From Synechococcus sp. M16CYN (lineage in GTDB: Bacteria; Cyanobacteriota; Cyanobacteriia; PCC-6307; Cyanobiaceae): a DNA stretch of 64,000 nucleotides. The notes beneath the pieces are model-generated. The model saw nothing but the letters and a program-made list of their open reading frames with translations, did no database searches and had not been told where the DNA came from. Positions 1 through 64,000 of the stretch are shown here, piece after piece. Numbering within the stretch: the stretch's first letter is position 1; the number at the start of each line of letters is the position of its first letter. The translations under genes and the position numbers were made by a program. Location of the stretch: NCBI RefSeq assembly GCF_040371545.1, contig NZ_AP029048.1:992001-1056000 (forward strand), written 5' to 3'.

Positions 1-1404
1 TTGTTGTAACACCTGATCGCCCCAGGGGCGGCCGCGCAGTCGTCCATCAAGAATGGCTAATCGACCTCCTGCCCGGCGGAGCGGAGCGATCGCCGCGGGT
101 AAAATGCACAATGCTTCTGGCAGAAGCATTGTGCGGAACCAGTCCTCGCCAAGACGCTTTAAGCGTTCCACGCGAGAAGCGGTAAGTGGAGAGGTCAGAC
201 TTGCTAACGGCAGTAACGCCACGATTAACTGTTCAGGTGCTGGTAGTTGGTCATGGTGCCGTAGCCACCAATCCCAGCGGGCACTGATCACACCATTGCT
301 TTCCGGAGTTGTGGATTCTTCAACAACACGCTGTCCAAATTCCGCCGCCAGAGCACTGGTGAGTTGTCTCCTTAATTGTTGATCATCAATTAGCACTATG
401 GCGAGTCCAGTGCGACCCAGGATCAAGCGGCGACTCTGCTCTAAAAGGTGCTGGGCATAAATCTCAGTATTAGGTAGAGGTTGGCGATGTGGGGCGTATA
501 GCGGCAACGGCTCTTTTAACTCTTGCTCTCGCAAAGTAGCTGTTACTCCTACAGTCACCTGAGCTTGGCTAAGTTCAAGTTCTATTCGGGAGCATTTGCC
601 GGATTCGGTCAGCATTAAGATTGGTCGTGTGTTAAGTAAGCCGTTAAGAAACTGCAGTGGTTCCAAGGGTCTGAGTTGCCAAGTCCATTGTAAGAGACGA
701 TGGTCAAGCTCAGCCCATTCAGCCCATTGGACCGGATCTGTCGCCAATAATGCTGACCAGGGAGGAGGACAAGGTCCAACCAAGCGCAGAAGATCGCGCA
801 GTGCTTGGGAAGCACCACCTTGCAGCCGTACGCAGTCATCATTTCGTGTTGATTCTTGGAAGAGCTGTCGGCTGAGGCGTTCGTGAAACTCTAGTATTAT
901 TTGGTCTAGCTCAGGGTGGGCTTGTCGCAGTCGCTCCCAGTCGCTGTTATTAATCTGAATCGCAAGGCTGTGCCGCAAGCGCTGACTTAGTCGCTCTACA
1001 TTCGGAATAAGCAACTGGCGATCACCCAACCGATCCTGTTGATAGACAGTGACCAATTCGTTTGTATCAAGAATCCAAAGCTGATCTCCTGGAGATTGTG
1101 CAATGCCTTGCCAGCAAGGTAAACGCAACCCGTGTTGTTTGAGACGAGGCAGTTCGAGTTGCAACAGTCTTTTCCGCTGGGCGAGTGTTAGAACCAATGC
1201 TGTAGCACCTGGGTTGAGGCATAAGGGCACTAACACTCCCAGCCACCAGCGTTCACCACTACTTGGCGGAAGTTGCAACAGCGTCGTGTCTCGTCTGCGC
1301 AAACTTCGTCCCACCAGACGACTGACTGTTAGATGATGAGGCCAAGTCGACCCCTCCTGCCTCAAGAGGGTTTTGAGTCGTTGGTGGGCCTGAGCTTCCA
1401 GCAT
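1..1404 (-). CDS. Helicase-like protein, C-terminal part cut by the window edge
   Basis: The minus strand is open without a stop from an ATG at 1404 to the left edge, giving 468 codons. I translated it by hand because it has no stop inside the window. The protein starts MLEAQAHQRLK and is rich in Leu, Gln, Arg and Trp, with no membrane segments. Its position directly upstream of and divergent from tyrA, and its general look, match a gene annotated as a Rad3/DinG-like helicase in marine Synechococcus. I cannot see a clear Walker A motif in this N-terminal part, so the helicase assignment rests on remembered synteny rather than motifs. The reading frame is convincing; the function is not certain. 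Confidence 0.6.
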   Translation of the reverse strand, partial: MLEAQAHQRLKTLLRQEGSTWPHHLTVSRLVGRSLRRRDTTLLQLPPSSGERWWLGVLVPLCLNPGATALVLTLAQRKRLLQLELPRLKQHGLRLPCWQGIAQSPGDQLWILDTNELVTVYQQDRLGDRQLLIPNVERLSQRLRHSLAIQINNSDWERLRQAHPELDQIILEFHERLSRQLFQESTRNDDCVRLQGGASQALRDLLRLVGPCPPPWSALLATDPVQWAEWAELDHRLLQWTWQLRPLEPLQFLNGLLNTRPILMLTESGKCSRIELELSQAQVTVGVTATLREQELKEPLPLYAPHRQPLPNTEIYAQHLLEQSRRLILGRTGLAIVLIDDQQLRRQLTSALAAEFGQRVVEESTTPESNGVISARWDWWLRHHDQLPAPEQLIVALLPLASLTSPLTASRVERLKRLGEDWFRTMLLPEALCILPAAIAPLRRAGGRLAILDGRLRGRPWGDQVLQQ

Positions 1405-1487
1405 GCATAAACCATAAGCAACGTTGTTAAGCGGAATGGTTTATCGCTATCCATCCATCAGTATGGCGTTATGACCAAGCGAGCGTG

Positions 1488-2363
1488 ATGGCGAGAAAAA
1501 CAAAACGCGTCGGCATCGTTGGACTGGGACTTATCGGGGGATCATTGGGTTTAGACCTTCAGGCATCTGGCTGGAATGTACAGGGTTTGGTTAATCGCCC
1601 AGCGACTGCTGAGCGTGCGATGGAGCGCCAGCTAGTAACGGAAGTGAGTACGGACCCAGCTTGCTTGGCCGATTGCAATTTAGTGATCTTGGCGTTGCCT
1701 ATTCCCGTTCTGCTACAGCCAGAGACATCACTAGTCAAGGCCTTACCAAAAAATGCTGTAATCACAGATGTTGGATCGGTAAAGCAGCCAATTCTTGAGG
1801 TATGGCGGGAGCTTCATCCTCGCTTCGTGGCTAGTCATCCAATGACTGGAACTGCCTTGGCAGGAGTTGAGGCAGGTATTGCGGGTTTATTTCGAGGACG
1901 TCCGTGGATTGCCACACCTGAGCCAGGAACAGATGCATCCGCTCTGTCATCAGTGCAGTCGTTGGCAACTAGCTTGGGCAGTCATTGGCTGACGGTTTCT
2001 GCTGCTCAACATGATCAGACAGTAGCTCTAATTTCCCATATGCCCATTTTAGTGAGTGCGGCGTTATTGCGAGTCGTTGGGAACGAGCGCGATCCAAAGA
2101 TCCGTCGTTTAGCGCTTATCCTGGCTTCAAGTGGATTCGCCGATACCACGCGAATTGGCGGCGGCAATCCAGATCTTGGTGTGGCTGTAGCATCCAGTAA
2201 CCGCGAGTCTTTGTTGCGCGGTCTTGCAGCGTATCGCTGGAGTCTCGAACAATTGGAGGATACTGTGCTGCGGAAGAACTGGCCTCAACTACAGATCGAA
2301 CTGCAACGCACCCAGGCGATTAGGCCTAGGTTCTTGGGGTCCCCAGACGGCATCAACCTTTGA
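1488..2363 (+). CDS. tyrA: Arogenate/prephenate dehydrogenase
   Basis: Oxidative step of tyrosine synthesis, an NAD(P)-dependent cytoplasmic enzyme. The N-terminus carries a Rossmann fold signature GLGLIGGSLG at about residues 10-19. The central ITDVGSVK and ASHPMTGT motifs are typical of the TyrA family, as is the later SHMPILVSAAL stretch. The length of about 291 residues fits cyanobacterial TyrA, which usually prefers arogenate. I chose the ATG at 1488; a GTG directly before it (1485) is equally possible. The 3' end overlaps the convergent desaturase gene by 11 bases. Confidence 0.93.
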   Translation: MARKTKRVGIVGLGLIGGSLGLDLQASGWNVQGLVNRPATAERAMERQLVTEVSTDPACLADCNLVILALPIPVLLQPETSLVKALPKNAVITDVGSVKQPILEVWRELHPRFVASHPMTGTALAGVEAGIAGLFRGRPWIATPEPGTDASALSSVQSLATSLGSHWLTVSAAQHDQTVALISHMPILVSAALLRVVGNERDPKIRRLALILASSGFADTTRIGGGNPDLGVAVASSNRESLLRGLAAYRWSLEQLEDTVLRKNWPQLQIELQRTQAIRPRFLGSPDGINL

Positions 2364-3855
2364 AACTCAACCGAGCTCTTCGATGCTTCATAAGTTGTTT
2401 GCAGGCATTCAGTGCGGAGAGGGTGACGCCAGCTGTTCCTTCGCCGGGATAGAGGCTGTCTCCGCACAACCACAGTCTCGAGAGAGGGGTTCTACTGGCA
2501 AGTCCAAAGGGGCCAAAACGGCTGGGATGCTGTCCTAAGCCTCCCACTACTCCCCGAGGCCGTCCGGTCCAGCCAGCAAACCCCCGAGGGGTGGCTAGTT
2601 CTGTATGAAGCCAAGCACTTTCGGTAAGACCAAGCCAACTGCTGAGTTCTTGTTTAATTAATCCCAAGATTTTTGCTTTACGGATTTGATAGGTCGACTC
2701 TTCGAGTGCGTACCAATCAGATGTTGGTGTAAAAACGCTGGCGATTAGGGTGGCCTGACCAGAGGGTGCGCGGCCGTCTCCTTCCCGACTAACGGAAACA
2801 AAAAGTGACCCAAGCTGCTCTGTTCCCCGTTGCAGATGCCCTGGACATTCCACGGGTAATGCTGTCCTGTGGACTACTCCGTATAGAACCAACGCTCCAC
2901 TTGGTTCAGGTAAGGCCTTGAGCCGTTGTTGGTAACGGTAAGGCAAATATTTTATCGGTATAAGGTCTAGAAGACATTGCGGCGGGAGGCTGCAGATGAC
3001 ATCACTAGCTTTCCATTTCACTGTTTGCGCATCAGCTCCTGTTGTTACGGCTACCCAACCCGAAGACGAGGGATAGATGCTAGTGACCCGATGACGCAGT
3101 CGGATCTCTCCGCCACCAGTCTCGATGGCATGCACAAGTTGCCTACTCAAGACCTGCATCGATTCTTGAAGATGCCAAAGCCCTAAAGGGGCTTGCGCCA
3201 TGTGCAGTACAGTGGCTCCATAGAGAGCTGCCGTACGGTTTGCCGGTTCTTGGGAATAAAGCTTCAGTTGGAGATCTAAAAAACGACGGAGTCGTCGGTC
3301 CTCATTGCAACCGCACAATTGCAATAGATTTGCGACTGAGAAAAAGGTGAAGAGCCCTGAGGCTAAAGTCGCGGGGCGTAGCGCTGTGATTAACGTGCCT
3401 AATTCCCACCAGGAACGCGGTGTTACTATGGGATATCGTCTTGCGAATGACCAATTACTGGCATGTAAAAATCCACAGAGTTGCCAAAAGCGCTCGCTAC
3501 CGGGGAACTGACACTCGCGTTCTTCTGCCCACCGCTTCGGATCATGCCAGAGGTTAACAGGCTGGGACCCATCTCCCAGATCAACTGTACAACCAGGATC
3601 AAGAAGTTTTGCCTCGGGTAAGGCCAGTCCCAGATGCCTAAACACACTGGCATGACTGCCTCCAGGTTCGAGTCCTGCCACTTGAGTCGCGCCAACGTCA
3701 AAAATCCAGGAACCACGACGGAAGGTGCCGGCACATCCTCCTGTCTGATGGTGTGCCTCTAGCAACGTCACTGGCACTCTGTCATGAGCTAGTAAAGCTG
3801 CAGCTGTGAGACCTGCGACGCCTCCACCAATTACGATCACGCGGTTATCTGTCAA
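2353..3855 (-). CDS. crtD: Carotenoid desaturase/isomerase-like flavoprotein (CrtD-like)
   Basis: FAD-dependent amine-oxidase/phytoene-dehydrogenase fold protein of 500 residues. The dinucleotide-binding motif GGGVAGLTAAALLA lies at residues 10-23, and a C-terminal FAD segment LWLCGDSLYPGEGTAGV is present, as expected for the family. In marine Synechococcus a gene in this place is usually called a C-3',4' desaturase (CrtD); CrtH-type isomerases are close relatives, so the exact substrate is inferred. The only start that keeps the full Rossmann fold is a TTG at 3855. It is divergent from the fructosamine-kinase-like gene and convergent with tyrA. Confidence 0.8.
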   Translation of the reverse strand: MTDNRVIVIGGGVAGLTAAALLAHDRVPVTLLEAHHQTGGCAGTFRRGSWIFDVGATQVAGLEPGGSHASVFRHLGLALPEAKLLDPGCTVDLGDGSQPVNLWHDPKRWAEERECQFPGSERFWQLCGFLHASNWSFARRYPIVTPRSWWELGTLITALRPATLASGLFTFFSVANLLQLCGCNEDRRLRRFLDLQLKLYSQEPANRTAALYGATVLHMAQAPLGLWHLQESMQVLSRQLVHAIETGGGEIRLRHRVTSIYPSSSGWVAVTTGADAQTVKWKASDVICSLPPQCLLDLIPIKYLPYRYQQRLKALPEPSGALVLYGVVHRTALPVECPGHLQRGTEQLGSLFVSVSREGDGRAPSGQATLIASVFTPTSDWYALEESTYQIRKAKILGLIKQELSSWLGLTESAWLHTELATPRGFAGWTGRPRGVVGGLGQHPSRFGPFGLASRTPLSRLWLCGDSLYPGEGTAGVTLSALNACKQLMKHRRARLSFKG

Positions 3856-3899
3856 AATTTAGCTTTGAATCAGGTCATGCTGGCAATAGTGGCGGCGCC

Positions 3900-4796
3900 T
3901 TGAGAGTGAGCAGCAATCTTTGGGACGATCTCATGGCGACCGATGGGCCTTTAGCAGGTTCTGAGCTCACCAACGCTGTGCCGGTGGGAGGGGGGTGTAT
4001 TCATCAAGCTTGGCAGCTTCAACTTAGTGATGGACGCCAGATATTCGCCAAAACAGGTCCTACAGATGCCATCAAGTTGTTTGAGGTGGAGGCCGAGGCT
4101 CTCGATGCTCTTGCTCACTATGCAGATCCGGACGTTTTAATCGTGCCTCAACCTCAGTCATTGATTCAACTGCGCCATGGCGCAGTTTTACTGCTGCCAT
4201 GGCTAAGGCTAGAAGGGAATAATCAGCAGTCTCTTGGCCATGGCTTAGCCCTGATGCATCAGACTTCAATGCATCAGGGCCATCAATACTTCGGATGGTA
4301 TCGGGATGGATACATTGGCGCCGGTCCCCAGCCGGGGGGATGGCGAACCAGCTGGGGTCAAGCCTTTGTAGACCTTCGCCTACGTCCTCAGTTGAACCTG
4401 TTGAAACGTTTTGGAATAGATGCCGCTGGTTTAAAAGATTTTTTGAAGGCTCTAGTACGCCACCTTGATCAGCGCGACGTCGTTCCTGCATTAGTTCATG
4501 GCGATCTATGGGGAGGAAATGCTGCTTCCTTAGTTGATGGCCGTGGCACAATCTATGATCCAGCGACCTGGTGGGCGGACCCTGAAGTTGATATGGCAAT
4601 GACCCACCTTTTTGGAGGATTTACCGAAAGTTTTTACCGTGCTTATTACTCGATTTTGCCTGCTGCGCCCGCCGCCGAAGAGCGAGTCGAGATTTACAAC
4701 CTATACCATTTGTTAAATCACGCCAATTTATTTGGAGGTGGTTATGTGAACCAGGTCCGAGCCTGTCTAAATCGACTGGCCCGGAAACTGAGCTAA
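3900..4796 (+). CDS. Fructosamine kinase family protein
   Basis: Predicted small-molecule kinase of the fructosamine/ketosamine-3-kinase family, which phosphorylates sugar adducts on proteins so that they fall off. The protein-kinase-like fold shows as GGGCIHQAWQL near residue 30, a lysine in IFAKTG at about 50, and the catalytic loop LVHGDLWGGN near residue 200. This is followed by the metal-binding DPATWWADPEVD segment, which is characteristic of this family. About 298 residues is the normal length. The reading frame begins with TTG at 3900; GTG at 3906 or ATG at 3933 are alternatives. The true substrate in cyanobacteria is not known. Confidence 0.85.
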   Translation: MRVSSNLWDDLMATDGPLAGSELTNAVPVGGGCIHQAWQLQLSDGRQIFAKTGPTDAIKLFEVEAEALDALAHYADPDVLIVPQPQSLIQLRHGAVLLLPWLRLEGNNQQSLGHGLALMHQTSMHQGHQYFGWYRDGYIGAGPQPGGWRTSWGQAFVDLRLRPQLNLLKRFGIDAAGLKDFLKALVRHLDQRDVVPALVHGDLWGGNAASLVDGRGTIYDPATWWADPEVDMAMTHLFGGFTESFYRAYYSILPAAPAAEERVEIYNLYHLLNHANLFGGGYVNQVRACLNRLARKLS

Positions 4797-4800
4797 ACAA

Positions 4801-5199
4801 TCAACTAAAATATTCATGGCGAACCGTTTGAACCCGCTGGATAAGATCAGTGCGTTTCTCACTTGTGGCTAGGTTTTTCCAGCTCCATTGACCAACCACA
4901 ATGAGGCCGAGTAACTCCAATATACCAGGAATGATTGGTAGTAGATTGATCGTGTCGAGGACACCCTTGATTAGAATCTGGGCAACGATCACAGCGGTAA
5001 AAATTCCAATAATCTTGCCAATACGCCCCATCTGGTTCCAGTCCACCTGATCGAGGATTTGGTTTACACTTCCCAGAACATCGCTGTAACGACTAGCAAA
5101 AGAGGTTTTCTCTTCCTCGGGCGATGCTGTTGAGCCGACATTTGACCTCCAAGTGTCGCTAGTGGAGTCTTCTTTCACTTCGGTGGTGGCATCACTCAT
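4801..5199 (-). CDS. CAAD-domain thylakoid membrane protein
   Basis: A 132-residue protein with an acidic, Ser/Thr-rich N-terminal half and two adjacent hydrophobic helices near residues 63-83 and 86-107 separated by a short turn. This is the layout of the CAAD domain, first known as an appendage of cyanobacterial aminoacyl-tRNA synthetases and also found in stand-alone thylakoid proteins related to plant CURT1. The segment FASRYSDVLGSVNQILDQV before the first helix fits the family. The stop lies 4 bases beyond the end of the convergent fructosamine-kinase-like gene. Its start codon overlaps the likely start codon of the divergent peptidase gene. Confidence 0.8.
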   Translation of the reverse strand: MSDATTEVKEDSTSDTWRSNVGSTASPEEEKTSFASRYSDVLGSVNQILDQVDWNQMGRIGKIIGIFTAVIVAQILIKGVLDTINLLPIIPGILELLGLIVVGQWSWKNLATSEKRTDLIQRVQTVRHEYFS

Positions 5200-5764
5200 G
5201 GGAAAAGTAGAAGTCTTAACTCAGTCAGCAGAGCGTATCGGTGAGCGGCCCTTTGTGCCATCGTTGCTGCGTTTCGATCATCAATGCCTCACGATTCTTC
5301 AGCGTTCATCGCTAGTGGTAAATCCTTACGAAGGATGTGGGTTGCTTCTCGGGACAGGTTGTTGGACCCCGTTGTTAACGCTGGTGACGGTTTGGCCTTG
5401 TTGCAATGTTTGGGGTATGAGCGAATTTTCAGTTAACGGCTCAGGGAGAGGAAGTCGCCTTAGCCGTTTCTCTTTAGATCCTCGTGAACAGATTGCTGCT
5501 CAGCGCTGGGCAAGATCACGGGACTTGCAAGTTCTAGGTGTCTACCATTCTCATCCTCGGACGCCAGCAAAACCATCGAATTGGGACCGTTGTTTGGCTG
5601 AACCCGAGCGCTTAATGTTGATTTTGTCTGGTATAGAAGGTTTGCGTGCCTGGTGGATGGGTTCGGATCGGAAACCGTTAGAAATTCTCATTGAGGTCTG
5701 TGAGAATCATCACACTTATGCAGCAGAGCCAACCCTCCTCGATGCAGAGTCTGTCCGCGAGTGA
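5198..5764 (+). CDS. M67 (JAMM/MPN+) family metallopeptidase
   Basis: Small zinc peptidase of the JAMM fold. Visible catalytic elements are the glutamate in NPYEGCGLLLG near the start of the fold and the HxH-(x)n-SxxD signature as VYHSHPRTPAKPSNWD. Bacterial stand-alone members (Mec-like) remove residues from the C-terminus of ubiquitin-like sulfur carriers. The gene overlaps the next gene, which encodes the E1-like enzyme that would activate such carriers, so a shared sulfur-carrier job is likely. The open frame extends upstream into the divergent CAAD gene; ATG 5198 is the first start that does not run deep into it. Confidence 0.85.
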   Translation: MGKVEVLTQSAERIGERPFVPSLLRFDHQCLTILQRSSLVVNPYEGCGLLLGTGCWTPLLTLVTVWPCCNVWGMSEFSVNGSGRGSRLSRFSLDPREQIAAQRWARSRDLQVLGVYHSHPRTPAKPSNWDRCLAEPERLMLILSGIEGLRAWWMGSDRKPLEILIEVCENHHTYAAEPTLLDAESVRE

Positions 5765-6884
5765 GCAGGGACGCTACGCCCGGCATCTAATTCTTCCCGA
5801 AGTGGGAACGTCTGGTCAGGAAAGACTTAAGGCCTCTTCGGTGCTTTGCATTGGGGCGGGTGGTCTGGGCTCGCCATTGCTCCTTTACCTCGCTGCAGCT
5901 GGTGTAGGTCGAATTGGCATCGTTGATGGAGATGTCGTAGAGCTCTCCAACTTGCAGCGCCAGGTTATTCACGATTCCACTTGGTTAGGGCGCTCAAAAG
6001 CCCAATCCGCTGCCGCGAAACTTCGTGAACTCAACCCTAACTGCCAGGTTGATGTGCATGAGGTAATGCTCGACATCACCAACGTCATGGACTTGATTGC
6101 TTTTTATGATTTTGTTTGTGACGGCACAGATAATTTTCCTAGCCGATACTTGATTAACGATGCCTGTGTTTTATTGGGTAAGCCACTTGTTTATGGTTCT
6201 GTTCAGCGATTCGAAGGTCAGGTCACGGTCTTCAATATCGACCCCCATAGCCCGAATTATCGAGATCTGTTACCTAAACCTCCTTCACCAGGGGTAGTTC
6301 CCTCTTGTGCTGAGGCTGGTGTGATGGGGGTGACTCCTGGTCTGATTGGTCTCATTCAGGCTGCCGAAGTGATCAAGTTGATCACAGGAATCGGTTGTTG
6401 TTTGAATGGCCGCTTGTTAGTAGTCGATGTACTCACCCTGCGCTTTAGAGAACTCACCCTGCGCCGTGATCCAGATCGCCCTCCGATTAAAGGCCTGATT
6501 AACTATGAACAGTTTTGTCATCCAGCAACATCAGAAATGACGTCTCCTGCACTTAAGAGCATCAGCGTGACTGATCTGAAGATTTTGTTGGATAGTGGCG
6601 CGGATGATATCGTGCTTCTGGATGTTCGCAACCCGGCAGAGGCCGAGGTGGTTGCCATCTCGACAGCAACCCTGATTCCCTTGGCAACGATTGAAAATGG
6701 GGAGGCTATAGAGCGTGTGCGGTTGTTAGCCGAAGGAAGTCAACTTTTTGTACACTGCAAGTTGGGCAGTCGTTCTGCACGTGCGGTCCAGATTCTCGCT
6801 GACCATGGCATAGAAGCCGTCAACGTGACAGGAGGAATCGATGCCTGGGCAAAAGAAGTCGACCCCACTTTGCCACGTTACTGA
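5718..6884 (+). CDS. moeB: MoeB/MoeZ-type adenylyltransferase with C-terminal rhodanese domain
   Basis: E1-like enzyme that adenylates the C-terminus of MoaD/ThiS-type sulfur carriers for molybdopterin, thiamine or cysteine synthesis. The ThiF fold occupies roughly residues 10-250, with GAGGLGSPLLLYLAAAGVG as nucleotide-binding loop, the IVDGDVVELSNLQRQ motif and the conserved PSCAEAGVMGV segment. The last 110 residues form a rhodanese domain with active-site Cys in VHCKLGSRSAR. ATG 5718 lies inside the end of the peptidase gene; ATG 5742 and TTG 5691 are alternatives. The overlap with the JAMM gene implies one transcript. No sulfur carrier gene is seen nearby. Confidence 0.92.
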   Translation: MQQSQPSSMQSLSASEQGRYARHLILPEVGTSGQERLKASSVLCIGAGGLGSPLLLYLAAAGVGRIGIVDGDVVELSNLQRQVIHDSTWLGRSKAQSAAAKLRELNPNCQVDVHEVMLDITNVMDLIAFYDFVCDGTDNFPSRYLINDACVLLGKPLVYGSVQRFEGQVTVFNIDPHSPNYRDLLPKPPSPGVVPSCAEAGVMGVTPGLIGLIQAAEVIKLITGIGCCLNGRLLVVDVLTLRFRELTLRRDPDRPPIKGLINYEQFCHPATSEMTSPALKSISVTDLKILLDSGADDIVLLDVRNPAEAEVVAISTATLIPLATIENGEAIERVRLLAEGSQLFVHCKLGSRSARAVQILADHGIEAVNVTGGIDAWAKEVDPTLPRY

Positions 6885-6903
6885 AAATTCTACGATTTAC
6901 GCT

Positions 6904-8055
6904 TTAGTAATCCACGCCGCGTTTGAGATCCACACCTTGTTCAGCGTAGTGTTTGTGGCAAACTATCTCGGAGTGGATACTGGCTAGACCAAAATAGGCA
7001 GGTGGATGTTTGCAGCGGCCCGTGATAATTACCTCGGTTTCGGCTGATTTTTGCAGAAGTGTTTGCACAATTGGTTCCGCTGGGAGGAGTTCCAGATCCA
7101 CAGTAGGGTTGAGTTCATCCAAAATAACTGTCTTATAAAGACCACTCAAGATGGCAGCGCAGGCGATCTCCCAAGCCCTTTCGGCTTCAACGTAATCAAT
7201 AAGCTTCTGTTGGCCGCGCCAGACAATGGCATCCCTACCAGAACGCAAGTGATCTACCAAATGAGGATAGCTCTCCCGGAGAGCAGCTATTGCCGCATCC
7301 TCAGTGTATCCCGTGCCGCCCTTAAGCCACTGCAAAATCAGTACCCGATGACTTTCATCCTGGCTAATACCTCGACCAATTGCCTGTAGGGCCTTACCTA
7401 AGGCACTGGTGGACTTACCTTTACCCTCTCCTGTGTAAATCTCGATGCCACTACCCTTGACCTTAAGGGGGATTATCCGTTCGTCTCCAATCTCAGAACA
7501 ACTGTGAGCGCGTATTTCTGAATGAAGATCTGCTTCCCGAACGAGTGCAGAAGGGGCATTTCGTCCAGTCACAATGATCTCCATCCCTGCCGGTCGATTG
7601 CTCAGAGTGTGCACCACGTCGTCGACATCGAGCAAACCTAGATCTAGAACTGGGTTGAGTTCATCGAGAACCACTACGGAATAGAGGGCGCTGGCTATTG
7701 CCCCCTTCGCAATTACCCAGCCACGCTGAGCTTCATCTCGATCAAAGCGTGTGGATTCATCCGCTGTGAAGTAGTCCGCGCGGCCAGTGTGCAAATGATC
7801 GATGAGGTGAGGAAAGCCTTGTTGCAGAGCTTCGATCGCGGCGTCTTCATCGTAGGCGCGATCAAGCCCTTTGAGAAAGCGAAGCAGTAGTACACGTGTG
7901 CGCCGTCGTTCGCAAATACCGAGACCGATTGTTCGAAGAACTACTCCTAAGGCTGCTTGACTTTTACCTTTTCCATCTCCGTCGTAGATATGCAGCTGAC
8001 CGTGGCTGCGTTCGCGACTGCCTGCGGCGGTGACAATGCCGATGCTTTGTGGCAT
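6904..8055 (-). CDS. Tandem-domain cob(I)alamin adenosyltransferase (CobO/BtuR family)
   Basis: P-loop enzyme that transfers adenosyl to cobalt during vitamin B12 synthesis. The 383 residues hold two copies of the CobO domain. Copy one has Walker A DGDGKGKSQAALG at about residue 25 and VVVLDELNPVLDLGLL. Copy two has TGEGKGKSTSALG at about residue 208 and TVILDELNPTVDLELL. Each copy ends in an IIVTGRN or IITGRC segment. Normal CobO is about 190-200 residues, so this is a duplication-fusion. It is divergent from larE and convergent with moeB. Whether both halves are catalytic cannot be told; both keep the Walker A lysine. Confidence 0.85.
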   Translation of the reverse strand: MPQSIGIVTAAGSRERSHGQLHIYDGDGKGKSQAALGVVLRTIGLGICERRRTRVLLLRFLKGLDRAYDEDAAIEALQQGFPHLIDHLHTGRADYFTADESTRFDRDEAQRGWVIAKGAIASALYSVVVLDELNPVLDLGLLDVDDVVHTLSNRPAGMEIIVTGRNAPSALVREADLHSEIRAHSCSEIGDERIIPLKVKGSGIEIYTGEGKGKSTSALGKALQAIGRGISQDESHRVLILQWLKGGTGYTEDAAIAALRESYPHLVDHLRSGRDAIVWRGQQKLIDYVEAERAWEIACAAILSGLYKTVILDELNPTVDLELLPAEPIVQTLLQKSAETEVIITGRCKHPPAYFGLASIHSEIVCHKHYAEQGVDLKRGVDY

Positions 8056-8108
8056 GGAGTCGGCTCCTACCGTTGGAGCCTAACGACATTGTTCGATTTC
8101 ATTTGCTG

Positions 8109-8990
8109 ATGTTCCGATTGCAGAAGTTATTACCAAATAAAGAGAAGCAAGTGCTTGCAAATCTTCGCGACTGGATGCAAGAACACTCATCGCTTTGCAT
8201 CGCTTATTCGGGAGGGGTAGACAGTACTCTGGTGGCAGCCATTGCGTACGAGTGCAAAGGCGACTCTGCTCTAGCCGTGACGGGGGTTTCTCCCGCTTTG
8301 GCTCCTCATCTACTGCAAGAAGCTCGTTATCAAGCGGGTTGGTTGGGAATACGTCATCAGGAGCTGATTACCTCTGAACTTGAGGATCCCAATTACAGTA
8401 ACAATCCTATTGACCGTTGCTTCGCTTGCAAAAAGGAATTGCATCGCCATCTCAAGCTAATAGCTACAGCTAACAGTGCTATGCAAGTGGTCGACGGTGT
8501 AAACCTAGACGATCTTAATGATTATCGGCCAGGAATTAAAGCGGCCCATCAGGCCGGCTCGCGTTCTCCCCTAGCGGAGCTCCGTATCGATAAGATGACG
8601 GTACGACGGATCTCTCAGGCTTTGGGTTTCCCATGGTGGGACAAGCCAGCTCAGCCTTGTTTGTCGTCGCGCTTTCCTTATGGGCAGGTTATCACGGCAG
8701 AACGCCTTTATCAGGTCGGCCGGGCCGAAGCGTGGCTGACCGCTCGGGGCCTGACCAGTGTTCGGGTTCGCAGTAATGGTCTTGAAGCACGCATCGAAGT
8801 GCCTAGCCAGCAGATTGATGTTGTTTTAGCCTTATCACAGACCGATGGTTTAGTAAAATTCTTCCGGTCCATTGGATTTATCTCGGTTAGTCTAGATCTT
8901 GAAGGGTTGGTGAGTGGCAAGCTGAATCGTCATCAACAAAGCACCGTTCGAACTGGTGCCGCTCTTCAGCCACCCTCCCAACAGCAGTAA
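8109..8990 (+). CDS. larE: LarE-like ATP-dependent sulfur transferase (PP-loop)
   Basis: PP-loop ATP pyrophosphatase of the LarE family. LarE adds sulfur to the pyridinium dinucleotide precursor of the nickel-pincer cofactor. The PP-loop AYSGGVDSTLVAAIAYE is near the N-terminus, and CFACKKELH follows at about residue 110. A second conserved CLSSRFPYG segment lies near residue 195. The frame is open from 8049, but the first 20 codons overlap the start of the divergent adenosyltransferase gene; ATG 8109 (MFRLQKLLP) is preferred. LarB and LarC are not in the window, so the actual substrate is uncertain. Confidence 0.82.
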   Translation: MFRLQKLLPNKEKQVLANLRDWMQEHSSLCIAYSGGVDSTLVAAIAYECKGDSALAVTGVSPALAPHLLQEARYQAGWLGIRHQELITSELEDPNYSNNPIDRCFACKKELHRHLKLIATANSAMQVVDGVNLDDLNDYRPGIKAAHQAGSRSPLAELRIDKMTVRRISQALGFPWWDKPAQPCLSSRFPYGQVITAERLYQVGRAEAWLTARGLTSVRVRSNGLEARIEVPSQQIDVVLALSQTDGLVKFFRSIGFISVSLDLEGLVSGKLNRHQQSTVRTGAALQPPSQQQ

Positions 8991-9044
8991 CATCGTTAAA
9001 AGGTCTTTGTGTTGTGTTTACTGAGGTGAAGGCCAAGTGGTGAT

Positions 9045-9494
9045 CTAGACAGGTGAAGGTTCGCGAGTCCTGGTGGCTATCTTAATGGGGGTTTCCCGGA
9101 GAAAGCTTCTCAGAACGTGGCGCTTAGCTAACAGAGATTCACAAAGCACGGCGCAGGCCTGTTCTGGCATGGTGTGATCACCACAGGTGAATACGTCTAC
9201 AGCCGCATACCCGGATTCGGGCCAAGTGTGGATCGAAATGTGGGATTCAGCTAGAAGAGCCAACCCGGTCACTCCTTGAGGCTCAAAACGGTGGGCAATT
9301 AAATTGAGCAGCGTTGCACCAGCACGTTTCGCAGCTATCGCGATGCTATTTCGTAGGAAAGATTCATCGTTGAGCCGGCTGGGATCACACTCATACAGCT
9401 CGAGAATGCAATGCTTACCAACCATGTCGGTGGTCTGAAGCGTGGTGTCCCCCCGTCCCGGGTGGGGATGCAGGGCAGACAAGCTCTGCTCCAT
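9045..9494 (-). CDS. speD: S-adenosylmethionine decarboxylase proenzyme
   Basis: Pyruvoyl-dependent enzyme that makes decarboxylated SAM for spermidine synthesis. The self-cleavage site is visible as [14 protein letters not shown]: cleavage before the serine yields the pyruvoyl group. The following Cys in [15 protein letters not shown] is the usual catalytic cysteine. The product is about 149 residues if ATG 9494 ([13 protein letters not shown]) is used, slightly longer at the N-terminus than the shortest bacterial SpeD; ATG 9425 (MVGKHC) is the next choice. It lies 9 bases downstream of recF on the same strand. Confidence 0.92.
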
Positions 9495-9524
9495 CAGGCG
9501 AAAAATGAAAAACAAGTGAAGAGA

Positions 9525-10619
9525 CTATCCGACATTGAATCCATCTCTAAGTTCTTTTTCTCCGAAAATCTGAGCCCCTTGACGCCAACCGCCATGAAAG
9601 CCATCAAGATGCGTGGCACTCACCAAGCATTGGTGATCATTCCCCACCGCTTCTAGTAAGAGTTGTTGTCGAATGGGATCCAGTTCAGCGAGAACGTCAT
9701 CAAGTAATAGAAGTGGCGGTTGTTTACAAAGTTCGGTTAACAACTCCAGTTCGGCCAGCTTAAGTCCCAGCACAAGAGAGCGCTGCTGACCAGCTGAACC
9801 GAAACGTCGCGCAGCGTTATTCCCCAAAACCATCGCGATTTCATCTCGATGCGGTCCAATGCGACAATTGCCCCAACGTTCTTCCTCCGTCCTTTGGTTG
9901 CGGAGTTGCTCTGCAATCGCCATACGCCAGGGTTCTTCTGCTTCTTCTCCTTCTAGTCGGCTTCCAGGCTGATAGCGGAGTTGGAGGAGTTCTTTGCCAC
10001 TGCTCAAATGCGATTGCCATCGCTGAGCAATCGGTTCCAAGCGATGTAACGCCCTGCGACGACGACGATGAATGCGTGTACTGATAAGTGCCATTTGAAC
10101 GTCGAAGGCATCGAGAAGGCCATTGCGTTCTGATATACTTTGCCCATAGCTACGCCACAGCTGGTTCCTTTGTCTTAATAACCGGTTGTATCGGCTAATC
10201 AAATCTGCATAGATAGGTTCAATTTGTAAAACAATGCGGTCAAGCCATTGACGGCGTAGGGCAGGCTCACCACGAACAAGGTCAAGATCGAGTGCACTGA
10301 AGCTGATGCAGCTCAAGGGACCAACCAGATCGGCCTGTCGCTCTAGAATTTTACCGTTGCGCCGTGCTTGGCGACCACCGCTGCGACGCAATTTCAGTTC
10401 CAAGTGATCATCGTCACCCACATCAGCTTGAAGCAAGGCTACTTGGGCATTCCACTGTATGAGGTCACGATCTTGATTGCAGCGATGGGAGCGTAAGCTG
10501 CCAAGCAATTCTACTGCTTCTAGTAGATTCGACTTACCGATGCCATTAGGACCAATGATTAACAAACGTGACTCGGTCAATTTCAATTGCAAAACGGAGT
10601 AATTCCGGAACCCCCGCAA
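9525..10619 (-). CDS. recF: DNA replication and repair protein RecF
   Basis: ABC-type ATPase that loads RecA at single-strand gaps. Walker A is [18 protein letters not shown] at about residues 22-39. The ABC signature region reads [21 protein letters not shown], and the Walker B/D-loop reads [16 protein letters not shown] near residue 315. The length of about 364 fits. There is no ATG at the expected start. The frame opens with TTG at 10619, and codons upstream in frame still look like the usual RecF N-terminus ([13 protein letters not shown]) but begin with ATA. The start is therefore a rare codon or a mutated ATG. Confidence 0.93.
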
Positions 10620-10725
10620 TTGAAGTTTATTTAGCCGTATGGGTGATGAAGCGATGCTTGGGTAAGGTACCTCTCAAAGATGGGTCTGTTAGCCGATCTT
10701 CTACTACGGTTTTAAACCGATCAGT

Positions 10726-10799
10726 GGGCATGTAGCTCAGTTGGATAGAGCATCAGATTCCGGTTCTGAGGGGCGGGGGTTCGAGTCCCTCCATGCTCG
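10726..10799 (+). tRNA. tRNA-Arg (anticodon CCG)
   Basis: A 74-base cloverleaf can be folded by eye: acceptor GGGCATG with CATGCTC, D arm with AGCTCAGTTGGATAGAGC, anticodon stem CAGA/TCTG with loop TTCCGGT giving anticodon CCG, and a T arm with TTCGAGT. The discriminator base is G. No CCA is encoded. It sits alone on the plus strand between recF and the acetyltransferase gene. Confidence 0.95.
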
Positions 10800-10817
10800 T
10801 ATTTTGTCGACTACGAC

Positions 10818-11276
10818 CTAGTTTAATTTGAGTCCCATTGCGCGGATGCCATTCGGGTCAATCACAAAGCCATTAGACCGCAGGGCGCTAAGAGCAGCCG
10901 ATGGTGCTAATACAGAAAAACTACATCCCGGAAGGTCCTGACGTAGAGTGTGAAGAGCCCGATGAACGAGTACAGCAAACAAATCTGGTTGATCAGGGCC
11001 TGGTCGCGCCGCAAGATTCCAAAGATTGGCATTAAGGGCTAAATCGCTTGTGGCTCGTACGAAACCGACCAGCTCTTCTCCGGCCTCCTCGATTATGCTG
11101 ATTTGCCATAGGCTGCGCTCAAGGGCAAGGGGCCATCTTGCTTCGTCGTGAGTGGCTTCTTGGCATGCACGCAGCAACCGGTTGATAGAGGTTGGTGAGG
11201 GAGCCGTCGTTGTATCGAGCCTGTATCCGCTTGGGAGCTTTGGGGCTGCTGCTGGTTGTCGAAGGAAGGGGAGCAA
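10818..11276 (-). CDS. GNAT-family acetyltransferase-like protein
   Basis: A 152-residue protein with the general pattern of a small GNAT acetyltransferase: SLWQISIIEEAGEELVGFVRATSD for strands 3-4, LNANLWNLAARPGPDQPDLFAVLVHRAL in the acetyl-CoA-binding region, and a C-terminal LRSNGFVIDPNGIRAMGL that resembles the family's last motif. The usual Q/RxxGxG/A loop is degenerate (RPGPDQPD). It follows ppc with a 3-base gap on the same strand, so it is probably co-transcribed. The substrate is unknown. Confidence 0.65.
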   Translation of the reverse strand: MLPFLRQPAAAPKLPSGYRLDTTTAPSPTSINRLLRACQEATHDEARWPLALERSLWQISIIEEAGEELVGFVRATSDLALNANLWNLAARPGPDQPDLFAVLVHRALHTLRQDLPGCSFSVLAPSAALSALRSNGFVIDPNGIRAMGLKLN

Positions 11277-11279
11277 GGT

Positions 11280-14200
11280 TCAGCCGGTGTTGCGCATACC
11301 AGCAGCAATGCCGTTCAATGTGAGCAGTGCCCCACGCAGAAGCTCACTGCGGCTGTAAGTACGGATACAAGTATCCCCTGTTGGTGCTCCTGGACTTTCG
11401 CTCATGGGTGGTTGACGGTTTTGATCCCGCAGTCGTTTCAGAAGGGCAACCTGGAGAAATCCCAGCGGGACGATCGTACGATTACGCAAGTCTATAGAGA
11501 GCTGTAGTTCTTGATCCGCCCCAAGTAATCGGGGTTGTCCGGTAATCTCTAAGACAAGTCTTCGTGTTAAGGAATACTCCTGGGCAATGATCCGGAAGAT
11601 CGCTTCAAAAGCTTTGCGTTGTTCTAATTTCCCAAGGCTGTTCATATAGTGGTGGGCTAGGTCAAGATCCACTTTTGAGAGGGTCATCTCCACTTTGGAG
11701 ATCAACATCCGGAAAAAGGGCCAACGCTGGTGCAATCGGCGTAGAAGATCTAGTTGGTCGGGGTCCGTTTTAACCTCTTCGGCTAGGGCTGTACCAAAGC
11801 CGAACCAACTTGGAAGCAGGAAGCGGCTCTGAGTCCAGCCGAATACCCAAGGAATAGCCCGCAAACTCGCAAGGTCCTTTGCTCCGGTTTTACGACGGGC
11901 TGGCCGGCTGGAAATCTGTAGCTTGCTGATCTCCTCAATCGGTGTTACCTGTTGGAAAAAAGCCACCAAGTCAGGGTTATCGTAGACCAAGGCGCGGTAG
12001 TGTTCACGTGAGCGTGCCGAAAGTCGATTCATCACTTGGTTCCAGCTTAGGGTCGCATCGAGCTGATTGGTTACTAAACTGTTCTGCACAACTGCTGTCG
12101 TAATAGTCTCGAGGTTATAGAGAGCGAGTTCCAGCAGACTGTACTTAGAAGCGAGTACCTCACCTTGTTCTGTGATCTTGATGCGGCCTTGCAGTGTGCC
12201 GCTGGGTTGGGCGAGGATGGCTTGATAAGCCGAACCGCCACCACGGCTCACCGAGCCACCGCGTCCATGGAATAACCTCAAGGCGATACCCTGCCGACTA
12301 GCTCGCTCCTGGAGTGCAATTTGAGCTTGGTGGATTTCCCAGTTACTCGATAGAAAGCCAGAATCTTTGTTGCTATCGGAGTAGCCGAGCATTAGCTCCT
12401 GTAAAGGCTGGCTCCGCATTCCCACCCTAGGCAAAAGATCCTTATAAAGGGATGTATTAAACAGCTCGTTCATAACGGCAGGAGCGTGCTGTAAATCCTC
12501 CACGGTTTCGAATAGTGGTACCACCAGAAGAGACGCTTTGCAAGCAGATGGATCCACCAAACCCGCTTCTTTCGCAAGTAGTAAAACCTCTAATAAATCG
12601 GAAGCCGTATGACTCATTGAGATCACGTAAGAGTGGCAAATCCGTTGGCCAAATTCCTCCTGAAGTCGACGCAACATGTGGAAGACGGCAATGATTTCTG
12701 CGGTAGTCTCAGACCAGTGAACTGCCGTTGGAATTAGAGGTCGTCGAGTACGAAGCTCCTCCAATAGCCAGGCCACTCGCATAGGCTCTTCCATATCGTT
12801 GTAGGGTTGTGGTAGCTCGAGGAAACGCGTGAGTTCGTCGATAGCGTTGCTGTGTCGAGTACTCTCCTGCCGAATATCAAGACTGGCTAGTGAAAAGCCG
12901 AAGATATGCACTTGATGAAGCAGAGTATCGAGTTGCTCACAAGACAGCCCAGTACTAATCAAACTATTGCGAATCAGTTCCAAATCATTTCTAAACTGAT
13001 CGATTGAGGTGTAGTGCAGCGCTCCCAGCCTGGAAGGCCCGTCTGTTGGAATAGCATTCTTCGGGCTCTGCCATCCAGCATCTGAAAGCTGATCGTTACG
13101 TTTGAGAGTACGCTCCAATCGTTCCGAGATATAGCTTAGTTTGAGGCGATAGGGCTCAAGTCGGTAGCGAGTGGCTCTACGCTCATAGATTTCTGGGAAA
13201 CGCAGCCGGTCCATCTCCAGTGATTCGAGCAAGGAGGGCGCCACCTGGCTCCACTGCATCGAGATACTTAGTTGATCACGTAAAGCTTGTACGGAGTTAA
13301 TATACAGTTCGAGCATGAGCCGACGCTGATAGCAGGCAGTGCGCCAGGTAATGTCAGGTGTCACGGAGGGATTACCATCTCGGTCAGAGCCAACCCAAGA
13401 TCCGAATGTACAGAACGACGTTTGCGGGACCTGTACGTCGGGGTAGTGACTGAGTAAGGCAGAAGTGAGTCGACGACGTAGCTGAGGCATTGCATCAAAC
13501 AACACCTGTCGGAAGTAGTGAAGAGTCGAATCCACTTCGTTTAGTACCGTTGGTTTGAACTGATGGAGTTCATCAGTACGCCACCAAAGGCGGATTTCTT
13601 CTTCAAGTTGTTGGCGTAAACCGTCCTTAACTCGGTGCGCCAAGGGCGCATCAGACTGTAGTTGTTGAAGAAGGTTGGCCACCCGTCGCTGTTTGTGACG
13701 AACGGTGTGGCGAACAATTTCCGTAGGATGAGCCGTAAATACCAGTTTGATATCTAACTCCTGGAGTAGGGCTTCTATCTGAGCCGGCGGTACGTTCATG
13801 CGTCGCAAGCGCTCAAACAGCTCGCCGAATGTGGCCGGATCTGCCTGGTTTGCTAACGGTGGTGCAAATGGGTCAAAAACTTCCCTTTTTTCGCCTTTTG
13901 CTGGTTTCTGAGGACTAAGGCTGTCGAGATAGCTGTCTTCTTCGATGCGTTGCTCAAGAATGTTGATCAGCTGAAAATACAATGAGAAAGCCCTAGCCGC
14001 TGCAATTGCCTCTGATAGATCCATGGCATGGATCAGTTCGATAATGGCTTCGCTTACACTGTTGCCTCCCCTTCCTTCAAGAGCAACAGGATCACTCAAC
14101 TGTTTGAGTCGCAATAGACGAGCACTTTGATCAGGCGGGCATTCACTACGAAGGACGGTTTGCCATAGATCTTCTACCAGTGCTAGACGGTTCTGTAGCA

Positions 14201-14321
14201 ATCGCCCAGCATTAGAAACCACACCACTATCCCTGTTCCTCTTAGGCTGCTTGCCTCGGAGTGCATGGGCAGTAGGTTCGGGCATGAAGATTCCATGCTG
14301 CTCGGGGTTGACCATGATCAT
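11280..14321 (-). CDS. ppc: Phosphoenolpyruvate carboxylase
   Basis: Fixes bicarbonate onto PEP to give oxaloacetate, the main anaplerotic step in cyanobacteria. The 1013-residue length is normal for cyanobacterial enzymes. Catalytic signatures are present: [20 protein letters not shown] near residue 195, [14 protein letters not shown] near 635 and [14 protein letters not shown] near 680. The C-terminus ends in AAGMRNTG, the conserved tail that reaches the active site. Its start overlaps the stop of gshA by 4 bases, so trpE, gshA, ppc and the acetyltransferase gene form a tight same-strand array. Confidence 0.97.
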
Positions 14322-15460
14322 CCCAAAGAGAGGCCTGCTGTGAGTCTTGCTTTTTCTTGCTCTTTCATTTCAGCAATTGCCGTCTGTAGAAGTTCCGAGA
14401 TTTGATGGCCTTCCGCATAGGCTTCAACCCAGCGCATAGCTTGGTTTCCACTCTTGAGGACAGCATGGAGCGGTGTCAGTACCTGTTCAAGATTCAGTGT
14501 TGAAGCCAGGGGAGTTACGTCATCAATCAGCGTTTGTATCCAATCTCGGCAGCGGATGCGCTGACCGTCTTTCCAGCCATGGAGCTCGGCATTAAGACTC
14601 GAGTATGCAACGGAAGCGTCGTTAGCATCGCTGAGTGCTGCCAACTCTTCAGTGGAAAGAGAGCTGCTAAAAAGAGGGTCGAGACTCTCGCGATTGTCCT
14701 TTAGAAGTAGCAGTCTTAGTTCGACTAGTGCCGTGATGGCAAGGAGCTCAGCAGGGTCGGTAACTAGATCGCAAATTCGTAGTTCGACTCGATTTAATTC
14801 ATGGGGACGATTTGGACCATTGGGTCGGACAGATGTCCAAAGGTGTCGTTCATTCTGCATGGCACCAGAAGCCAATTGTTCTTGAACCCAATCGATGTAA
14901 TGGCTGTGATTACGAAAAAGTGGTACTTGTGCCGGCGTGAGAGGGAACTGTTGCCAACGTTGGGAATGATGCCCAGTTGCACGCCCGTCTAAAAATGGTG
15001 AACTGGCGCTGAGCGCAAGCAAAAGGGCTGCTTCACAGCGCACCAGACGTACAGCTGCGAACAACCAGTCTGGATCAGTGATTCCCAGATTAATGTGAAT
15101 GCTCGCTGTCACCACACGGGTGCCGTAGGCCGACTCGATTAGATCGTGGTAAGGATTCGTTGGATCGGAGCGTTCGAAGCGACTGCTATCTCCAAGACTA
15201 AGAGTGCTACCTGGAAGTAAAGTGAGATCTCGCCTAGCGAGCCAAGTTCGCAAACGTAGACGAGGTCGTAGAAGTGCCTCATTGAGTTGCTGATAATCAG
15301 CGATTGGCGCTGTGATGTACTCCACATTGCGACGGTCTGGTTCGGTAACAAAGTCATCGAGAGCATCAGCAACTTCACTTGCAATGCCGACATTTTGCCC
15401 GGAGGGTAGGCCTGTAAACAGTTCGACTTCAAAGCCTTTCAGTAACAAAGAGGAAGTCAT
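14318..15460 (-). CDS. gshA: Glutamate-cysteine ligase, cyanobacterial type
   Basis: First enzyme of glutathione synthesis. The 380-residue protein starts with [19 protein letters not shown] and contains the [23 protein letters not shown] region and a [12 protein letters not shown] segment, as in the cyanobacterial GCS family, which is distinct from the E. coli enzyme. The stop overlaps the start of ppc, and the start overlaps the end of trpE by 4 bases, which suggests translational coupling. No disruption is seen. Confidence 0.85.
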
Positions 15461-16977
15461 AATCCCACCGGATTTAAACAGGCAAGAGCGGTGAGCATGG
15501 CGCGAGCTTTATTAAGTGTCTCTTCAAACTCCGCCGTTGGTTTGGAATCGGCAACCACGCCGGCACCAGCTTGAACTTTTACGCGACACCCACCTGTACT
15601 ATTTGGCTGCACCACCATTGTGCGAATAGTAATGGCGGTGTTGAGGGCTCCCGCCAGGTCGACGGAACCATAAACTCCTGAATAGGGGCCTCGGGCATCC
15701 GGCTCCAGGTCATAGATCAGCTGCATGGCGCGAATTTTTGGCGCGCCGCTCACAGTGCCTGCGGGGAAAGAGGCCATTAGGAGATCCCAAACGTCACGGT
15801 TTGGATCGAGGCGTCCTTCCACCTGACTAACAATATGCATGACATGTGAATACCGCTCAACCACCATCAAATCTTTAACGAAAACACTGCCTGGCCGACA
15901 GACACGGCCAAGATCGTTTCGGCCCAGATCAACGAGCATTACGTGTTCGGCACGCTCTTTGGGATCCGCTAGCAGATCTACCTCCAGTTCACTGTCTTCT
16001 TGCGAAGTTTCCCCACGGGGACGCGTACCGGCAATCGGACGCAGGTTAGCTTGAATTCCATTTGCTACTTGTTCTGCTTGTACCATCGCCTCTGGACTCG
16101 ATCCGATCAGCTGCCAATCACCGAAATCGAAGAACGCCATGTAGGGCGAGGGGTTAACCATCCGGAGGCTTCGGTACAGCTCTAAGGAGCTTTGAAACAC
16201 TTGTGTTTCAAAGCGCTGACTAATGACCAACTGGAAGACATCCCCTGCTGTTATATGGTTCTTGGCAGTGTTGATTGCTGTTTCAAATTCAGCCTGGCTG
16301 CGGTTGCTGGTTATATCAGGTAAAGAGCGGGCGTTGGTACTCCAATTTAATGGCTCTGTCACTGGCAGTGGGGCATCCATGCGCTTGCGCAGCCGTTCTA
16401 TTCGAGCCATAGCTTTTTGCCAGGCCTTTTCTTCGTTCTGCTCATTGATGAGATCACCGAAAGCCACTGCTGTGATTTGTCGCTTCACCTGATCGAAGAT
16501 CAGAATCGCGTCCATCATCATCCAAATTCCATCTGGAGGATCGGTGCTTAGCCTTGGATGAACAGGTACAGAGGGCTCAACCCATCGGATAAGTTCATAG
16601 CCCCACATGCCGTAAATTTGGCCCAATGGAGGTAGTCCCGGCAAGCTGACGCATCGATATGACCGTAGACGAGTACGCAGGGATTCAAGCGGGTTACCTT
16701 CTAGGCTGTCTTCACGGCCATCGCGCCAGCGCCGAACTAGGCGGTTCCCTCGAGCTGACGCTGTCCAGAGTGGATCACTGGCTATCACGCTCCATCGACC
16801 GAGAGTTTCACCCCCTTCGATGGACTCTAGCAAGACTCCAGGCGGGCGGCCTGCCCCCACCTTGATCCAAGCGGTGAGTGGAGTCTCGAGATCCGCCGGC
16901 CAGCTCTTAGCTAGAGGAATCAAGTTGGCGCCGCTGGCTACGGCTCTGTGAAAGGTGTTGCGATCAGGACTGAACAT
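15457..16977 (-). CDS. trpE: Anthranilate synthase component I
   Basis: Chorismate-using enzyme that commits to tryptophan synthesis. Chorismate-binding motifs are clear: QRFETQVFQSSLELYRSLR, NPSPYMAFFDF, PIAGTRPRG, DLGRNDLGRVCRPGS and FPAGTVSGAPKIRAMQLI. The length of 506 is right for TrpE. The N-terminal LLESIEGGETLGRWSVIA fits the tryptophan feedback site region (the LLES element), which favours TrpE over PabB. Neighbour psaD upstream agrees with the order usual in marine Synechococcus. Confidence 0.93.
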   Translation of the reverse strand: MFSPDRNTFHRAVASGANLIPLAKSWPADLETPLTAWIKVGAGRPPGVLLESIEGGETLGRWSVIASDPLWTASARGNRLVRRWRDGREDSLEGNPLESLRTRLRSYRCVSLPGLPPLGQIYGMWGYELIRWVEPSVPVHPRLSTDPPDGIWMMMDAILIFDQVKRQITAVAFGDLINEQNEEKAWQKAMARIERLRKRMDAPLPVTEPLNWSTNARSLPDITSNRSQAEFETAINTAKNHITAGDVFQLVISQRFETQVFQSSLELYRSLRMVNPSPYMAFFDFGDWQLIGSSPEAMVQAEQVANGIQANLRPIAGTRPRGETSQEDSELEVDLLADPKERAEHVMLVDLGRNDLGRVCRPGSVFVKDLMVVERYSHVMHIVSQVEGRLDPNRDVWDLLMASFPAGTVSGAPKIRAMQLIYDLEPDARGPYSGVYGSVDLAGALNTAITIRTMVVQPNSTGGCRVKVQAGAGVVADSKPTAEFEETLNKARAMLTALACLNPVGL

Positions 16978-17038
16978 GCATCTTTTTGGACCCGTCCTGG
17001 GAGCTAGAGTCTAAAACCCCCAGGCAGTACCGCAGAAG

Positions 17039-17470
17039 TCAAGTTTCGTAGGTGTTGCGACCGCTGAATTTGATTGTAGATGGGTTCACATTCTGACCGA
17101 TGCGGCGTGAGTTATGACCAACCATAGAACGCCCTTCATTCACCTTTTCGGAGAAAACACCATCTTTGGGATGTAGGAATTCCGTATCACCACCCGGATA
17201 TATCCTGTAAATCTTGTAGTCTTCCATTCTAGGTTTGAATTTGGTACGCAACTGGGTGCCTAACGCAAGGCACTGCTCCTTGCGGGCAAAGTACATTAAA
17301 TTCTCGCCGGTATTCATCATGGCAGCACCACCTGTAGGTAGCTCGAAAGCCTGAGTTGAATTACTGGTCCAGGTAATAGCGTACTTTTCCTCTGTTTCTG
17401 CAGAGTTAAGTAAACCCCCTGTACTGGCGATATATTGAGGGAGTTGACCGTTCAAAGCCGATGCTGTCAT
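17039..17470 (-). CDS. psaD: Photosystem I subunit II (ferredoxin-docking)
   Basis: Stromal-side peripheral subunit of photosystem I that docks ferredoxin and holds PsaC. The sequence from [13 protein letters not shown] through [38 protein letters not shown] and [19 protein letters not shown] is a textbook PsaD of 143 residues. The frame is open upstream to 17548, but the family start is the ATG at 17470. The gene stands in the same direction as trpE, about 60 bases upstream of it, and 115 bases downstream of the sensor kinase gene. Confidence 0.97.
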
Positions 17471-17585
17471 GGTTTCGAAAGTCCAGACTGGCCGATACGG
17501 CCGAAAGCTAGCATCATGACTTGGTCTCGACTCAGACGTCGACGACAAGCTTCACACGCTTGAACAACTCGCTGTTGCGTCTTGC

Positions 17586-19001
17586 TCAATCGGAGTTGCC
17601 GTCAATAGGAAAAAAAACAGTAAGATCTCGATCACGTCGGGGTCTGTAATGACCACCAAGACTAGCCATCATGCGACGCGTGGCATCCTGACTGAGTTGG
17701 AGGCTGCCTGTAGTTGGGTCCCAGCTTAAAAGTGTTCCGAGCTTTTCTCGAGTTGATGCTGAGGTCGGTGTGTTTTTTATGCTGTTGGGTAAAACAACAT
17801 GGAGTTGAAGCTTCACACGGAGTCCAGCAGCCTGAAGGCCTAGTTTTAGCTTGCTTCCTGTAGGAAGGCCACGGCTGCTCCTGTCAATCAAACCGCCCAA
17901 CATGGCCTCTAATCGGCGGGAGTCGCTCAGTACCGCAGGTAAATTATGATCCAAATCAAGAATTAGACGAATTCCTCGTCGCTTGAGTTGCTCGCTCCAT
18001 GCTAGGGCTAAGGCTTCGAGAATCGATTCTAGATTCGTGCGAGCTAGAATGGTCTCTGTAGGTTGCCTTTGCAACTCAGCAGCGTGAAAAATTAAGCCAA
18101 ACCGGTCGATTTGCTCATTGCACTCGACGTCGATTTGCTGCAGTCGTTGTATGGCCAAATCGGGTAAATCCTTACGCCGCAACAATGAGCGGATCAATGT
18201 GCGGATCGTGGCCAAGGGTGTCCGTACTTCGTGGGTTAGAGCTTCTAGTAGGTCGAGGTCATCCGATCCATTTTGGAGCTTGACCTTTGGTGGCATCGCT
18301 GGCCTAATTATTGACTCTGGTTCTGATACCGCGAGACGTTCTGCTAGAGTAGACCAAAACCGCTCGTTCAGTTGTTTGTCGCTGTGCAATGGCCCGAGTG
18401 ATTCAAGGGCAATATGGAGCTGTTCCGCTTGTTTGGGCGACTGTTCTTCTAAGCGACGTTCTAGAAACGCTAAGACCTCACCTAGGCTGGCGGGATCGCA
18501 GCGCATCAGCAGTTGACGTTGCTGGGGTTCGCCATGCAGCGCCACGACCACCTGGAGGGTGGGCGTAATCACCATTAACACAGGATCGTGACCATCGTCA
18601 GGAAGCAACGCCAAGCACTGATAGTTGAGAAGAGAACCACCCTGAGCTTGGGCCCTTACTGTTTTATTACCCCCCAGATGATCGGGCAGAGCAATGATTC
18701 TTCTTTTAAGCCGGTTAAGGTGTTCAGGTGCCCAAACCCATCCCTGCAGATGCTGGAGCAGTTGAGGTTCATGAAGAGCTGGAAGAGGAGCAGCTAGCCA
18801 CATCCCTTGCGTGACATTAAGACGAATGAGCTCTTGTTGAAGTGTGTCCAAGGCAGCCCGCCACAACCGACGAACGCCAATCTCGTCGCATTGTCCAGGA
18901 GGAACTCCCTCTGCAAGTCGTTCACGCAGTTCGGTGAAGGTGGGTGAGTTCAACGAAGGCCAGCAAAGGGGCGGCGGCTTTGTCGTAATACCGATAGACA
19001 C
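17586..19001 (-). CDS. Sensor histidine kinase with divergent ATPase domain
   Basis: A 471-residue protein without membrane segments. The dimerisation/phosphoacceptor H-box reads ALTHEVRTPLATIRTLIRSL at about residue 255. The C-terminal part aligns in layout with a HATPase domain, but the N-box expected near SDSRRLEAMLGGLIDRSSRG lacks the usual asparagines and the G-boxes are weak. The N-terminal 230 residues may hold a sensor domain of unknown type. Start is GTG at 19001, overlapping the end of rodA by 52 bases. Either the kinase uses an unusual ATP site or it works as a partner of another kinase. Confidence 0.75.
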   Translation of the reverse strand: MSIGITTKPPPLCWPSLNSPTFTELRERLAEGVPPGQCDEIGVRRLWRAALDTLQQELIRLNVTQGMWLAAPLPALHEPQLLQHLQGWVWAPEHLNRLKRRIIALPDHLGGNKTVRAQAQGGSLLNYQCLALLPDDGHDPVLMVITPTLQVVVALHGEPQQRQLLMRCDPASLGEVLAFLERRLEEQSPKQAEQLHIALESLGPLHSDKQLNERFWSTLAERLAVSEPESIIRPAMPPKVKLQNGSDDLDLLEALTHEVRTPLATIRTLIRSLLRRKDLPDLAIQRLQQIDVECNEQIDRFGLIFHAAELQRQPTETILARTNLESILEALALAWSEQLKRRGIRLILDLDHNLPAVLSDSRRLEAMLGGLIDRSSRGLPTGSKLKLGLQAAGLRVKLQLHVVLPNSIKNTPTSASTREKLGTLLSWDPTTGSLQLSQDATRRMMASLGGHYRPRRDRDLTVFFPIDGNSD

Positions 19002-20188
19002 AAACCAAGGGCAACAAAGTTCACAACCATCGCAGAGCGTCCATAACTCAGGAACGGCAAGGGAATTCCCGTAACAGGACCGAGACCGATAGTCATGAAG
19101 ATGTTTACAACCACCTGAAACATCAGCATTGTTCCGATACCAACAACCACGAGTGACTCAAAATCAGAGCGTGCATTTCGGGCAACTTGAAGCAGACGTG
19201 TCATTAGTAGGGCAAAACCAAGAATGACAAGAAGGCATCCGATGAAACCGGTTTCTTCCCCGAGGGCACTGAAAATGAAATCGGTGTGTTGTTCGGGAAT
19301 GAACCTTAGTTTTGTCAGCTGACCCTGGAGTAGTCCTGTTCCAACAAGGCCGCCGGATCCAATGCCAACCATGCTTTGCAAAAGATGGTATCCACCCCCT
19401 AAAGGATCCTGGCTGGGATCGAGAAACAACACGAGCCTGTCTCGTTGGTAATCCTTCAAGCCATGCATCCAAAGCCATGGAGTAACCTTTGCCATGGCCC
19501 CGTGAATGGCAATAGTGACTACAGCGGTGAAGCGTTTCCGAGAAAAAGATCGATAAGCTAAGAGTGCCGCAAGAGGAATCCATAGGGCTATCATCCAGGG
19601 TAAGATGCCTGCAAGTAGGGCTGTAATCAGAGGGGAGAGCAGTAAAACGACCCACTCAATCGGCATTCCTGACCAATAGAGCGTTGTTAACATCAAGGCT
19701 CCGAAGACCAAAGATGTGCCAAGATCAGGCTGGATGAACACCAGAAGCCACGGAAGCGCAATCACTCCAAAGGGGCGTAATAGGTCAGTTGGTTGCTTTA
19801 CTGGATGCTTCGAGAGCACAGCGGCCAGCAACAAAGTTACAGCGATTTTGGCAAATTCTGAGGGTTGGATATGAACGGTTCCGATACTGATCCAGCGCTG
19901 AGCTCCAAGTGCGGTCGTGCCTACGAGCCGCACAGCCACAAGGCTAGCCACAGTCAGTCCATAAATCGGAATAAGGAGAGGTTTGAGATGCTTCAGCGGT
20001 AGTCGCTCTAGGCTCAATGCCACTGAAGCGCCGAATCCTGCCGTAATCCAGTGGTGATACCAGTCGGCATAGTCTGCCTGGCGCTGTGTGCTCGCAATAA
20101 GAAATCCAGCGACGGCGGTCATACCGATAGGCACTCCCCAAAGAACCCATTCTCTCTGTGGTTTTCGGAAGTGACTCCTGACAAACAT
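18950..20188 (-). CDS. rodA: Rod-shape/peptidoglycan polymerase RodA (SEDS family)
   Basis: Integral membrane glycosyltransferase of the SEDS family that polymerises peptidoglycan for cell elongation. About ten hydrophobic segments are seen. Family motifs include RWISIGTVHIQPSEFAKIA, FIQPDLGTSLVFG, FIPEQHTDFIFSALGEE and GLGPVTGIPLPFLSYGRSA. The length of 412 is normal. It precedes the sensor kinase with an overlap and follows mrp by 2 bases on the same strand, so mrp, rodA and the kinase are probably co-transcribed. Confidence 0.94.
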   Translation of the reverse strand: MFVRSHFRKPQREWVLWGVPIGMTAVAGFLIASTQRQADYADWYHHWITAGFGASVALSLERLPLKHLKPLLIPIYGLTVASLVAVRLVGTTALGAQRWISIGTVHIQPSEFAKIAVTLLLAAVLSKHPVKQPTDLLRPFGVIALPWLLVFIQPDLGTSLVFGALMLTTLYWSGMPIEWVVLLLSPLITALLAGILPWMIALWIPLAALLAYRSFSRKRFTAVVTIAIHGAMAKVTPWLWMHGLKDYQRDRLVLFLDPSQDPLGGGYHLLQSMVGIGSGGLVGTGLLQGQLTKLRFIPEQHTDFIFSALGEETGFIGCLLVILGFALLMTRLLQVARNARSDFESLVVVGIGTMLMFQVVVNIFMTIGLGPVTGIPLPFLSYGRSAMVVNFVALGLCLSVLRQSRRPFAGLR

Positions 20189-20190
20189 GC

Positions 20191-21270
20191 TCAGGCTGGC
20201 GAGCTCACCTGTCGAATAACCCGTTCAGCAAGGACACGAAATTCCAAAGCACTGGCTGAGTCGCTGCAGCCGATAACTATTGGACGGCCGCTATCGCCTC
20301 CTTCTTGCACAGGCATCTCCATTGGGACTTGGGCTAATAAGGGGATCTCGTAGTCTTCTGAAAGGCGACGCCCTCCCCCGCTGCCAAACAGAGGGTAATG
20401 GCGATCTGGCATGTCGGGTGGGATAAACATGCTCATATTTTCAACCACCCCAAGTACAGGAACTCCAATCTGCCGGAACATCTCTAGGCCACGGCGGGCG
20501 TCTTGTAATGACACCAGCTGAGGCGTCGTGACAATCACAACCCCAGCCATTGGTACGGATTGTGCGAGAGAAAGTTGCGCATCACCTGTACCTGGGGGTA
20601 AATCCACCACAAGAATATCTCGCTCACCCCACTCAGCCTGGTAAAGGAATTGACGGATAATTCCATTGAGCATGGGGCCGCGCCAGATCACCGGTTGGTG
20701 TTTATCAATTAGCAGTCCCATGGACACCATGGCGATACCACAACTTTCAATCGGTTTGATACGTTGCGTGTCGCCGCTGCCTGTGACTTCGGGTGCTTGG
20801 TCGACAATTCCTAGCATAGTGGGCGTATTGGGCCCGTAGATATCGGCATCCAAGAGCCCAACGTGCAGGCCTTGCTGTGCCAGAGCACACGCGAGGTTCA
20901 CAGCAACTGTGCTTTTGCCGACTCCGCCTTTACCACTACTGACGGCAATCACTTGACGAACGCCTGGAACAGCCTGGCGTTCAGCGAGTTGGCCATGACC
21001 AGATTGCCCAATGCCTCCTCTTTGAATTGAAGGTTGTCCGATTTCGATTTGCACCTCATCAATCCCGCTAAGACTGAGTAGAGCTTCACGAGCTTCTGAA
21101 ACAATACGGTTGCGCTGACTTTGGGCAAAACCAGGCAAATTTAACCGAAAGACTGCGCGCGGAGGGGTGATGCGGATTTGATTAATCCAACCAAGTTCCA
21201 GTGCCGTTTTGCCGCTGCCCAAATCTCTTACCTGTTCGAGGGCGCTGGTCGCCTGCTCGGCCGAAGTCAT
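20191..21270 (-). CDS. mrp: Mrp/ApbC family iron-sulfur carrier ATPase
   Basis: P-loop scaffold/carrier for iron-sulfur clusters. The N-terminal DUF59/MIP18-like domain spans about residues 1-90 ([17 protein letters not shown]). It is followed by the ATPase with the deviant Walker [32 protein letters not shown] and [15 protein letters not shown]. The CxxC cluster motif of bacterial ApbC is not obvious here, as in many cyanobacterial members. I prefer ATG 21270 ([14 protein letters not shown]) over the upstream start at 21312. It is divergent from hemF, with 118 bases between the start codons. Confidence 0.92.
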
Positions 21271-21388
21271 CCGCTGCTCAAGTTCAGTGCGAATCTTAGG
21301 AGCGCTTCCCATAACAGACCTTCACGAGGTCTTGTCTAGAGCTAAGCCGACTTGTTTAGGTTTTATTATCTATACTCAATCTAAAGGC

Positions 21389-22477
21389 ATGGTTCGCTCC
21401 TTGATTTGCCGCGTTCTAGGACGCAAGGAGACAGGGAAGTCGACACCTCAACTGGAAGTCCTCCCAAAGGATTCGCGTGATCGTGTCCGGGCGATGGTTA
21501 TGGGATTGCAAGATGAAATCTGCGCGGGTCTTGAGACACTGGATGGGGGAGGGCGATTTGCAGAAGAGATTTGGATCCGCCCTGAGGGAGGAGGTGGTCG
21601 CTCCCGTGTGATGCGCGAGGGACGCATTTTTGAGCAGGGAGGCGTGAATTTCTCAGAGGTTCAGGGGAAAGAGTTGCCGCCCTCAATTCTCAAGCAACGC
21701 CCAGAAGCGGAGGGACACCCCTGGTTTGCTACGGGCACGTCTATGGTGCTACATCCGCGTAACCCCTACATTCCCACAGTTCATCTCAACTACCGTTACT
21801 TCGAGGCTGGACCAGTTTGGTGGTTCGGTGGTGGGGCCGACCTAACGCCTTACTACCCTTTTTTGCAAGATGCCCGCCATTTCCATCTTACCTACCGGCA
21901 GGCTTGCGACTCAGTTCATCCAAACCTTCATAAGGTATTCAAACCTTGGTGTGATGAATATTTCTATTTGAAACATCGTGGCGAAACCCGTGGCGTTGGT
22001 GGGATCTTCTACGACTATCAAGATTCGGGAGGCACTCTCTACAAAGGCCAGAATCCGAACGGAGTAGCCGCAAGAATCTCCTCAGAACTCGGTGATAGCT
22101 CATTAAGCTGGGAGCAGCTTTTCGCGCTCGGGCAGGCTAACGGTCGTGCTTTTCTTCCATCGTACGCACCGATCGTTGAGAAGCGTTATGCAATAAGCCA
22201 CAGCGATCGAGAAAGGAAGTTTCAGCTTTATCGTCGTGGCCGATATGTGGAGTTCAACCTGGTGTGGGATCGGGGAACAATTTTTGGACTCCAGACCAAT
22301 GGCCGAACCGAATCGATTTTGATGTCACTCCCTCCGCTTGTGAGTTGGGAGTACGGTTACACGGCTGAGCCAGGCTCTCGGGAAGCTTTGTTAACCGACC
22401 TTTTTACTACGCCCCAGGACTGGTTGAGCGATACGTCTTTAGACGAGCGCTGCCGGCCGTATCAGGCGATTGATTAA
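21389..22477 (+). CDS. hemF: Oxygen-dependent coproporphyrinogen III oxidase
   Basis: Converts coproporphyrinogen III to protoporphyrinogen IX for heme, chlorophyll and bilins. Strong signatures are present: [67 protein letters not shown] and [20 protein letters not shown]. The frame is open further upstream, but those codons overlap the divergent mrp gene; ATG 21389 gives the usual N-terminus. The product feeds tetrapyrrole supply for the phycobilins made elsewhere in this window. The 3' end overlaps the amidase pseudogene on the other strand by about 70 bases. Confidence 0.97.
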
Positions 22478-23289
22478 TGCCTTTGACAAGAGCATTGACA
22501 ACGCGGAAACCTAAGCACTCAATTGTTTGGGCCCGCGTTTCAATGTTGCGAAGCTTTTCTTCTAGAGGAGGTTGGAGCATACCAAGTTCAAGAATGCCGA
22601 TACCTCGCAAGGGACCCCCAAGACCCCCGCGAAAGAGTCTGGGAAAGCGCCCAAAAGATTGAGCAAGGGATTCATCCACGGTGTTGAGAGGGCGATTAAT
22701 CGCTGGTATTAATCCCGATCCGGAGCCATGGGGGCTATAGGCATCGAAGTGAATTTCGATTACATAATGTCCCTTGCTAGATAGCAGACTGGCCTGCGAC
22801 CAATTAGTCTGCGGGTCTTTATCATCCCAAATGGTTCGTTGGGAAGGGGTGTAAGAGATGATATTGAGGCCTTGCTTTTGGCCGAGATGAACAATAGCGT
22901 TCTGCGCCTTAAGATTCCAATAGAGCTCGTCACGCATGGAGCGATCTATCGGTAGCTGTCGGCGAACACTAACTGCATAACCAGGTGTCCCAGCACTGAT
23001 CATATTTTGAGAGTCAGCGTGACCAGCCATTACTACGATGGGAAGATCGGGCCGTACTTACTCTGCACCTAACCATTGTCCTTGTTTTTTGGTGCGGCGA
23101 CCAAGTAGAGGATCTGGGTCAGCTACAGGAGGGCATCGCTTTGCATTCTCAATACGACGCTGCGGAGGTATTGGCTTCTCTGCAGGGAGCCAATTTTGTT
23201 GACTTTTAGCCTGGGTCTGGGTCGTTGCTAAGGTTGATCACAGATAGAAAGCTAATTATGAGTGGAATAGTGAGTTTTACAAGATGCAT
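22407..23289 (-). pseudogene. Broken N-acetylmuramoyl-L-alanine amidase-like gene
   Basis: A signal-peptide-like start lies at ATG 23289 (MHLVKLTIPLIISFLSVIN). The reading frame then has to shift near 23225-23240 to continue as ATTQTQAKSQQNWLPAEK. It hits an in-frame TAA at 23058-23060 after KKQGQWLGAE and carries on as VRPDLPIVVMAGHADSQNM. The downstream part is an intact 207-codon frame with VVMAGHADSQ and YVIEIHFDAY, resembling the zinc ligand regions of cell-wall amidases. Two separate disruptions make a functional full-length protein unlikely unless the assembly is wrong. The amidase assignment is a resemblance, not a certainty. Confidence 0.72.
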
Positions 23290-23310
23290 CTGACCAAGCA
23301 AAAGCATATT

Positions 23311-23868
23311 TCAGATTGGTGATGATAATAAGGAGCCATCACTGGCGAGTTGGAGCACCTCCGCAAGTTCTAGCTCGATCACAATTAATTCATCCCGGTG
23401 TGCGCGTAGCCTTAAGGAACTACCTCCCTGGGGCGGAGTTTCTAGTAATTGAAGTTCTAGGGACTCGGTCCGATTTGCTCGGCGATTGTAAACTAGACCA
23501 GCAAGGGGGCCTAGACCAATCAAGGGAAGTAGCGGCCACCCGCCCAGCTGGGGTATGAGTTGCTGTAACACCAATCCAAAACAGCAAGAGCCAATGGTGC
23601 CCAAAATGGACAGTAAAATGGCTAAGGCTTGGCTAGAGGCCACGCGACCACGAAAACGCAAAACCTGTTTCTCAGCATCGCCACCATCACGATTCCAGCC
23701 ACGTTGTTCCAGCCAGGTGCTTAATCCTTCCAGAACCGTCAGTGGAGATTGAGGAGATGTGATGTCTACCACTGTGGTGCGATCTTTGGTGGCAGCACGT
23801 AGGAAGAACACGAGCCCAATCGTTATTAAGATAGTGAGCAGCAGGATTGATTGGAAGCCTGAAGGCAT
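23311..23868 (-). CDS. Cofactor assembly of complex C subunit B-like (CCB) protein
   Basis: Membrane protein of about 185 residues with a first helix ILLLTILITIGLVFFLRAA near the N-terminus and a helical hairpin around residues 88-125. The order of helix, soluble TVLEGLSTWLEQRGW segment, hairpin and acidic C-terminal domain fits the cyanobacterial CCB2/CCB4-like proteins that help attach heme ci to cytochrome b6. I chose ATG 23868 (MPSGFQSILLL) because it places the first helix as in relatives; an ATG at 23946 is in frame. It lies 22 bases downstream of the plus-strand edge of the amidase pseudogene start, transcribed on the same strand. Confidence 0.7.
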   Translation of the reverse strand: MPSGFQSILLLTILITIGLVFFLRAATKDRTTVVDITSPQSPLTVLEGLSTWLEQRGWNRDGGDAEKQVLRFRGRVASSQALAILLSILGTIGSCCFGLVLQQLIPQLGGWPLLPLIGLGPLAGLVYNRRANRTESLELQLLETPPQGGSSLRLRAHRDELIVIELELAEVLQLASDGSLLSSPI

Positions 23869-24357
23869 GGATCGCCCGAAGCAGTTCCTCCTTTCTAGAA
23901 GAGTACGCTGCGAATCGGTTAGGGATAACCTAGCTACGTGCGTCAAGGGTCCATCAGTCGCCCTGCCTTGTTATGCGCTCTTGGTTAAAGACGTGAAACC
24001 CGACCCTTAACATCCTCTCGAACAATAGTGCTAGGTGCAGTTGTTGACTGACTTATGTCGCTTAAGGTAGTCTGACACTTGTTGGAGTGCGGCCTTAAAA
24101 AGGTGCAACTTGAATTTGTCTCACAAAGGTAGTTATACCGCCGCATCCTTCTATTAGACCTCAACAGATTCAACACACCACCAGATCACAGTCCAAAGGG
24201 TGAGTTACTTTAAGTACCTAAGGTTCTAGGATCGAGATTTGGAAGAGAAGGATGCTAAATCTTATCAGGACTGATTTCATTTTGAAATTCCAGATGGGTT
24301 AATTCAGGTTTTCCGTGCCTCTGCCAGCGAGACTAATAGGCACCATCCATTGCTTCT
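23869..24357. other. Intergenic stretch between CCB-like gene and ribonuclease D gene
   Basis: About 490 bases between divergent genes. Short frames exist on both strands (for example 63 codons on minus at 23985-24176) but none shows recognisable protein features. It should hold the two divergent promoters. I see no clear hairpin or known RNA. Confidence 0.5.
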
Positions 24358-25002
24358 ATGGCCGGTTCCCTTTCAATTCCTGCCGAGTTCGCTGTTTTCG
24401 ATGGGGACTTAAATGAGTCCTGGACAGAGCGCTACCTTCAAATGCCTTGCCTGGCGGTTGATACGGAAGCGATGGGACTAATCCATGGTAGGGATCGCCT
24501 TTGTTTGGTTCAGATCGCTGACGCGCAAGATCATGTCGCCTGTGTACGCATCGGCCTTGGTCAACTCCATGCACCAAACCTCCAACATCTGTTTGAGGCT
24601 TCGAGCGTGGAGAAGGTGTTTCATTTTGCTCGTTTTGATGTGGCTGCTCTTGCCACCGGGTTAGAAATCTCCGTTCGGCCTTTGTTTTGCACCAAAGTGG
24701 GTAGTCGTTTGGGACGGACATACACTCCGCGACACGGTCTGAAAGATCTGGTAATGGAGTTGGTGGGAGTAGAGCTGGATAAAGGTGCGCAGAGTAGTGA
24801 CTGGGGAAGAGTAGAAGAGCTAACTGACGTACAACTCGCCTATGCAGCAAATGATGTACGTCACCTATTACCGGCACGGGATCGGCTTGAAACAATGTTG
24901 CGTAGGGAAGGCCGTTGGGATCTAGCAAAGCGCTGTTTCGCCTGTATTCCAGTTATTGCCGAGCTAGATCGACTGCGTTTTAATCAAATCTTTGAGCATT
25001 GA
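24358..25002 (+). CDS. Ribonuclease D-like 3'-5' exonuclease
   Basis: DEDD-family exonuclease domain covering most of the 214 residues. Acidic residues are present in LAVDTEAMGLIHGRDRLCLVQIA (Exo I), in FHFARFDVAALA (Exo II) and in YAANDVRHLLPARDRL (Exo III). The HRDC domain of E. coli RNase D is absent, as in other short cyanobacterial members that probably trim structured RNA. The start ATG 24358 is not contested. It is followed by a 26-base gap and a convergent small gene. Confidence 0.88.
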   Translation: MAGSLSIPAEFAVFDGDLNESWTERYLQMPCLAVDTEAMGLIHGRDRLCLVQIADAQDHVACVRIGLGQLHAPNLQHLFEASSVEKVFHFARFDVAALATGLEISVRPLFCTKVGSRLGRTYTPRHGLKDLVMELVGVELDKGAQSSDWGRVEELTDVQLAYAANDVRHLLPARDRLETMLRREGRWDLAKRCFACIPVIAELDRLRFNQIFEH

Positions 25003-25028
25003 ATACAGATAAATACGGACAGTGTCAA

Positions 25029-25286
25029 TTAATCTTCGAGAATGAAGTTACCGTTGCCTTCACTGTTTTTAAGCAGGCTATTGAGGTTAGCGACGCGGTC
25101 ATTGCCACTTCTGTCTAGTGCATCCAGCATCGACTGAACAAGAGCTCGCCGCGTTTGAACATCGCGTTTACCCTCCTTAGCCGCTGCTTGATCCACTTGG
25201 TTTCTGGCACTAGCCAGGCTGATACTCAATTTGCTAGCGAGTTTTGCGCAGAGTTTTACGTAGAGAGGGTCCTGAATAGTAGCCAT
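25029..25286 (-). CDS. Small protein of unknown function (85 aa)
   Basis: A charged, mostly helical 85-residue protein with no membrane segment. It starts MATIQDPLYVKLCAKLASKL and contains a central SARNQVDQAAAKEGKRDVQTRR. Codon usage resembles its neighbours and the stop is placed neatly 26 bases from the convergent exonuclease gene. It is downstream of the LpxB-like gene on the same strand by 26 bases. I do not recognise a family with certainty; it looks like a lineage-conserved hypothetical protein. Confidence 0.7.
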   Translation of the reverse strand: MATIQDPLYVKLCAKLASKLSISLASARNQVDQAAAKEGKRDVQTRRALVQSMLDALDRSGNDRVANLNSLLKNSEGNGNFILED

Positions 25287-25312
25287 CGCTTTCTGTTACG
25301 GTTCCTTCAGTA

Positions 25313-26521
25313 TTAATGCAAACGGTTAAGTAACATGGTCGCAAGTCGATCACTTCCCCCGGACCTTCCCATACGCTGGCGGCCGATATACCCCAACTTC
25401 CGTCGCAAATTCTCATCTGCAAGCAGGCATTCCAATGCTATGGCCATCTCGGTTGGACTTGTGCAGGGACGCACTGAGCCGCCGAGTAATCGGCTTTGTC
25501 TATAAGCAAAGCTTTTTTTGAATTGGGGTCCTGGGCCTGGTGATGAGAGAGCTGGGATCCCGAGACCGACAAGTTGCTCGGTAGCAGTTCCAGCAGTCGC
25601 AAGGCCGACTTCAGACCAGCCGCTCCAAATGTCGAAGCAGGATTGGCCGATTAAAAGTATGCAGGGTCCTTTGACCCAGCAAGCCTCTGCTCCGAGTTGA
25701 TCAGATGGCGGCAAGCTCTGACGGAAGCCTTGTTTTTGAAGAATGTCTCTCATGCTTTCTGTGGAAGGCTGGCCGCCTATTGCTACAAGTAGGGCTATTG
25801 GTACGGCTGAGTGCATTAGGCTGATCGCGTTTAAGATGCGATCAAAATTAGTTTGAGCTTCGGGTATTCGACTTCCACAGAGAACTAGTATTCTTCGGCA
25901 TCCCTTGAGAGCTGATGGTACTTCTCGTAGTTCAAGGCCATCCATCATTGGATTGCCTGGTGCCACAGCAGGAACTCGATGACGGCGTAATCCACGCGCA
26001 GTAATTAGGTCTCGCATCGCTACCAGTCGACAACGCTCTGAGCGCATCAGCATCCATTCCCATGGATCCCATTCACTACCCTTCAGTTGGTGATAGAGAT
26101 CGCTCAAACTCCGGCCTGGGCCACTGCGCCAGGTATAGTCGCTTTTGGGGGTGCCGATAAATCCGAACGGAGCTCCACTACTCCAGGCCATTAGAAGTGG
26201 GAGTACGTCTCCAATGGCCACCACGCTACGTCGTTGACGAGCTTGCCGTTTCACTAACTGCCACTGCCACCAGCTTAGTAACGGCAGTCCTGCCCAAATA
26301 TCCCGAACCATGCCTCGAATGCTTTGATTGCTGAATCCTCCGCTCGGAAGATTTGCTACAGGTCCGATTCGATTGAGCCATCCTGCTGCAACTGCTGCAT
26401 CAAATATTCTGCCATAGCCGAAGAGAGGCAAAACTTCTAAAAGAAGTTGAGGTCTCTGGCGATGCAGTGCTTCAAGGACACGAAGAGCAATAAGATCTTC
26501 GCCATGGCCATTGCAAATCAC
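25313..26521 (-). CDS. Lipid-A-disaccharide synthase-like glycosyltransferase
   Basis: About 402 residues with the start of an LpxB/MurG-like GT-B fold (VICNGHGEDLIALRVLEAL), a middle PGNPMMDGLELREVPSALKG linker and an ATEQLVGLGIPALSSPGPG donor-site segment. Cyanobacteria carry such a protein outside the lpx cluster; its substrate is unknown. The frame is open upstream to 26716, but that extension is the antisense of tRNA-Cys, so it is not real. GTG 26521 is the best start after the tRNA; no ATG is available nearby. Confidence 0.75.
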   Translation of the reverse strand: MICNGHGEDLIALRVLEALHRQRPQLLLEVLPLFGYGRIFDAAVAAGWLNRIGPVANLPSGGFSNQSIRGMVRDIWAGLPLLSWWQWQLVKRQARQRRSVVAIGDVLPLLMAWSSGAPFGFIGTPKSDYTWRSGPGRSLSDLYHQLKGSEWDPWEWMLMRSERCRLVAMRDLITARGLRRHRVPAVAPGNPMMDGLELREVPSALKGCRRILVLCGSRIPEAQTNFDRILNAISLMHSAVPIALLVAIGGQPSTESMRDILQKQGFRQSLPPSDQLGAEACWVKGPCILLIGQSCFDIWSGWSEVGLATAGTATEQLVGLGIPALSSPGPGPQFKKSFAYRQSRLLGGSVRPCTSPTEMAIALECLLADENLRRKLGYIGRQRMGRSGGSDRLATMLLNRLH

Positions 26522-26581
26522 TAGAAGAGCAGTAGGACCATTACTGATACAGTCCCGTCTGGGGGGTAGTGATTTTTGTGC

Positions 26582-26652
26582 GGCGGCATGGCCAAGTGGT
26601 AAGGCAGAGGATTGCAAATCCTTTATCCCCAGTTCGAATCTGGGTGCCGCCT
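26582..26652 (+). tRNA. tRNA-Cys (anticodon GCA)
   Basis: A 71-base cloverleaf with acceptor GGCGGCA paired to TGCCGCC, discriminator T, anticodon stem GAGGA/TCCTT and loop TTGCAAA giving anticodon GCA, and T arm CCCAG TTCGAAT CTGGG. It is antisense to the upstream open extension of the LpxB-like gene. A terminator-like hairpin follows within 10 bases. Confidence 0.96.
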
Positions 26653-26658
26653 TTGAGA

Positions 26659-26705
26659 AAATCCCTGAGAGTACTGACAGGTCATGAATTCTCGGGGATT
26701 TTTTG
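26659..26705 (+). terminator. Terminator after tRNA-Cys
   Basis: The arms AATCCCTGAGA and TCTCGGGGATT pair with one G-U and enclose a loop of about 20 bases, followed by a run of T. It is placed right behind tRNA-Cys on the plus strand. Confidence 0.8.
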
Positions 26706-27060
26706 TTTAACGGCACTGCAAGATGAATAAAAGGTGAACCGGCATTGATGAGTCGCCTGGGGAAAAGTCTCCCAAATTCACCTTCCTAGCGATTAGAAGG
26801 GAGCATGAGCGTCCCTAAGGGGTCATAAGGTTACGATTTACGAGATGACCGTCTCACAGGAGATGTGAAAACGCCTGCTAACCGTCGTTTTGGCACGCGT
26901 CTTGACGGTCCGATAGGTATTCTATTGTTGTGCGTTTCACCCCGTCGATGTCACGTGTCAAGTTTATCCTGCGGATTGGAGAGTGAACTTTATTTGCCTT
27001 GACGCAGTGCTTAGATAGGAAGGGACATGGGCAGCGGGGGTAGAGAATAGGACTTCATTT
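26706..27060. other. Intergenic stretch of 355 bases, nothing recognised
   Basis: The base composition is close to that of coding DNA and higher in GC than the desert that follows. No frame of useful length is seen. It could hold a small RNA or the remnant of a lost gene, but I see no clear terminator or family motif. Confidence 0.4.
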
Positions 27061-27237
27061 TTAGTTCGAAACCTTCTCCATCACAGCATCCTTCACTCGA
27101 TCCCACAGTGTTTTACCTTCCTTTGCGGGGGCAATGGCATCACCAGCAGCACGTAAAAGATCTGCCGTGATCTGTTTAGTGCCCGGATTAGAGAAGAGCA
27201 GGAAACCGAGGACAATCCCTACAAGGATCTTTGACAT
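27061..27237 (-). CDS. Small membrane-anchored protein of unknown function (58 aa)
   Basis: Reading the minus strand from ATG 27237 gives 58 codons ending in TAA at 27061. The N-terminus MSKILVGIVLGFLLFSNPG is a signal or anchor helix. It is followed by TADLLRAAGDAIAP and KTLWDRVKDAVMEKVSN, a mix of amphipathic helical segments. Codon usage and GC resemble real genes, unlike the AT-rich DNA just beyond it. I recall similar short proteins in marine picocyanobacteria but cannot name a family. Confidence 0.68.
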   Translation of the reverse strand: MSKILVGIVLGFLLFSNPGTKQITADLLRAAGDAIAPAKEGKTLWDRVKDAVMEKVSN

Positions 27238-29087
27238 TAGAAAATCTCTGTTTGAATACTACTTTTGAGCTTCAAAAAACAAAAAGAAGATTTTTATATT
27301 TGGAAAAACCAGTTTTTACTAGTTCTCGTGATAATCTTTACATTTTCCTTTAATTGTTGCTTGGCAAGCGTCTTGGTTATTTGACCTCGCAATTGATGCT
27401 CTGCAGAGATAAATTGATTGAAAATAAACCATATTTTTATGGAAAGTCTCTTTTCGTGAGAGGTGGTCAATCATACTTATTTGCTGCTCACTCGACTTAA
27501 ACATTGAACCAAACCAGGTCGAGTGTACTTGGATCGAGTTCACAGCCTATTTAGTCAGGATACCTCATCTTGAATTATCTTCGGTCCTGCTATAGGAGTC
27601 AATATTAAAGTCTGTCTTGTACCCCATTTCTATTAATGGGATTCACAAGCATTATAAATATCAAGCGAATGGGGACAACCAACTGGAGTCCCAGCTACTT
27701 GATTTTTCAGGTACACTAGGTTACAAACTTTTAAGTTATCAATGCCTGATTTTGCTTTTCATTTCATTATACTATTTCTTAAATTTATCGCTGAATTACT
27801 TGCTATATCGTCATGGCAGTCACACTTAATCCCTGAAATTATTATTGTCTATCTATTGCTTTATTTGCATACTTTTATTGCTACCGCTAGATACTCAAAG
27901 ACATAAGTTCTCTTTTTACTAAATTTAGTCTTGCAGGATTTTGCGACCTTCTTATCCCAAGTGGCAGTTCATTAATTGGTTTATAGAGAAGCGAAAATTT
28001 TGATAAATCAATACTAAAATTAGTATTTAGTTTATCAGCTTATTAACATTTTTTAAACGATAAAGACAGATAGTTCTTAAGATGTGGGATGATTCATTCT
28101 ATCCAATAAGAGTAGCTATTTGTTGCTAGAAAAAGCGAGAAAGATTAAGTCACTACTACAGTACTAGGTTACTGTAGGGGAAAATACGCAATATATTTTA
28201 GGTTAAAAAACTTAAATTAGATTTTAATAGTTAGTTCTCGTCTAAAGTATTAATATTTGATCTTGAAATTAAAAGCAAGTGTTTATTATACATAATAATG
28301 AAAAAAGATTATGGCTGTAAAGAATATAATAAAAGCTACTATTTTTGTTTTTTATTATTAATTGCTAGCTTATTAACTAATAAATAAAGAGATATTTTTT
28401 CTATTAAAGTTTACCTAATAGAACTTAATATTTTTCTTTAAAAAGTAAACTTTTTAAAGAAAAATATGTAATATCTTTATGAATAAGAGAGCTAAAAGAA
28501 TGTTACTGCTATTTAAGGATTGTTATTATTGAAAAATCTTTATGCTTTTGTCTTTATTAATTAAAGTTAGTATGCTATTATGCATTAGATTTAGTACCAA
28601 TTTTTGGTATTATAAGAACATTAAAGAGTTAGGCATCAGCCATGAGAACAAAGACTTGCTTAGAGCAATAATAAAATTATGGTTGGTTTCAGAAAAATAC
28701 TTAGGTAGCTAATATGGTTAAAAAATATAAATAATAGTGATAAAACTCATTTTTGCTGTGTTGCTTTTTAGCTAGCTGTAATCGCAGCAGTATTAAATAC
28801 TATTTGCTTATCTTTTTTATTGCAAGATCTTGTCATTAGGGCACATCCTAACTGAAGGAGTCAAGCAGAATTATTGATAAGCAAAGCAACCTGAGCGATT
28901 TCTTAACACCTATAAGAGGCCTTGACTTATGGTTCTACAATCTTTTCGGAGTTGGTAAATGTATTGGCGATTACCCTTACTAAAACTTTGGAACTAGCCT
29001 ACATCCTTAATAGTGTGGCATGCAAAAGTTAAGTTCCTCTGGTAAACCGTAACCGGAACCATTGTCAATAATTAATGCTGGTTTGTA
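27238..29087. other. AT-rich gene-poor stretch (1.85 kb)
   Basis: Very AT-rich DNA with short frames only (for example 74 codons on minus at 27319-27543 and 70 codons on plus at 27617-27829), none with recognisable features. It contains an 18-base perfect inverted repeat at 28428-28467. The stretch looks like decayed former gene space. No transposase, tRNA or phage-like sequence is seen. Confidence 0.6.
28428..28467. repeat. Perfect 18-base inverted repeat with 4-base loop
   Basis: The arms ATATTTTTCTTTAAAAAG and CTTTTTAAAGAAAAATAT are exact reverse complements separated by TAAA. With almost no GC it would be a weak terminator. It lies in a gene-poor region with no gene ending next to it, so its role is open. 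Confidence 0.85.
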
Positions 29088-29252
29088 TTAGTAATCGCTG
29101 TCAGCAACGCACATACCAATGCAACGAATGCCATTATCGGCGGTTCGTTGGCAATGATTGCAGAGCACTAGCTTGACTTTACTGCGGTCGTCTTTATGAG
29201 TCGACGGAGTCGGAAGGTTGGAAGAACGCTCTAATGCTTTGGGGTTAGGCAT
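29088..29252 (-). CDS. Small four-cysteine (zinc-ribbon-like) protein (54 aa)
   Basis: The minus strand from ATG 29252 to TAA 29088 encodes 54 residues. The N-terminal half is polar (MPNPKALERSSNLPTPS) and the C-terminal half has LVLCNHCQRTADNGIRCIG followed by MCVADSDY. The pattern is CxxC, then two more cysteines eight and twelve residues after the second. This suggests a zinc-binding or iron-binding knuckle. It is divergent from the aldo/keto reductase gene, with 26 bases between the starts. I believe relatives occur in other marine Synechococcus but cannot confirm. Confidence 0.72.
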   Translation of the reverse strand: MPNPKALERSSNLPTPSTHKDDRSKVKLVLCNHCQRTADNGIRCIGMCVADSDY

Positions 29253-29278
29253 TGAAAATTTAATCTAGAAAAGTGATC

Positions 29279-30262
29279 ATGACTGGCAGCGGATTGTACC
29301 AAGTGAACAGTATTGGTTTTGGTACCTGGGCTTGGGGCAATGCTTTTGTTTGGGGTTACAACCCTGAGAAAGACGATATGCGGCTTGCCGCTACGTTTCG
29401 CCAGGCTTTGAATGCAGGCATTAACTTGATTGACACAGCTGATTCTTACGGTACCGGTTTTTGGAATGGCCGCAGTGAATCTCTACTTGGCCGTTTTATT
29501 AGCGCATTACCAGCACACCGTCGGTCTCATTTGTTAGTGGCTACGAAATTAGCCCCCTTTCCATGGCGCCAGGGGAGAAGGGGTTTAGATAGAGCGTTTG
29601 CTGCCAGTGCGAAACGCCTAAACGGTAATCTTAGACGGGTTCAGTTGCACTGGAGCACGGCACGCTACGCTCCGTGGCAAGAAGTAGCACTTCTCGATGG
29701 CTTAGGAGACTTAGTTCAGAAGGGACAAGTTGAAGAATTGGGTTTGTCGAACATCGGTCCGCAGCGCTTGGCCTGGATGTATGACCGGCTCATTGCACGA
29801 GGCATCAGCCTAAGTAGCGTGCAGATTCAGTGGTCGTTAGTTTCGCCGGATGAACCACGAACGCAAGAACTCCTGGATCTTTGCAGCGAACTGGGAATCG
29901 AGGTATTGGCTTACAGCCCCTTGGCTTTTGGGATGCTATGTTGCGAACCAGGCCGAGAACCTCGGCCGACAACTTGGGTGCGACGACAACTTTTTCGACG
30001 TCTTTTGCCCGACAGCTTTCGAATTCGGCAGTTGGTTTATGCCATCGCAAAAGAGCGAGGAGTTCCTATGGTTCAAGTAGCTTTAAACTGGTGTCGAGCC
30101 AAGGGAACTACCCCAATTCCTGGTATTAGGACGCCTAAGCAGGCTATAGACGTGGCAGGAGCACTGACGTGGAATCTCCTTGAGGACGAGTGCATTGAGC
30201 TCGATCGTGAAAGGAGTAGGTGTGTAACGCGCATGCCATCTAATCCTTTTCAAAGCCGCTGA
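29279..30262 (+). CDS. Aldo/keto reductase
   Basis: NADPH-dependent oxidoreductase with a TIM-barrel fold, 327 residues. Catalytic residues are visible: Asp and Tyr in NLIDTADSYGTGFWNGRSE, Lys in VATKLAPFPW, and His in RVQLHWSTARYAP. The C-terminal cofactor region reads TTPIPGIRTPKQAIDVAGAL. It could be read from GTG 29273; ATG 29279 is preferred. The substrate is unknown. The stop lies 10 bases before the end of the convergent gene of unknown function. Confidence 0.92.
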   Translation: MTGSGLYQVNSIGFGTWAWGNAFVWGYNPEKDDMRLAATFRQALNAGINLIDTADSYGTGFWNGRSESLLGRFISALPAHRRSHLLVATKLAPFPWRQGRRGLDRAFAASAKRLNGNLRRVQLHWSTARYAPWQEVALLDGLGDLVQKGQVEELGLSNIGPQRLAWMYDRLIARGISLSSVQIQWSLVSPDEPRTQELLDLCSELGIEVLAYSPLAFGMLCCEPGREPRPTTWVRRQLFRRLLPDSFRIRQLVYAIAKERGVPMVQVALNWCRAKGTTPIPGIRTPKQAIDVAGALTWNLLEDECIELDRERSRCVTRMPSNPFQSR

Positions 30263-30271
30263 GAGATACTT

Positions 30272-30886
30272 TCAAGCTTCAGAAATCGATTCAGGCGTCG
30301 GACTAACTACAACAGGCAAGCTATCGTCATCATTTCGAATTGAGACTATTTTTTCGCCCGCCGATTCCACTGATTGAGAGGCAGCAGCTTGTTGTTGTTC
30401 ACAAGCAGTTAGCGCCTCTTGGAGCAATGAGTCGAATGTGGCACCTGGCAAACGGTGACGTGCTACTTCAAGAAACGTCCTAGGAAGCGACTCTCCTGCG
30501 GCATGTCGAACGGCAGGATTATTGCGCCGTTGCTCCTGTTCATCTTGGATTGCACGTAGAAAGCGTCGTGTAATGTCACGCTTGGTTGATGCCTTGATTA
30601 AGGTATCCCGATCCTGAGGGCTGTGACTGAGTTCTTGTTCAAGCTCCTGGATGCGACGTTCGAGGCTAGCGAGCACTTCATCGGCTTCTTTACTTACATG
30701 GGAAAGCTGGCCATCAGAGAGATGAGGCATGTCTGCAACAAACACTTTCCCATGATCGCGAAGCGTTAGAAAGGTCGGTCGAGGGGTTTGACGGTTGCTA
30801 TAACCAGGCTCAAGGGGACGCCGTGGGGGGACCGGACCAGCAGAGGAGCGACGCCGAGTAGCTCGTTGAGGCTTATTAAAAGGCAT
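30272..30886 (-). CDS. Conserved-looking protein of unknown function with coiled coil
   Basis: About 204 residues, soluble. It has a basic N-terminus (KPQRATRRRSSAGPVPPRRP), a central helical region (VSKEADEVLASLERRIQEL) that looks like a short coiled coil, and an acidic, Ser-rich tail. ATG 30886 (MPFNKPQRATRR) is chosen over an upstream start at 30907. It is located upstream of purM's 3' end on the same strand, convergent with the aldo/keto reductase gene. I do not recognise a function. Confidence 0.75.
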   Translation of the reverse strand: MPFNKPQRATRRRSSAGPVPPRRPLEPGYSNRQTPRPTFLTLRDHGKVFVADMPHLSDGQLSHVSKEADEVLASLERRIQELEQELSHSPQDRDTLIKASTKRDITRRFLRAIQDEQEQRRNNPAVRHAAGESLPRTFLEVARHRLPGATFDSLLQEALTACEQQQAAASQSVESAGEKIVSIRNDDDSLPVVVSPTPESISEA

Positions 30887-31007
30887 AGAAACAAAACAAT
30901 GTGTCAACGTTGTTATCGGGGAAATCTACAACTCTCTTACCTCAATATTATCAAGTTAATTCTCTCGCGGAGTGGTCTAATCCCGATCAGGTTGAAAGTT
31001 GACGCAA

Positions 31008-32045
31008 TCAGCTAGGAATCCCTTCCAAAGCTTGACTGTTTACTGATGATGCAGTGACGACCTCCCCAATTACCCATGCTCGATGGCCGTGCCGATGGCA
31101 TAGCTCAAGTGTTAGATTCTCGGCCTCGTTTGGTATGACCAAACAAAAACCAATGTCTAAGTTGAAGGTGTGCCAAAGGTCGCGCTCTAGAATATTACCA
31201 GTGTCCTGAAGCCACTGGAATAGCGGGGAGCGTGACCAAGTCTTAGGATCGATGCGGGCGGTTGTACCCTCTGGGAGACATCTGGGTAAATTCTCTGGCA
31301 GCCCGCCCCCGGTGATGTGGGCCATGCCGTGGATGGTCACAGAGTTGTTTAGTAAGTGTCGGACAAGCGAAGCATAAACCTTTGTTGGGGTGAGGAGATC
31401 TTTTAACAAAAGGCGTCTACCCTGATCGTAGCGTGTGGATCTATCAGCATTGACTTGATCCAAAATCTTCCTTACCAGACTGAATCCGTTGCTGTGCACT
31501 CCACTGCTGGCGATACCGATGATGTGATCTCCGGGGGTGATACGATCCCCTCCGATCAATTTGTCTTCTTCGACGACTGCGACGCAGAAACCAGCTAAAT
31601 CGTATCTCCCTTGGGGGTAGAAACCCGGCATCTCTGCGGTTTCTCCTCCCAGTAAAGCGCAACCGCTTTGGCGGCAGCCATCGGCTATCCCTTCAACTAC
31701 CTCAGCCATAGCGTCCGGACTTAGAACACCGGTGGCTATATAGTCAAGAAAGAACAACGGAGTAGCACCACAGGTGATCACGTCGTTGACGCACATCGCT
31801 ACAAGATCGATTCCGACACCGCGATGGCATTGATAGTTTTGAGCAAGCTCAAGCTTGGTGCCGACACCATCAGTTCCTGCAACAAGCACGGGCTTGCGCA
31901 GTCCGGCTGGTAATCGCATTAGTCCACTAAACCCTCCTATTCCTCCAATAACTTCGGGGCAGTGTGTAGCCTCTATCGATGCTTTGACACGCTGAATAAA
32001 AGCTCGCCCAGCTTCTACATCAACGCCAGCCCTTTTGTAGTCCAT
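31008..32045 (-). CDS. purM: Phosphoribosylformylglycinamidine cyclo-ligase (AIR synthetase)
   Basis: Fifth step of purine synthesis, ATP-dependent ring closure. Signatures: [19 protein letters not shown] at the start, [49 protein letters not shown], and [18 protein letters not shown]. The length of 345 is normal. The frame is intact. About 225 bases further upstream lies the decayed rlpA gene on the opposite strand. Confidence 0.97.
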
Positions 32046-32147
32046 GGAAATAAATCAGGTTTGATGGCCTTACTCTGCTCTTTAAATTATGTGCTTTTTG
32101 CACAATCATTTCCGTATCGATACACTTATGCTTACATTATTAATCTG

Positions 32148-32188
32148 AGCCTTAACAGTTGAGATACAAAGCAACTGTTAAGGCTTTT
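32148..32188 (+). terminator. Strong hairpin with T tract, no intact gene before it
   Basis: The 13-base arms AGCCTTAACAGTT and AACTGTTAAGGCT pair perfectly around a 12-base loop, followed by TTTT on the plus strand. Upstream on the plus strand there is only the antisense start region of purM. It may end a lost plus-strand gene or an unseen small RNA, or act as an insulating terminator before rlpA. Confidence 0.75.
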
Positions 32189-32269
32189 AACCGTACGTTA
32201 AACGGAAGGCTAAGCTGCATAGCAGGTCTGATACTTTATTCTTGGCAGTCTTCGTGCTTTTTATTTAGG

Positions 32270-32849
32270 GTGAAAACACGTCAGAGTATTTGCCTTCTTT
32301 CGTGTCTAGCGCCGTCTCCATTCGCCTTGATTGTTGATCACATCTGCATTATTGATTATCAATAGTACCCTTGCAAGCAACGAAAGCGTTGCTTGCACCT
32401 GTTATCACCATTGATTTTTTCAATCAAGATATCTTCAATACGATGAATCTGATTCTGAAGTTTGTATTTGCGCATTTCCTGAAGAGCTAAAAGATACTAG
32501 TATCTTATTCATAACTGTTCTTCAAGCACTAAAACCGAAAGTTCTCCCCCAGGTTGTATGTATTATTACTGGTGAAGCCAGTTGGTATGGACCGAATTTT
32601 TTGGAAACCGCACCGTCAACGGTGAAGTATATCGACGTGGTGCTATGACAGCCCCGCACCGGCTACTTCCCTTTTTGCACTAAAGTACGAGTTACCAATC
32701 TTCGAAACGGCAACTTCGCAGTGATCCGCATTAATGACCGCGGGCCTTTTGTGCACTATCGTATAGTCGACCTGGGCCATAGGGTAGCGAACGTTCTTGA
32801 CTTGACTGCTTCTGGAGTTACCCAAGTTCAGATTGAGGTTTTGCGCTGA
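32270..32849 (+). pseudogene. rlpA: Decayed septal-ring lytic transglycosylase gene rlpA
   Basis: The 3' half translates in pieces as a RlpA double-psi beta-barrel: TGEASWYGPN from 32568, then NRTVNGEVYRRGAMTAPHR in a second frame, then TKVRVTNLRNGNFAVIRIND and RGPFVHYRIVDLGHR back in the first frame, ending at TGA 32847-32849. The two shifts fall at T runs at 32597-32602 and 32672-32676. A signal-peptide-like start at GTG 32270 (VKTRQSICLLSCLAPSPFAL) lies in yet another frame. Multiple shifts argue for a pseudogene, though homopolymer errors in the assembly could explain two of them. Confidence 0.82.
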
Positions 32850-32893
32850 GTCTCTCTGTTCTTCACACCATAGTTGAACTGGCCACTTGGATC

Positions 32894-34366
32894 ATGGTTA
32901 GACGCGGTGATCTCCAGTTCGTTCCCACTATGGGTGCACTTCATGCGGGACATGGAACCCTCATCCAACGGGCTTCTTTGGTTGGACCAGTGCTGGTCAG
33001 TGTTTTCATTAACCCTTTGCAATTCGGTCCTAATGAGGACCTCAGACGATATCCTCGCAGTCTTGAATCAGACCTTAAGCTGGCGGAGGAATGGGGTGCT
33101 TCGGCTCTTTGGGCTCCCGCTATCGAGGATATTTATCCATCGGGAAGCGATATTAGCCCTGCTGCTATTCAAGTTCCGTTCTCATTACAACAGCATTTAT
33201 GTGGAGCCACTCGACCTGGGCATTTTGATGGAGTAGCCACTGTCATTGCTAGGCTGTTGACTATAGTTCGCCCCAGCCAACTTTGGCTTGGCGAAAAGGA
33301 TTGGCAACAGCTTGTGATTCTTCGTTGGTTGGTGGCCCATTTGGCTTTGCCGGTGTCTGTTCAAAGCGTCGCTACGGTTCGGGAAAATGATGGTCTGGCG
33401 CTTAGTTCTCGCAACCAGTACCTGTCTTATGACCAGCGACGGTTGGCTGTGGCGTTGCCACGAGCACTGCAGTCTGCATATGGATTGGATCCGATCACAT
33501 CTGTAGAGACCAAGCTCAGCGATGCGGGACTCAAGGTGGAGTATGTACAAAGAGTCGACCCTTGGACCCTTCAGCCCTGTGGGCATGAGAAGGCAATCTC
33601 ACTGCTCGCTGCGGCTGTATGTTGTGGATCAACTCGGTTAATTGATCATGTATTTCTAATGACTCGCCAACCTCTAGTTGCTATCGATGGCCCCGCCGGA
33701 GCTGGCAAAAGCACTGTTACGCGAGCGTTTGCTGAGCGCTTGGGGCTCGTCTATCTCGATACCGGAGCCATGTACCGCTCGGTGACCTGGCTTATACAAC
33801 AACACGGCGTTGACCCTTCTGATGGGATTGCGATCGAACCATTTCTTACAGACTTAAATATACAACTGAAGTCATTTCGAGACGGTGAGCAGCAAGTTTT
33901 GGTCAATGGTGAGGATGTCAGTATGGCGATTCGATCGCCAGAAGTGACGGCATCAGTATTTATTGTATCCACCCATCGTTGTGTTCGTCAGGCATTAACG
34001 GCTCAACAGAAATCCATGGGTTCTAAAGGGGGACTAGTGGCTGAAGGACGAGATACTGGGACAGCTGTTTTTCCTGACGCCGATCTAAAAGTGTTTCTGA
34101 CAGCCACAGTCGCCGAGCGAGCACGACGCCGCGCCTTGGACCTCGAGAACAGGGGTTTTGCTGTGCCTGAGCGCGCAAAACTCAAAATTCAGATTTCCGA
34201 ACGCGACGAACTTGATAGCAATCGAAAGGAGGCACCTCTCGTGCAGGCCGATGATGCCATTAAGCTCGTGACTGATGGTATGTCTATCAACACTGTAGTC
34301 GATACGCTTATACAGCGCTTTCGTGAGCGAATAGCTGAGGAGGCTTGGCCTACCCCTCAACAGTGA
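32894..34366 (+). CDS. panC-cmk: Bifunctional pantoate-beta-alanine ligase / cytidylate kinase
   Basis: Fusion typical of cyanobacteria. The first 255 residues are PanC (pantothenate synthesis): FVPTMGALHAGH, FINPLQFGPNEDLRRYPR, RPGHFDGVATVI, WLGEKDWQQL and LSSRNQYL. The rest is CMP kinase: Walker A AIDGPAGAGKSTVTR, LDTGAMYRS, LVAEGRDTGTAVFPDAD. ATG 32894 leaves out about 16 residues that still look like the PanC N-terminus (VLHTIVELATW), but no ATG, GTG or TTG is available upstream in frame before the stop. The start may be CTG 32847 or the gene is slightly truncated. It overlaps the convergent phosphatase gene by 17 bases. Confidence 0.93.
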   Translation: MVRRGDLQFVPTMGALHAGHGTLIQRASLVGPVLVSVFINPLQFGPNEDLRRYPRSLESDLKLAEEWGASALWAPAIEDIYPSGSDISPAAIQVPFSLQQHLCGATRPGHFDGVATVIARLLTIVRPSQLWLGEKDWQQLVILRWLVAHLALPVSVQSVATVRENDGLALSSRNQYLSYDQRRLAVALPRALQSAYGLDPITSVETKLSDAGLKVEYVQRVDPWTLQPCGHEKAISLLAAAVCCGSTRLIDHVFLMTRQPLVAIDGPAGAGKSTVTRAFAERLGLVYLDTGAMYRSVTWLIQQHGVDPSDGIAIEPFLTDLNIQLKSFRDGEQQVLVNGEDVSMAIRSPEVTASVFIVSTHRCVRQALTAQQKSMGSKGGLVAEGRDTGTAVFPDADLKVFLTATVAERARRRALDLENRGFAVPERAKLKIQISERDELDSNRKEAPLVQADDAIKLVTDGMSINTVVDTLIQRFRERIAEEAWPTPQQ

Positions 34367-34829
34367 GTTCATCGAGGAGCGCAGAACAGGAATCTTCCAG
34401 CAGATCAAGTACGTGCTCAAAACCAGATTCACCCCCGTAGTACGGGTCTGGCACTTCTGTGTAGTTAAATCGCTTAGCAAAGCTCAGTATTGGTTTAATA
34501 CTTGCTGTGGCACTACTACCAGTTTCGTGGGCCAGGTTTTGCACATCCAATAAATTGGCATCGTCCATAGTGACTATGAGGTCAAAGTCACTCAGGTCAT
34601 CAAGTCTAATCTGACGAGCGCGACTCGGTAACTGAATACCTCGGCGATTGGCAGCTGCCTGCATGCGCCGGTCTGCAGGCCTCCCTACATGCCAGCCGCC
34701 CGTTCCCGCAGAATCCACGACAAATTGATCGGCTAGGCCGCGCTTAATGAGCAAGTCCAAAAATACCCCCTCAGCAGCTGGAGAGCGACAGATATTGCCG
34801 AGGCAAACAAACAGAATCTTTTTCTTCAT
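34350..34829 (-). CDS. Low-molecular-weight protein-tyrosine phosphatase
   Basis: A 159-residue phosphatase with the P-loop VCLGNICRSPAAEG at residues 8-21 and the general-acid aspartate in EVPDPYYGGESGFEHVLDL. In marine Synechococcus a gene of this type (ptpA) marks the edge of the phycobilisome rod region, which agrees with the phycocyanin lyase gene that follows upstream. The start overlaps the stop of rpcF by one base. The partner substrate is unknown. Confidence 0.92.
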   Translation of the reverse strand: MKKKILFVCLGNICRSPAAEGVFLDLLIKRGLADQFVVDSAGTGGWHVGRPADRRMQAAANRRGIQLPSRARQIRLDDLSDFDLIVTMDDANLLDVQNLAHETGSSATASIKPILSFAKRFNYTEVPDPYYGGESGFEHVLDLLEDSCSALLDELTVEG

Positions 34830-35458
34830 CAGGCTTGCAAGCGTTTCAATGCGTGCTGCGCTCGAAGTCGTACCACCTTCACCTTCTCAGAATCAGAAGC
34901 CAGGGACCGTAACAACACCCTAGCCTGCTCGTCCAGATCATGATTGGAAGATCTTGGGGTAAACCTTTGCTCGATTCCGAAGGCGGCAGCGTAACGCACC
35001 ACCCATTCGTCGTCTGTTGCAGCTTTGAATATGGCCTTGCAGCATCGTGAAAAATCTTGGAAGAAAGTGGGGCCTCCGAGCTCCATCTCGGCTAAACCAC
35101 GAGTAGCAGATCGTCTTACACTCGGCGCGATGTCAGTGCTGATTGCGCGTTCAAGCAAATCTAAACCACGAGAATCCCGGAGCGTAGCAATAGCTTGGAT
35201 GGCCCAAGCGCGAGCACTGTAATCTCGTTCATCCAGATTGGTCAGTAGGACTGGTACAACGTTGCGGCCAAGAGCTATCAGACCTTGAATGGCAACAGCC
35301 GCCACAGAAGGGTTGTTGAAGCCAAGCACCTTGATTAAAGTCGGCGCCGCTTCCAAATCCATCAGGGCACTGACGGCTTGGGTGGCACAGATAAGCTCAG
35401 AGGTTGTCTGTGCCCGATTTAACTCAAGAATCGCACTTTTAAGGTCCGAAGCCGCCAT
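34829..35458 (-). CDS. rpcF: Phycocyanin alpha-subunit bilin lyase, F subunit
   Basis: HEAT-repeat protein of 209 residues built of helical repeats such as APTLIKVLGFNNPSVAAVAIQGL and LLERAISTDIAPSVRRSATR. It is the CpcF-like half of an E/F lyase that attaches a bilin to Cys84 of the phycocyanin alpha subunit. It follows the E gene with a TGATG overlap, so the two halves are translationally coupled. Some marine strains carry a fused lyase-isomerase (rpcG) here; this window has the split form, which suggests phycoerythrobilin or phycocyanobilin rather than phycourobilin on this site (inference). Confidence 0.88.
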   Translation of the reverse strand: MAASDLKSAILELNRAQTTSELICATQAVSALMDLEAAPTLIKVLGFNNPSVAAVAIQGLIALGRNVVPVLLTNLDERDYSARAWAIQAIATLRDSRGLDLLERAISTDIAPSVRRSATRGLAEMELGGPTFFQDFSRCCKAIFKAATDDEWVVRYAAAFGIEQRFTPRSSNHDLDEQARVLLRSLASDSEKVKVVRLRAQHALKRLQA

Positions 35459-36231
35459 CAGAGCAGACGATCCATCGCATTGAACACTCTTATGTCCCCA
35501 CTGTGTTCTTCAGCTAACCCACGCAAAGCAACCAGCTTTAAACTGGCCTCAACTGTTGCTGCTTCGATGGCTGGAAGGGTAGCAATCCATCCGGCGGCAC
35601 CTAAGTCGAGTAATACTCCGCGTCGTACTAATGGCTCAGGATGTTTGAGAAGCCGCTCCAACTGAGTAGCCCATCGCTGTTGTTTCATGAGTTGAAGTAA
35701 TGCGCGGCAAGCCGCTGCCTGAATCAATGGGCGAGGATGCTTGGAAAAAGGAATGATGGCGTCTAATATACTGGGATTGCTTACCCCGATGTTTCCTAGG
35801 GCCTCTAGCAAGGATTCATAGGGTTCATCAACCGTAGAGAATTCTATTCGCTTTTGATCCGAGGATTTTGGCTTTTTTGTCAGTAGTTGGCATATTGGTG
35901 TGATCGCAGCCTTGACTTTCATATTGCCAAGGCTACGGGCCGCCTCTTCACGCACAATGTAATCCGCTGATGCAAGCAATCGAATTAATGGATCACAGGC
36001 GGCAGAATCACAGAGAAGTCCAAGAGCGCGAATCGAGTTGAGAGCGACACCGCGACGATCAGGATCTACAGGGTCATGACTAAGATTTGCAAGGGTCTTT
36101 AGGAGTAGCGGTACAGCATCAGAGTGCTTGCTACGCATCTTCCCTAACCACCAAGCGGCATAATATTGAGCAGATGTATCGTTTTGCTGACTCAGATTAG
36201 CAATCACCTGGTTCTCATCGAGAGGTTTCAT
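35458..36231 (-). CDS. rpcE: Phycocyanin alpha-subunit bilin lyase, E subunit
   Basis: A 257-residue HEAT-repeat protein with the CpcE-type opening (SAQYYAAWWLGKMRSKHSDAV). Its armadillo-like repeats include RGVALNSIRALGLLC, ADYIVREEAARSLGNMKV and PLVRRGVLLDLGAAGW. It works with the F subunit as a heterodimeric lyase. It abuts rpcT (1-base gap) and overlaps rpcF, placing the whole set downstream of rpcB-rpcA on one strand. Whether it is the CpcE or RpcE flavour (which bilin) cannot be decided from sequence by eye. Confidence 0.88.
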   Translation of the reverse strand: MKPLDENQVIANLSQQNDTSAQYYAAWWLGKMRSKHSDAVPLLLKTLANLSHDPVDPDRRGVALNSIRALGLLCDSAACDPLIRLLASADYIVREEAARSLGNMKVKAAITPICQLLTKKPKSSDQKRIEFSTVDEPYESLLEALGNIGVSNPSILDAIIPFSKHPRPLIQAAACRALLQLMKQQRWATQLERLLKHPEPLVRRGVLLDLGAAGWIATLPAIEAATVEASLKLVALRGLAEEHSGDIRVFNAMDRLL

Positions 36232-36834
36232 TTAAATCCAAGCCATTGGAATATCGCTTGACCAATTTGCCGTTCGTTGGAAGCGGAATTCGCCCGCGAC
36301 CGACCCCCAACAATGTTCATTGGTGTTGGGGTCATAGCCCCGGTCTAATGTTGTTAAAGAATCATTTTTCAAGCTGAAGGTACTCACCAATACGGTATCC
36401 CGACCGCTGTTGTGAACGATGCAACGACAACCAGGCTCTATTTCGCCACGGTAGCCATCATTTTTTTCGGTAACTTGATAGTGACATTGGTTTAGACAAA
36501 TTAGATCGCTCTGTTGAATTTTTCTGCGACACATTTTGTCAAAAGTTGCTGAAGCGAACCGCTGCGGATCCCAGAAGGTGTGGTTCCAAAGTTTGATCAC
36601 ACCTGGAGAATGTTCTTCTGCACGAACCACGCGTAGCCGATAAGGAGTCTTAGGACTAACGGCGTAGGTTTGTTCTAAAAGGATCGAACCGGATTGGAGA
36701 TGTTCAAGAGGCCGATATCTCAGAAAGATGTGAGCAAAAAATGGGGGGTTGTCGAGAGCTTGTTGCCGGTTACTGTATTCTCCACAAAGCAGGCTTAGAA
36801 AACGTCTTACGGTTGAAGTAGTCTTTACGTCCAT
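36232..36834 (-). CDS. rpcT: CpcT/RpcT family bilin lyase
   Basis: T-type lyase of 200 residues. This family attaches a bilin to the beta subunit site equivalent to Cys153 of phycocyanin. Family features are FLSLLCGEYSNRQQALDNPPFFAHI, RVVRAEEHSPGVIKLWNH, the CRCIVHNSGRDTVLVSTF segment and the RGYDPNTNEHCWGS motif. The frame runs upstream to 36903, but that part covers a terminator-like hairpin; ATG 36834 (MDVKTTSTVRRFLSLL) is the family start. It sits directly after rpcA. Confidence 0.9.
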   Translation of the reverse strand: MDVKTTSTVRRFLSLLCGEYSNRQQALDNPPFFAHIFLRYRPLEHLQSGSILLEQTYAVSPKTPYRLRVVRAEEHSPGVIKLWNHTFWDPQRFASATFDKMCRRKIQQSDLICLNQCHYQVTEKNDGYRGEIEPGCRCIVHNSGRDTVLVSTFSLKNDSLTTLDRGYDPNTNEHCWGSVAGEFRFQRTANWSSDIPMAWI

Positions 36835-36858
36835 TTCCCTTGAGCCTTGAACAGTAAA

Positions 36859-36880
36859 GAAAAGAGCCCCTAGGGGGGCT
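36859..36880 (-). terminator. Hairpin between rpcA and rpcT
   Basis: On the minus strand AGCCCC pairs with GGGGCT around a CCTA loop and is followed by CTTTTCTTT. It lies between the stop of rpcA (36919) and the start of rpcT (36834). It would let most transcripts stop after the abundant subunit genes, with partial read-through to the lyases. Confidence 0.7.
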
Positions 36881-36918
36881 GGTTTTAGGGGCACTTGGTG
36901 CAACTTTGCTTGATCAGA

Positions 36919-37407
36919 TCAAATCAATGCGTTGACGGCATAGTCAATATAACTGTTGGCTTCGGTAGCAACATCGCCACTAAGACCGTGGTTAGACTTG
37001 ATGTACTTCAGGGCTTCTACGTACCAAGAAGGTGAAAGCTCAAACGTGCGATTAATTTCACTAAGACCAGCAATTAAATAATCATCCATTGGACCAGTAC
37101 CACCTGCGATTAAACAGTAAGTGATCATGCGCAAGTAGTAGCCAATATCACGAGAACACTTAGCCTTACCTTCAGGCGTGGCAGAGTAATTAGACCCATC
37201 CATTTGGGTGGTGTAGGGAAACTTGGAGTACACGGCCTGGGCTGCACCACTAACCAAAGTTTCGGCTTTAACCGTTAAACCCTTCGCAGCATCAAGGCTG
37301 GCTTTGGCACGATTGAAACGACCGGATGCTGCCTGAACCTCGGTATTGCTTAGGAAACGTCCCTGGGAGTCAGCTGCTGCAACGGCTTCGGTGAGGGGAG
37401 TTTTCAT
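36919..37407 (-). CDS. rpcA: Phycocyanin alpha subunit
   Basis: 162-residue globin-like phycobiliprotein, the alpha subunit of the rod phycocyanin. The single bilin-binding Cys84 lies in [13 protein letters not shown], and the family ends [19 protein letters not shown] and [12 protein letters not shown] are present. It is downstream of rpcB with a 47-base gap, as in all phycocyanin operons. R-phycocyanin in marine Synechococcus carries phycoerythrobilin or phycourobilin at this site, so the symbol rpcA is used; C-phycocyanin (cpcA) cannot be excluded. Confidence 0.94.
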
Positions 37408-37454
37408 AATGAGTGACTCTAAAAATAATTGAGATGAGAGATTTGTGTCAGGGT

Positions 37455-37973
37455 TCAGGCAACAGAAGCAGCTGCACGGTCGAAGTAAATGCCAATCTCG
37501 CTGCTGAGTGATGAGCAGTCACCAGCAGTGATGCCATCGCTATCGTTAACTATGCTTAGAGCAGCCTCTTTCATAAGGTTGACGCCAGTCGCTACGGAAG
37601 CACCAGGGGTACCTAGTGCTAGGTAGGTCTCGCGAAGGCCATTGAGGCAGCGATCTTCCATAACGGAAGCATCGCCCGTAAAGATGGAATAGGTGACGTA
37701 GCGGAGAATGATTTCCATGTCACGCAGGCAAGCAGCCATCCGGCGGGAGGTGTAAGCGTTGCCACCTGGAGCTATGAGGGCAGGCTGTTGCGCGAATAGT
37801 TGACGAGCGGCACTTGCAACTATGGTTGAAGCATTGCTGGAGATGCGATTCACAGCATCCAGACGCTTGTTACTGCCAGAGACGACGGCGGCTAGAGCAT
37901 CAATCTCATTGGTGCTGATGAACTGTCCCCGGGCGTCGGCCTGGGCGACAACCTTGGTGAAGGCGTCGAACAT
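37455..37973 (-). CDS. rpcB: Phycocyanin beta subunit
   Basis: 172 residues with both bilin sites: Cys82 in [14 protein letters not shown] and Cys153 in [12 protein letters not shown]. The hallmark [15 protein letters not shown] and [17 protein letters not shown] segments are present; the asparagine that is usually methylated (Asn72) sits in [10 protein letters not shown]. First gene of the rpcB-rpcA unit that continues to rpcT, rpcE and rpcF. The single pair differs clearly from the two phycoerythrin pairs further on. Confidence 0.95.
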
Positions 37974-38108
37974 TTTGAACTCCTCTTAGCAGCGTCTTAA
38001 GGTGGTGGTTACACAGATCAGAAGGACATCACAAAAATGGTCCCTGCTGGATCTGAGCCTATTCTCTCGAAATGACATTAGGGCATTCGACTGCTGTTCA
38101 TAATGCTT

Positions 38109-38136
38109 AATCCCCTTTGAGAGACAGGGATTTTTT
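38109..38136 (+). terminator. Hairpin with T run between rpcB and pebB
   Basis: AATCCC and GGGATT form a short stem around a 12-base loop followed by six T on the plus strand. Both flanking genes are on the minus strand, so the orientation is odd; on the minus strand the trailing sequence ATTAAGC is a poor T tract. It may act on antisense or read-through transcription. Confidence 0.4.
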
Positions 38137-38161
38137 GTTTGATTTGGTCTCGTAATGCATT

Positions 38162-40254
<2,093 letters not shown>

Positions 40255-40258
<4 letters not shown>

Positions 40259-40488
40259 GAACCAATGGCCCGAGTGTCGCGTTGGTGTTTAAGTTGATCC
40301 AGGAACTTATCGATACGTGTCAGTTCAGGGTGATCTTTGATGGTTGCATCAATTTTTTTTTGGGATAAGCGAAGCTTTTTCCCCAGACCGACGACATCTT
40401 TGTAAAGGCGTTCGCGGTAGGCAAAAAGCTCATCAATTGATTCTTGCAGTTCATCAACTGTTGGCTCCTGATCGGCTTGATCAGTCAT
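40255..40488 (-). CDS. Small helical protein of unknown function at head of peb unit
   Basis: 77 residues from ATG 40488 (MTDQADQEPTVDELQESID). It is a single long charged helix region with heptad-like spacing (LFAYRERLYKDVVGLGKKLRL), so a coiled coil is possible. Its stop overlaps the start of the CpeS-family lyase by 4 bases, which supports translation and a role with bilin production. Unnamed proteins of this kind occur in marine Synechococcus phycobilisome regions; I know no function. Confidence 0.72.
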
Positions 40489-40826
40489 ACGACAAAATGC
40501 TGAGAAAGATTTCGATTTTCGAACCATACCCCGTCGAATCACTGCGACCATCACTAAGTGTTGCGTTTGGTGATCCTATGAAGTTGGCGGTTATTTTGAT
40601 GAAAGGCGAGTCATGCTGTGATTTAGGGGCTTTTGAGAAGGACTTCTTATTTATTCTGGTGTGATACCAAAGTCGCCAAGATGACGAACTCTTGCGTGAT
40701 CGGCAGATCCCCTGCCGCTACTTAGTTAGGCTGGCTTACTTTGCTTAAGCGCTTCAAGTCCTTTGAGTTCATTAGCCGCTGGTTAAGGCTTCATTCTTTG
40801 AATGTCTTTCCCTCGGCTGCTCGTAG

Positions 40827-41972
<1,146 letters not shown>

Positions 41973-41999
41973 GCATTAATCACACGAGTATATTTGGTT

Positions 42000-42024
42000 G
42001 GGGTGCTGATGCACCCCACTTTTT
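42000..42024 (+). terminator. Terminator of cpeB-cpeA
   Basis: GGGGTGC and GCACCCC form a perfect 7-base stem with loop TGAT, followed by ACTTTTT, 28 bases after the cpeA stop codon. Confidence 0.92.
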
Positions 42025-42040
42025 GCCTTTAAAATATTGT

Positions 42041-42982
42041 TTAAACCTGCCCGATTTTTTCGAGTTGATTAATTGCGAGAGTCATAACGTTAAGCAAAAC
42101 TTGATCTTTTTCACTTTTTATTTGTTTTTTTAGGCTTGAAATCGAGTCCACCGCTTCAAGTTTTATTAGAGCAAGAGCGCTATTCTTTCTGACCCAGTCA
42201 TCAGGGTCGGAAAGCGCAGGTATTAGTAAAGTTTCGGCCCAGTTAACTTCCTCAAGGTTACCTAATAATGTAGCAGTTTCAGCACGTATTTCAGCACATG
42301 AGTCACTCATTGCATCAGTTAGCAATTCCCTTACTTGTATCTCATCTAATAATTCAATTTGACTACCAAGTGCTGAGATTGCTACCTTGCGCACGTAAAT
42401 ATTTTCTGAATGTGCAGCTTGTCTAAGAGCTCCTGGAACATAATCACTGATGAACGCCAGAGCCCAGCTAGCCAGTCCTAGCTGCATTTCAGAACTATCA
42501 GGATTGTCTAAGACAGAAAGAATAGCTGTAACTCCATCCGCACCAGTAGATGCTATTGCTCCCATAGCAGATCCCTGAACAACAGAATCATTATCTGAAA
42601 GGAAAGCATTAACAAGATCTGGTAAACTTACAGGATCCGCTATCAATGTGAGTGTTTTTGCCGCCGCCCTTCTAACTGTAACTTGATTACTAGTTAGCAT
42701 CGCTTGACAGAGAGCAGGTACTGCTGCTCTTCCAATGGAGCTAAGACTATTTGCAAACCGAAGACGCAGAAGTCCCCGCGGGTCACCGAGCCCAGCCACC
42801 ATCGTTGCAATTGATTTTGGATCTGACTCAATTGAAAGACCAGCCTTTAGTTTTTTTCTGAGATGTGAGGCTAAGTCAAGAGCTTCGGCTTCATCCAGCT
42901 GGATATCAATGAGCGTTTGAGACTTGATTGCAGCGGAAAATTTTTGTTCCTGATCAAGTGTAGGCTCTATTGTCACTCGCAA
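42041..42982 (-). CDS. HEAT-repeat bilin lyase of the CpeF/MpeV/MpeU family
   Basis: 313 residues of HEAT repeats with the family core MVAGLGDPRGLLRLRFANSL, VRRAAAKTLTLIADP, DNDSVVQGSAMGAIASTGAD and the end motif RKNSALALIKLEAV. Members load the doubly linked bilin on Cys50/61 of phycoerythrin beta subunits (CpeF, MpeV) or make phycourobilin on type II phycoerythrin (MpeU). Its position beside cpeBA favours CpeF, but a second paralogue at 45.9 kb leaves this open. It is convergent with cpeA and divergent from the small gene at 43.0 kb. Confidence 0.82.
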   Translation of the reverse strand: MRVTIEPTLDQEQKFSAAIKSQTLIDIQLDEAEALDLASHLRKKLKAGLSIESDPKSIATMVAGLGDPRGLLRLRFANSLSSIGRAAVPALCQAMLTSNQVTVRRAAAKTLTLIADPVSLPDLVNAFLSDNDSVVQGSAMGAIASTGADGVTAILSVLDNPDSSEMQLGLASWALAFISDYVPGALRQAAHSENIYVRKVAISALGSQIELLDEIQVRELLTDAMSDSCAEIRAETATLLGNLEEVNWAETLLIPALSDPDDWVRKNSALALIKLEAVDSISSLKKQIKSEKDQVLLNVMTLAINQLEKIGQV

Positions 42983-43021
42983 TCACTCCATTCAAGCCAA
43001 TGACGACCATAGTCCTTAACC

Positions 43022-43447
43022 ATGACAATTTTTGTAATTTCTCATAATCTTCAAATTGAGTCGGCTCTCGTGCCTCCAATTTCTGCGCAGGACCTGGCAG
43101 ATGAGATCTTGGATAGCTCAAAATCTTTTCACTCAGTACAGGTTCTGAATCATCCTCATTGGCTGGTACAAAGCGAATCTAGCTTGTCAGCTCATGAGAT
43201 GGCTGTTGCATTAATCAAAGCTTGGAAGCAATATCGTCAAAAGCAAGGGCATACTGTTAAGCACCATATGCTGGCACTTGGAGGTCGTAAAGATACTGCT
43301 AGTAATCCCGGATCTCCACTCTCGATTGGTAGTTGGGGCGTGGATGTTGTTGAATGTAGTGCCCCCGATAATTTTTTAAAGAGCATTAATTGGAGTAACC
43401 TTAAAGCTAAACGTTCTTTGGATGCAGTATTTGAAGTAAGAAATTAA
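43022..43447 (+). CDS. Protein of unknown function in the phycoerythrin region (141 aa)
   Basis: 141 residues, no membrane segments, no recognised domain. It starts MTIFVISHNLQIESALVPP and has a middle LSAHEMAVALIKAWKQYRQ helix followed by GSWGVDVVECSAPDNFLK. It is divergent from the CpeF-type lyase (39 bases between starts), a pairing that suggests shared control. It may be one of the unnamed conserved genes of marine Synechococcus phycoerythrin regions; I cannot say what it does. Confidence 0.72.
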   Translation: MTIFVISHNLQIESALVPPISAQDLADEILDSSKSFHSVQVLNHPHWLVQSESSLSAHEMAVALIKAWKQYRQKQGHTVKHHMLALGGRKDTASNPGSPLSIGSWGVDVVECSAPDNFLKSINWSNLKAKRSLDAVFEVRN

Positions 43448-43821
43448 TTTGCTAAAAATTACTTCCATTATTTATTTCTTGCTAGCAAGAATATAGTTTT
43501 TTTGATTCTAGAATTTTATGATTTTGACTATAGTTTATTTAGTTTAATCTCTAATTTAATAATCTACTTAAATCACATTTTTTTATTTTAGAAAATAGCT
43601 TTATTAAAGCTAGTGATTAATAGACTAGTACAATGCATAATCTCATTTCCTTGTCTGGCCTATTAAAAATTTTAAATATATTTCTTAATGCAATTAGTTA
43701 CTTTAAATAATAAGCTAAGCATTAGTGTAGTTTACATTTTTGATTAGGTTTTTAATAGTTTTATAATAAAATTTAAGGCAGGTAATCTTATATAATAAAT
43801 ACACAATTTCAAATTCTAACA
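43448..43821. other. AT-rich intergenic stretch before cpeY
   Basis: About 375 bases of very AT-rich DNA with no frame of interest. It should contain the cpeY promoter. No clear hairpin or repeat is seen. Confidence 0.5.
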
Positions 43822-45141
43822 ATGAAACAATTTAACAATATTCATCCTGAACTCACTTGTGAGCGTGCATACAATATTCTTTCCACACCGCTTGATAAGA
43901 TTGTTTCTCAGAGTGATTTTTATATGGCTGCTGCACATTTAATTAACTGCCACGGAGCTAAAACAGAGTATGCATTATTAAATTTGCTTGAGAAATCCTC
44001 TAATAACCAAGCGGTAAAAATTGCTAAAAGAAAAGCAGTAGAAGTGCTTGCTCGTCTTGGCTATATTTCTGCAATCTCTGCAATTGGTAAGTGTCTTTGG
44101 TCTGAAGATATCTATCTGGTTGAGAATTCAGTTTGGGCTCTTCAACAACTTCAGTGTAATGATTCAAAACTAATTGATCGAATGTTATACCTTTTAAAGG
44201 ATGAAAATCAAAACCAACGTGTTTTGATTCAGTGTCTTGCAGGCTTAAGAGTTCAGTCAAGCCTTAAACTAATTCAAACCTTTCAGTGTTCTAAAACTCC
44301 AAATATTAGAAGTGCTGCGATTTCTGCAGTTGCCCAATTGACAAATAATATATCAGATGTACCAAAAATTATACAATATTTGACCTTTCCGAATCAAATG
44401 GATCGTCAATGCGCTGTGCAAGACTTAATTGATGCGAACGCGTCTGAGTTTCTACCGGCAATTGTAGCAGCACCAATTTCACCGTCTTTTCGGATGCGTG
44501 CTTGTCGTCAATTCTTCAACAAATTAGGCGTTGAATCTATTAATAATACTATTTTATCTTCAATTGATAGCATTTTAAAAGATGATCCAAATACTATTAA
44601 TATTATTCATACATATAAAGATAAACCAAGTGTGAGATTTCTTATAAATAATTTATATAATACTGACTTTAGTCGTTGTTATCTAGCTCTTATTAATTTA
44701 AATCGATATCCAACTAATGTATTGTGGCCACTCTTAAAAGAATCTTGGGAGCAAAAGGCTAATAATGATTATGGAGCTCATTACTTTTTTATGCACGTAC
44801 TAGGCTCATGTTGTAATTGGCCACTAACTGGACAAGAGTTTATTTTGCAAATATTACAAGAATCAGTTGTTAATCGCAGACCTCAGTTCCGAAAAAGTCG
44901 CTCTGCTGCGATCCAATCTCTCCAGTATCTTTATCCAAAACAATTTCTAGACTTTATTTTTGATTTTCTCTCTAAAGCTATTAATTTACCTTGGGATTGT
45001 CGTTATGTAATTATTATGTGCATTGAAAAGTTTTCCTATATAGATTATCATACAAAAAAACAGGTCTTAAAGCTATTGTTAAAGGATCCTGACACTTTTG
45101 TTCGTGCTAGGGCAGCTAAAAGTTTTTCAGAATTATTGTAG
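43822..45141 (+). CDS. cpeY: HEAT-repeat bilin lyase CpeY (or MpeY-like)
   Basis: 439 residues of armadillo-like repeats, for example AVEVLARLGYISAISAIGKC, LVENSVWALQQLQCNDSK and VRARAAKSFSELL at the end. CpeY with CpeZ loads phycoerythrobilin onto the Cys82-type site of phycoerythrin I alpha; MpeY and MpeZ do the same job on the type II subunit and are somewhat shorter. Length and the following cpeZ favour CpeY. The gene is strikingly AT-rich compared with cpeBA. No other CpeY/MpeY relative is in the window. Confidence 0.8.
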   Translation: MKQFNNIHPELTCERAYNILSTPLDKIVSQSDFYMAAAHLINCHGAKTEYALLNLLEKSSNNQAVKIAKRKAVEVLARLGYISAISAIGKCLWSEDIYLVENSVWALQQLQCNDSKLIDRMLYLLKDENQNQRVLIQCLAGLRVQSSLKLIQTFQCSKTPNIRSAAISAVAQLTNNISDVPKIIQYLTFPNQMDRQCAVQDLIDANASEFLPAIVAAPISPSFRMRACRQFFNKLGVESINNTILSSIDSILKDDPNTINIIHTYKDKPSVRFLINNLYNTDFSRCYLALINLNRYPTNVLWPLLKESWEQKANNDYGAHYFFMHVLGSCCNWPLTGQEFILQILQESVVNRRPQFRKSRSAAIQSLQYLYPKQFLDFIFDFLSKAINLPWDCRYVIIMCIEKFSYIDYHTKKQVLKLLLKDPDTFVRARAAKSFSELL

Positions 45142-45219
45142 TCTACTTGCTACAGAATTACAATCTAATAGTTTTGTATGATGCTATAGTCAGATTGATT
45201 AGAAATCTTTGGTGTTGAT

Positions 45220-45849
45220 ATGAATTCCTTGCCTCCTTCCTTTAAGTCACTGATCCATGATCTGTCCCATCCTAATCCTAATATTAGAGATAAGGCTTGC
45301 GTCTTAATGGCTAAGCACTATGCCACTGAAGCTATGCCATATCTTTTTTCCCTGTTACACAGTCCAGATCCTATTGTATATCGTACGGCTGTAAAAGGAC
45401 TGGGCGTTCTAGGTCATCAAACAGTTCCTGATATAATACAAACATTCAAATCATCTGATAGCAGCACGATAAGAGCATGCTGCATTAAAGTTATCGTGCA
45501 AATATCAGTCAATTTTCCTAAGGTTGCTTTCCCTCCAGAAATAATATCAATTCTTGAACAAGCTTTAGATGATTCTAGCCCTGTTGTTAATCAGTCTGCA
45601 TTAATGACTCTTGGACATCTTTCTAAACATGATTCAGAAAAAAAACGTACTATTGATCTTCTAATTCAAGTTTGTGATAAATCTAATATTGCTCATATAC
45701 AAGGCGCTACAATGGCACTAGCAGAGCTGGATTCTCCCTTGGCATCAGCATGCCTTCGGAAGTTAGCATCTGATAATTTGAAGGATCCTCTTGTTCGCGA
45801 AGTAGCCAAGGCTAGCCTTGAGAGAAGGGAAAGTCTTAATCTTCAATAG
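45220..45849 (+). CDS. cpeZ: CpeZ bilin lyase chaperone
   Basis: 209-residue HEAT-repeat protein that partners CpeY and helps phycoerythrin subunits fold. Repeats read HPNPNIRDKACVLMAKHY, SPDPIVYRTAVKGLGVLG and QGATMALAELDSPLASAC. It is 78 bases downstream of cpeY in the same direction and ends one base from the convergent lyase gene. AT-rich like cpeY. Confidence 0.83.
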   Translation: MNSLPPSFKSLIHDLSHPNPNIRDKACVLMAKHYATEAMPYLFSLLHSPDPIVYRTAVKGLGVLGHQTVPDIIQTFKSSDSSTIRACCIKVIVQISVNFPKVAFPPEIISILEQALDDSSPVVNQSALMTLGHLSKHDSEKKRTIDLLIQVCDKSNIAHIQGATMALAELDSPLASACLRKLASDNLKDPLVREVAKASLERRESLNLQ

Positions 45850-45850
45850 C

Positions 45851-46768
45851 CTAGTTTGATATATTTTTTAATTGATTCACCGCAACCTTCATTACAGCTT
45901 TAACGTTACTGTTTCGTTCAGAGGAAATTGCTTTATTCAAATGACTGACTGAGTTGACTGCTTCCATCTTCATTAATGCTAACGCGGTATTTTTTCTTAC
46001 TTGCATACTGTTATCTTTTAATAATTGATTAAGCTTTTTAGCTACATCTTCTTCTGGTTCTAAGGATTGTCCTACCACTATTGCTGCTTCTGCACGTACT
46101 TCGTTGTCAATATCATTTAAGGCTTGTATTAGAAATTGCCTAGCGCTTTTATTCTTTGTTGATCTAACTTGCTCGGCTAGTGCAGTAATGGCAATAATTC
46201 TAATTGCTGGCCTTTCTGATTGAAAGGCTTGGCTAAACGCTTCGGGGGTTTTTGAAGCAATAAAATTTAATGCAAGATTAATAAGACCAATTTGAAAAGC
46301 ACTACAAGTTTTACTTGTTAACATCATTAATAATGACTCGATTGCGGGTATACCTATTGTTGCCATTGCACCCGCAGAAGATCCTTGAACAACGGGATCA
46401 TTATCGTTTTGGAAAGCCTTCACTAAACTGGGAAGTGCTTTTTCGCTACCAATAATATTCAGGGTTTTTGCCGAAGCACGTCTAATTAATACGTTAGGAT
46501 TGCTTTGCAGTGCAGTACAAAGGATAGGTATAGCTTCTTCTCCAATAGAACCTAGACTTTGTGCAAATGTAAGTCGAACAGCCCCTCGCTGATCTCCTAG
46601 TCCTGCTACCATCTTTCTAAGTGAATCTTGATCCGATTTCGGCACTTTTTGCATTGTAAGTTGTGATTTTAAAGCTTCTGCCAGTTCAAACATTTCCTGC
46701 TCTGTCAATTTGTTAGTGTTGTCTGTCAAGTAACTAGTGGTTTTTTTAGGCACGAGCAACAGGATCAA
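45851..46768 (-). CDS. HEAT-repeat bilin lyase of the CpeF/MpeV/MpeU family, second copy
   Basis: 305 residues, clearly paralogous to the gene at 42.0 kb: MVAGLGDQRGAVRLTFAQSL, LIRRASAKTLNIIGSEKALP, NDNDPVVQGSSAGAMATIG and VRKNTALALMKMEAVNSV. It is adjacent to mpeC-mpeA-mpeB on the same strand, so it may be the MpeU or MpeV that acts on type II phycoerythrin. It is more AT-rich than the paralogue. ATG 46768 is used; the first few residues (MILLLVP) are odd and a later start is possible. Confidence 0.82.
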   Translation of the reverse strand: MILLLVPKKTTSYLTDNTNKLTEQEMFELAEALKSQLTMQKVPKSDQDSLRKMVAGLGDQRGAVRLTFAQSLGSIGEEAIPILCTALQSNPNVLIRRASAKTLNIIGSEKALPSLVKAFQNDNDPVVQGSSAGAMATIGIPAIESLLMMLTSKTCSAFQIGLINLALNFIASKTPEAFSQAFQSERPAIRIIAITALAEQVRSTKNKSARQFLIQALNDIDNEVRAEAAIVVGQSLEPEEDVAKKLNQLLKDNSMQVRKNTALALMKMEAVNSVSHLNKAISSERNSNVKAVMKVAVNQLKNISN

Positions 46769-46887
46769 ATTTCATATTTAACTTAGTTGATTTAATATCA
46801 AACCCTCTTATCCAGTTATGCTTATAAAAAACTCTTCCGTAAACTACGAAGCAGCTTACTATACTCAGTCTTCTTAATTTTATATAA

Positions 46888-47769
46888 TTAGAAGTGTACT
46901 CCAAAAGGTTGAAAAGGTACATAATCTGTCACCTTTACAGGATTATGACCAGTGTATTGCTGTTGCGGCAATTTGACAGGTATTCGAGTTATTGATGTGT
47001 AGCTAAATGGCATTGGTTTGGCACTTTCACGGGCAGCTATCGTAAGAGTATTAATCGTTCGACTATTCCGACCCTGTGCATTGTCGCTAATAGCAACCTT
47101 CGCTCCACCTAATGCTCGCATCATATTGAAGGACCGAGTGAACATGCCAGCATATGAATCCTTAGTACGCTCGTAAGGGACAATGTTTTTACCAAATACT
47201 TCAGTATATTCAGCTGAATTAGTCAGACTATCGATTAGTGCATTAAAGCCTGACTCAGCTTGAAGCTTGATAGCAGATTGAACTTCGCTTTGATCTAAAG
47301 GTGCACGTCCAAGCAAATGTTTAAAATTCAACTCGATACCGCGCTGTGCACCTACAGTATAGAAAAAATTTGATTTATAGAATTCAGATTTTGCTAAACT
47401 ATTCACAAAATCTCGAATGTAAATTTCTCCATTTAGCAATCTAGCCTCTAATGACGTCTCACGTTGATTTTCTGTTAGAGAAAGGTTACCGAAAACTTGT
47501 CTATATGAAGCTGTGATTGAGCGTCTAAGAGCTTCACCATCACCCGGAGTGAAACTGTCAGCAATTACACCGAAAGGACACTCAGAATGAAGACGAGGGC
47601 CGATGCTAATTCTCATGGATGCGCAATGGTTGCGCTTGTACTCAGCAATAGTATCTTCGACAGTTCGGGGCATAGTGTTTCTGCCTGCCTTGCTATCTGT
47701 GGCAAATGAAGCAGGACCTGTACTTGTTGCTGAACTAAGACCTCTTAGGCTAGTGTCTATACCAAGCAT
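46888..47769 (-). CDS. mpeC: Phycoerythrin II rod linker with bilin (gamma-type)
   Basis: 293 residues from ATG 47769 (MLGIDTSLRGLSS). Cys49 in KRNHCASMRISIGPR matches the known phycourobilin-bearing Cys49 of MpeC. The rod-linker domain follows at about residues 75-215: SYRQVFGNLSLTENQRETSL, GIELNFKHLLGRAPLDQSEV, and the VFGKNIVPYERTK end. There is no C-terminal CpcD domain. It lies downstream of mpeA with a gap of about 190 bases. The frame extends upstream to 47952 but that part is AT-rich and unlike the family. Confidence 0.9.
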   Translation of the reverse strand: MLGIDTSLRGLSSATSTGPASFATDSKAGRNTMPRTVEDTIAEYKRNHCASMRISIGPRLHSECPFGVIADSFTPGDGEALRRSITASYRQVFGNLSLTENQRETSLEARLLNGEIYIRDFVNSLAKSEFYKSNFFYTVGAQRGIELNFKHLLGRAPLDQSEVQSAIKLQAESGFNALIDSLTNSAEYTEVFGKNIVPYERTKDSYAGMFTRSFNMMRALGGAKVAISDNAQGRNSRTINTLTIAARESAKPMPFSYTSITRIPVKLPQQQYTGHNPVKVTDYVPFQPFGVHF

Positions 47770-47962
47770 GATAAAAAGAAGGGTTAAGAATACATATAAA
47801 ATAAAAATATGAGGCTCTTTTAATATGCGGTAATCGCTTATGGTGAGATTCAAAGATCTACTGACATATAGCTGTAATTCTTGCTTAAGATTAGTAAAAA
47901 AGGATGGGCATCGGCCCACCCTAATTATTTGATACGTTCTAATAACACCCAAATTGATAGGA

Positions 47963-48460
47963 TCAGCCGAGAGAGTTGATTACATAATCCAGCAGATTGT
48001 TATAAGCGGTCAGAGCCTGGGGGCTCATATCGCGAGGTGCACAACCGTCATTACGCATCTGAGAGAAGCCAGCCACATAGGTACCAGGATCGATGCTAAG
48101 AGCTTTATAAACCTCTTTCTGACCGTTGATAGCTAGCTCATCCAGGGGACCAGTGCCACCTGTAACCAGGCAGTAGTTGATCAAACGCAGATAGTGAATG
48201 AAGTCACGCTTGCACTTTTCTTTACCTTCAGTGGCGCACTGGCGAGGCTGACGACCAGTAGCGCCGTTAGGGTATTGAGCGTACACAGCGTCAACAGCGC
48301 GCTGTGCTATGGCGTCGTAGTTAGAAGCTAACTTTTCAGCAACTTCTAGGCGTGCAGCAGCACGTTGTATGGAGCCCTGTACAGACTCCATATCGGAAAC
48401 AGAGGGAAACCGAGAAGAGCTGTCGGCTGCGCCAACAACAGTGGTAATAACAGACTTCAT
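47963..48460 (-). CDS. mpeA: Phycoerythrin II alpha subunit
   Basis: 165 residues. Three bilin cysteines are seen: Cys75 ([10 protein letters not shown]), Cys83 ([13 protein letters not shown]) and Cys140 ([13 protein letters not shown]). The third site, Cys75, is what separates type II alpha from type I. The insertion GATGRQPRQ carrying Cys75 is absent from cpeA. It is 50 bases downstream of mpeB on the same strand. The lyases for Cys83 (MpeY or MpeZ) are not seen in this window. Confidence 0.93.
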
Positions 48461-48510
48461 GGTCTATGCAGATTGTTCAGTGATAGTGGATAGTTTCGGT
48501 TGGATCTGGT

Positions 48511-50375
<1,865 letters not shown>

Positions 50376-50717
50376 ATGCGGGGTTATATACATGCGATGC
50401 CAATTACTGCCAAAACAAATTCAGCCCTGTCTCATTGTATCGCAGCAATATCAAACAGTTCTAAAATTCGGGATGAATTGAATGAGGTCGACAGTTTGAT
50501 GAGTCTTCGCATTATCATCCAATCTATCGATAGTTCTCTTACGGGAGCTGCTATTATCTCTTTAGAGCAAGCTACTCGTCCCCCAAAAAATCTTGTAGGT
50601 TCAGGTGTTGTTTTCAACGAAATACCCTGGCGTTTACTAAGCTGCACTGGCGGTCCTTTAGTGTTGCAATTAATTTGCAAAAAAGCTAATTTTGCTATTT
50701 GGGTTGAAAGTTGCTGA
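50376..50717 (+). CDS. Small protein of unknown function, first of a three-gene unit
   Basis: 113 residues if read from 50376, or 106 from ATG 50397 (MPITAKTNSALSHC). Mixed helical and strand segments; KIRDELNEVDSLMSLRIIIQ and GPLVLQLICKKANFAIWVE. No domain recognised and no membrane segment. The stop codon overlaps the start of the next gene (TGATG), so the two are translationally coupled. Position inside the phycoerythrin region suggests a role with phycobilisomes. Confidence 0.7.
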   Translation: MRGYIHAMPITAKTNSALSHCIAAISNSSKIRDELNEVDSLMSLRIIIQSIDSSLTGAAIISLEQATRPPKNLVGSGVVFNEIPWRLLSCTGGPLVLQLICKKANFAIWVESC

Positions 50718-51019
50718 TGGTCAACAATGACTTAAGTAGTTTTGTAAATAGTGTGGTTCGCTTTCATGAATTAGCCAAAGGCCTTAAATCTCTCAAGGAT
50801 CATGATGAGATCATTGCTTATGGCCAAAGTCACGGTTTTCAGTTCACTAAATCAGACTGGGAGCTGTTTTATCAGACGGATCTAAGTTTGCAGTCAAACT
50901 CGGTGCGGAGAAAAATTCTGTTGGCAAATCCAGCTCATTGGTCGTGGGCTTTTCGACAGCTTTCAACATGGAGAGCTATGCTTATGGAGGGGGCTGATGA
51001 CGGCAACGCCTCAATCTAG
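50717..51019 (+). CDS. Nif11-like small protein in the phycoerythrin region
   Basis: 100 residues from ATG 50717 (MVNNDLSSFVNSVVRFHEL). The order helix, KSLKDHDEIIAYGQSHGFQFTK, then a Trp-rich tail resembles the Nif11 leader-like domain (helix plus an AxxxGF motif) but without a double-Gly cleavage site. Coupled to the upstream gene by a TGATG overlap. Nif11-like genes of unknown function are known from marine Synechococcus phycobilisome regions. Confidence 0.68.
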   Translation: MVNNDLSSFVNSVVRFHELAKGLKSLKDHDEIIAYGQSHGFQFTKSDWELFYQTDLSLQSNSVRRKILLANPAHWSWAFRQLSTWRAMLMEGADDGNASI

Positions 51020-51048
51020 AACCTAACACTTTCTCATTAACACTTGCT

Positions 51049-51270
51049 ATGTCAGATTTAGAGCAAGATCAATTATTGGAACAATTTATATCTTTGGCTC
51101 GTTCAGATAAAGAGCTTCGTTTAAAGATTAAGTCTGCACTGAACCAAGATGCAATACTTGAAATTGCACGTGAACGAGGATTTATACTTGAATCCACAGT
51201 CATATTGCGAAAGTGGAGTCAGCACACTGATTTTTCAAAACCTACGTGGTTGGGATGGTTTGATGAGTAA
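51049..51270 (+). CDS. Second Nif11-like small protein
   Basis: 73 residues: MSDLEQDQLLEQFISLARSD, then ELRLKIKSALNQDAILEIA followed by RERGFILESTVILRKW. This is the Nif11 pattern of two helices and an IAxxxGF segment. It lacks a peptide-precursor tail, so it is unlikely to be a natural-product leader here. It follows the previous gene by 29 bases and converges with the gene at 51274. Confidence 0.7.
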   Translation: MSDLEQDQLLEQFISLARSDKELRLKIKSALNQDAILEIARERGFILESTVILRKWSQHTDFSKPTWLGWFDE

Positions 51271-51273
51271 TAT

Positions 51274-51579
51274 TTAAGTATTAATCTCTGAATACCTTGT
51301 TTGTTGACTGCCTCGTTCAGCCCAATAAGTTACAAATGCTTCACCACCTGGACGTGGAACACTGGCAACTGCTCTTAATATTTTGAACGATCTTTTAGGT
51401 CCCATTGGCCAATTTCCTACTGCTTTAACTGTTCTAATTTTTCCCCCTATTGATTCAATATATCGTTCAAACTTTTCTAATTGAGTTTGGTCTACTGTTT
51501 CAAAAACAAAGTTATTTCTCTCGCAAATTAAATGCTGTGATCTAATCCATGACTTAATTTGTTTTTCAATATCGAGCAT
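51274..51579 (-). CDS. Small protein of unknown function next to cpeT
   Basis: 101 residues, start MLDIEKQIKSWIRSQHLIC. One helical half, then strands LEKFERYIESIGGKIRTVKAV and FKILRAVASVPRPGGEAFVT. The phrase on a residue-position pattern GGKIRTVKAV is reminiscent of the CpcD-like end of rod linkers (GGKIxxIxxV), but the similarity is short. It follows cpeT by 3 bases on the same strand. Function unknown. Confidence 0.72.
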   Translation of the reverse strand: MLDIEKQIKSWIRSQHLICERNNFVFETVDQTQLEKFERYIESIGGKIRTVKAVGNWPMGPKRSFKILRAVASVPRPGGEAFVTYWAERGSQQTRYSEINT

Positions 51580-51582
51580 TTG

Positions 51583-52194
51583 CTATTCCTTATTTTGAAT
51601 CCAACTTGAATTAATTATTTCCGAAATATTCTTTATGCGTTTAAAACGTAACAATCCATGTTCAGATCCCCATCTTGGCTGATTAGTTTCGAGATCAAAA
51701 CCACGATCTCGACTAATCCAATTGTCTTGATCTACTTGAACTTCGCTAACTAAATATGTTAAGTAACCATCTCTTGGTATCAAACATTTTTTACCAGGTT
51801 CAACTGATCCTATGTAACAACCACTGGTTTTTTCTCTAAAATGCATAGCGCAACCAAAACGGCAAGAAAGACTATTAATGTTTAAATATTGCAATAATTC
51901 TGGATTGCGTCCAGCACCAGCTATTCGTTCCTTATCAGCAAATCCGTAGTTATTTAGAATATAAATTTTCTCTTTAACTTCTAAGCGATGAATGCCTTGT
52001 CGATAAGGTTGCCATGGAGCATAATTATAATATTGTTCCGAATAGAAACCAGGACCATTAAAAATTTCCCATGGGAGTGGACGAAATACAATATTTATCC
52101 TAGCGAAATTTTTTGGACTCTTTTGTGACTGTGCATAATTGTCATAAATGCCTGCTAGTGTGTTGGCAAATTTAAGACGTTTATTTATATCCAT
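51583..52194 (-). CDS. cpeT: T-type bilin lyase CpeT
   Basis: 203 residues of the CpcT/CpeT family, related to rpcT in this window. Visible features are KFANTLAGIYDNYAQSQK, RINIVFRPLPWEIFNGPG, CRFGCAMHFREKTSGCYIGS, GKKCLIPRDGYLTYLVSEVQ and RDRGFDLETNQPRWGS. CpeT attaches bilin to Cys165-type sites of phycoerythrin beta. It lies 13 bases downstream of cpeS. AT-rich compared with the linkers. Confidence 0.9.
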   Translation of the reverse strand: MDINKRLKFANTLAGIYDNYAQSQKSPKNFARINIVFRPLPWEIFNGPGFYSEQYYNYAPWQPYRQGIHRLEVKEKIYILNNYGFADKERIAGAGRNPELLQYLNINSLSCRFGCAMHFREKTSGCYIGSVEPGKKCLIPRDGYLTYLVSEVQVDQDNWISRDRGFDLETNQPRWGSEHGLLRFKRIKNISEIINSSWIQNKE

Positions 52195-52207
52195 AATAAT
52201 AGTAGCT

Positions 52208-52744
52208 TTAAATTTTTATTTTTCTTACTTCTGAAGCAAATGATGATTGCAATATACCTGAGCCAGCTGAAGTATTGAGAACTGAGGAGCGACAACGAAC
52301 ATTGTCTGAGACAAACCAAATTCTTTCCTCTGTTATAGATTGTTCATAATTAGTACTTAAAACAAAAGTGCCGTCTTCAAGAAATTTATAATTCGATTCT
52401 GCTGGTACTGATTCCGCATAACCAATACTGCGAAGTATTTGGCCTGAAGTTTTATTTGTTGGAATAGGAACAATGATGCATGAACCATTCGAAACCTGCG
52501 AAGGATCATCTGGTTCCCAATCACTTTCTGCCTGCCATTCAATTTGAAATGGAGAAGAAAATATACTATCGTCTCGGAGAGATGATGATCTAATTAGTTT
52601 TTTTATTATTTGATTGTTAGTTTTAATGCTTTTGATTGAGATCTCACTAAGAACATCTTCAAATTGTTGAAAAGCTAGTGAATGACCAGACCTCATTGAA
52701 CGCCAATTGCCCAAACTTTGAGCAACAAATCGCTCAATATCCAT
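52208..52744 (-). CDS. cpeS: S-type bilin lyase CpeS
   Basis: 178 residues from ATG 52744 (MDIERFVAQSLGNWRSMRSGHSL in two parts: first FVAQSLGNWRSMRSGHSLAF). The motifs ILRSIGYAESVPAESNYKF and TEERIWFVSDNVRCRSSVL match the S-type lyase family. CpeS loads phycoerythrobilin onto Cys82 of phycoerythrin beta subunits. Upstream are 300 bases before cpeE; downstream it runs into cpeT. The start at 52750 adds only MK. Confidence 0.88.
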   Translation of the reverse strand: MDIERFVAQSLGNWRSMRSGHSLAFQQFEDVLSEISIKSIKTNNQIIKKLIRSSSLRDDSIFSSPFQIEWQAESDWEPDDPSQVSNGSCIIVPIPTNKTSGQILRSIGYAESVPAESNYKFLEDGTFVLSTNYEQSITEERIWFVSDNVRCRSSVLNTSAGSGILQSSFASEVRKIKI

Positions 52745-53045
52745 TTTCATCTAGATTTAGTTTAGTAGCATTGTTACGTATAGAAATAAAATTATTCTGC
52801 ATCATGTTGACTAAAGAATTAATCATCAATGACATAGCCATAGGGACCGATGCAATAGACTTGTTAAACGCTTCATTTTGATTAGACTGGCCTTTCGTAG
52901 TGTGGCGAAGGATGGGCATAATAAAAATTTAAATTAATAGAGTGTTTGCTAGATTAATTTATTTTAAGTAAAAGTTTGAGGATTCAGCACAGATTATCTA
53001 TAATCAATTTTTCATAAGTTAAATGATTAATAGATACTTAAAAAT

Positions 53046-53780
53046 TTAGATTTTTGAAATGGACAGAACTCGTCCGCCTTGACTCAGGATGCTCTGGATT
53101 GTCCTCGACATAGAGGTTTGAGCAATTACGGACTTTTGAATAGAGCGACGATTTGCTCCAACCTGGCGGTTAGAAACCCATCTGATACTTAAAGCATTAG
53201 AATTACCGATACCCTTTCTGTCAATGATACTTGGAGAAAGACCTGTCGACAAACTATTTAGTAATTTTGAATCTTTTTCGGCTCCATCAAATCCTGCATA
53301 ACCTGCATCAAAAGCTCGTGCACGTGAGAAGCCAATTGTTCGTCCGCCTACATTAGTCTGTCTAGAACGATTGTAGGGCACTTGATCAACACCGAAAACA
53401 TTAAGATATTCTTTGCTATAAGTGTAACTTACAATTTCTGCCTCATAACCGTCTCTATGCATCAATCGAACATGTGCCATAATCTCTTGCTGGTCATGTG
53501 GGGCACGGCCAAGCAAGTGTTTACAATTAAGCTCTACAAAGCGATAAGAATTGTTTGGTTCTAGAAATAATTTTTTATAGGTTTCAGATTGAGCCAGTGC
53601 TGAGACAAATCCCTGAACGGTGAGATCTCCGTTCATGAATAATGCCTCGAGGGAGGTGTTAATATCTAACTCCATCATATGACGGTTGCCAAACACTTGT
53701 TTATAAATATTTTGAATAATTTCCTTAGCGTGGTCGAGGTCTTTGTTGGCTTGAGTTGATAGCCTCTTAGCGCTTGTCAT
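53046..53780 (-). CDS. cpeE: Phycoerythrin I rod linker
   Basis: 244 residues. One rod-linker domain at about 20-155 (IYKQVFGNRHMMELDINTSL, FVELNCKHLLGRAPHDQQEI, VFGVDQVPYNRSRQ) followed by a CpcD-type end with IQSILSQGGRVLSIS. It stacks phycoerythrin hexamers in the rod. No bilin-binding CxnC motif is seen at the N-terminus. It is 90 bases downstream of the two-domain linker on the same strand. The symbol cpeE follows gene order and length and is not fully certain. Confidence 0.82.
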   Translation of the reverse strand: MTSAKRLSTQANKDLDHAKEIIQNIYKQVFGNRHMMELDINTSLEALFMNGDLTVQGFVSALAQSETYKKLFLEPNNSYRFVELNCKHLLGRAPHDQQEIMAHVRLMHRDGYEAEIVSYTYSKEYLNVFGVDQVPYNRSRQTNVGGRTIGFSRARAFDAGYAGFDGAEKDSKLLNSLSTGLSPSIIDRKGIGNSNALSIRWVSNRQVGANRRSIQKSVIAQTSMSRTIQSILSQGGRVLSISKI

Positions 53781-53871
53781 TACTATACTGGGTTAGGAAA
53801 AATGGCGTTGAGCTAACAAACCCTCTAGCAATTTGGAAAATAAAGGGTTTAGAAAAAACAGTAGATTCAAG

Positions 53872-55515
53872 CTACATTACTTCAGTGATGGCAATAATTT
53901 TTCCACCGCGTGCATGAATATACTTCATTTGACTAGACATGTCTTTACCTGAGACTAAGTAGATATTACCTGCGGCACGCTGACGTCTACGTGGCGCTTG
54001 GGCTCCCACAACGATGCGAAAACGCTTCTTGGTTGGATCTGAAGCGCCGGATTGAGTGCCTGTTCGGTTGATCCTAGTGGCAGTAGAAGTCCATCCTCCT
54101 GGCACCATACCAGTGGCGACAGATGTTACGAGTGCAGAACTGGACTGAACAGTGTCGCTAGCGGCGAAACCCTCAGCAAGTTTGAGGTGACGATTAAAAG
54201 CAACCTGAGAACGGCCGTTTTCAGACAAGATACGGGCGAATGGAACGATGTCTTCGCCAAAGGTGCTTTGATATTCCTCACAGTCGACGTAGCTCGAGAT
54301 TTCAGCCTCGTAGCCACCTTCAGCTAGGATTCTGGTGTGTTCACTAATCTCTGATTGTGATTTAGGAGCCCTGCCAAGGAAGTGCTTGAAGTTCAGTTCG
54401 ATAAACCGATACGGTGCGTTAGTTTCGAAGAAGCGTTTTTTGTATTCGGCTGAGAGTCCGATTGCTCTCACAAATTCACGGGTACTGAGGTACCCATCGA
54501 TAAACTTGCTTTCTGCCGAGATGGCTCGCTCGAACTCCATGAGATGAGGATTACCCATTACTTGTTTATACGATGCACGGATCAGTGCGTTGAGCTGATC
54601 TGGAGTATCGCCTGGGCATCGCTGGAAGACTTCCTGCTCGCGCTGGCCTAAGCCGAAGAATACATAGGAATCACCGCGTATAGGCGCAGTATCTTTGCCG
54701 CTAGTAATACCGGGAGCCTTGCTAGCAATACGAAGGCCAACAAAGCTGGCAGACGGTCTTATGTTAATCGCCTGGGAGGGGATACTAATTCGTGGCGCCA
54801 CGCCACGTCCGAGGCTGGTGGTAAGAAAACCACGTCGGCCGCGGGCGCTGTCGCTGCCGGCGAAACTCTTTTGAATAGTCGCCAGCATCGGAAAAGCTGC
54901 GGTTGAGAGGTCTGCGGGTGAACTCCATGCGCGTGCATAGGGGACTATCGCGCTGCCAAAGACCTCGAGATACTCAGCCGAGTCGATGATGCTATCGATC
55001 AGAGCATCATGTCCATACGCTGCTTGTAACGAAATTTTTGAAGACATTTCGGCCTGTGAGTGAGGTGCACGGCCTAAAAGATGCTTGAAGTTAAGTTCAA
55101 TTCCCCGCTGTGGGGCGACTGATGAGAAAAAACGGTTCTTATAAAAATTAGACTTAGCAAGGCCGCGAATAAAATTACGAACATCGAGATTGCCATTGCG
55201 GAGCTGGGCCTCTAACTCCGCGCAGCGCTCATAATCCATGACATGAGCATTACCAAACACTTGTCGGTAAGAAGCAGCAATTACCTCATCTAGTGATAGT
55301 GAGTCGTCAGGGTTGTAGCAATCGGTTGTAATGCGGTGCGGACAGTCCTCATGACTCCGGGGTCCCACACCAATAGCAATTTGGTCGCACGATTGTTTAA
55401 GGAACTCACCAGTAGTCAAAGCAGCTCTTTTGCCCTGGCCTTTGCGTTCAAATCTGACTGGGCTACTCCACTTGGTTTCAGCGCCGAATTCGGTTGAGGT
55501 TTGGTTCGTGTCCAT
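53872..55515 (-). CDS. Two-domain phycoerythrin rod linker with predicted bilin site
   Basis: 547 residues. The N-terminal half is MpeC-like: Cys43 in LKQSCDQIAIGVGPRSHEDC, then a linker domain at about 75-215 with GIELNFKHLLGRAPHSQAEM. The second half is CpeC/CpeE-like: a linker domain at about 305-440 (IELNFKHFLGRAPKSQSEI) and a CpcD domain at the end (IRVV-type strand then YIHARGGKIIAITEVM). Linkers with two Pfam00427-type domains are known in marine Synechococcus (called MpeE or CpeC by different authors); it could join type I and type II phycoerythrin blocks. It lies between cpeC-like and cpeE genes. Confidence 0.85.
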   Translation of the reverse strand: MDTNQTSTEFGAETKWSSPVRFERKGQGKRAALTTGEFLKQSCDQIAIGVGPRSHEDCPHRITTDCYNPDDSLSLDEVIAASYRQVFGNAHVMDYERCAELEAQLRNGNLDVRNFIRGLAKSNFYKNRFFSSVAPQRGIELNFKHLLGRAPHSQAEMSSKISLQAAYGHDALIDSIIDSAEYLEVFGSAIVPYARAWSSPADLSTAAFPMLATIQKSFAGSDSARGRRGFLTTSLGRGVAPRISIPSQAINIRPSASFVGLRIASKAPGITSGKDTAPIRGDSYVFFGLGQREQEVFQRCPGDTPDQLNALIRASYKQVMGNPHLMEFERAISAESKFIDGYLSTREFVRAIGLSAEYKKRFFETNAPYRFIELNFKHFLGRAPKSQSEISEHTRILAEGGYEAEISSYVDCEEYQSTFGEDIVPFARILSENGRSQVAFNRHLKLAEGFAASDTVQSSSALVTSVATGMVPGGWTSTATRINRTGTQSGASDPTKKRFRIVVGAQAPRRRQRAAGNIYLVSGKDMSSQMKYIHARGGKIIAITEVM

Positions 55516-55575
55516 AATTGGAGAAGTATGAGGAGAGGTTTTAAGGAGTTAAAGCTAAGTAACTTTTGAAATGGC

Positions 55576-56460
55576 TCAGGTCACTGGAGTAATGCTTGCG
55601 ATCTTTCCACCTTCGCGGTGAATTCGCTTGAATTGCTCAGAGAGTTTTTGGAAAGGCACGTAATAGACACGATTACTTCGTACGTAACGAGAGATTCGGC
55701 GCACATTATTGGCGCTGTACCCGGTTACTTCGATGCGATAAGTGATCCCTTCTTCACCGGCACCCACGCCGAGGCGGGTTGGTGCATCCTGTAGATTTCG
55801 AAGCGGACGGAAACTCCAGCCGGTTGTCCTAATAGAGGATGGAGGAACAACGGGGAGGGGACGATTTTGATAAGCGGCACCACCAAGCTTGCTGCTGACC
55901 CCGGCCAAATCACCTTTAAGGCTGCTGCTGCTATTACCTCGCAATAGCTGAAAACTCCAAGTGAATTCCTGAAGGGTGGCGCAACTCTCTGTCCTCCAGC
56001 CGCGCTGGAAGGGAACAATCCACTCACCGAACGTATCTTGATAGTCGGCAGAATCACAAAAGCTGTCGATATCGGCATCGTATCCCTTGGCGTCAAGGCG
56101 TTCCGCGTGGTCACGCATTTCCTGGAAATCCACGGGAGCACGGCCCATCAGATGACGAAAAGCCAGCTCGATGTAGCGGTATCGGGTGCATGTTTCAAAA
56201 AAACGACTGCGATATAGATAGCTCTTTGCAATGCGACGGACCAACTCACGCACGCTGATCTCGCCCAGCTTGAATTGAGACTCAGCGACAAGTTGACGCT
56301 CACTCTCCATGACGTAGGCGTTGCCTAATACCTGCTTATAAACAGCGCGAACAATCTGCTCTTTTTTGGCGTCCTCGTCGCCGGAGAGCAGCTCTAGAGG
56401 CGCCTCACTCTCTTCCGAGAAGCGCTCCACCCCAAGAAGTGAGGCAGGACCAAAAGGCAT
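55576..56460 (-). CDS. cpeC: CpeC-type phycoerythrin rod linker
   Basis: 294 residues from ATG 56460 (MPFGPASLLGVERFSEES), the family start of CpeC. Rod-linker domain at about 35-170: VYKQVLGNAYVMESERQLV, RYIELAFRHLMGRAPVDFQ, FGEWIVPFQRGW. The CpcD domain ends FKRIHREGGKIASITPVT. CpeC attaches the first phycoerythrin hexamer to the rod. The frame extends to 56535 but that adds only non-family residues. First gene of the linker series, 60 bases before the two-domain linker. Confidence 0.85.
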   Translation of the reverse strand: MPFGPASLLGVERFSEESEAPLELLSGDEDAKKEQIVRAVYKQVLGNAYVMESERQLVAESQFKLGEISVRELVRRIAKSYLYRSRFFETCTRYRYIELAFRHLMGRAPVDFQEMRDHAERLDAKGYDADIDSFCDSADYQDTFGEWIVPFQRGWRTESCATLQEFTWSFQLLRGNSSSSLKGDLAGVSSKLGGAAYQNRPLPVVPPSSIRTTGWSFRPLRNLQDAPTRLGVGAGEEGITYRIEVTGYSANNVRRISRYVRSNRVYYVPFQKLSEQFKRIHREGGKIASITPVT

Positions 56461-56636
56461 GAATGATCTCACGTTAGCACTATGCAATACTCTGTCAGAA
56501 ACGCTGCCGTAGAACTGCTTCTTTATAAACCTCAATCAAGTATTTCTGAGTGTTGCGTGACGCGTTAACTAATTCTCTCTAAAAAGACTGTTGGGTGGAT
56601 TTGGTACTATAGGTCTACGTTAAAAGCAGTCGGTCC

Positions 56637-57332
56637 TTAAATGTCGCGAAGTGATTCCAGGCTATTTCTAGTTGTGTTGCGCGTGAGAGGATTCCAATGG
56701 TCTAGTTCGGCGGTGGCCCGATTTAACAAGGCTGGTAGTTGGTCGTTCAGGCCGAAGCAACCACTGAAATCAGCTCCTTTGATTGAGTCAACGCTATCCA
56801 AAGTTGCACCTTGGAGATCAGCGCCGCGTAGATCGGCCATATCTAGTTGACTTGTACCAAATCGGGTTTTACGGCACATCGCGCCTCTCAAAGCAGTGAA
56901 ACGGAGGTCGGATCCAGCCAAAGATACGCCGTCTAATAGTGCACCGCTCAAGTCAGCACCGCTCAGATATGCTCCCATGAGCATAGCCCCACGTAGGTCA
57001 ATTTCACGCAGGTCAGAGTTGTTGAGGAAGGCTCCGTTAAGTTTAGCCCCCGGGCCAACGGCACCGCTGCTGCACAGATCGAAGCCCTCAGGAACTCTTG
57101 TTGCTCTATCAAAACGGGCTAAGCGAAGATTGGCTCCATCAAGTTGACATCGACTTAGGTTGCTGCCGCGCAGGTCACACCTACAAAGATTAGCGTTGCG
57201 CAAATCGTGTTCCCCGAGGTCTTGCTCACGCCAATCTGCACCGCGCGCATCGGTGGACGAGTCCCGAATCTGTTCAGGTTGAAGCGTTTCTGGGGCAGAC
57301 CAAGTACGCAAATCGAGATAGCCTAAACCCAC
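56637..57332 (-). CDS. Pentapeptide-repeat protein
   Basis: 231 residues with about 20 A(D/N)Lxx-type repeats (LRNANLCRCDLRGSNLSRC, DLRGAMLMGAYLSGADLSGA, GADLQGATLDSVDS), which form a right-handed square beta-helix. A DNA mimic or a scaffolding role is possible; no catalytic motif. No signal peptide. It lies upstream of the linker genes on the same strand with a gap of about 180 bases, so it may belong to the same region by chance or function. Confidence 0.85.
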   Translation of the reverse strand: MGLGYLDLRTWSAPETLQPEQIRDSSTDARGADWREQDLGEHDLRNANLCRCDLRGSNLSRCQLDGANLRLARFDRATRVPEGFDLCSSGAVGPGAKLNGAFLNNSDLREIDLRGAMLMGAYLSGADLSGALLDGVSLAGSDLRFTALRGAMCRKTRFGTSQLDMADLRGADLQGATLDSVDSIKGADFSGCFGLNDQLPALLNRATAELDHWNPLTRNTTRNSLESLRDI

Positions 57333-58063
57333 TATCGATAACCCAGCCGTGCACTACTTAGAATTGTGATGACAAGAATCATTCTAAGGATTTTAGAGCC
57401 GTTGATCGCGAGAAGCATAGTCAAAAAATTCAGCATTCAAGTAAGGAAGCTAGCCGTGCATCTACGTCAAAAAGTCAAAAATGTGAATGAGGCTGATGCT
57501 GTCAATTCGCCCTTAATCACAATCTTCTGCCAACTGAACTAAACGCTTCCTTATTCTACCCTATGAGCGAGAAAATTGCTGATGTATGGAGTCTTTACTA
57601 AACTTCTACCCGAGGTAAACCGTCCTTTTTGCTGAGGAAACGGATCATAAATGAATAGACCCAATATATTCAGTGCCATGCCATTGTGCCAAGTATATAC
57701 AATACAGAACAAATTATTACTCAATTATTCAACGATCGTGACCAGCCCGGCGACTTGCTTTGTTTTGAAATGCACTAGGCCTGATTCAGCACCTGCCCCC
57801 CTACCGACTCTTGCCGGTAAGTTGGGTCGCATTATTTTGGTGAGTAGCCTTGCTAAAAATGCTTAGAAATAACAGGTTGTGAATGAAAAACTTCACATGA
57901 CACTACCATTTATAGGTATAATTTTAGCATTCGACTGCAGCGCATCCTTGAAATCTTTGGGGGGGAACAGGACCGCGAAAGCATAGCTATGTCGTCAAAA
58001 GTAAATATTGCACTGCGTTCATCTCATACTTCTAGCGTTTTTTTGATTGATGCACGTCAGTCT
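57333..58063. other. Intergenic stretch of 730 bases
   Basis: Moderately AT-rich. A 71-codon plus-strand frame at 57651-57866 has no recognisable features. I see no clear terminator or RNA. It separates the pentapeptide gene from the phycobiliprotein-like gene. Confidence 0.45.
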
Positions 58064-58630
58064 TTAAACAAGATTCGTTTGTAGATTGCTTGTAAGGTGA
58101 GTGAAACAAGCCCTAATTAGAATTTGCTCTTCTAAGCTCTGGATTTCAAGCTGAGTTAAATTCAACAGTTCATTTAAAGCAAAATGAATTGCATCCACAG
58201 GTACCCCTATTAACGCATACAGTTCACGTAGAGCAGCCATCCCTTCCGGATTTGTGAATTTGGGTCTTCTGCAGGCCACGGCATAGACGATCACTCGGAA
58301 AAATTCTCGACAGTCTCTCCAACAGGCCTCGGCACGTTTAGGTTGAAATAAAGTACCGCCTGGTTGAACTAAATGCGATTGCTTCATCAAAAGAAACCGA
58401 CGAGCTTGGTTAACCAGCCGGTCTGCGTTGTTTTGTAAGTATTCCGGCAAGTCTACGGCAACCTTTGAAGAGCTGCAAATTTGTTGCATTTCGCCGGTCG
58501 ATAAAGGACGTCGCTCTTTATTAGCTTGACGTAGGATCTGGCAGTCGGCGTCTGGCAGCGAAGAGTCATTGTGTAACCCCAGTACCTGAACTGATGCTAT
58601 GAGCTGCTGCTGCATCAAAGCCTCGGGCAT
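58064..58630 (-). CDS. Divergent phycobiliprotein-like protein
   Basis: 188 residues. The middle aligns with the phycobiliprotein fold: LVQPGGTLFQPKRAEACWRD corresponds to the bilin site (GGxxxPxRxxxACxRD), with Cys103 in the bilin-binding position, then CREFFRVIVYAVACRR. The N-terminus is longer and the C-terminal helices more divergent than in phycocyanin or phycoerythrin. It may be an allophycocyanin-like protein of the AplA kind or a lyase-like helper; I cannot decide. The position at the end of the rod region fits a phycobilisome-related role. Confidence 0.7.
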   Translation of the reverse strand: MPEALMQQQLIASVQVLGLHNDSSLPDADCQILRQANKERRPLSTGEMQQICSSSKVAVDLPEYLQNNADRLVNQARRFLLMKQSHLVQPGGTLFQPKRAEACWRDCREFFRVIVYAVACRRPKFTNPEGMAALRELYALIGVPVDAIHFALNELLNLTQLEIQSLEEQILIRACFTHLTSNLQTNLV

Positions 58631-58765
58631 GATATTGGGCTCAGGATTGAATAGATACTACAGGCGTCGTAATCAAGACACCCTGCCATTCTAAGTAGAA
58701 AGCCTAAATAAAGTTTCTCCCCAATCCTGGGCATTGCTCAATTGTTGTTTGGGCAAGTTCATAAT

Positions 58766-58921
58766 TTATCCTCTATAGCTCGTATAGAGTCGTAGAACCT
58801 TGGTTAGAGAATCAACGGTGGTCCCACGGATTGCTGAGCCTAGAATCCAAGTGAGGCGAGTATTGATAAGAAGGCCCACATTATCTTCACATGTCAGTAA
58901 GAGATTTGTGGAGTCCATCAT
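58766..58921 (-). CDS. Possible small protein (51 aa)
   Basis: The minus strand from ATG 58921 to TAA 58766 encodes 51 residues: MMDSTNLLLTCEDNVGLLIN, then TRLTWILGSAIRGTTVDSLT and a basic tail. A TTG further upstream would give 58. Codon usage is more gene-like than the surrounding DNA. No family recognised. It may equally be the tail of a decayed gene; no good ribosome site is visible. Confidence 0.4.
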   Translation of the reverse strand: MMDSTNLLLTCEDNVGLLINTRLTWILGSAIRGTTVDSLTKVLRLYTSYRG

Positions 58922-59626
58922 TTGTTCAAACGTTTTTTCCAAAGTTGAATATTGTTATCTCGTAAGTTGATACGAAAGCAGACGAGAACAATCGGAAAAA
59001 TTAATTCATTGATTACATCTGCATGCTGTCGGATTGCCTCGATTCTTGGATCCACGAGACAATTCATCTCATTTGCATTAATTCAGAGGACCTCAGCTTA
59101 ACCAATGCCGCAGCGTTTACTGCTTCTAGTTGTCATTGCTAATAGAAAAATGCGAAATTAGGTGCTGACCTTAGAAATATTTTTAGGTATTTTATTAGCA
59201 AGTAGAGCTAATTATACTCAGGTAAGTAGGCACGAGTAAAAATTTATAACAGAAAATTTTGAATTTCGCTAATGAACGAAGAGCTATCTCAACACGAGTT
59301 TTAAGCTAATCCTAACTTGTTTAGATTTACAAACTATAGTAGTACAAAATCTTACCCGAGATGCTCTACCTTTAGAAACTAAGTTAATTATTGTATCATA
59401 GAACCGTTTTCTTATTTAGTGCCTATATATTCTATCTTAGATTATCTAAAGTGCAATTAATGTAGCCGTGAATAAATCTAATTTGATTCAAAATTTTTAA
59501 GAGAATTAAATTTATAATACATTTTTGATCTCGCAGCAAGGATAACTATTAAAGAATAAGCATGTAAATATTATATGTTTTGATTTATATATCGTCAATA
59601 CATATATTGAAATGCATCACTTATGA
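58922..59626. other. AT-rich gene-poor stretch
   Basis: About 700 bases, increasingly AT-rich towards the right, with no credible frame. No terminator, repeat or RNA was recognised. Confidence 0.5.
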
Positions 59627-60310
59627 TCATGAGTTATTTCTTCTTAGTATTCCGGTTAGTATTGCTAAAATAAACATGGCGAGTAGAACAAAACCCAACG
59701 TTACGCTTGCTCCTTGAGTAATCCCTGCCCCAACAGCAACTAGTATGGAATCACTGATTAGTACACTGATTAGTAAAGCTGGTGCAAAGACCTTCCAATT
59801 AGTTTGGCTAATTCCAATAGCATAACTTAGAAAGTCAAAGAGACCAGTCATTAATAAACCAGTTATTAAGAAGAAGTTACCCTCCAGTTGATTTTGACTG
59901 AAATTATCGATACGTTCCATGGCACGTTTTCCTACAAGTCGACTGACAGGTATACGTCCCCAAATGCGTGCCATAAAAAATGCTATATTGCAGAATGTTA
60001 GATCAGCTAAAATAATAGTTAAATAACCTGTCTTAAATCCTAAAAGAGATCCGGCTAGCAAAGAGTAAACTGAGCTGGGTAGCGCCGGTAAGATAATACT
60101 AATTCCACGGAGCAGAGCGATTCCTAGAGGTGCCCATAACCCCATATTTATAACAACTTTTTGCAAAGGCTTGATACCATATCGCTGTAGATAAAAAACG
60201 GTTATTATTAGAAATATTGTGATTAAAAATACTTTTAATCCGTTTTTAATACGTTGCATTAATAAATCGTAATAATCTAAGATAAAGTTTAAATCAGAAG
60301 AGATACTCAC
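59627..60310 (-). CDS. VTT-domain (TVP38/DedA-like) membrane protein
   Basis: 227 residues with about five hydrophobic segments. The VTT (SNARE-associated) core is seen as LRGISIILPALPSSVYSLLAGSL in part (ALPSSVYSLLAGSLLGFKTG) and FFMARIWGRIPVSRLVGKR, with the conserved Gly and Pro-rich re-entrant loop. Members move lipids across membranes. The gene is AT-rich and isolated, with at least 0.7 kb of non-coding DNA on either side. Start TTG/ATG near 60310 agrees with the family length. Confidence 0.85.
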   Translation of the reverse strand: MSISSDLNFILDYYDLLMQRIKNGLKVFLITIFLIITVFYLQRYGIKPLQKVVINMGLWAPLGIALLRGISIILPALPSSVYSLLAGSLLGFKTGYLTIILADLTFCNIAFFMARIWGRIPVSRLVGKRAMERIDNFSQNQLEGNFFLITGLLMTGLFDFLSYAIGISQTNWKVFAPALLISVLISDSILVAVGAGITQGASVTLGFVLLAMFILAILTGILRRNNS

Positions 60311-61663
60311 AAGAGATTATGCGTTTTTCATTCATACAAAGTTTTTTACACGCCATGGCCGGCCCTCAATAATTATCATAATAATGAAATCATTTTCATG
60401 ATACAGACTAATCGAATTAAACTGGATAAGGTTAGGTTTATCACCGGTTATCTGTCGTAATTATTATGCATAGTTTATATGAGGCTAGCTATAATAGCTT
60501 AACGCAGTTTTATTCTGCATAAAGATTTAATGTGAACAGTTGATTTTAAGTGATAAGATCAGTAAACTATCTAATAGTTAAGTCTTTAAGCAATTATTTT
60601 CTCTTCTGTATTTTTAGTGTTCTAAGATAAGCAAGAGTTGCTTATTTAACTTCCCAGATTCAACAAAATAGCAAAAATCTTGAGAGATCAAGTTTTAGCT
60701 TTTAAAACAAAGTTACGAATTAATATAGAAAAGATTATTGATTCAAAATTATAGAACCTCAATACTCTATACAGACTAGCAAATTTTTGCATTCTATAAA
60801 CGGGTAAAAATAAATTTATTTCACAATTATTTAGTTTCTAAGCAATACTCTTATAATCAAGACTCTTTAATTATAGATTAATTAGGAATTAGTATGTATT
60901 TACTGATAAAATCAGATCTCTAACTAAGATAATAGATAGGTTTACTTAAATAACTATATGAGATATAAAGATGAACTACGAATTTTTTGTTTAAAAAATT
61001 AAGACTGATACCAGTCAATATATATTTGGGATTCAACTATTTCTAGAGGTTCATAAAGTTTTAGTTGATCAGAAAAAATTATATTAAATAGGCTATCTTT
61101 TTTAAAAGCATTGATATTTATAGTAGAATACTACTTGCAGCCTTAAGAGTGGAAGCAGCTGGAAAAACATGTATGATAGGCTAATCCGCTAAATATCGCA
61201 TCGGATATTAAAAGCTACTGCTAACGATTTTTCTTACATCCAGGTTAAATATGAAAAGATAAGTAAACTGATTTATCGAGTAAGTAAGCGTAAACATAAT
61301 TATTTATTTGATCGTGAATATATTAGAGATCTTCTAAACCCTGTCCAATTTATAGGTTTGGTATTTGTCCCTATAAAAAATCTAGTTGAATACATAATAT
61401 ATCTGACTTATTCTTAGCAAAAGGGATAAGTTTTTATAGAAAAGTTTGCGGAAAACCTCTTTATTTCGTGTCTTGGTATTAGAAGGGTTGGAATTTGCGA
61501 TCATGCTGCCTAAAAACTCTAGGCGCTGCAAAATCACTTTTATATTACCAATACTTATATTACTAGTTAATTATCCTCGCTTGTGCGAATACTTTTAGCG
61601 AGGACAGTGTGACACAACACAGCAAGTTGATCTCTACCTGGTGATGTTTGGATATTTTAAAAA
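60311..61663. other. AT-rich gene-poor stretch (1.35 kb)
   Basis: Very AT-rich DNA, stop codons frequent in all frames. No recognisable protein, repeat, mobile element or RNA up to tRNA-Phe. Confidence 0.6.
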
Positions 61664-61736
61664 TGCCAGGACCCAGATTTGAACTGGGGACACGGCGATT
61701 TTCAGTCGCCTGCTCTACCAACTGAGCTATCCCGGC
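61664..61736 (-). tRNA. tRNA-Phe (anticodon GAA)
   Basis: A 73-base cloverleaf on the minus strand: acceptor GCCGGGA with TCCTGGC, discriminator A, D arm TAGCTCAGTTGGTAGAGCA, anticodon stem GGCGA/TCGCC with loop CTGAAAA giving GAA, and T arm CCCAG TTCAAAT CTGGG. No CCA is encoded. Confidence 0.96.
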
Positions 61737-61870
61737 ACGCCGCCTCGACAACAGGCTGAGTCTAAGTCACTGACTAAAAACAGCTGCATCACGGGAATAA
61801 TGATCCCATGAGCAAGGATGCTAGTGATCCTATGGATTGATCTAATCAAAGACAGCGCCTGAGTCAGGTT

Positions 61871-62062
61871 AAAGAACTTCCTTACCCATTGTATACGACA
61901 ACCATGCTAATGGGTGACGTTGGATGATGGCGAAACGGTAGCATTGCGGTCCGTCCGGCTGCTAGTGATGACCTAGAGGGGGTTGTTAAAGCAAATGCAT
62001 ACCGTCTGGAAGATTTTAGAAATAGATCGGAGATGGAAGTTTCTTTAAAGTTGCTACCCTAA
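61871..62062 (+). other. Possible decayed coding sequence
   Basis: One frame reads KELPYPLYTTTMLMGDVG, a TGA, then WRNGSIAVRPAASDDLEGVV and KANAYRLEDFRNRSEMEVSL before TAA at 62060. The part DDLEGVVKANAYR-F-NRSEME is faintly like the start of a rod-linker domain (DxLxxVIxAxYRxVFGNRxLME). There is no intact gene. The match is short and may be chance. Confidence 0.3.
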
Positions 62063-62365
62063 TGATGGATTAGTCAACATTGCCAGCCATAGCAGCAAGC
62101 TATCAATACTTTGACTCAGTAGACAAGTCCGAGCCGATACTTTGCACGGTCTAAATGTGTGATTAGTCGATGTAAAATTTTAACACAACTTGCAATCAAC
62201 AGATTTGATCGCTTCGGTTTATGCCGGTCGTAGAACTATTTAGGAATCGTGGTCTCAGCTCGTTTATTGTAAGGTGATCGGCCGAATTTACATCTTTGAA
62301 GTTGCTGCGGGCTACGTCACAATTTTCAATAAAGTTCACTTGTAGCTTTAGGAAGGGATTTTCCC

Positions 62366-62650
62366 TTACGAGTCTTTGCCATTGCTACAGGGCATAGCTC
62401 TAAGCATAGCTACTAGAGTCCGGTGAGCATCCTCACTGTCCTTCAGGGTATGGTCAAACGGGATTTGAAGAGTGCTCCCATCGACCTCAAGCGTCATATA
62501 ATCGGCCTCAACAGTAAGCATTCGAACTTGTTGAGGTGATTCTGCTCCTCCATAATACCTTGAGTAAGCTGCCACAGCATCAGCGTGACTATCATTCATA
62601 TGGGCGCAGATACGCGCACTCACAGCAGGAGTTAAAGGATCAGTAGACAT
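62366..62650 (-). CDS. DUF2470 / HugZ C-terminal-domain-like protein
   Basis: 94 residues. The HMNDSHADAVAAYSRYYGG segment and the later VEADYMTLEVDG and IPFDHTLKDSEDAHRTLVAML segments match the DUF2470 domain, which occurs at the end of heme-oxygenase-like HugZ proteins and alone in cyanobacteria, where it is thought to bind heme or tetrapyrroles. The HxxxSHxD motif holds the histidine that binds heme in HugZ relatives. Tetrapyrrole supply for phycobilins would be a fitting role (inference). Confidence 0.85.
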   Translation of the reverse strand: MSTDPLTPAVSARICAHMNDSHADAVAAYSRYYGGAESPQQVRMLTVEADYMTLEVDGSTLQIPFDHTLKDSEDAHRTLVAMLRAMPCSNGKDS

Positions 62651-62872
62651 ACTAGAGATTACAAAAGATTAACCCAGATACTGCCAAAGCAGTGCACTCA
62701 GCCGAACAACACTAAATCCAATGTAGCATGATAATATTACAAACAAGAGAATGGAAATCACTTTTTGTGGTTTTGTTGACATGATAAAATAGAAGAACAC
62801 TATAAAGCATCGAGACTATGTGATTATAATGTTTTCATTCAAGACGATCTTGAAACTAAATACAAAGTGTAT

Positions 62873-63775
62873 TCAGGTTAGAAATTTTGTCGTTTTCGGT
62901 GAAAATATTCTAGCAAATGCTCCAGAAGTTGGATCATTCATTGCACGTGAATAAGAAAAAGCTAGGACTTCATAGCCACCCTCGGCTGTACTCAAACGCC
63001 TAGCATTACTGAATTCCATTAATAGCTGACTGCGACTCTCGATCGTGGTGTCTGAAGCAGCATTGCCAGGAGTGACTCGTCCAAGGTTGGTAAATGTGGA
63101 GCAATAGGTACCTGCTGCCGAGGTCCAAGCGCGTAAATAAGGAACAGTATTGGTTCCAAATATTTCCAAATACTCCTCTGAATGTGTGATCTTCTCGATA
63201 AAATTATCAAACCCTTGCTCGGCGATAAGAGTGATAGCTGCGCTTACTTCAGTCTGATTGATTGGTGGGCGCCCAAGGAGATGTTTGTAACTCAACTCGA
63301 TTCCACGGATGGGAGAGACTTGGAAGAAGTAATTTTGCTTATAAAAATCGGATTTGGCAAGACCAGCTACAAAATCGCGGATAGAGATACTTCCATGCCT
63401 CAATCGAGACTCAAGCTCGATACAGCATTGGTTTTCTGTTAGTCCAAGGTTTCCAAAGATTTGTTTGTAAGCCGCCGTAATGGCAGCTTTTAAGGCGTCA
63501 TTTCCCGTAGAGGCAAATTCATCTGCATCCACAGTGAATGGACATTCGCTGTGGATGCGCTGGCCAATGCCAATGCCGGTGGTGTTGCACAAATTTTCCT
63601 TATATTGATAAACGGTTTTGGCAGCGAGTCCCTTTGTCAGAACTGGCTTACCAAGTCTTTCCTCTTCTCGATAGCGATTGATAGCAGTCTTTTGCTTAGG
63701 TTTCGCAACGTTGTTGAAGGTATATGAAACTCGGCTTAGACTAGTAAAGTCGCGTATCGGCTTGATGACGACCAT
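62873..63775 (-). CDS. Phycoerythrin II rod linker with predicted bilin site (MpeD/MpeC type)
   Basis: 300 residues. N-terminal extension with Cys63 in KENLCNTTGIGIGQRIHSEC, equivalent in spacing to Cys49 of MpeC. The rod-linker domain at about 85-225: AYKQIFGNLGLTENQCCIEL, GIELSYKHLLGRPPINQTEV, IFGTNTVPYLRAW. No CpcD domain. It is therefore a second MpeC-like linker (MpeD or MpeG by other naming), lying 14 kb from mpeBA. It is flanked on the right by short frames cut by the window edge. Confidence 0.85.
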   Translation of the reverse strand: MVVIKPIRDFTSLSRVSYTFNNVAKPKQKTAINRYREEERLGKPVLTKGLAAKTVYQYKENLCNTTGIGIGQRIHSECPFTVDADEFASTGNDALKAAITAAYKQIFGNLGLTENQCCIELESRLRHGSISIRDFVAGLAKSDFYKQNYFFQVSPIRGIELSYKHLLGRPPINQTEVSAAITLIAEQGFDNFIEKITHSEEYLEIFGTNTVPYLRAWTSAAGTYCSTFTNLGRVTPGNAASDTTIESRSQLLMEFSNARRLSTAEGGYEVLAFSYSRAMNDPTSGAFARIFSPKTTKFLT

Positions 63776-63934
63776 TGGTGAGTTTTATCGAGAGACTTAA
63801 GTGTGAGAATAAAGCTATGCGGTTATTCAGCCTCTTGAGAGGGGAGGTTTGCAACAAAATGCTCGGCACGCAATTTGCTTGGGTTCTTATTTGAAGAATT
63901 GATTCTTTTTACAAATTATTCCATTTAGTCTTGC

Positions 63935-64000
63935 TTAGTCGATTGTTTGACCTTGGCCATCGCTAAGAGCTAATCGAGCTACTCCTGCTGCAGGCGGCTG
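63935..64000 (-). CDS. Tail of a possible gene entering from the right edge
   Basis: The minus strand from the window edge to TAA 63935 is open for 21 codons (QPPAAGVARLALSDGQGQTI then D). Codon choice and composition look coding, but the piece is too short to identify. A further open minus frame with no start, ending at 63823, may be part of the same decayed or short gene region. Confidence 0.35.
   Translation of the reverse strand, partial: QPPAAGVARLALSDGQGQTID

Follow-up and report, generated by a model that had tools for sequence, protein, structure and literature searches.

Three small Nif11-type genes beside mpeBA in Synechococcus sp. M16CYN follow phycoerythrin II and may encode maturation factors

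Introduction

Phycoerythrin II (PEII) is a main blue-light antenna protein of open-ocean Synechococcus. The Nif11 fold is known from peptide-precursor pathways, where it forms the leader that modifying enzymes recognise. In Synechococcus sp. M16CYN the two subjects meet, since three small genes, two of them for Nif11-like proteins, were found within the phycoerythrin region of the window, that is, the whole analysed stretch of 64,000 nucleotides (GCF_040371545.1, contig NZ_AP029048.1, positions 992,001 to 1,056,000, forward strand). The question raised by this locus is whether these genes encode peptide precursors or parts of the PEII machinery.

Three consecutive short genes of the PEII sub-region were catalogued as unknowns, unk7 to unk9, in the available text of Six et al. 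2007 (PMC2246261), which describes them as PEII-specific, with PF07862 in two of them and a fusion in WH7803. They are given alongside mpeA, B, C, U and Y in the available text of Mahmoud et al. 2017 (PMC5318389). No function for unk7-9 was found in the literature searched, most subscription papers lying outside its reach. The genes of the window are likewise three consecutive short PEII-region genes, two of which carry PF07862, and in the genomes surveyed they were confined to PEII strains. As far as the available text of Six et al. 2007 goes, they do not differ in kind from unk7-unk8-unk9, and the window is a further instance. The helper system that an earlier note on this DNA had called undescribed therefore consists of genes already named in the two papers cited above. 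ORF1 was identified with unk9 on the grounds that it alone lacks PF07862, while ORF2 as unk8 and ORF3 as unk7 are provisional labels that could be the other way round.

Results

Gene anatomy and neighbourhood

The genes of the locus are as follows.

47963..48460, minus strand: mpeA, PEII alpha subunit; belongs to the group with 74-100% identity, apart from the CpeA-type (at most 61%)
48511..49047, minus strand: mpeB, PEII beta subunit, 178 aa; adjoins mpeA, with matches in other mpeA loci
49048..50396, no strand: gap, the usual mpeY site in most relatives; no mpeY remnant in the window
50397..50717, plus strand: unk9 (ORF1), 106 aa; probably diverged Nif11-like helices, then a conserved, predicted beta tail
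50717..51019, plus strand: ORF2 (provisionally unk8), 100 aa; Nif11 domain, then a HWSWAFRQ..WRAMLM tail
51049..51270, plus strand: ORF3 (provisionally unk7), 73 aa; Nif11 domain, then a KWS.HTDFS..TW.GWF tail
51274..51579, minus strand: protein of 101 aa, convergent; orthologues occupy the corresponding position, no Pfam match above cut-off
51583..52194, minus strand: CpeT family protein (PF06206, E=1.4e-57)
52208..52750, minus strand: CpeS family protein (PF09367, E=8.5e-57)

The start of ORF1 is most likely the ATG at 50397 (106 aa) rather than 50376 (113 aa), since 106 aa is the length of most orthologues. The start of ORF2 overlaps the stop of ORF1 at 50717 as TGATG and ORF3 follows after 29 bp, so the description of three plus-strand small genes, the first two overlapping and the third close behind, was accurate. 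The exact TGATG junction was present in 18 of 58 loci, the window included, and the remaining loci had different short overlaps or spacings. The conserved tails comprised about 58, 51 and 25 residues in ORF1, ORF2 and ORF3, respectively. The three ORFs are real and not chance, because orthologues in the same order adjoin mpeBA in other genomes and their dN/dS values are mostly low.

The unk operon is divergent from mpeB-mpeA and convergent with the gene of the 101-aa protein, behind which lie the CpeT and CpeS genes. By its position the 101-aa protein may be cpeR. A 61-aa ORF (52734-52919, minus strand) lies upstream of cpeS; its place and size suit unk6 of Six et al., and similar ORFs were present in many related loci. 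A third Nif11 protein (L002:1312-1650, minus strand, 112 aa), encoded at another place of the window genome, has a different tail.

When the window was searched for an mpeY remnant by tblastn with 8 MpeY proteins, only matches of 8-17 residues (E>2) were obtained. The same genome encodes a stand-alone lyase (G000:C1:703575-704801; L196:6576-7805) with 61% identity to the stand-alone lyase of genome G061 and 48% to the PEII-locus lyase of G061. The CA4-A (mpeZ) island is placed in RCC307 in the available text of Humily et al. 2013 (PMC3877281). The lyase of the window genome is probably MpeZ by sequence, as it is closer to the stand-alone lyase of G061, taken here as RCC307, which has the mpeZ island. 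Three genomes (G328, G318 and G302) resemble the window strain in having no mpeY at the usual place and a stand-alone MpeZ-type lyase, and this combination suggests fixed blue-light (high phycourobilin) strains. In Synechococcus AG-679-C18 an mpeY-like fragment (37 bits, L174:4803-5012) was found at an otherwise empty mpeY site, as if decaying.

Co-occurrence with PEII across genomes

The sample consisted of 400 genomes of the family, in which the searches for mpeA, unk9 and unk8 were taken as one set by matching handles. Among the matches listed, the MpeA-type (74-100% identity) was separate from the CpeA-type (at most 61%). mpeA was present in 71 of the 400 genomes, in full length in 69 and partially in two (G132 and G340). 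The earlier note had proposed co-occurrence with mpeBA across strains as a check and occurrence in strains lacking phycoerythrin as evidence against a link; the profile search detected unk9 in 68 of the 71 genomes with mpeA and in none of the 329 without it, and both results agree with the proposed link. The misses were G336, the contig of which begins just upstream of mpeB (L063), and G220 and G230, whose genomes are 73 and 72% complete. A CpeA-type gene only was carried by 37 of the 329 mpeA-less genomes, hand-picked as PEI-only by a best E-value of at most 1e-48, at least 5 matches and no mpeA, and unk9 occurred in none of them. Counted by genus, unk9 was found in 9 of 59, identical to the 9 with mpeA. 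The link is thus to PEII specifically, which is sharper than a link to phycoerythrin in general. A Fisher test presupposes independent genomes, which these are not, and it was given no weight.

Full-length unk8 (at least 105 bits) was found in 60 genomes, all with mpeA, which are the 68 unk9 genomes minus 8 of a sponge-symbiont-type clade (g23, below); G132 had it twice, and the next matches reached at most 33.7 bits, mostly over the Nif11 half. Outside g23 and G086, 14 genomes with mpeA were searched for full-length unk7 (at least 99.5 bits), and 13 had it, the exception being G336. The full-length gene was found in none of the 10 g23 genomes and none of the 37 PEI-only genomes, many of which have other Nif11 proteins, while G086 gave a match at E 5.7e-4 only. 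Among 242 genomes sampled from the class, a tail profile (A7) had matches in 9, each of which carries mpeA and belongs to the family of the window strain.

G132 carries two differing unk9-unk8-unk7 blocks on contigs C191 and C237 (L164, L165), perhaps from two strains binned together. MAGs under the names Deltaproteobacteria UBA6967 and Prochlorococcus MIT 9215 also contain contigs with mpeBA and unk genes (L182, L193), probably through mis-binning or misnaming. Phage transfer was rejected as a candidate: of the viral_contigs stretches that fitted the patterns (19 and 29), none encodes a relative of unk9 or unk8.

Linkage in mpeA loci

Comparison of 69 mpeA-centred stretches located unk9 near mpeBA in 57 of the 59 loci outside g23, in addition to the window; both exceptions (L063 and L124) run out at a contig edge. 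unk8 and unk7 were found in 57 loci, the window included, as separate genes in 42 and fused in 15, with the ORF3 equivalent behind ORF2. Locus L114, where unk8 stands alone, was left out of the counts for fusion, mpeY, MpeC and MpeU. In 5 of the 57 loci (the window, L056, L057, L062 and L065), mpeB and unk9 have no mpeY between them. With two to four loci set aside for insufficient length, the MpeC linker was missing from 13 of 55 loci that keep unk9, and 12 of 53 had no MpeU-type lyase. Among the accessory genes mapped, unk9 is therefore the most faithful companion of mpeBA, mpeY, MpeC and MpeU each being lost in some strains. As the unk genes adjoin mpeBA, they could simply have been gained and lost with it as passengers, except in the sponge-type clade.

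Retention of unk9 in the sponge-symbiont-type clade

The clade g23 (10 loci) is probably Synechococcus spongiarum, following the available text of PMC6363710. Here unk9 lies outside the stretches around mpeBA, yet it is kept in 8 of 10 genomes. In four of its eight own g23 loci (L156, L159, L160 and L161) it is preceded by phycobilisome-type genes, namely those of an MpeY-type lyase and a pentapeptide protein and one resembling the gene at 39632-40258 of the window. Their order and orientation agree with those in an Aphanocapsa feldmannii MAG (L114/L194), the contig of which also carries mpeBA plus unk9-unk8. These upstream genes, the MpeY-type lyase included, were missing from L157 and L162, both long enough upstream, and L155 and L158 were too short upstream to judge. 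The link to PEII is strong and outlasts the loss of adjacency. unk8 and unk7 are lacking in g23, hence PEII does not require them in every strain.

The match of the eight g23 unk9 proteins to the marine profile begins at positions 5-7 and extends to 103-106 (E 4e-14 to 5e-11), and residues I54, Q58, A59, G70, W78, R79, L81, G86, Q91 and W102 were invariant in marine and g23 proteins. PF07862 was detected at 39.9-46.7 bits in the four g23 orthologues scanned, while six other orthologues were below the cut-off. Comparison of profiles gave a probability of 95 for unk8 against unk7; marine unk9 gave 69 against unk7 (moderate) and 12 against unk8 (weak). Since the g23 orthologues scanned carry a clear Nif11 domain, all three proteins, unk9 included, are probably Nif11-derived.

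Domains and structure models

PF07862 (Pfam cut-off 23.8 bits) was matched by ORF2 with 36.0 bits (E=8.7e-9) and by ORF3 with 30.9 bits (E=3.3e-7), which confirms the two Nif11-like proteins recognised earlier; ORF1 of the window had no Pfam match. The leader model TIGR03798 (NCBIfam cut-off 32.3 bits) was matched by ORF2 just above the cut-off (32.8) and by ORF3 below it (28.6), with no match for ORF1. Pfam linker, HEAT, CpeS and CpeT domains were not detected in ORF1-3 at E up to 1.

The window unk9 was modelled with a mean pLDDT of 86.1 (of five models, two were near 86 and three at 69-74); three helices were predicted at the N-terminus, followed by a tail of five strands in which the GG lies between strands. 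The best Foldseek match of this model had E 0.16, and its best VIA match (3nec_A, Z 4.2, rmsd 3.5, 70 aligned) was level with unrelated folds and uninformative; the PDB sequence search with the unk9 profile gave a chance-level match only (E 6.8). For the fused unk8-unk7 protein of WH7803 two helical domains joined by a low-confidence linker were predicted (pLDDT 87.4). This model had no Foldseek match at E<=0.001, and its VIA match to 9zn4 (Z 4.2, 57 aligned, rmsd 2.6) was level with unrelated chains. By sequence the solved leader 9zn4 (MppE) matches the unk8 and unk7 profiles (E=1.1e-5 and 5.5e-4, respectively). The Foldseek and VIA searches provided no functional lead.

Comparison with peptide precursors

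In the available text of Haft et al. 2010 (PMC2887384), the similarity among N11P precursors stops at the cleavage motif, usually Gly-Gly, after which a low-complexity region rich in Cys, Gly and Ser follows. That the unk genes are such RiPP precursors, sitting by chance in the pigment region, would agree with the score of ORF2 barely over the leader model, with the GG of unk9, conserved in all 27 rows of the marine-type alignment, and with the C39 peptidase domain (PF03412) in 33 of 68 unk9 genomes (31 over the cut-off). Against this, the tails are at least as conserved as the leader part, the mean pairwise identity of Nif11 half and tail being 33 vs 69% for unk9, 46 vs 48% for unk8 and 57 vs 75% for unk7. 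GG did not occur in the tails of 23 unk8 and 22 unk7 rows, and that of unk9 is placed between strands in the predicted structure. The search for modifying enzymes covered LanM (PF13575) and C39; LanM was found in 11 of 68 unk9 genomes and absent from 57, and the window genome has neither. By the GG motif, tail conservation and LanM/C39 occurrence, the precursor reading was rejected as very improbable.

Compared with Nif11-type RiPP precursors (TIGR03798/N11P, prochlorosins; available text of PMC2887384), unk8 and unk7 have the N-terminal Nif11 domain in common, but they lack the Gly-Gly plus variable core, their tails are conserved and LanM is mostly absent from the genomes. The automatic name of ORF2, Nif11-like leader peptide family RiPP precursor, is probably misleading. 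In the features tested (GG, tail conservation and LanM/C39) the earlier view that no peptide-precursor design is present held; the words "without precursor tails" apply insofar as neither ORF2 nor ORF3 shows a Gly-Gly followed by a variable core, whereas conserved tails are present in all three proteins.

A RiPP survey of marine Synechococcus (PMC10783134, available text) counts other Nif11 precursors in 206 clusters, with one group located near photosynthesis genes; the unk genes may be among its clusters. Unk10, in the available text of Humily et al. 2013, is likewise a short protein of the Nif11 type associated with PEII pigment genes, but it is a separate gene linked to chromatic acclimation islands.

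Selection

dN/dS was calculated from 16 chosen close pairs, several values not being computable (dS zero or saturated) and L096/L097 being left out for MpeB, where the wrong copies had been paired (46% identity). Where computable, the unk genes had values of 0.02-0.45, with the exception of unk8 at 1.45 in a near-identical pair (dS 0.02). The unk genes are under purifying selection, at rates similar to those of CpeT (0.02-0.31). MpeA and MpeB were mostly lower, the unk genes lying above them in nearly all computable pairs. Such rates are more in keeping with an accessory factor than with a core subunit of the rod.

Discussion

Co-occurrence with PEII, retention when not adjacent to mpeBA, conserved tails on a small Nif11 fold and rates of the accessory type together point to PEII maturation or assembly. 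We give about even chances to the reading that unk9, unk8 and unk7 are PEII-specific maturation or assembly factors, small proteins of the Nif11 fold. The Nif11 helical fold would have been retained and the variable core peptide swapped for conserved tails. We infer a helper role as a trans-acting adaptor, by lyase or nascent-subunit binding, in which the tails would bind MpeA/MpeB (or an intermediate of assembly), the MpeY/MpeZ-family alpha-Cys83 lyase, or both; such action would lead to efficient bilin attachment and hexamer formation, and unk8 and unk7 may operate as one two-domain unit. A working model is proposed in CpeZ, a chaperone-like, non-catalytic helper of chromophore attachment (available text of PMC7948978). 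CpeZ is counted there in the CpcE/F group of HEAT-repeat proteins, and no sequence relation to unk7-9 appeared in the Pfam scan. According to the same text, recombinant MpeV acts on CpeB and MpeB with CpeS and CpeZ, and no Unk protein is named in the part available, so Unk proteins appear not to be needed for at least that chemistry. More tentatively, and on balance doubtfully, the RiPP leader fold may have been domesticated as a peptide-less "leader in trans" that brings bilin lyases to a separate substrate, PEII.

The strict co-occurrence with mpeA would be equally expected if the three proteins were minor structural components of the PEII rod, such as capping or linker-like small subunits, instead of transient helpers. 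We regard this as unlikely, since none of the three matched a linker domain, they mostly evolve faster than MpeA/MpeB and at CpeT-like rates, and two of them (unk8 and unk7) are missing in g23. The divergent orientation of the operon from mpeBA and the small size of the proteins would suit regulators of PEII amount, acting on stability, turnover or translation, but no match to a DNA- or RNA-binding family was found, and regulation in place of maturation seems quite improbable. Unk9 might also be a bilin carrier or transferase acting through conserved cysteines, C83 and C94 being invariant and C106 nearly so in the 27 marine-type rows. C83 and C94 are, however, absent from all 8 sponge-clade orthologues, and C106 from two of them and from L114; no lyase family match was obtained either. 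The absence of two cysteines in the sponge clade rules out cysteine chemistry of unk9 as a universal mechanism, and we consider the carrier or transferase role highly unlikely.

Over Six et al. 2007, this analysis adds the probable Nif11 descent of unk9, the retention of the gene when unlinked, the conservation of the tails and the profile across 400 genomes. The new element is the probable descent of all three proteins from the Nif11 leader fold, with conserved tails. If the helper reading is true, the unk genes would name missing parts for rebuilding PEII outside its host.
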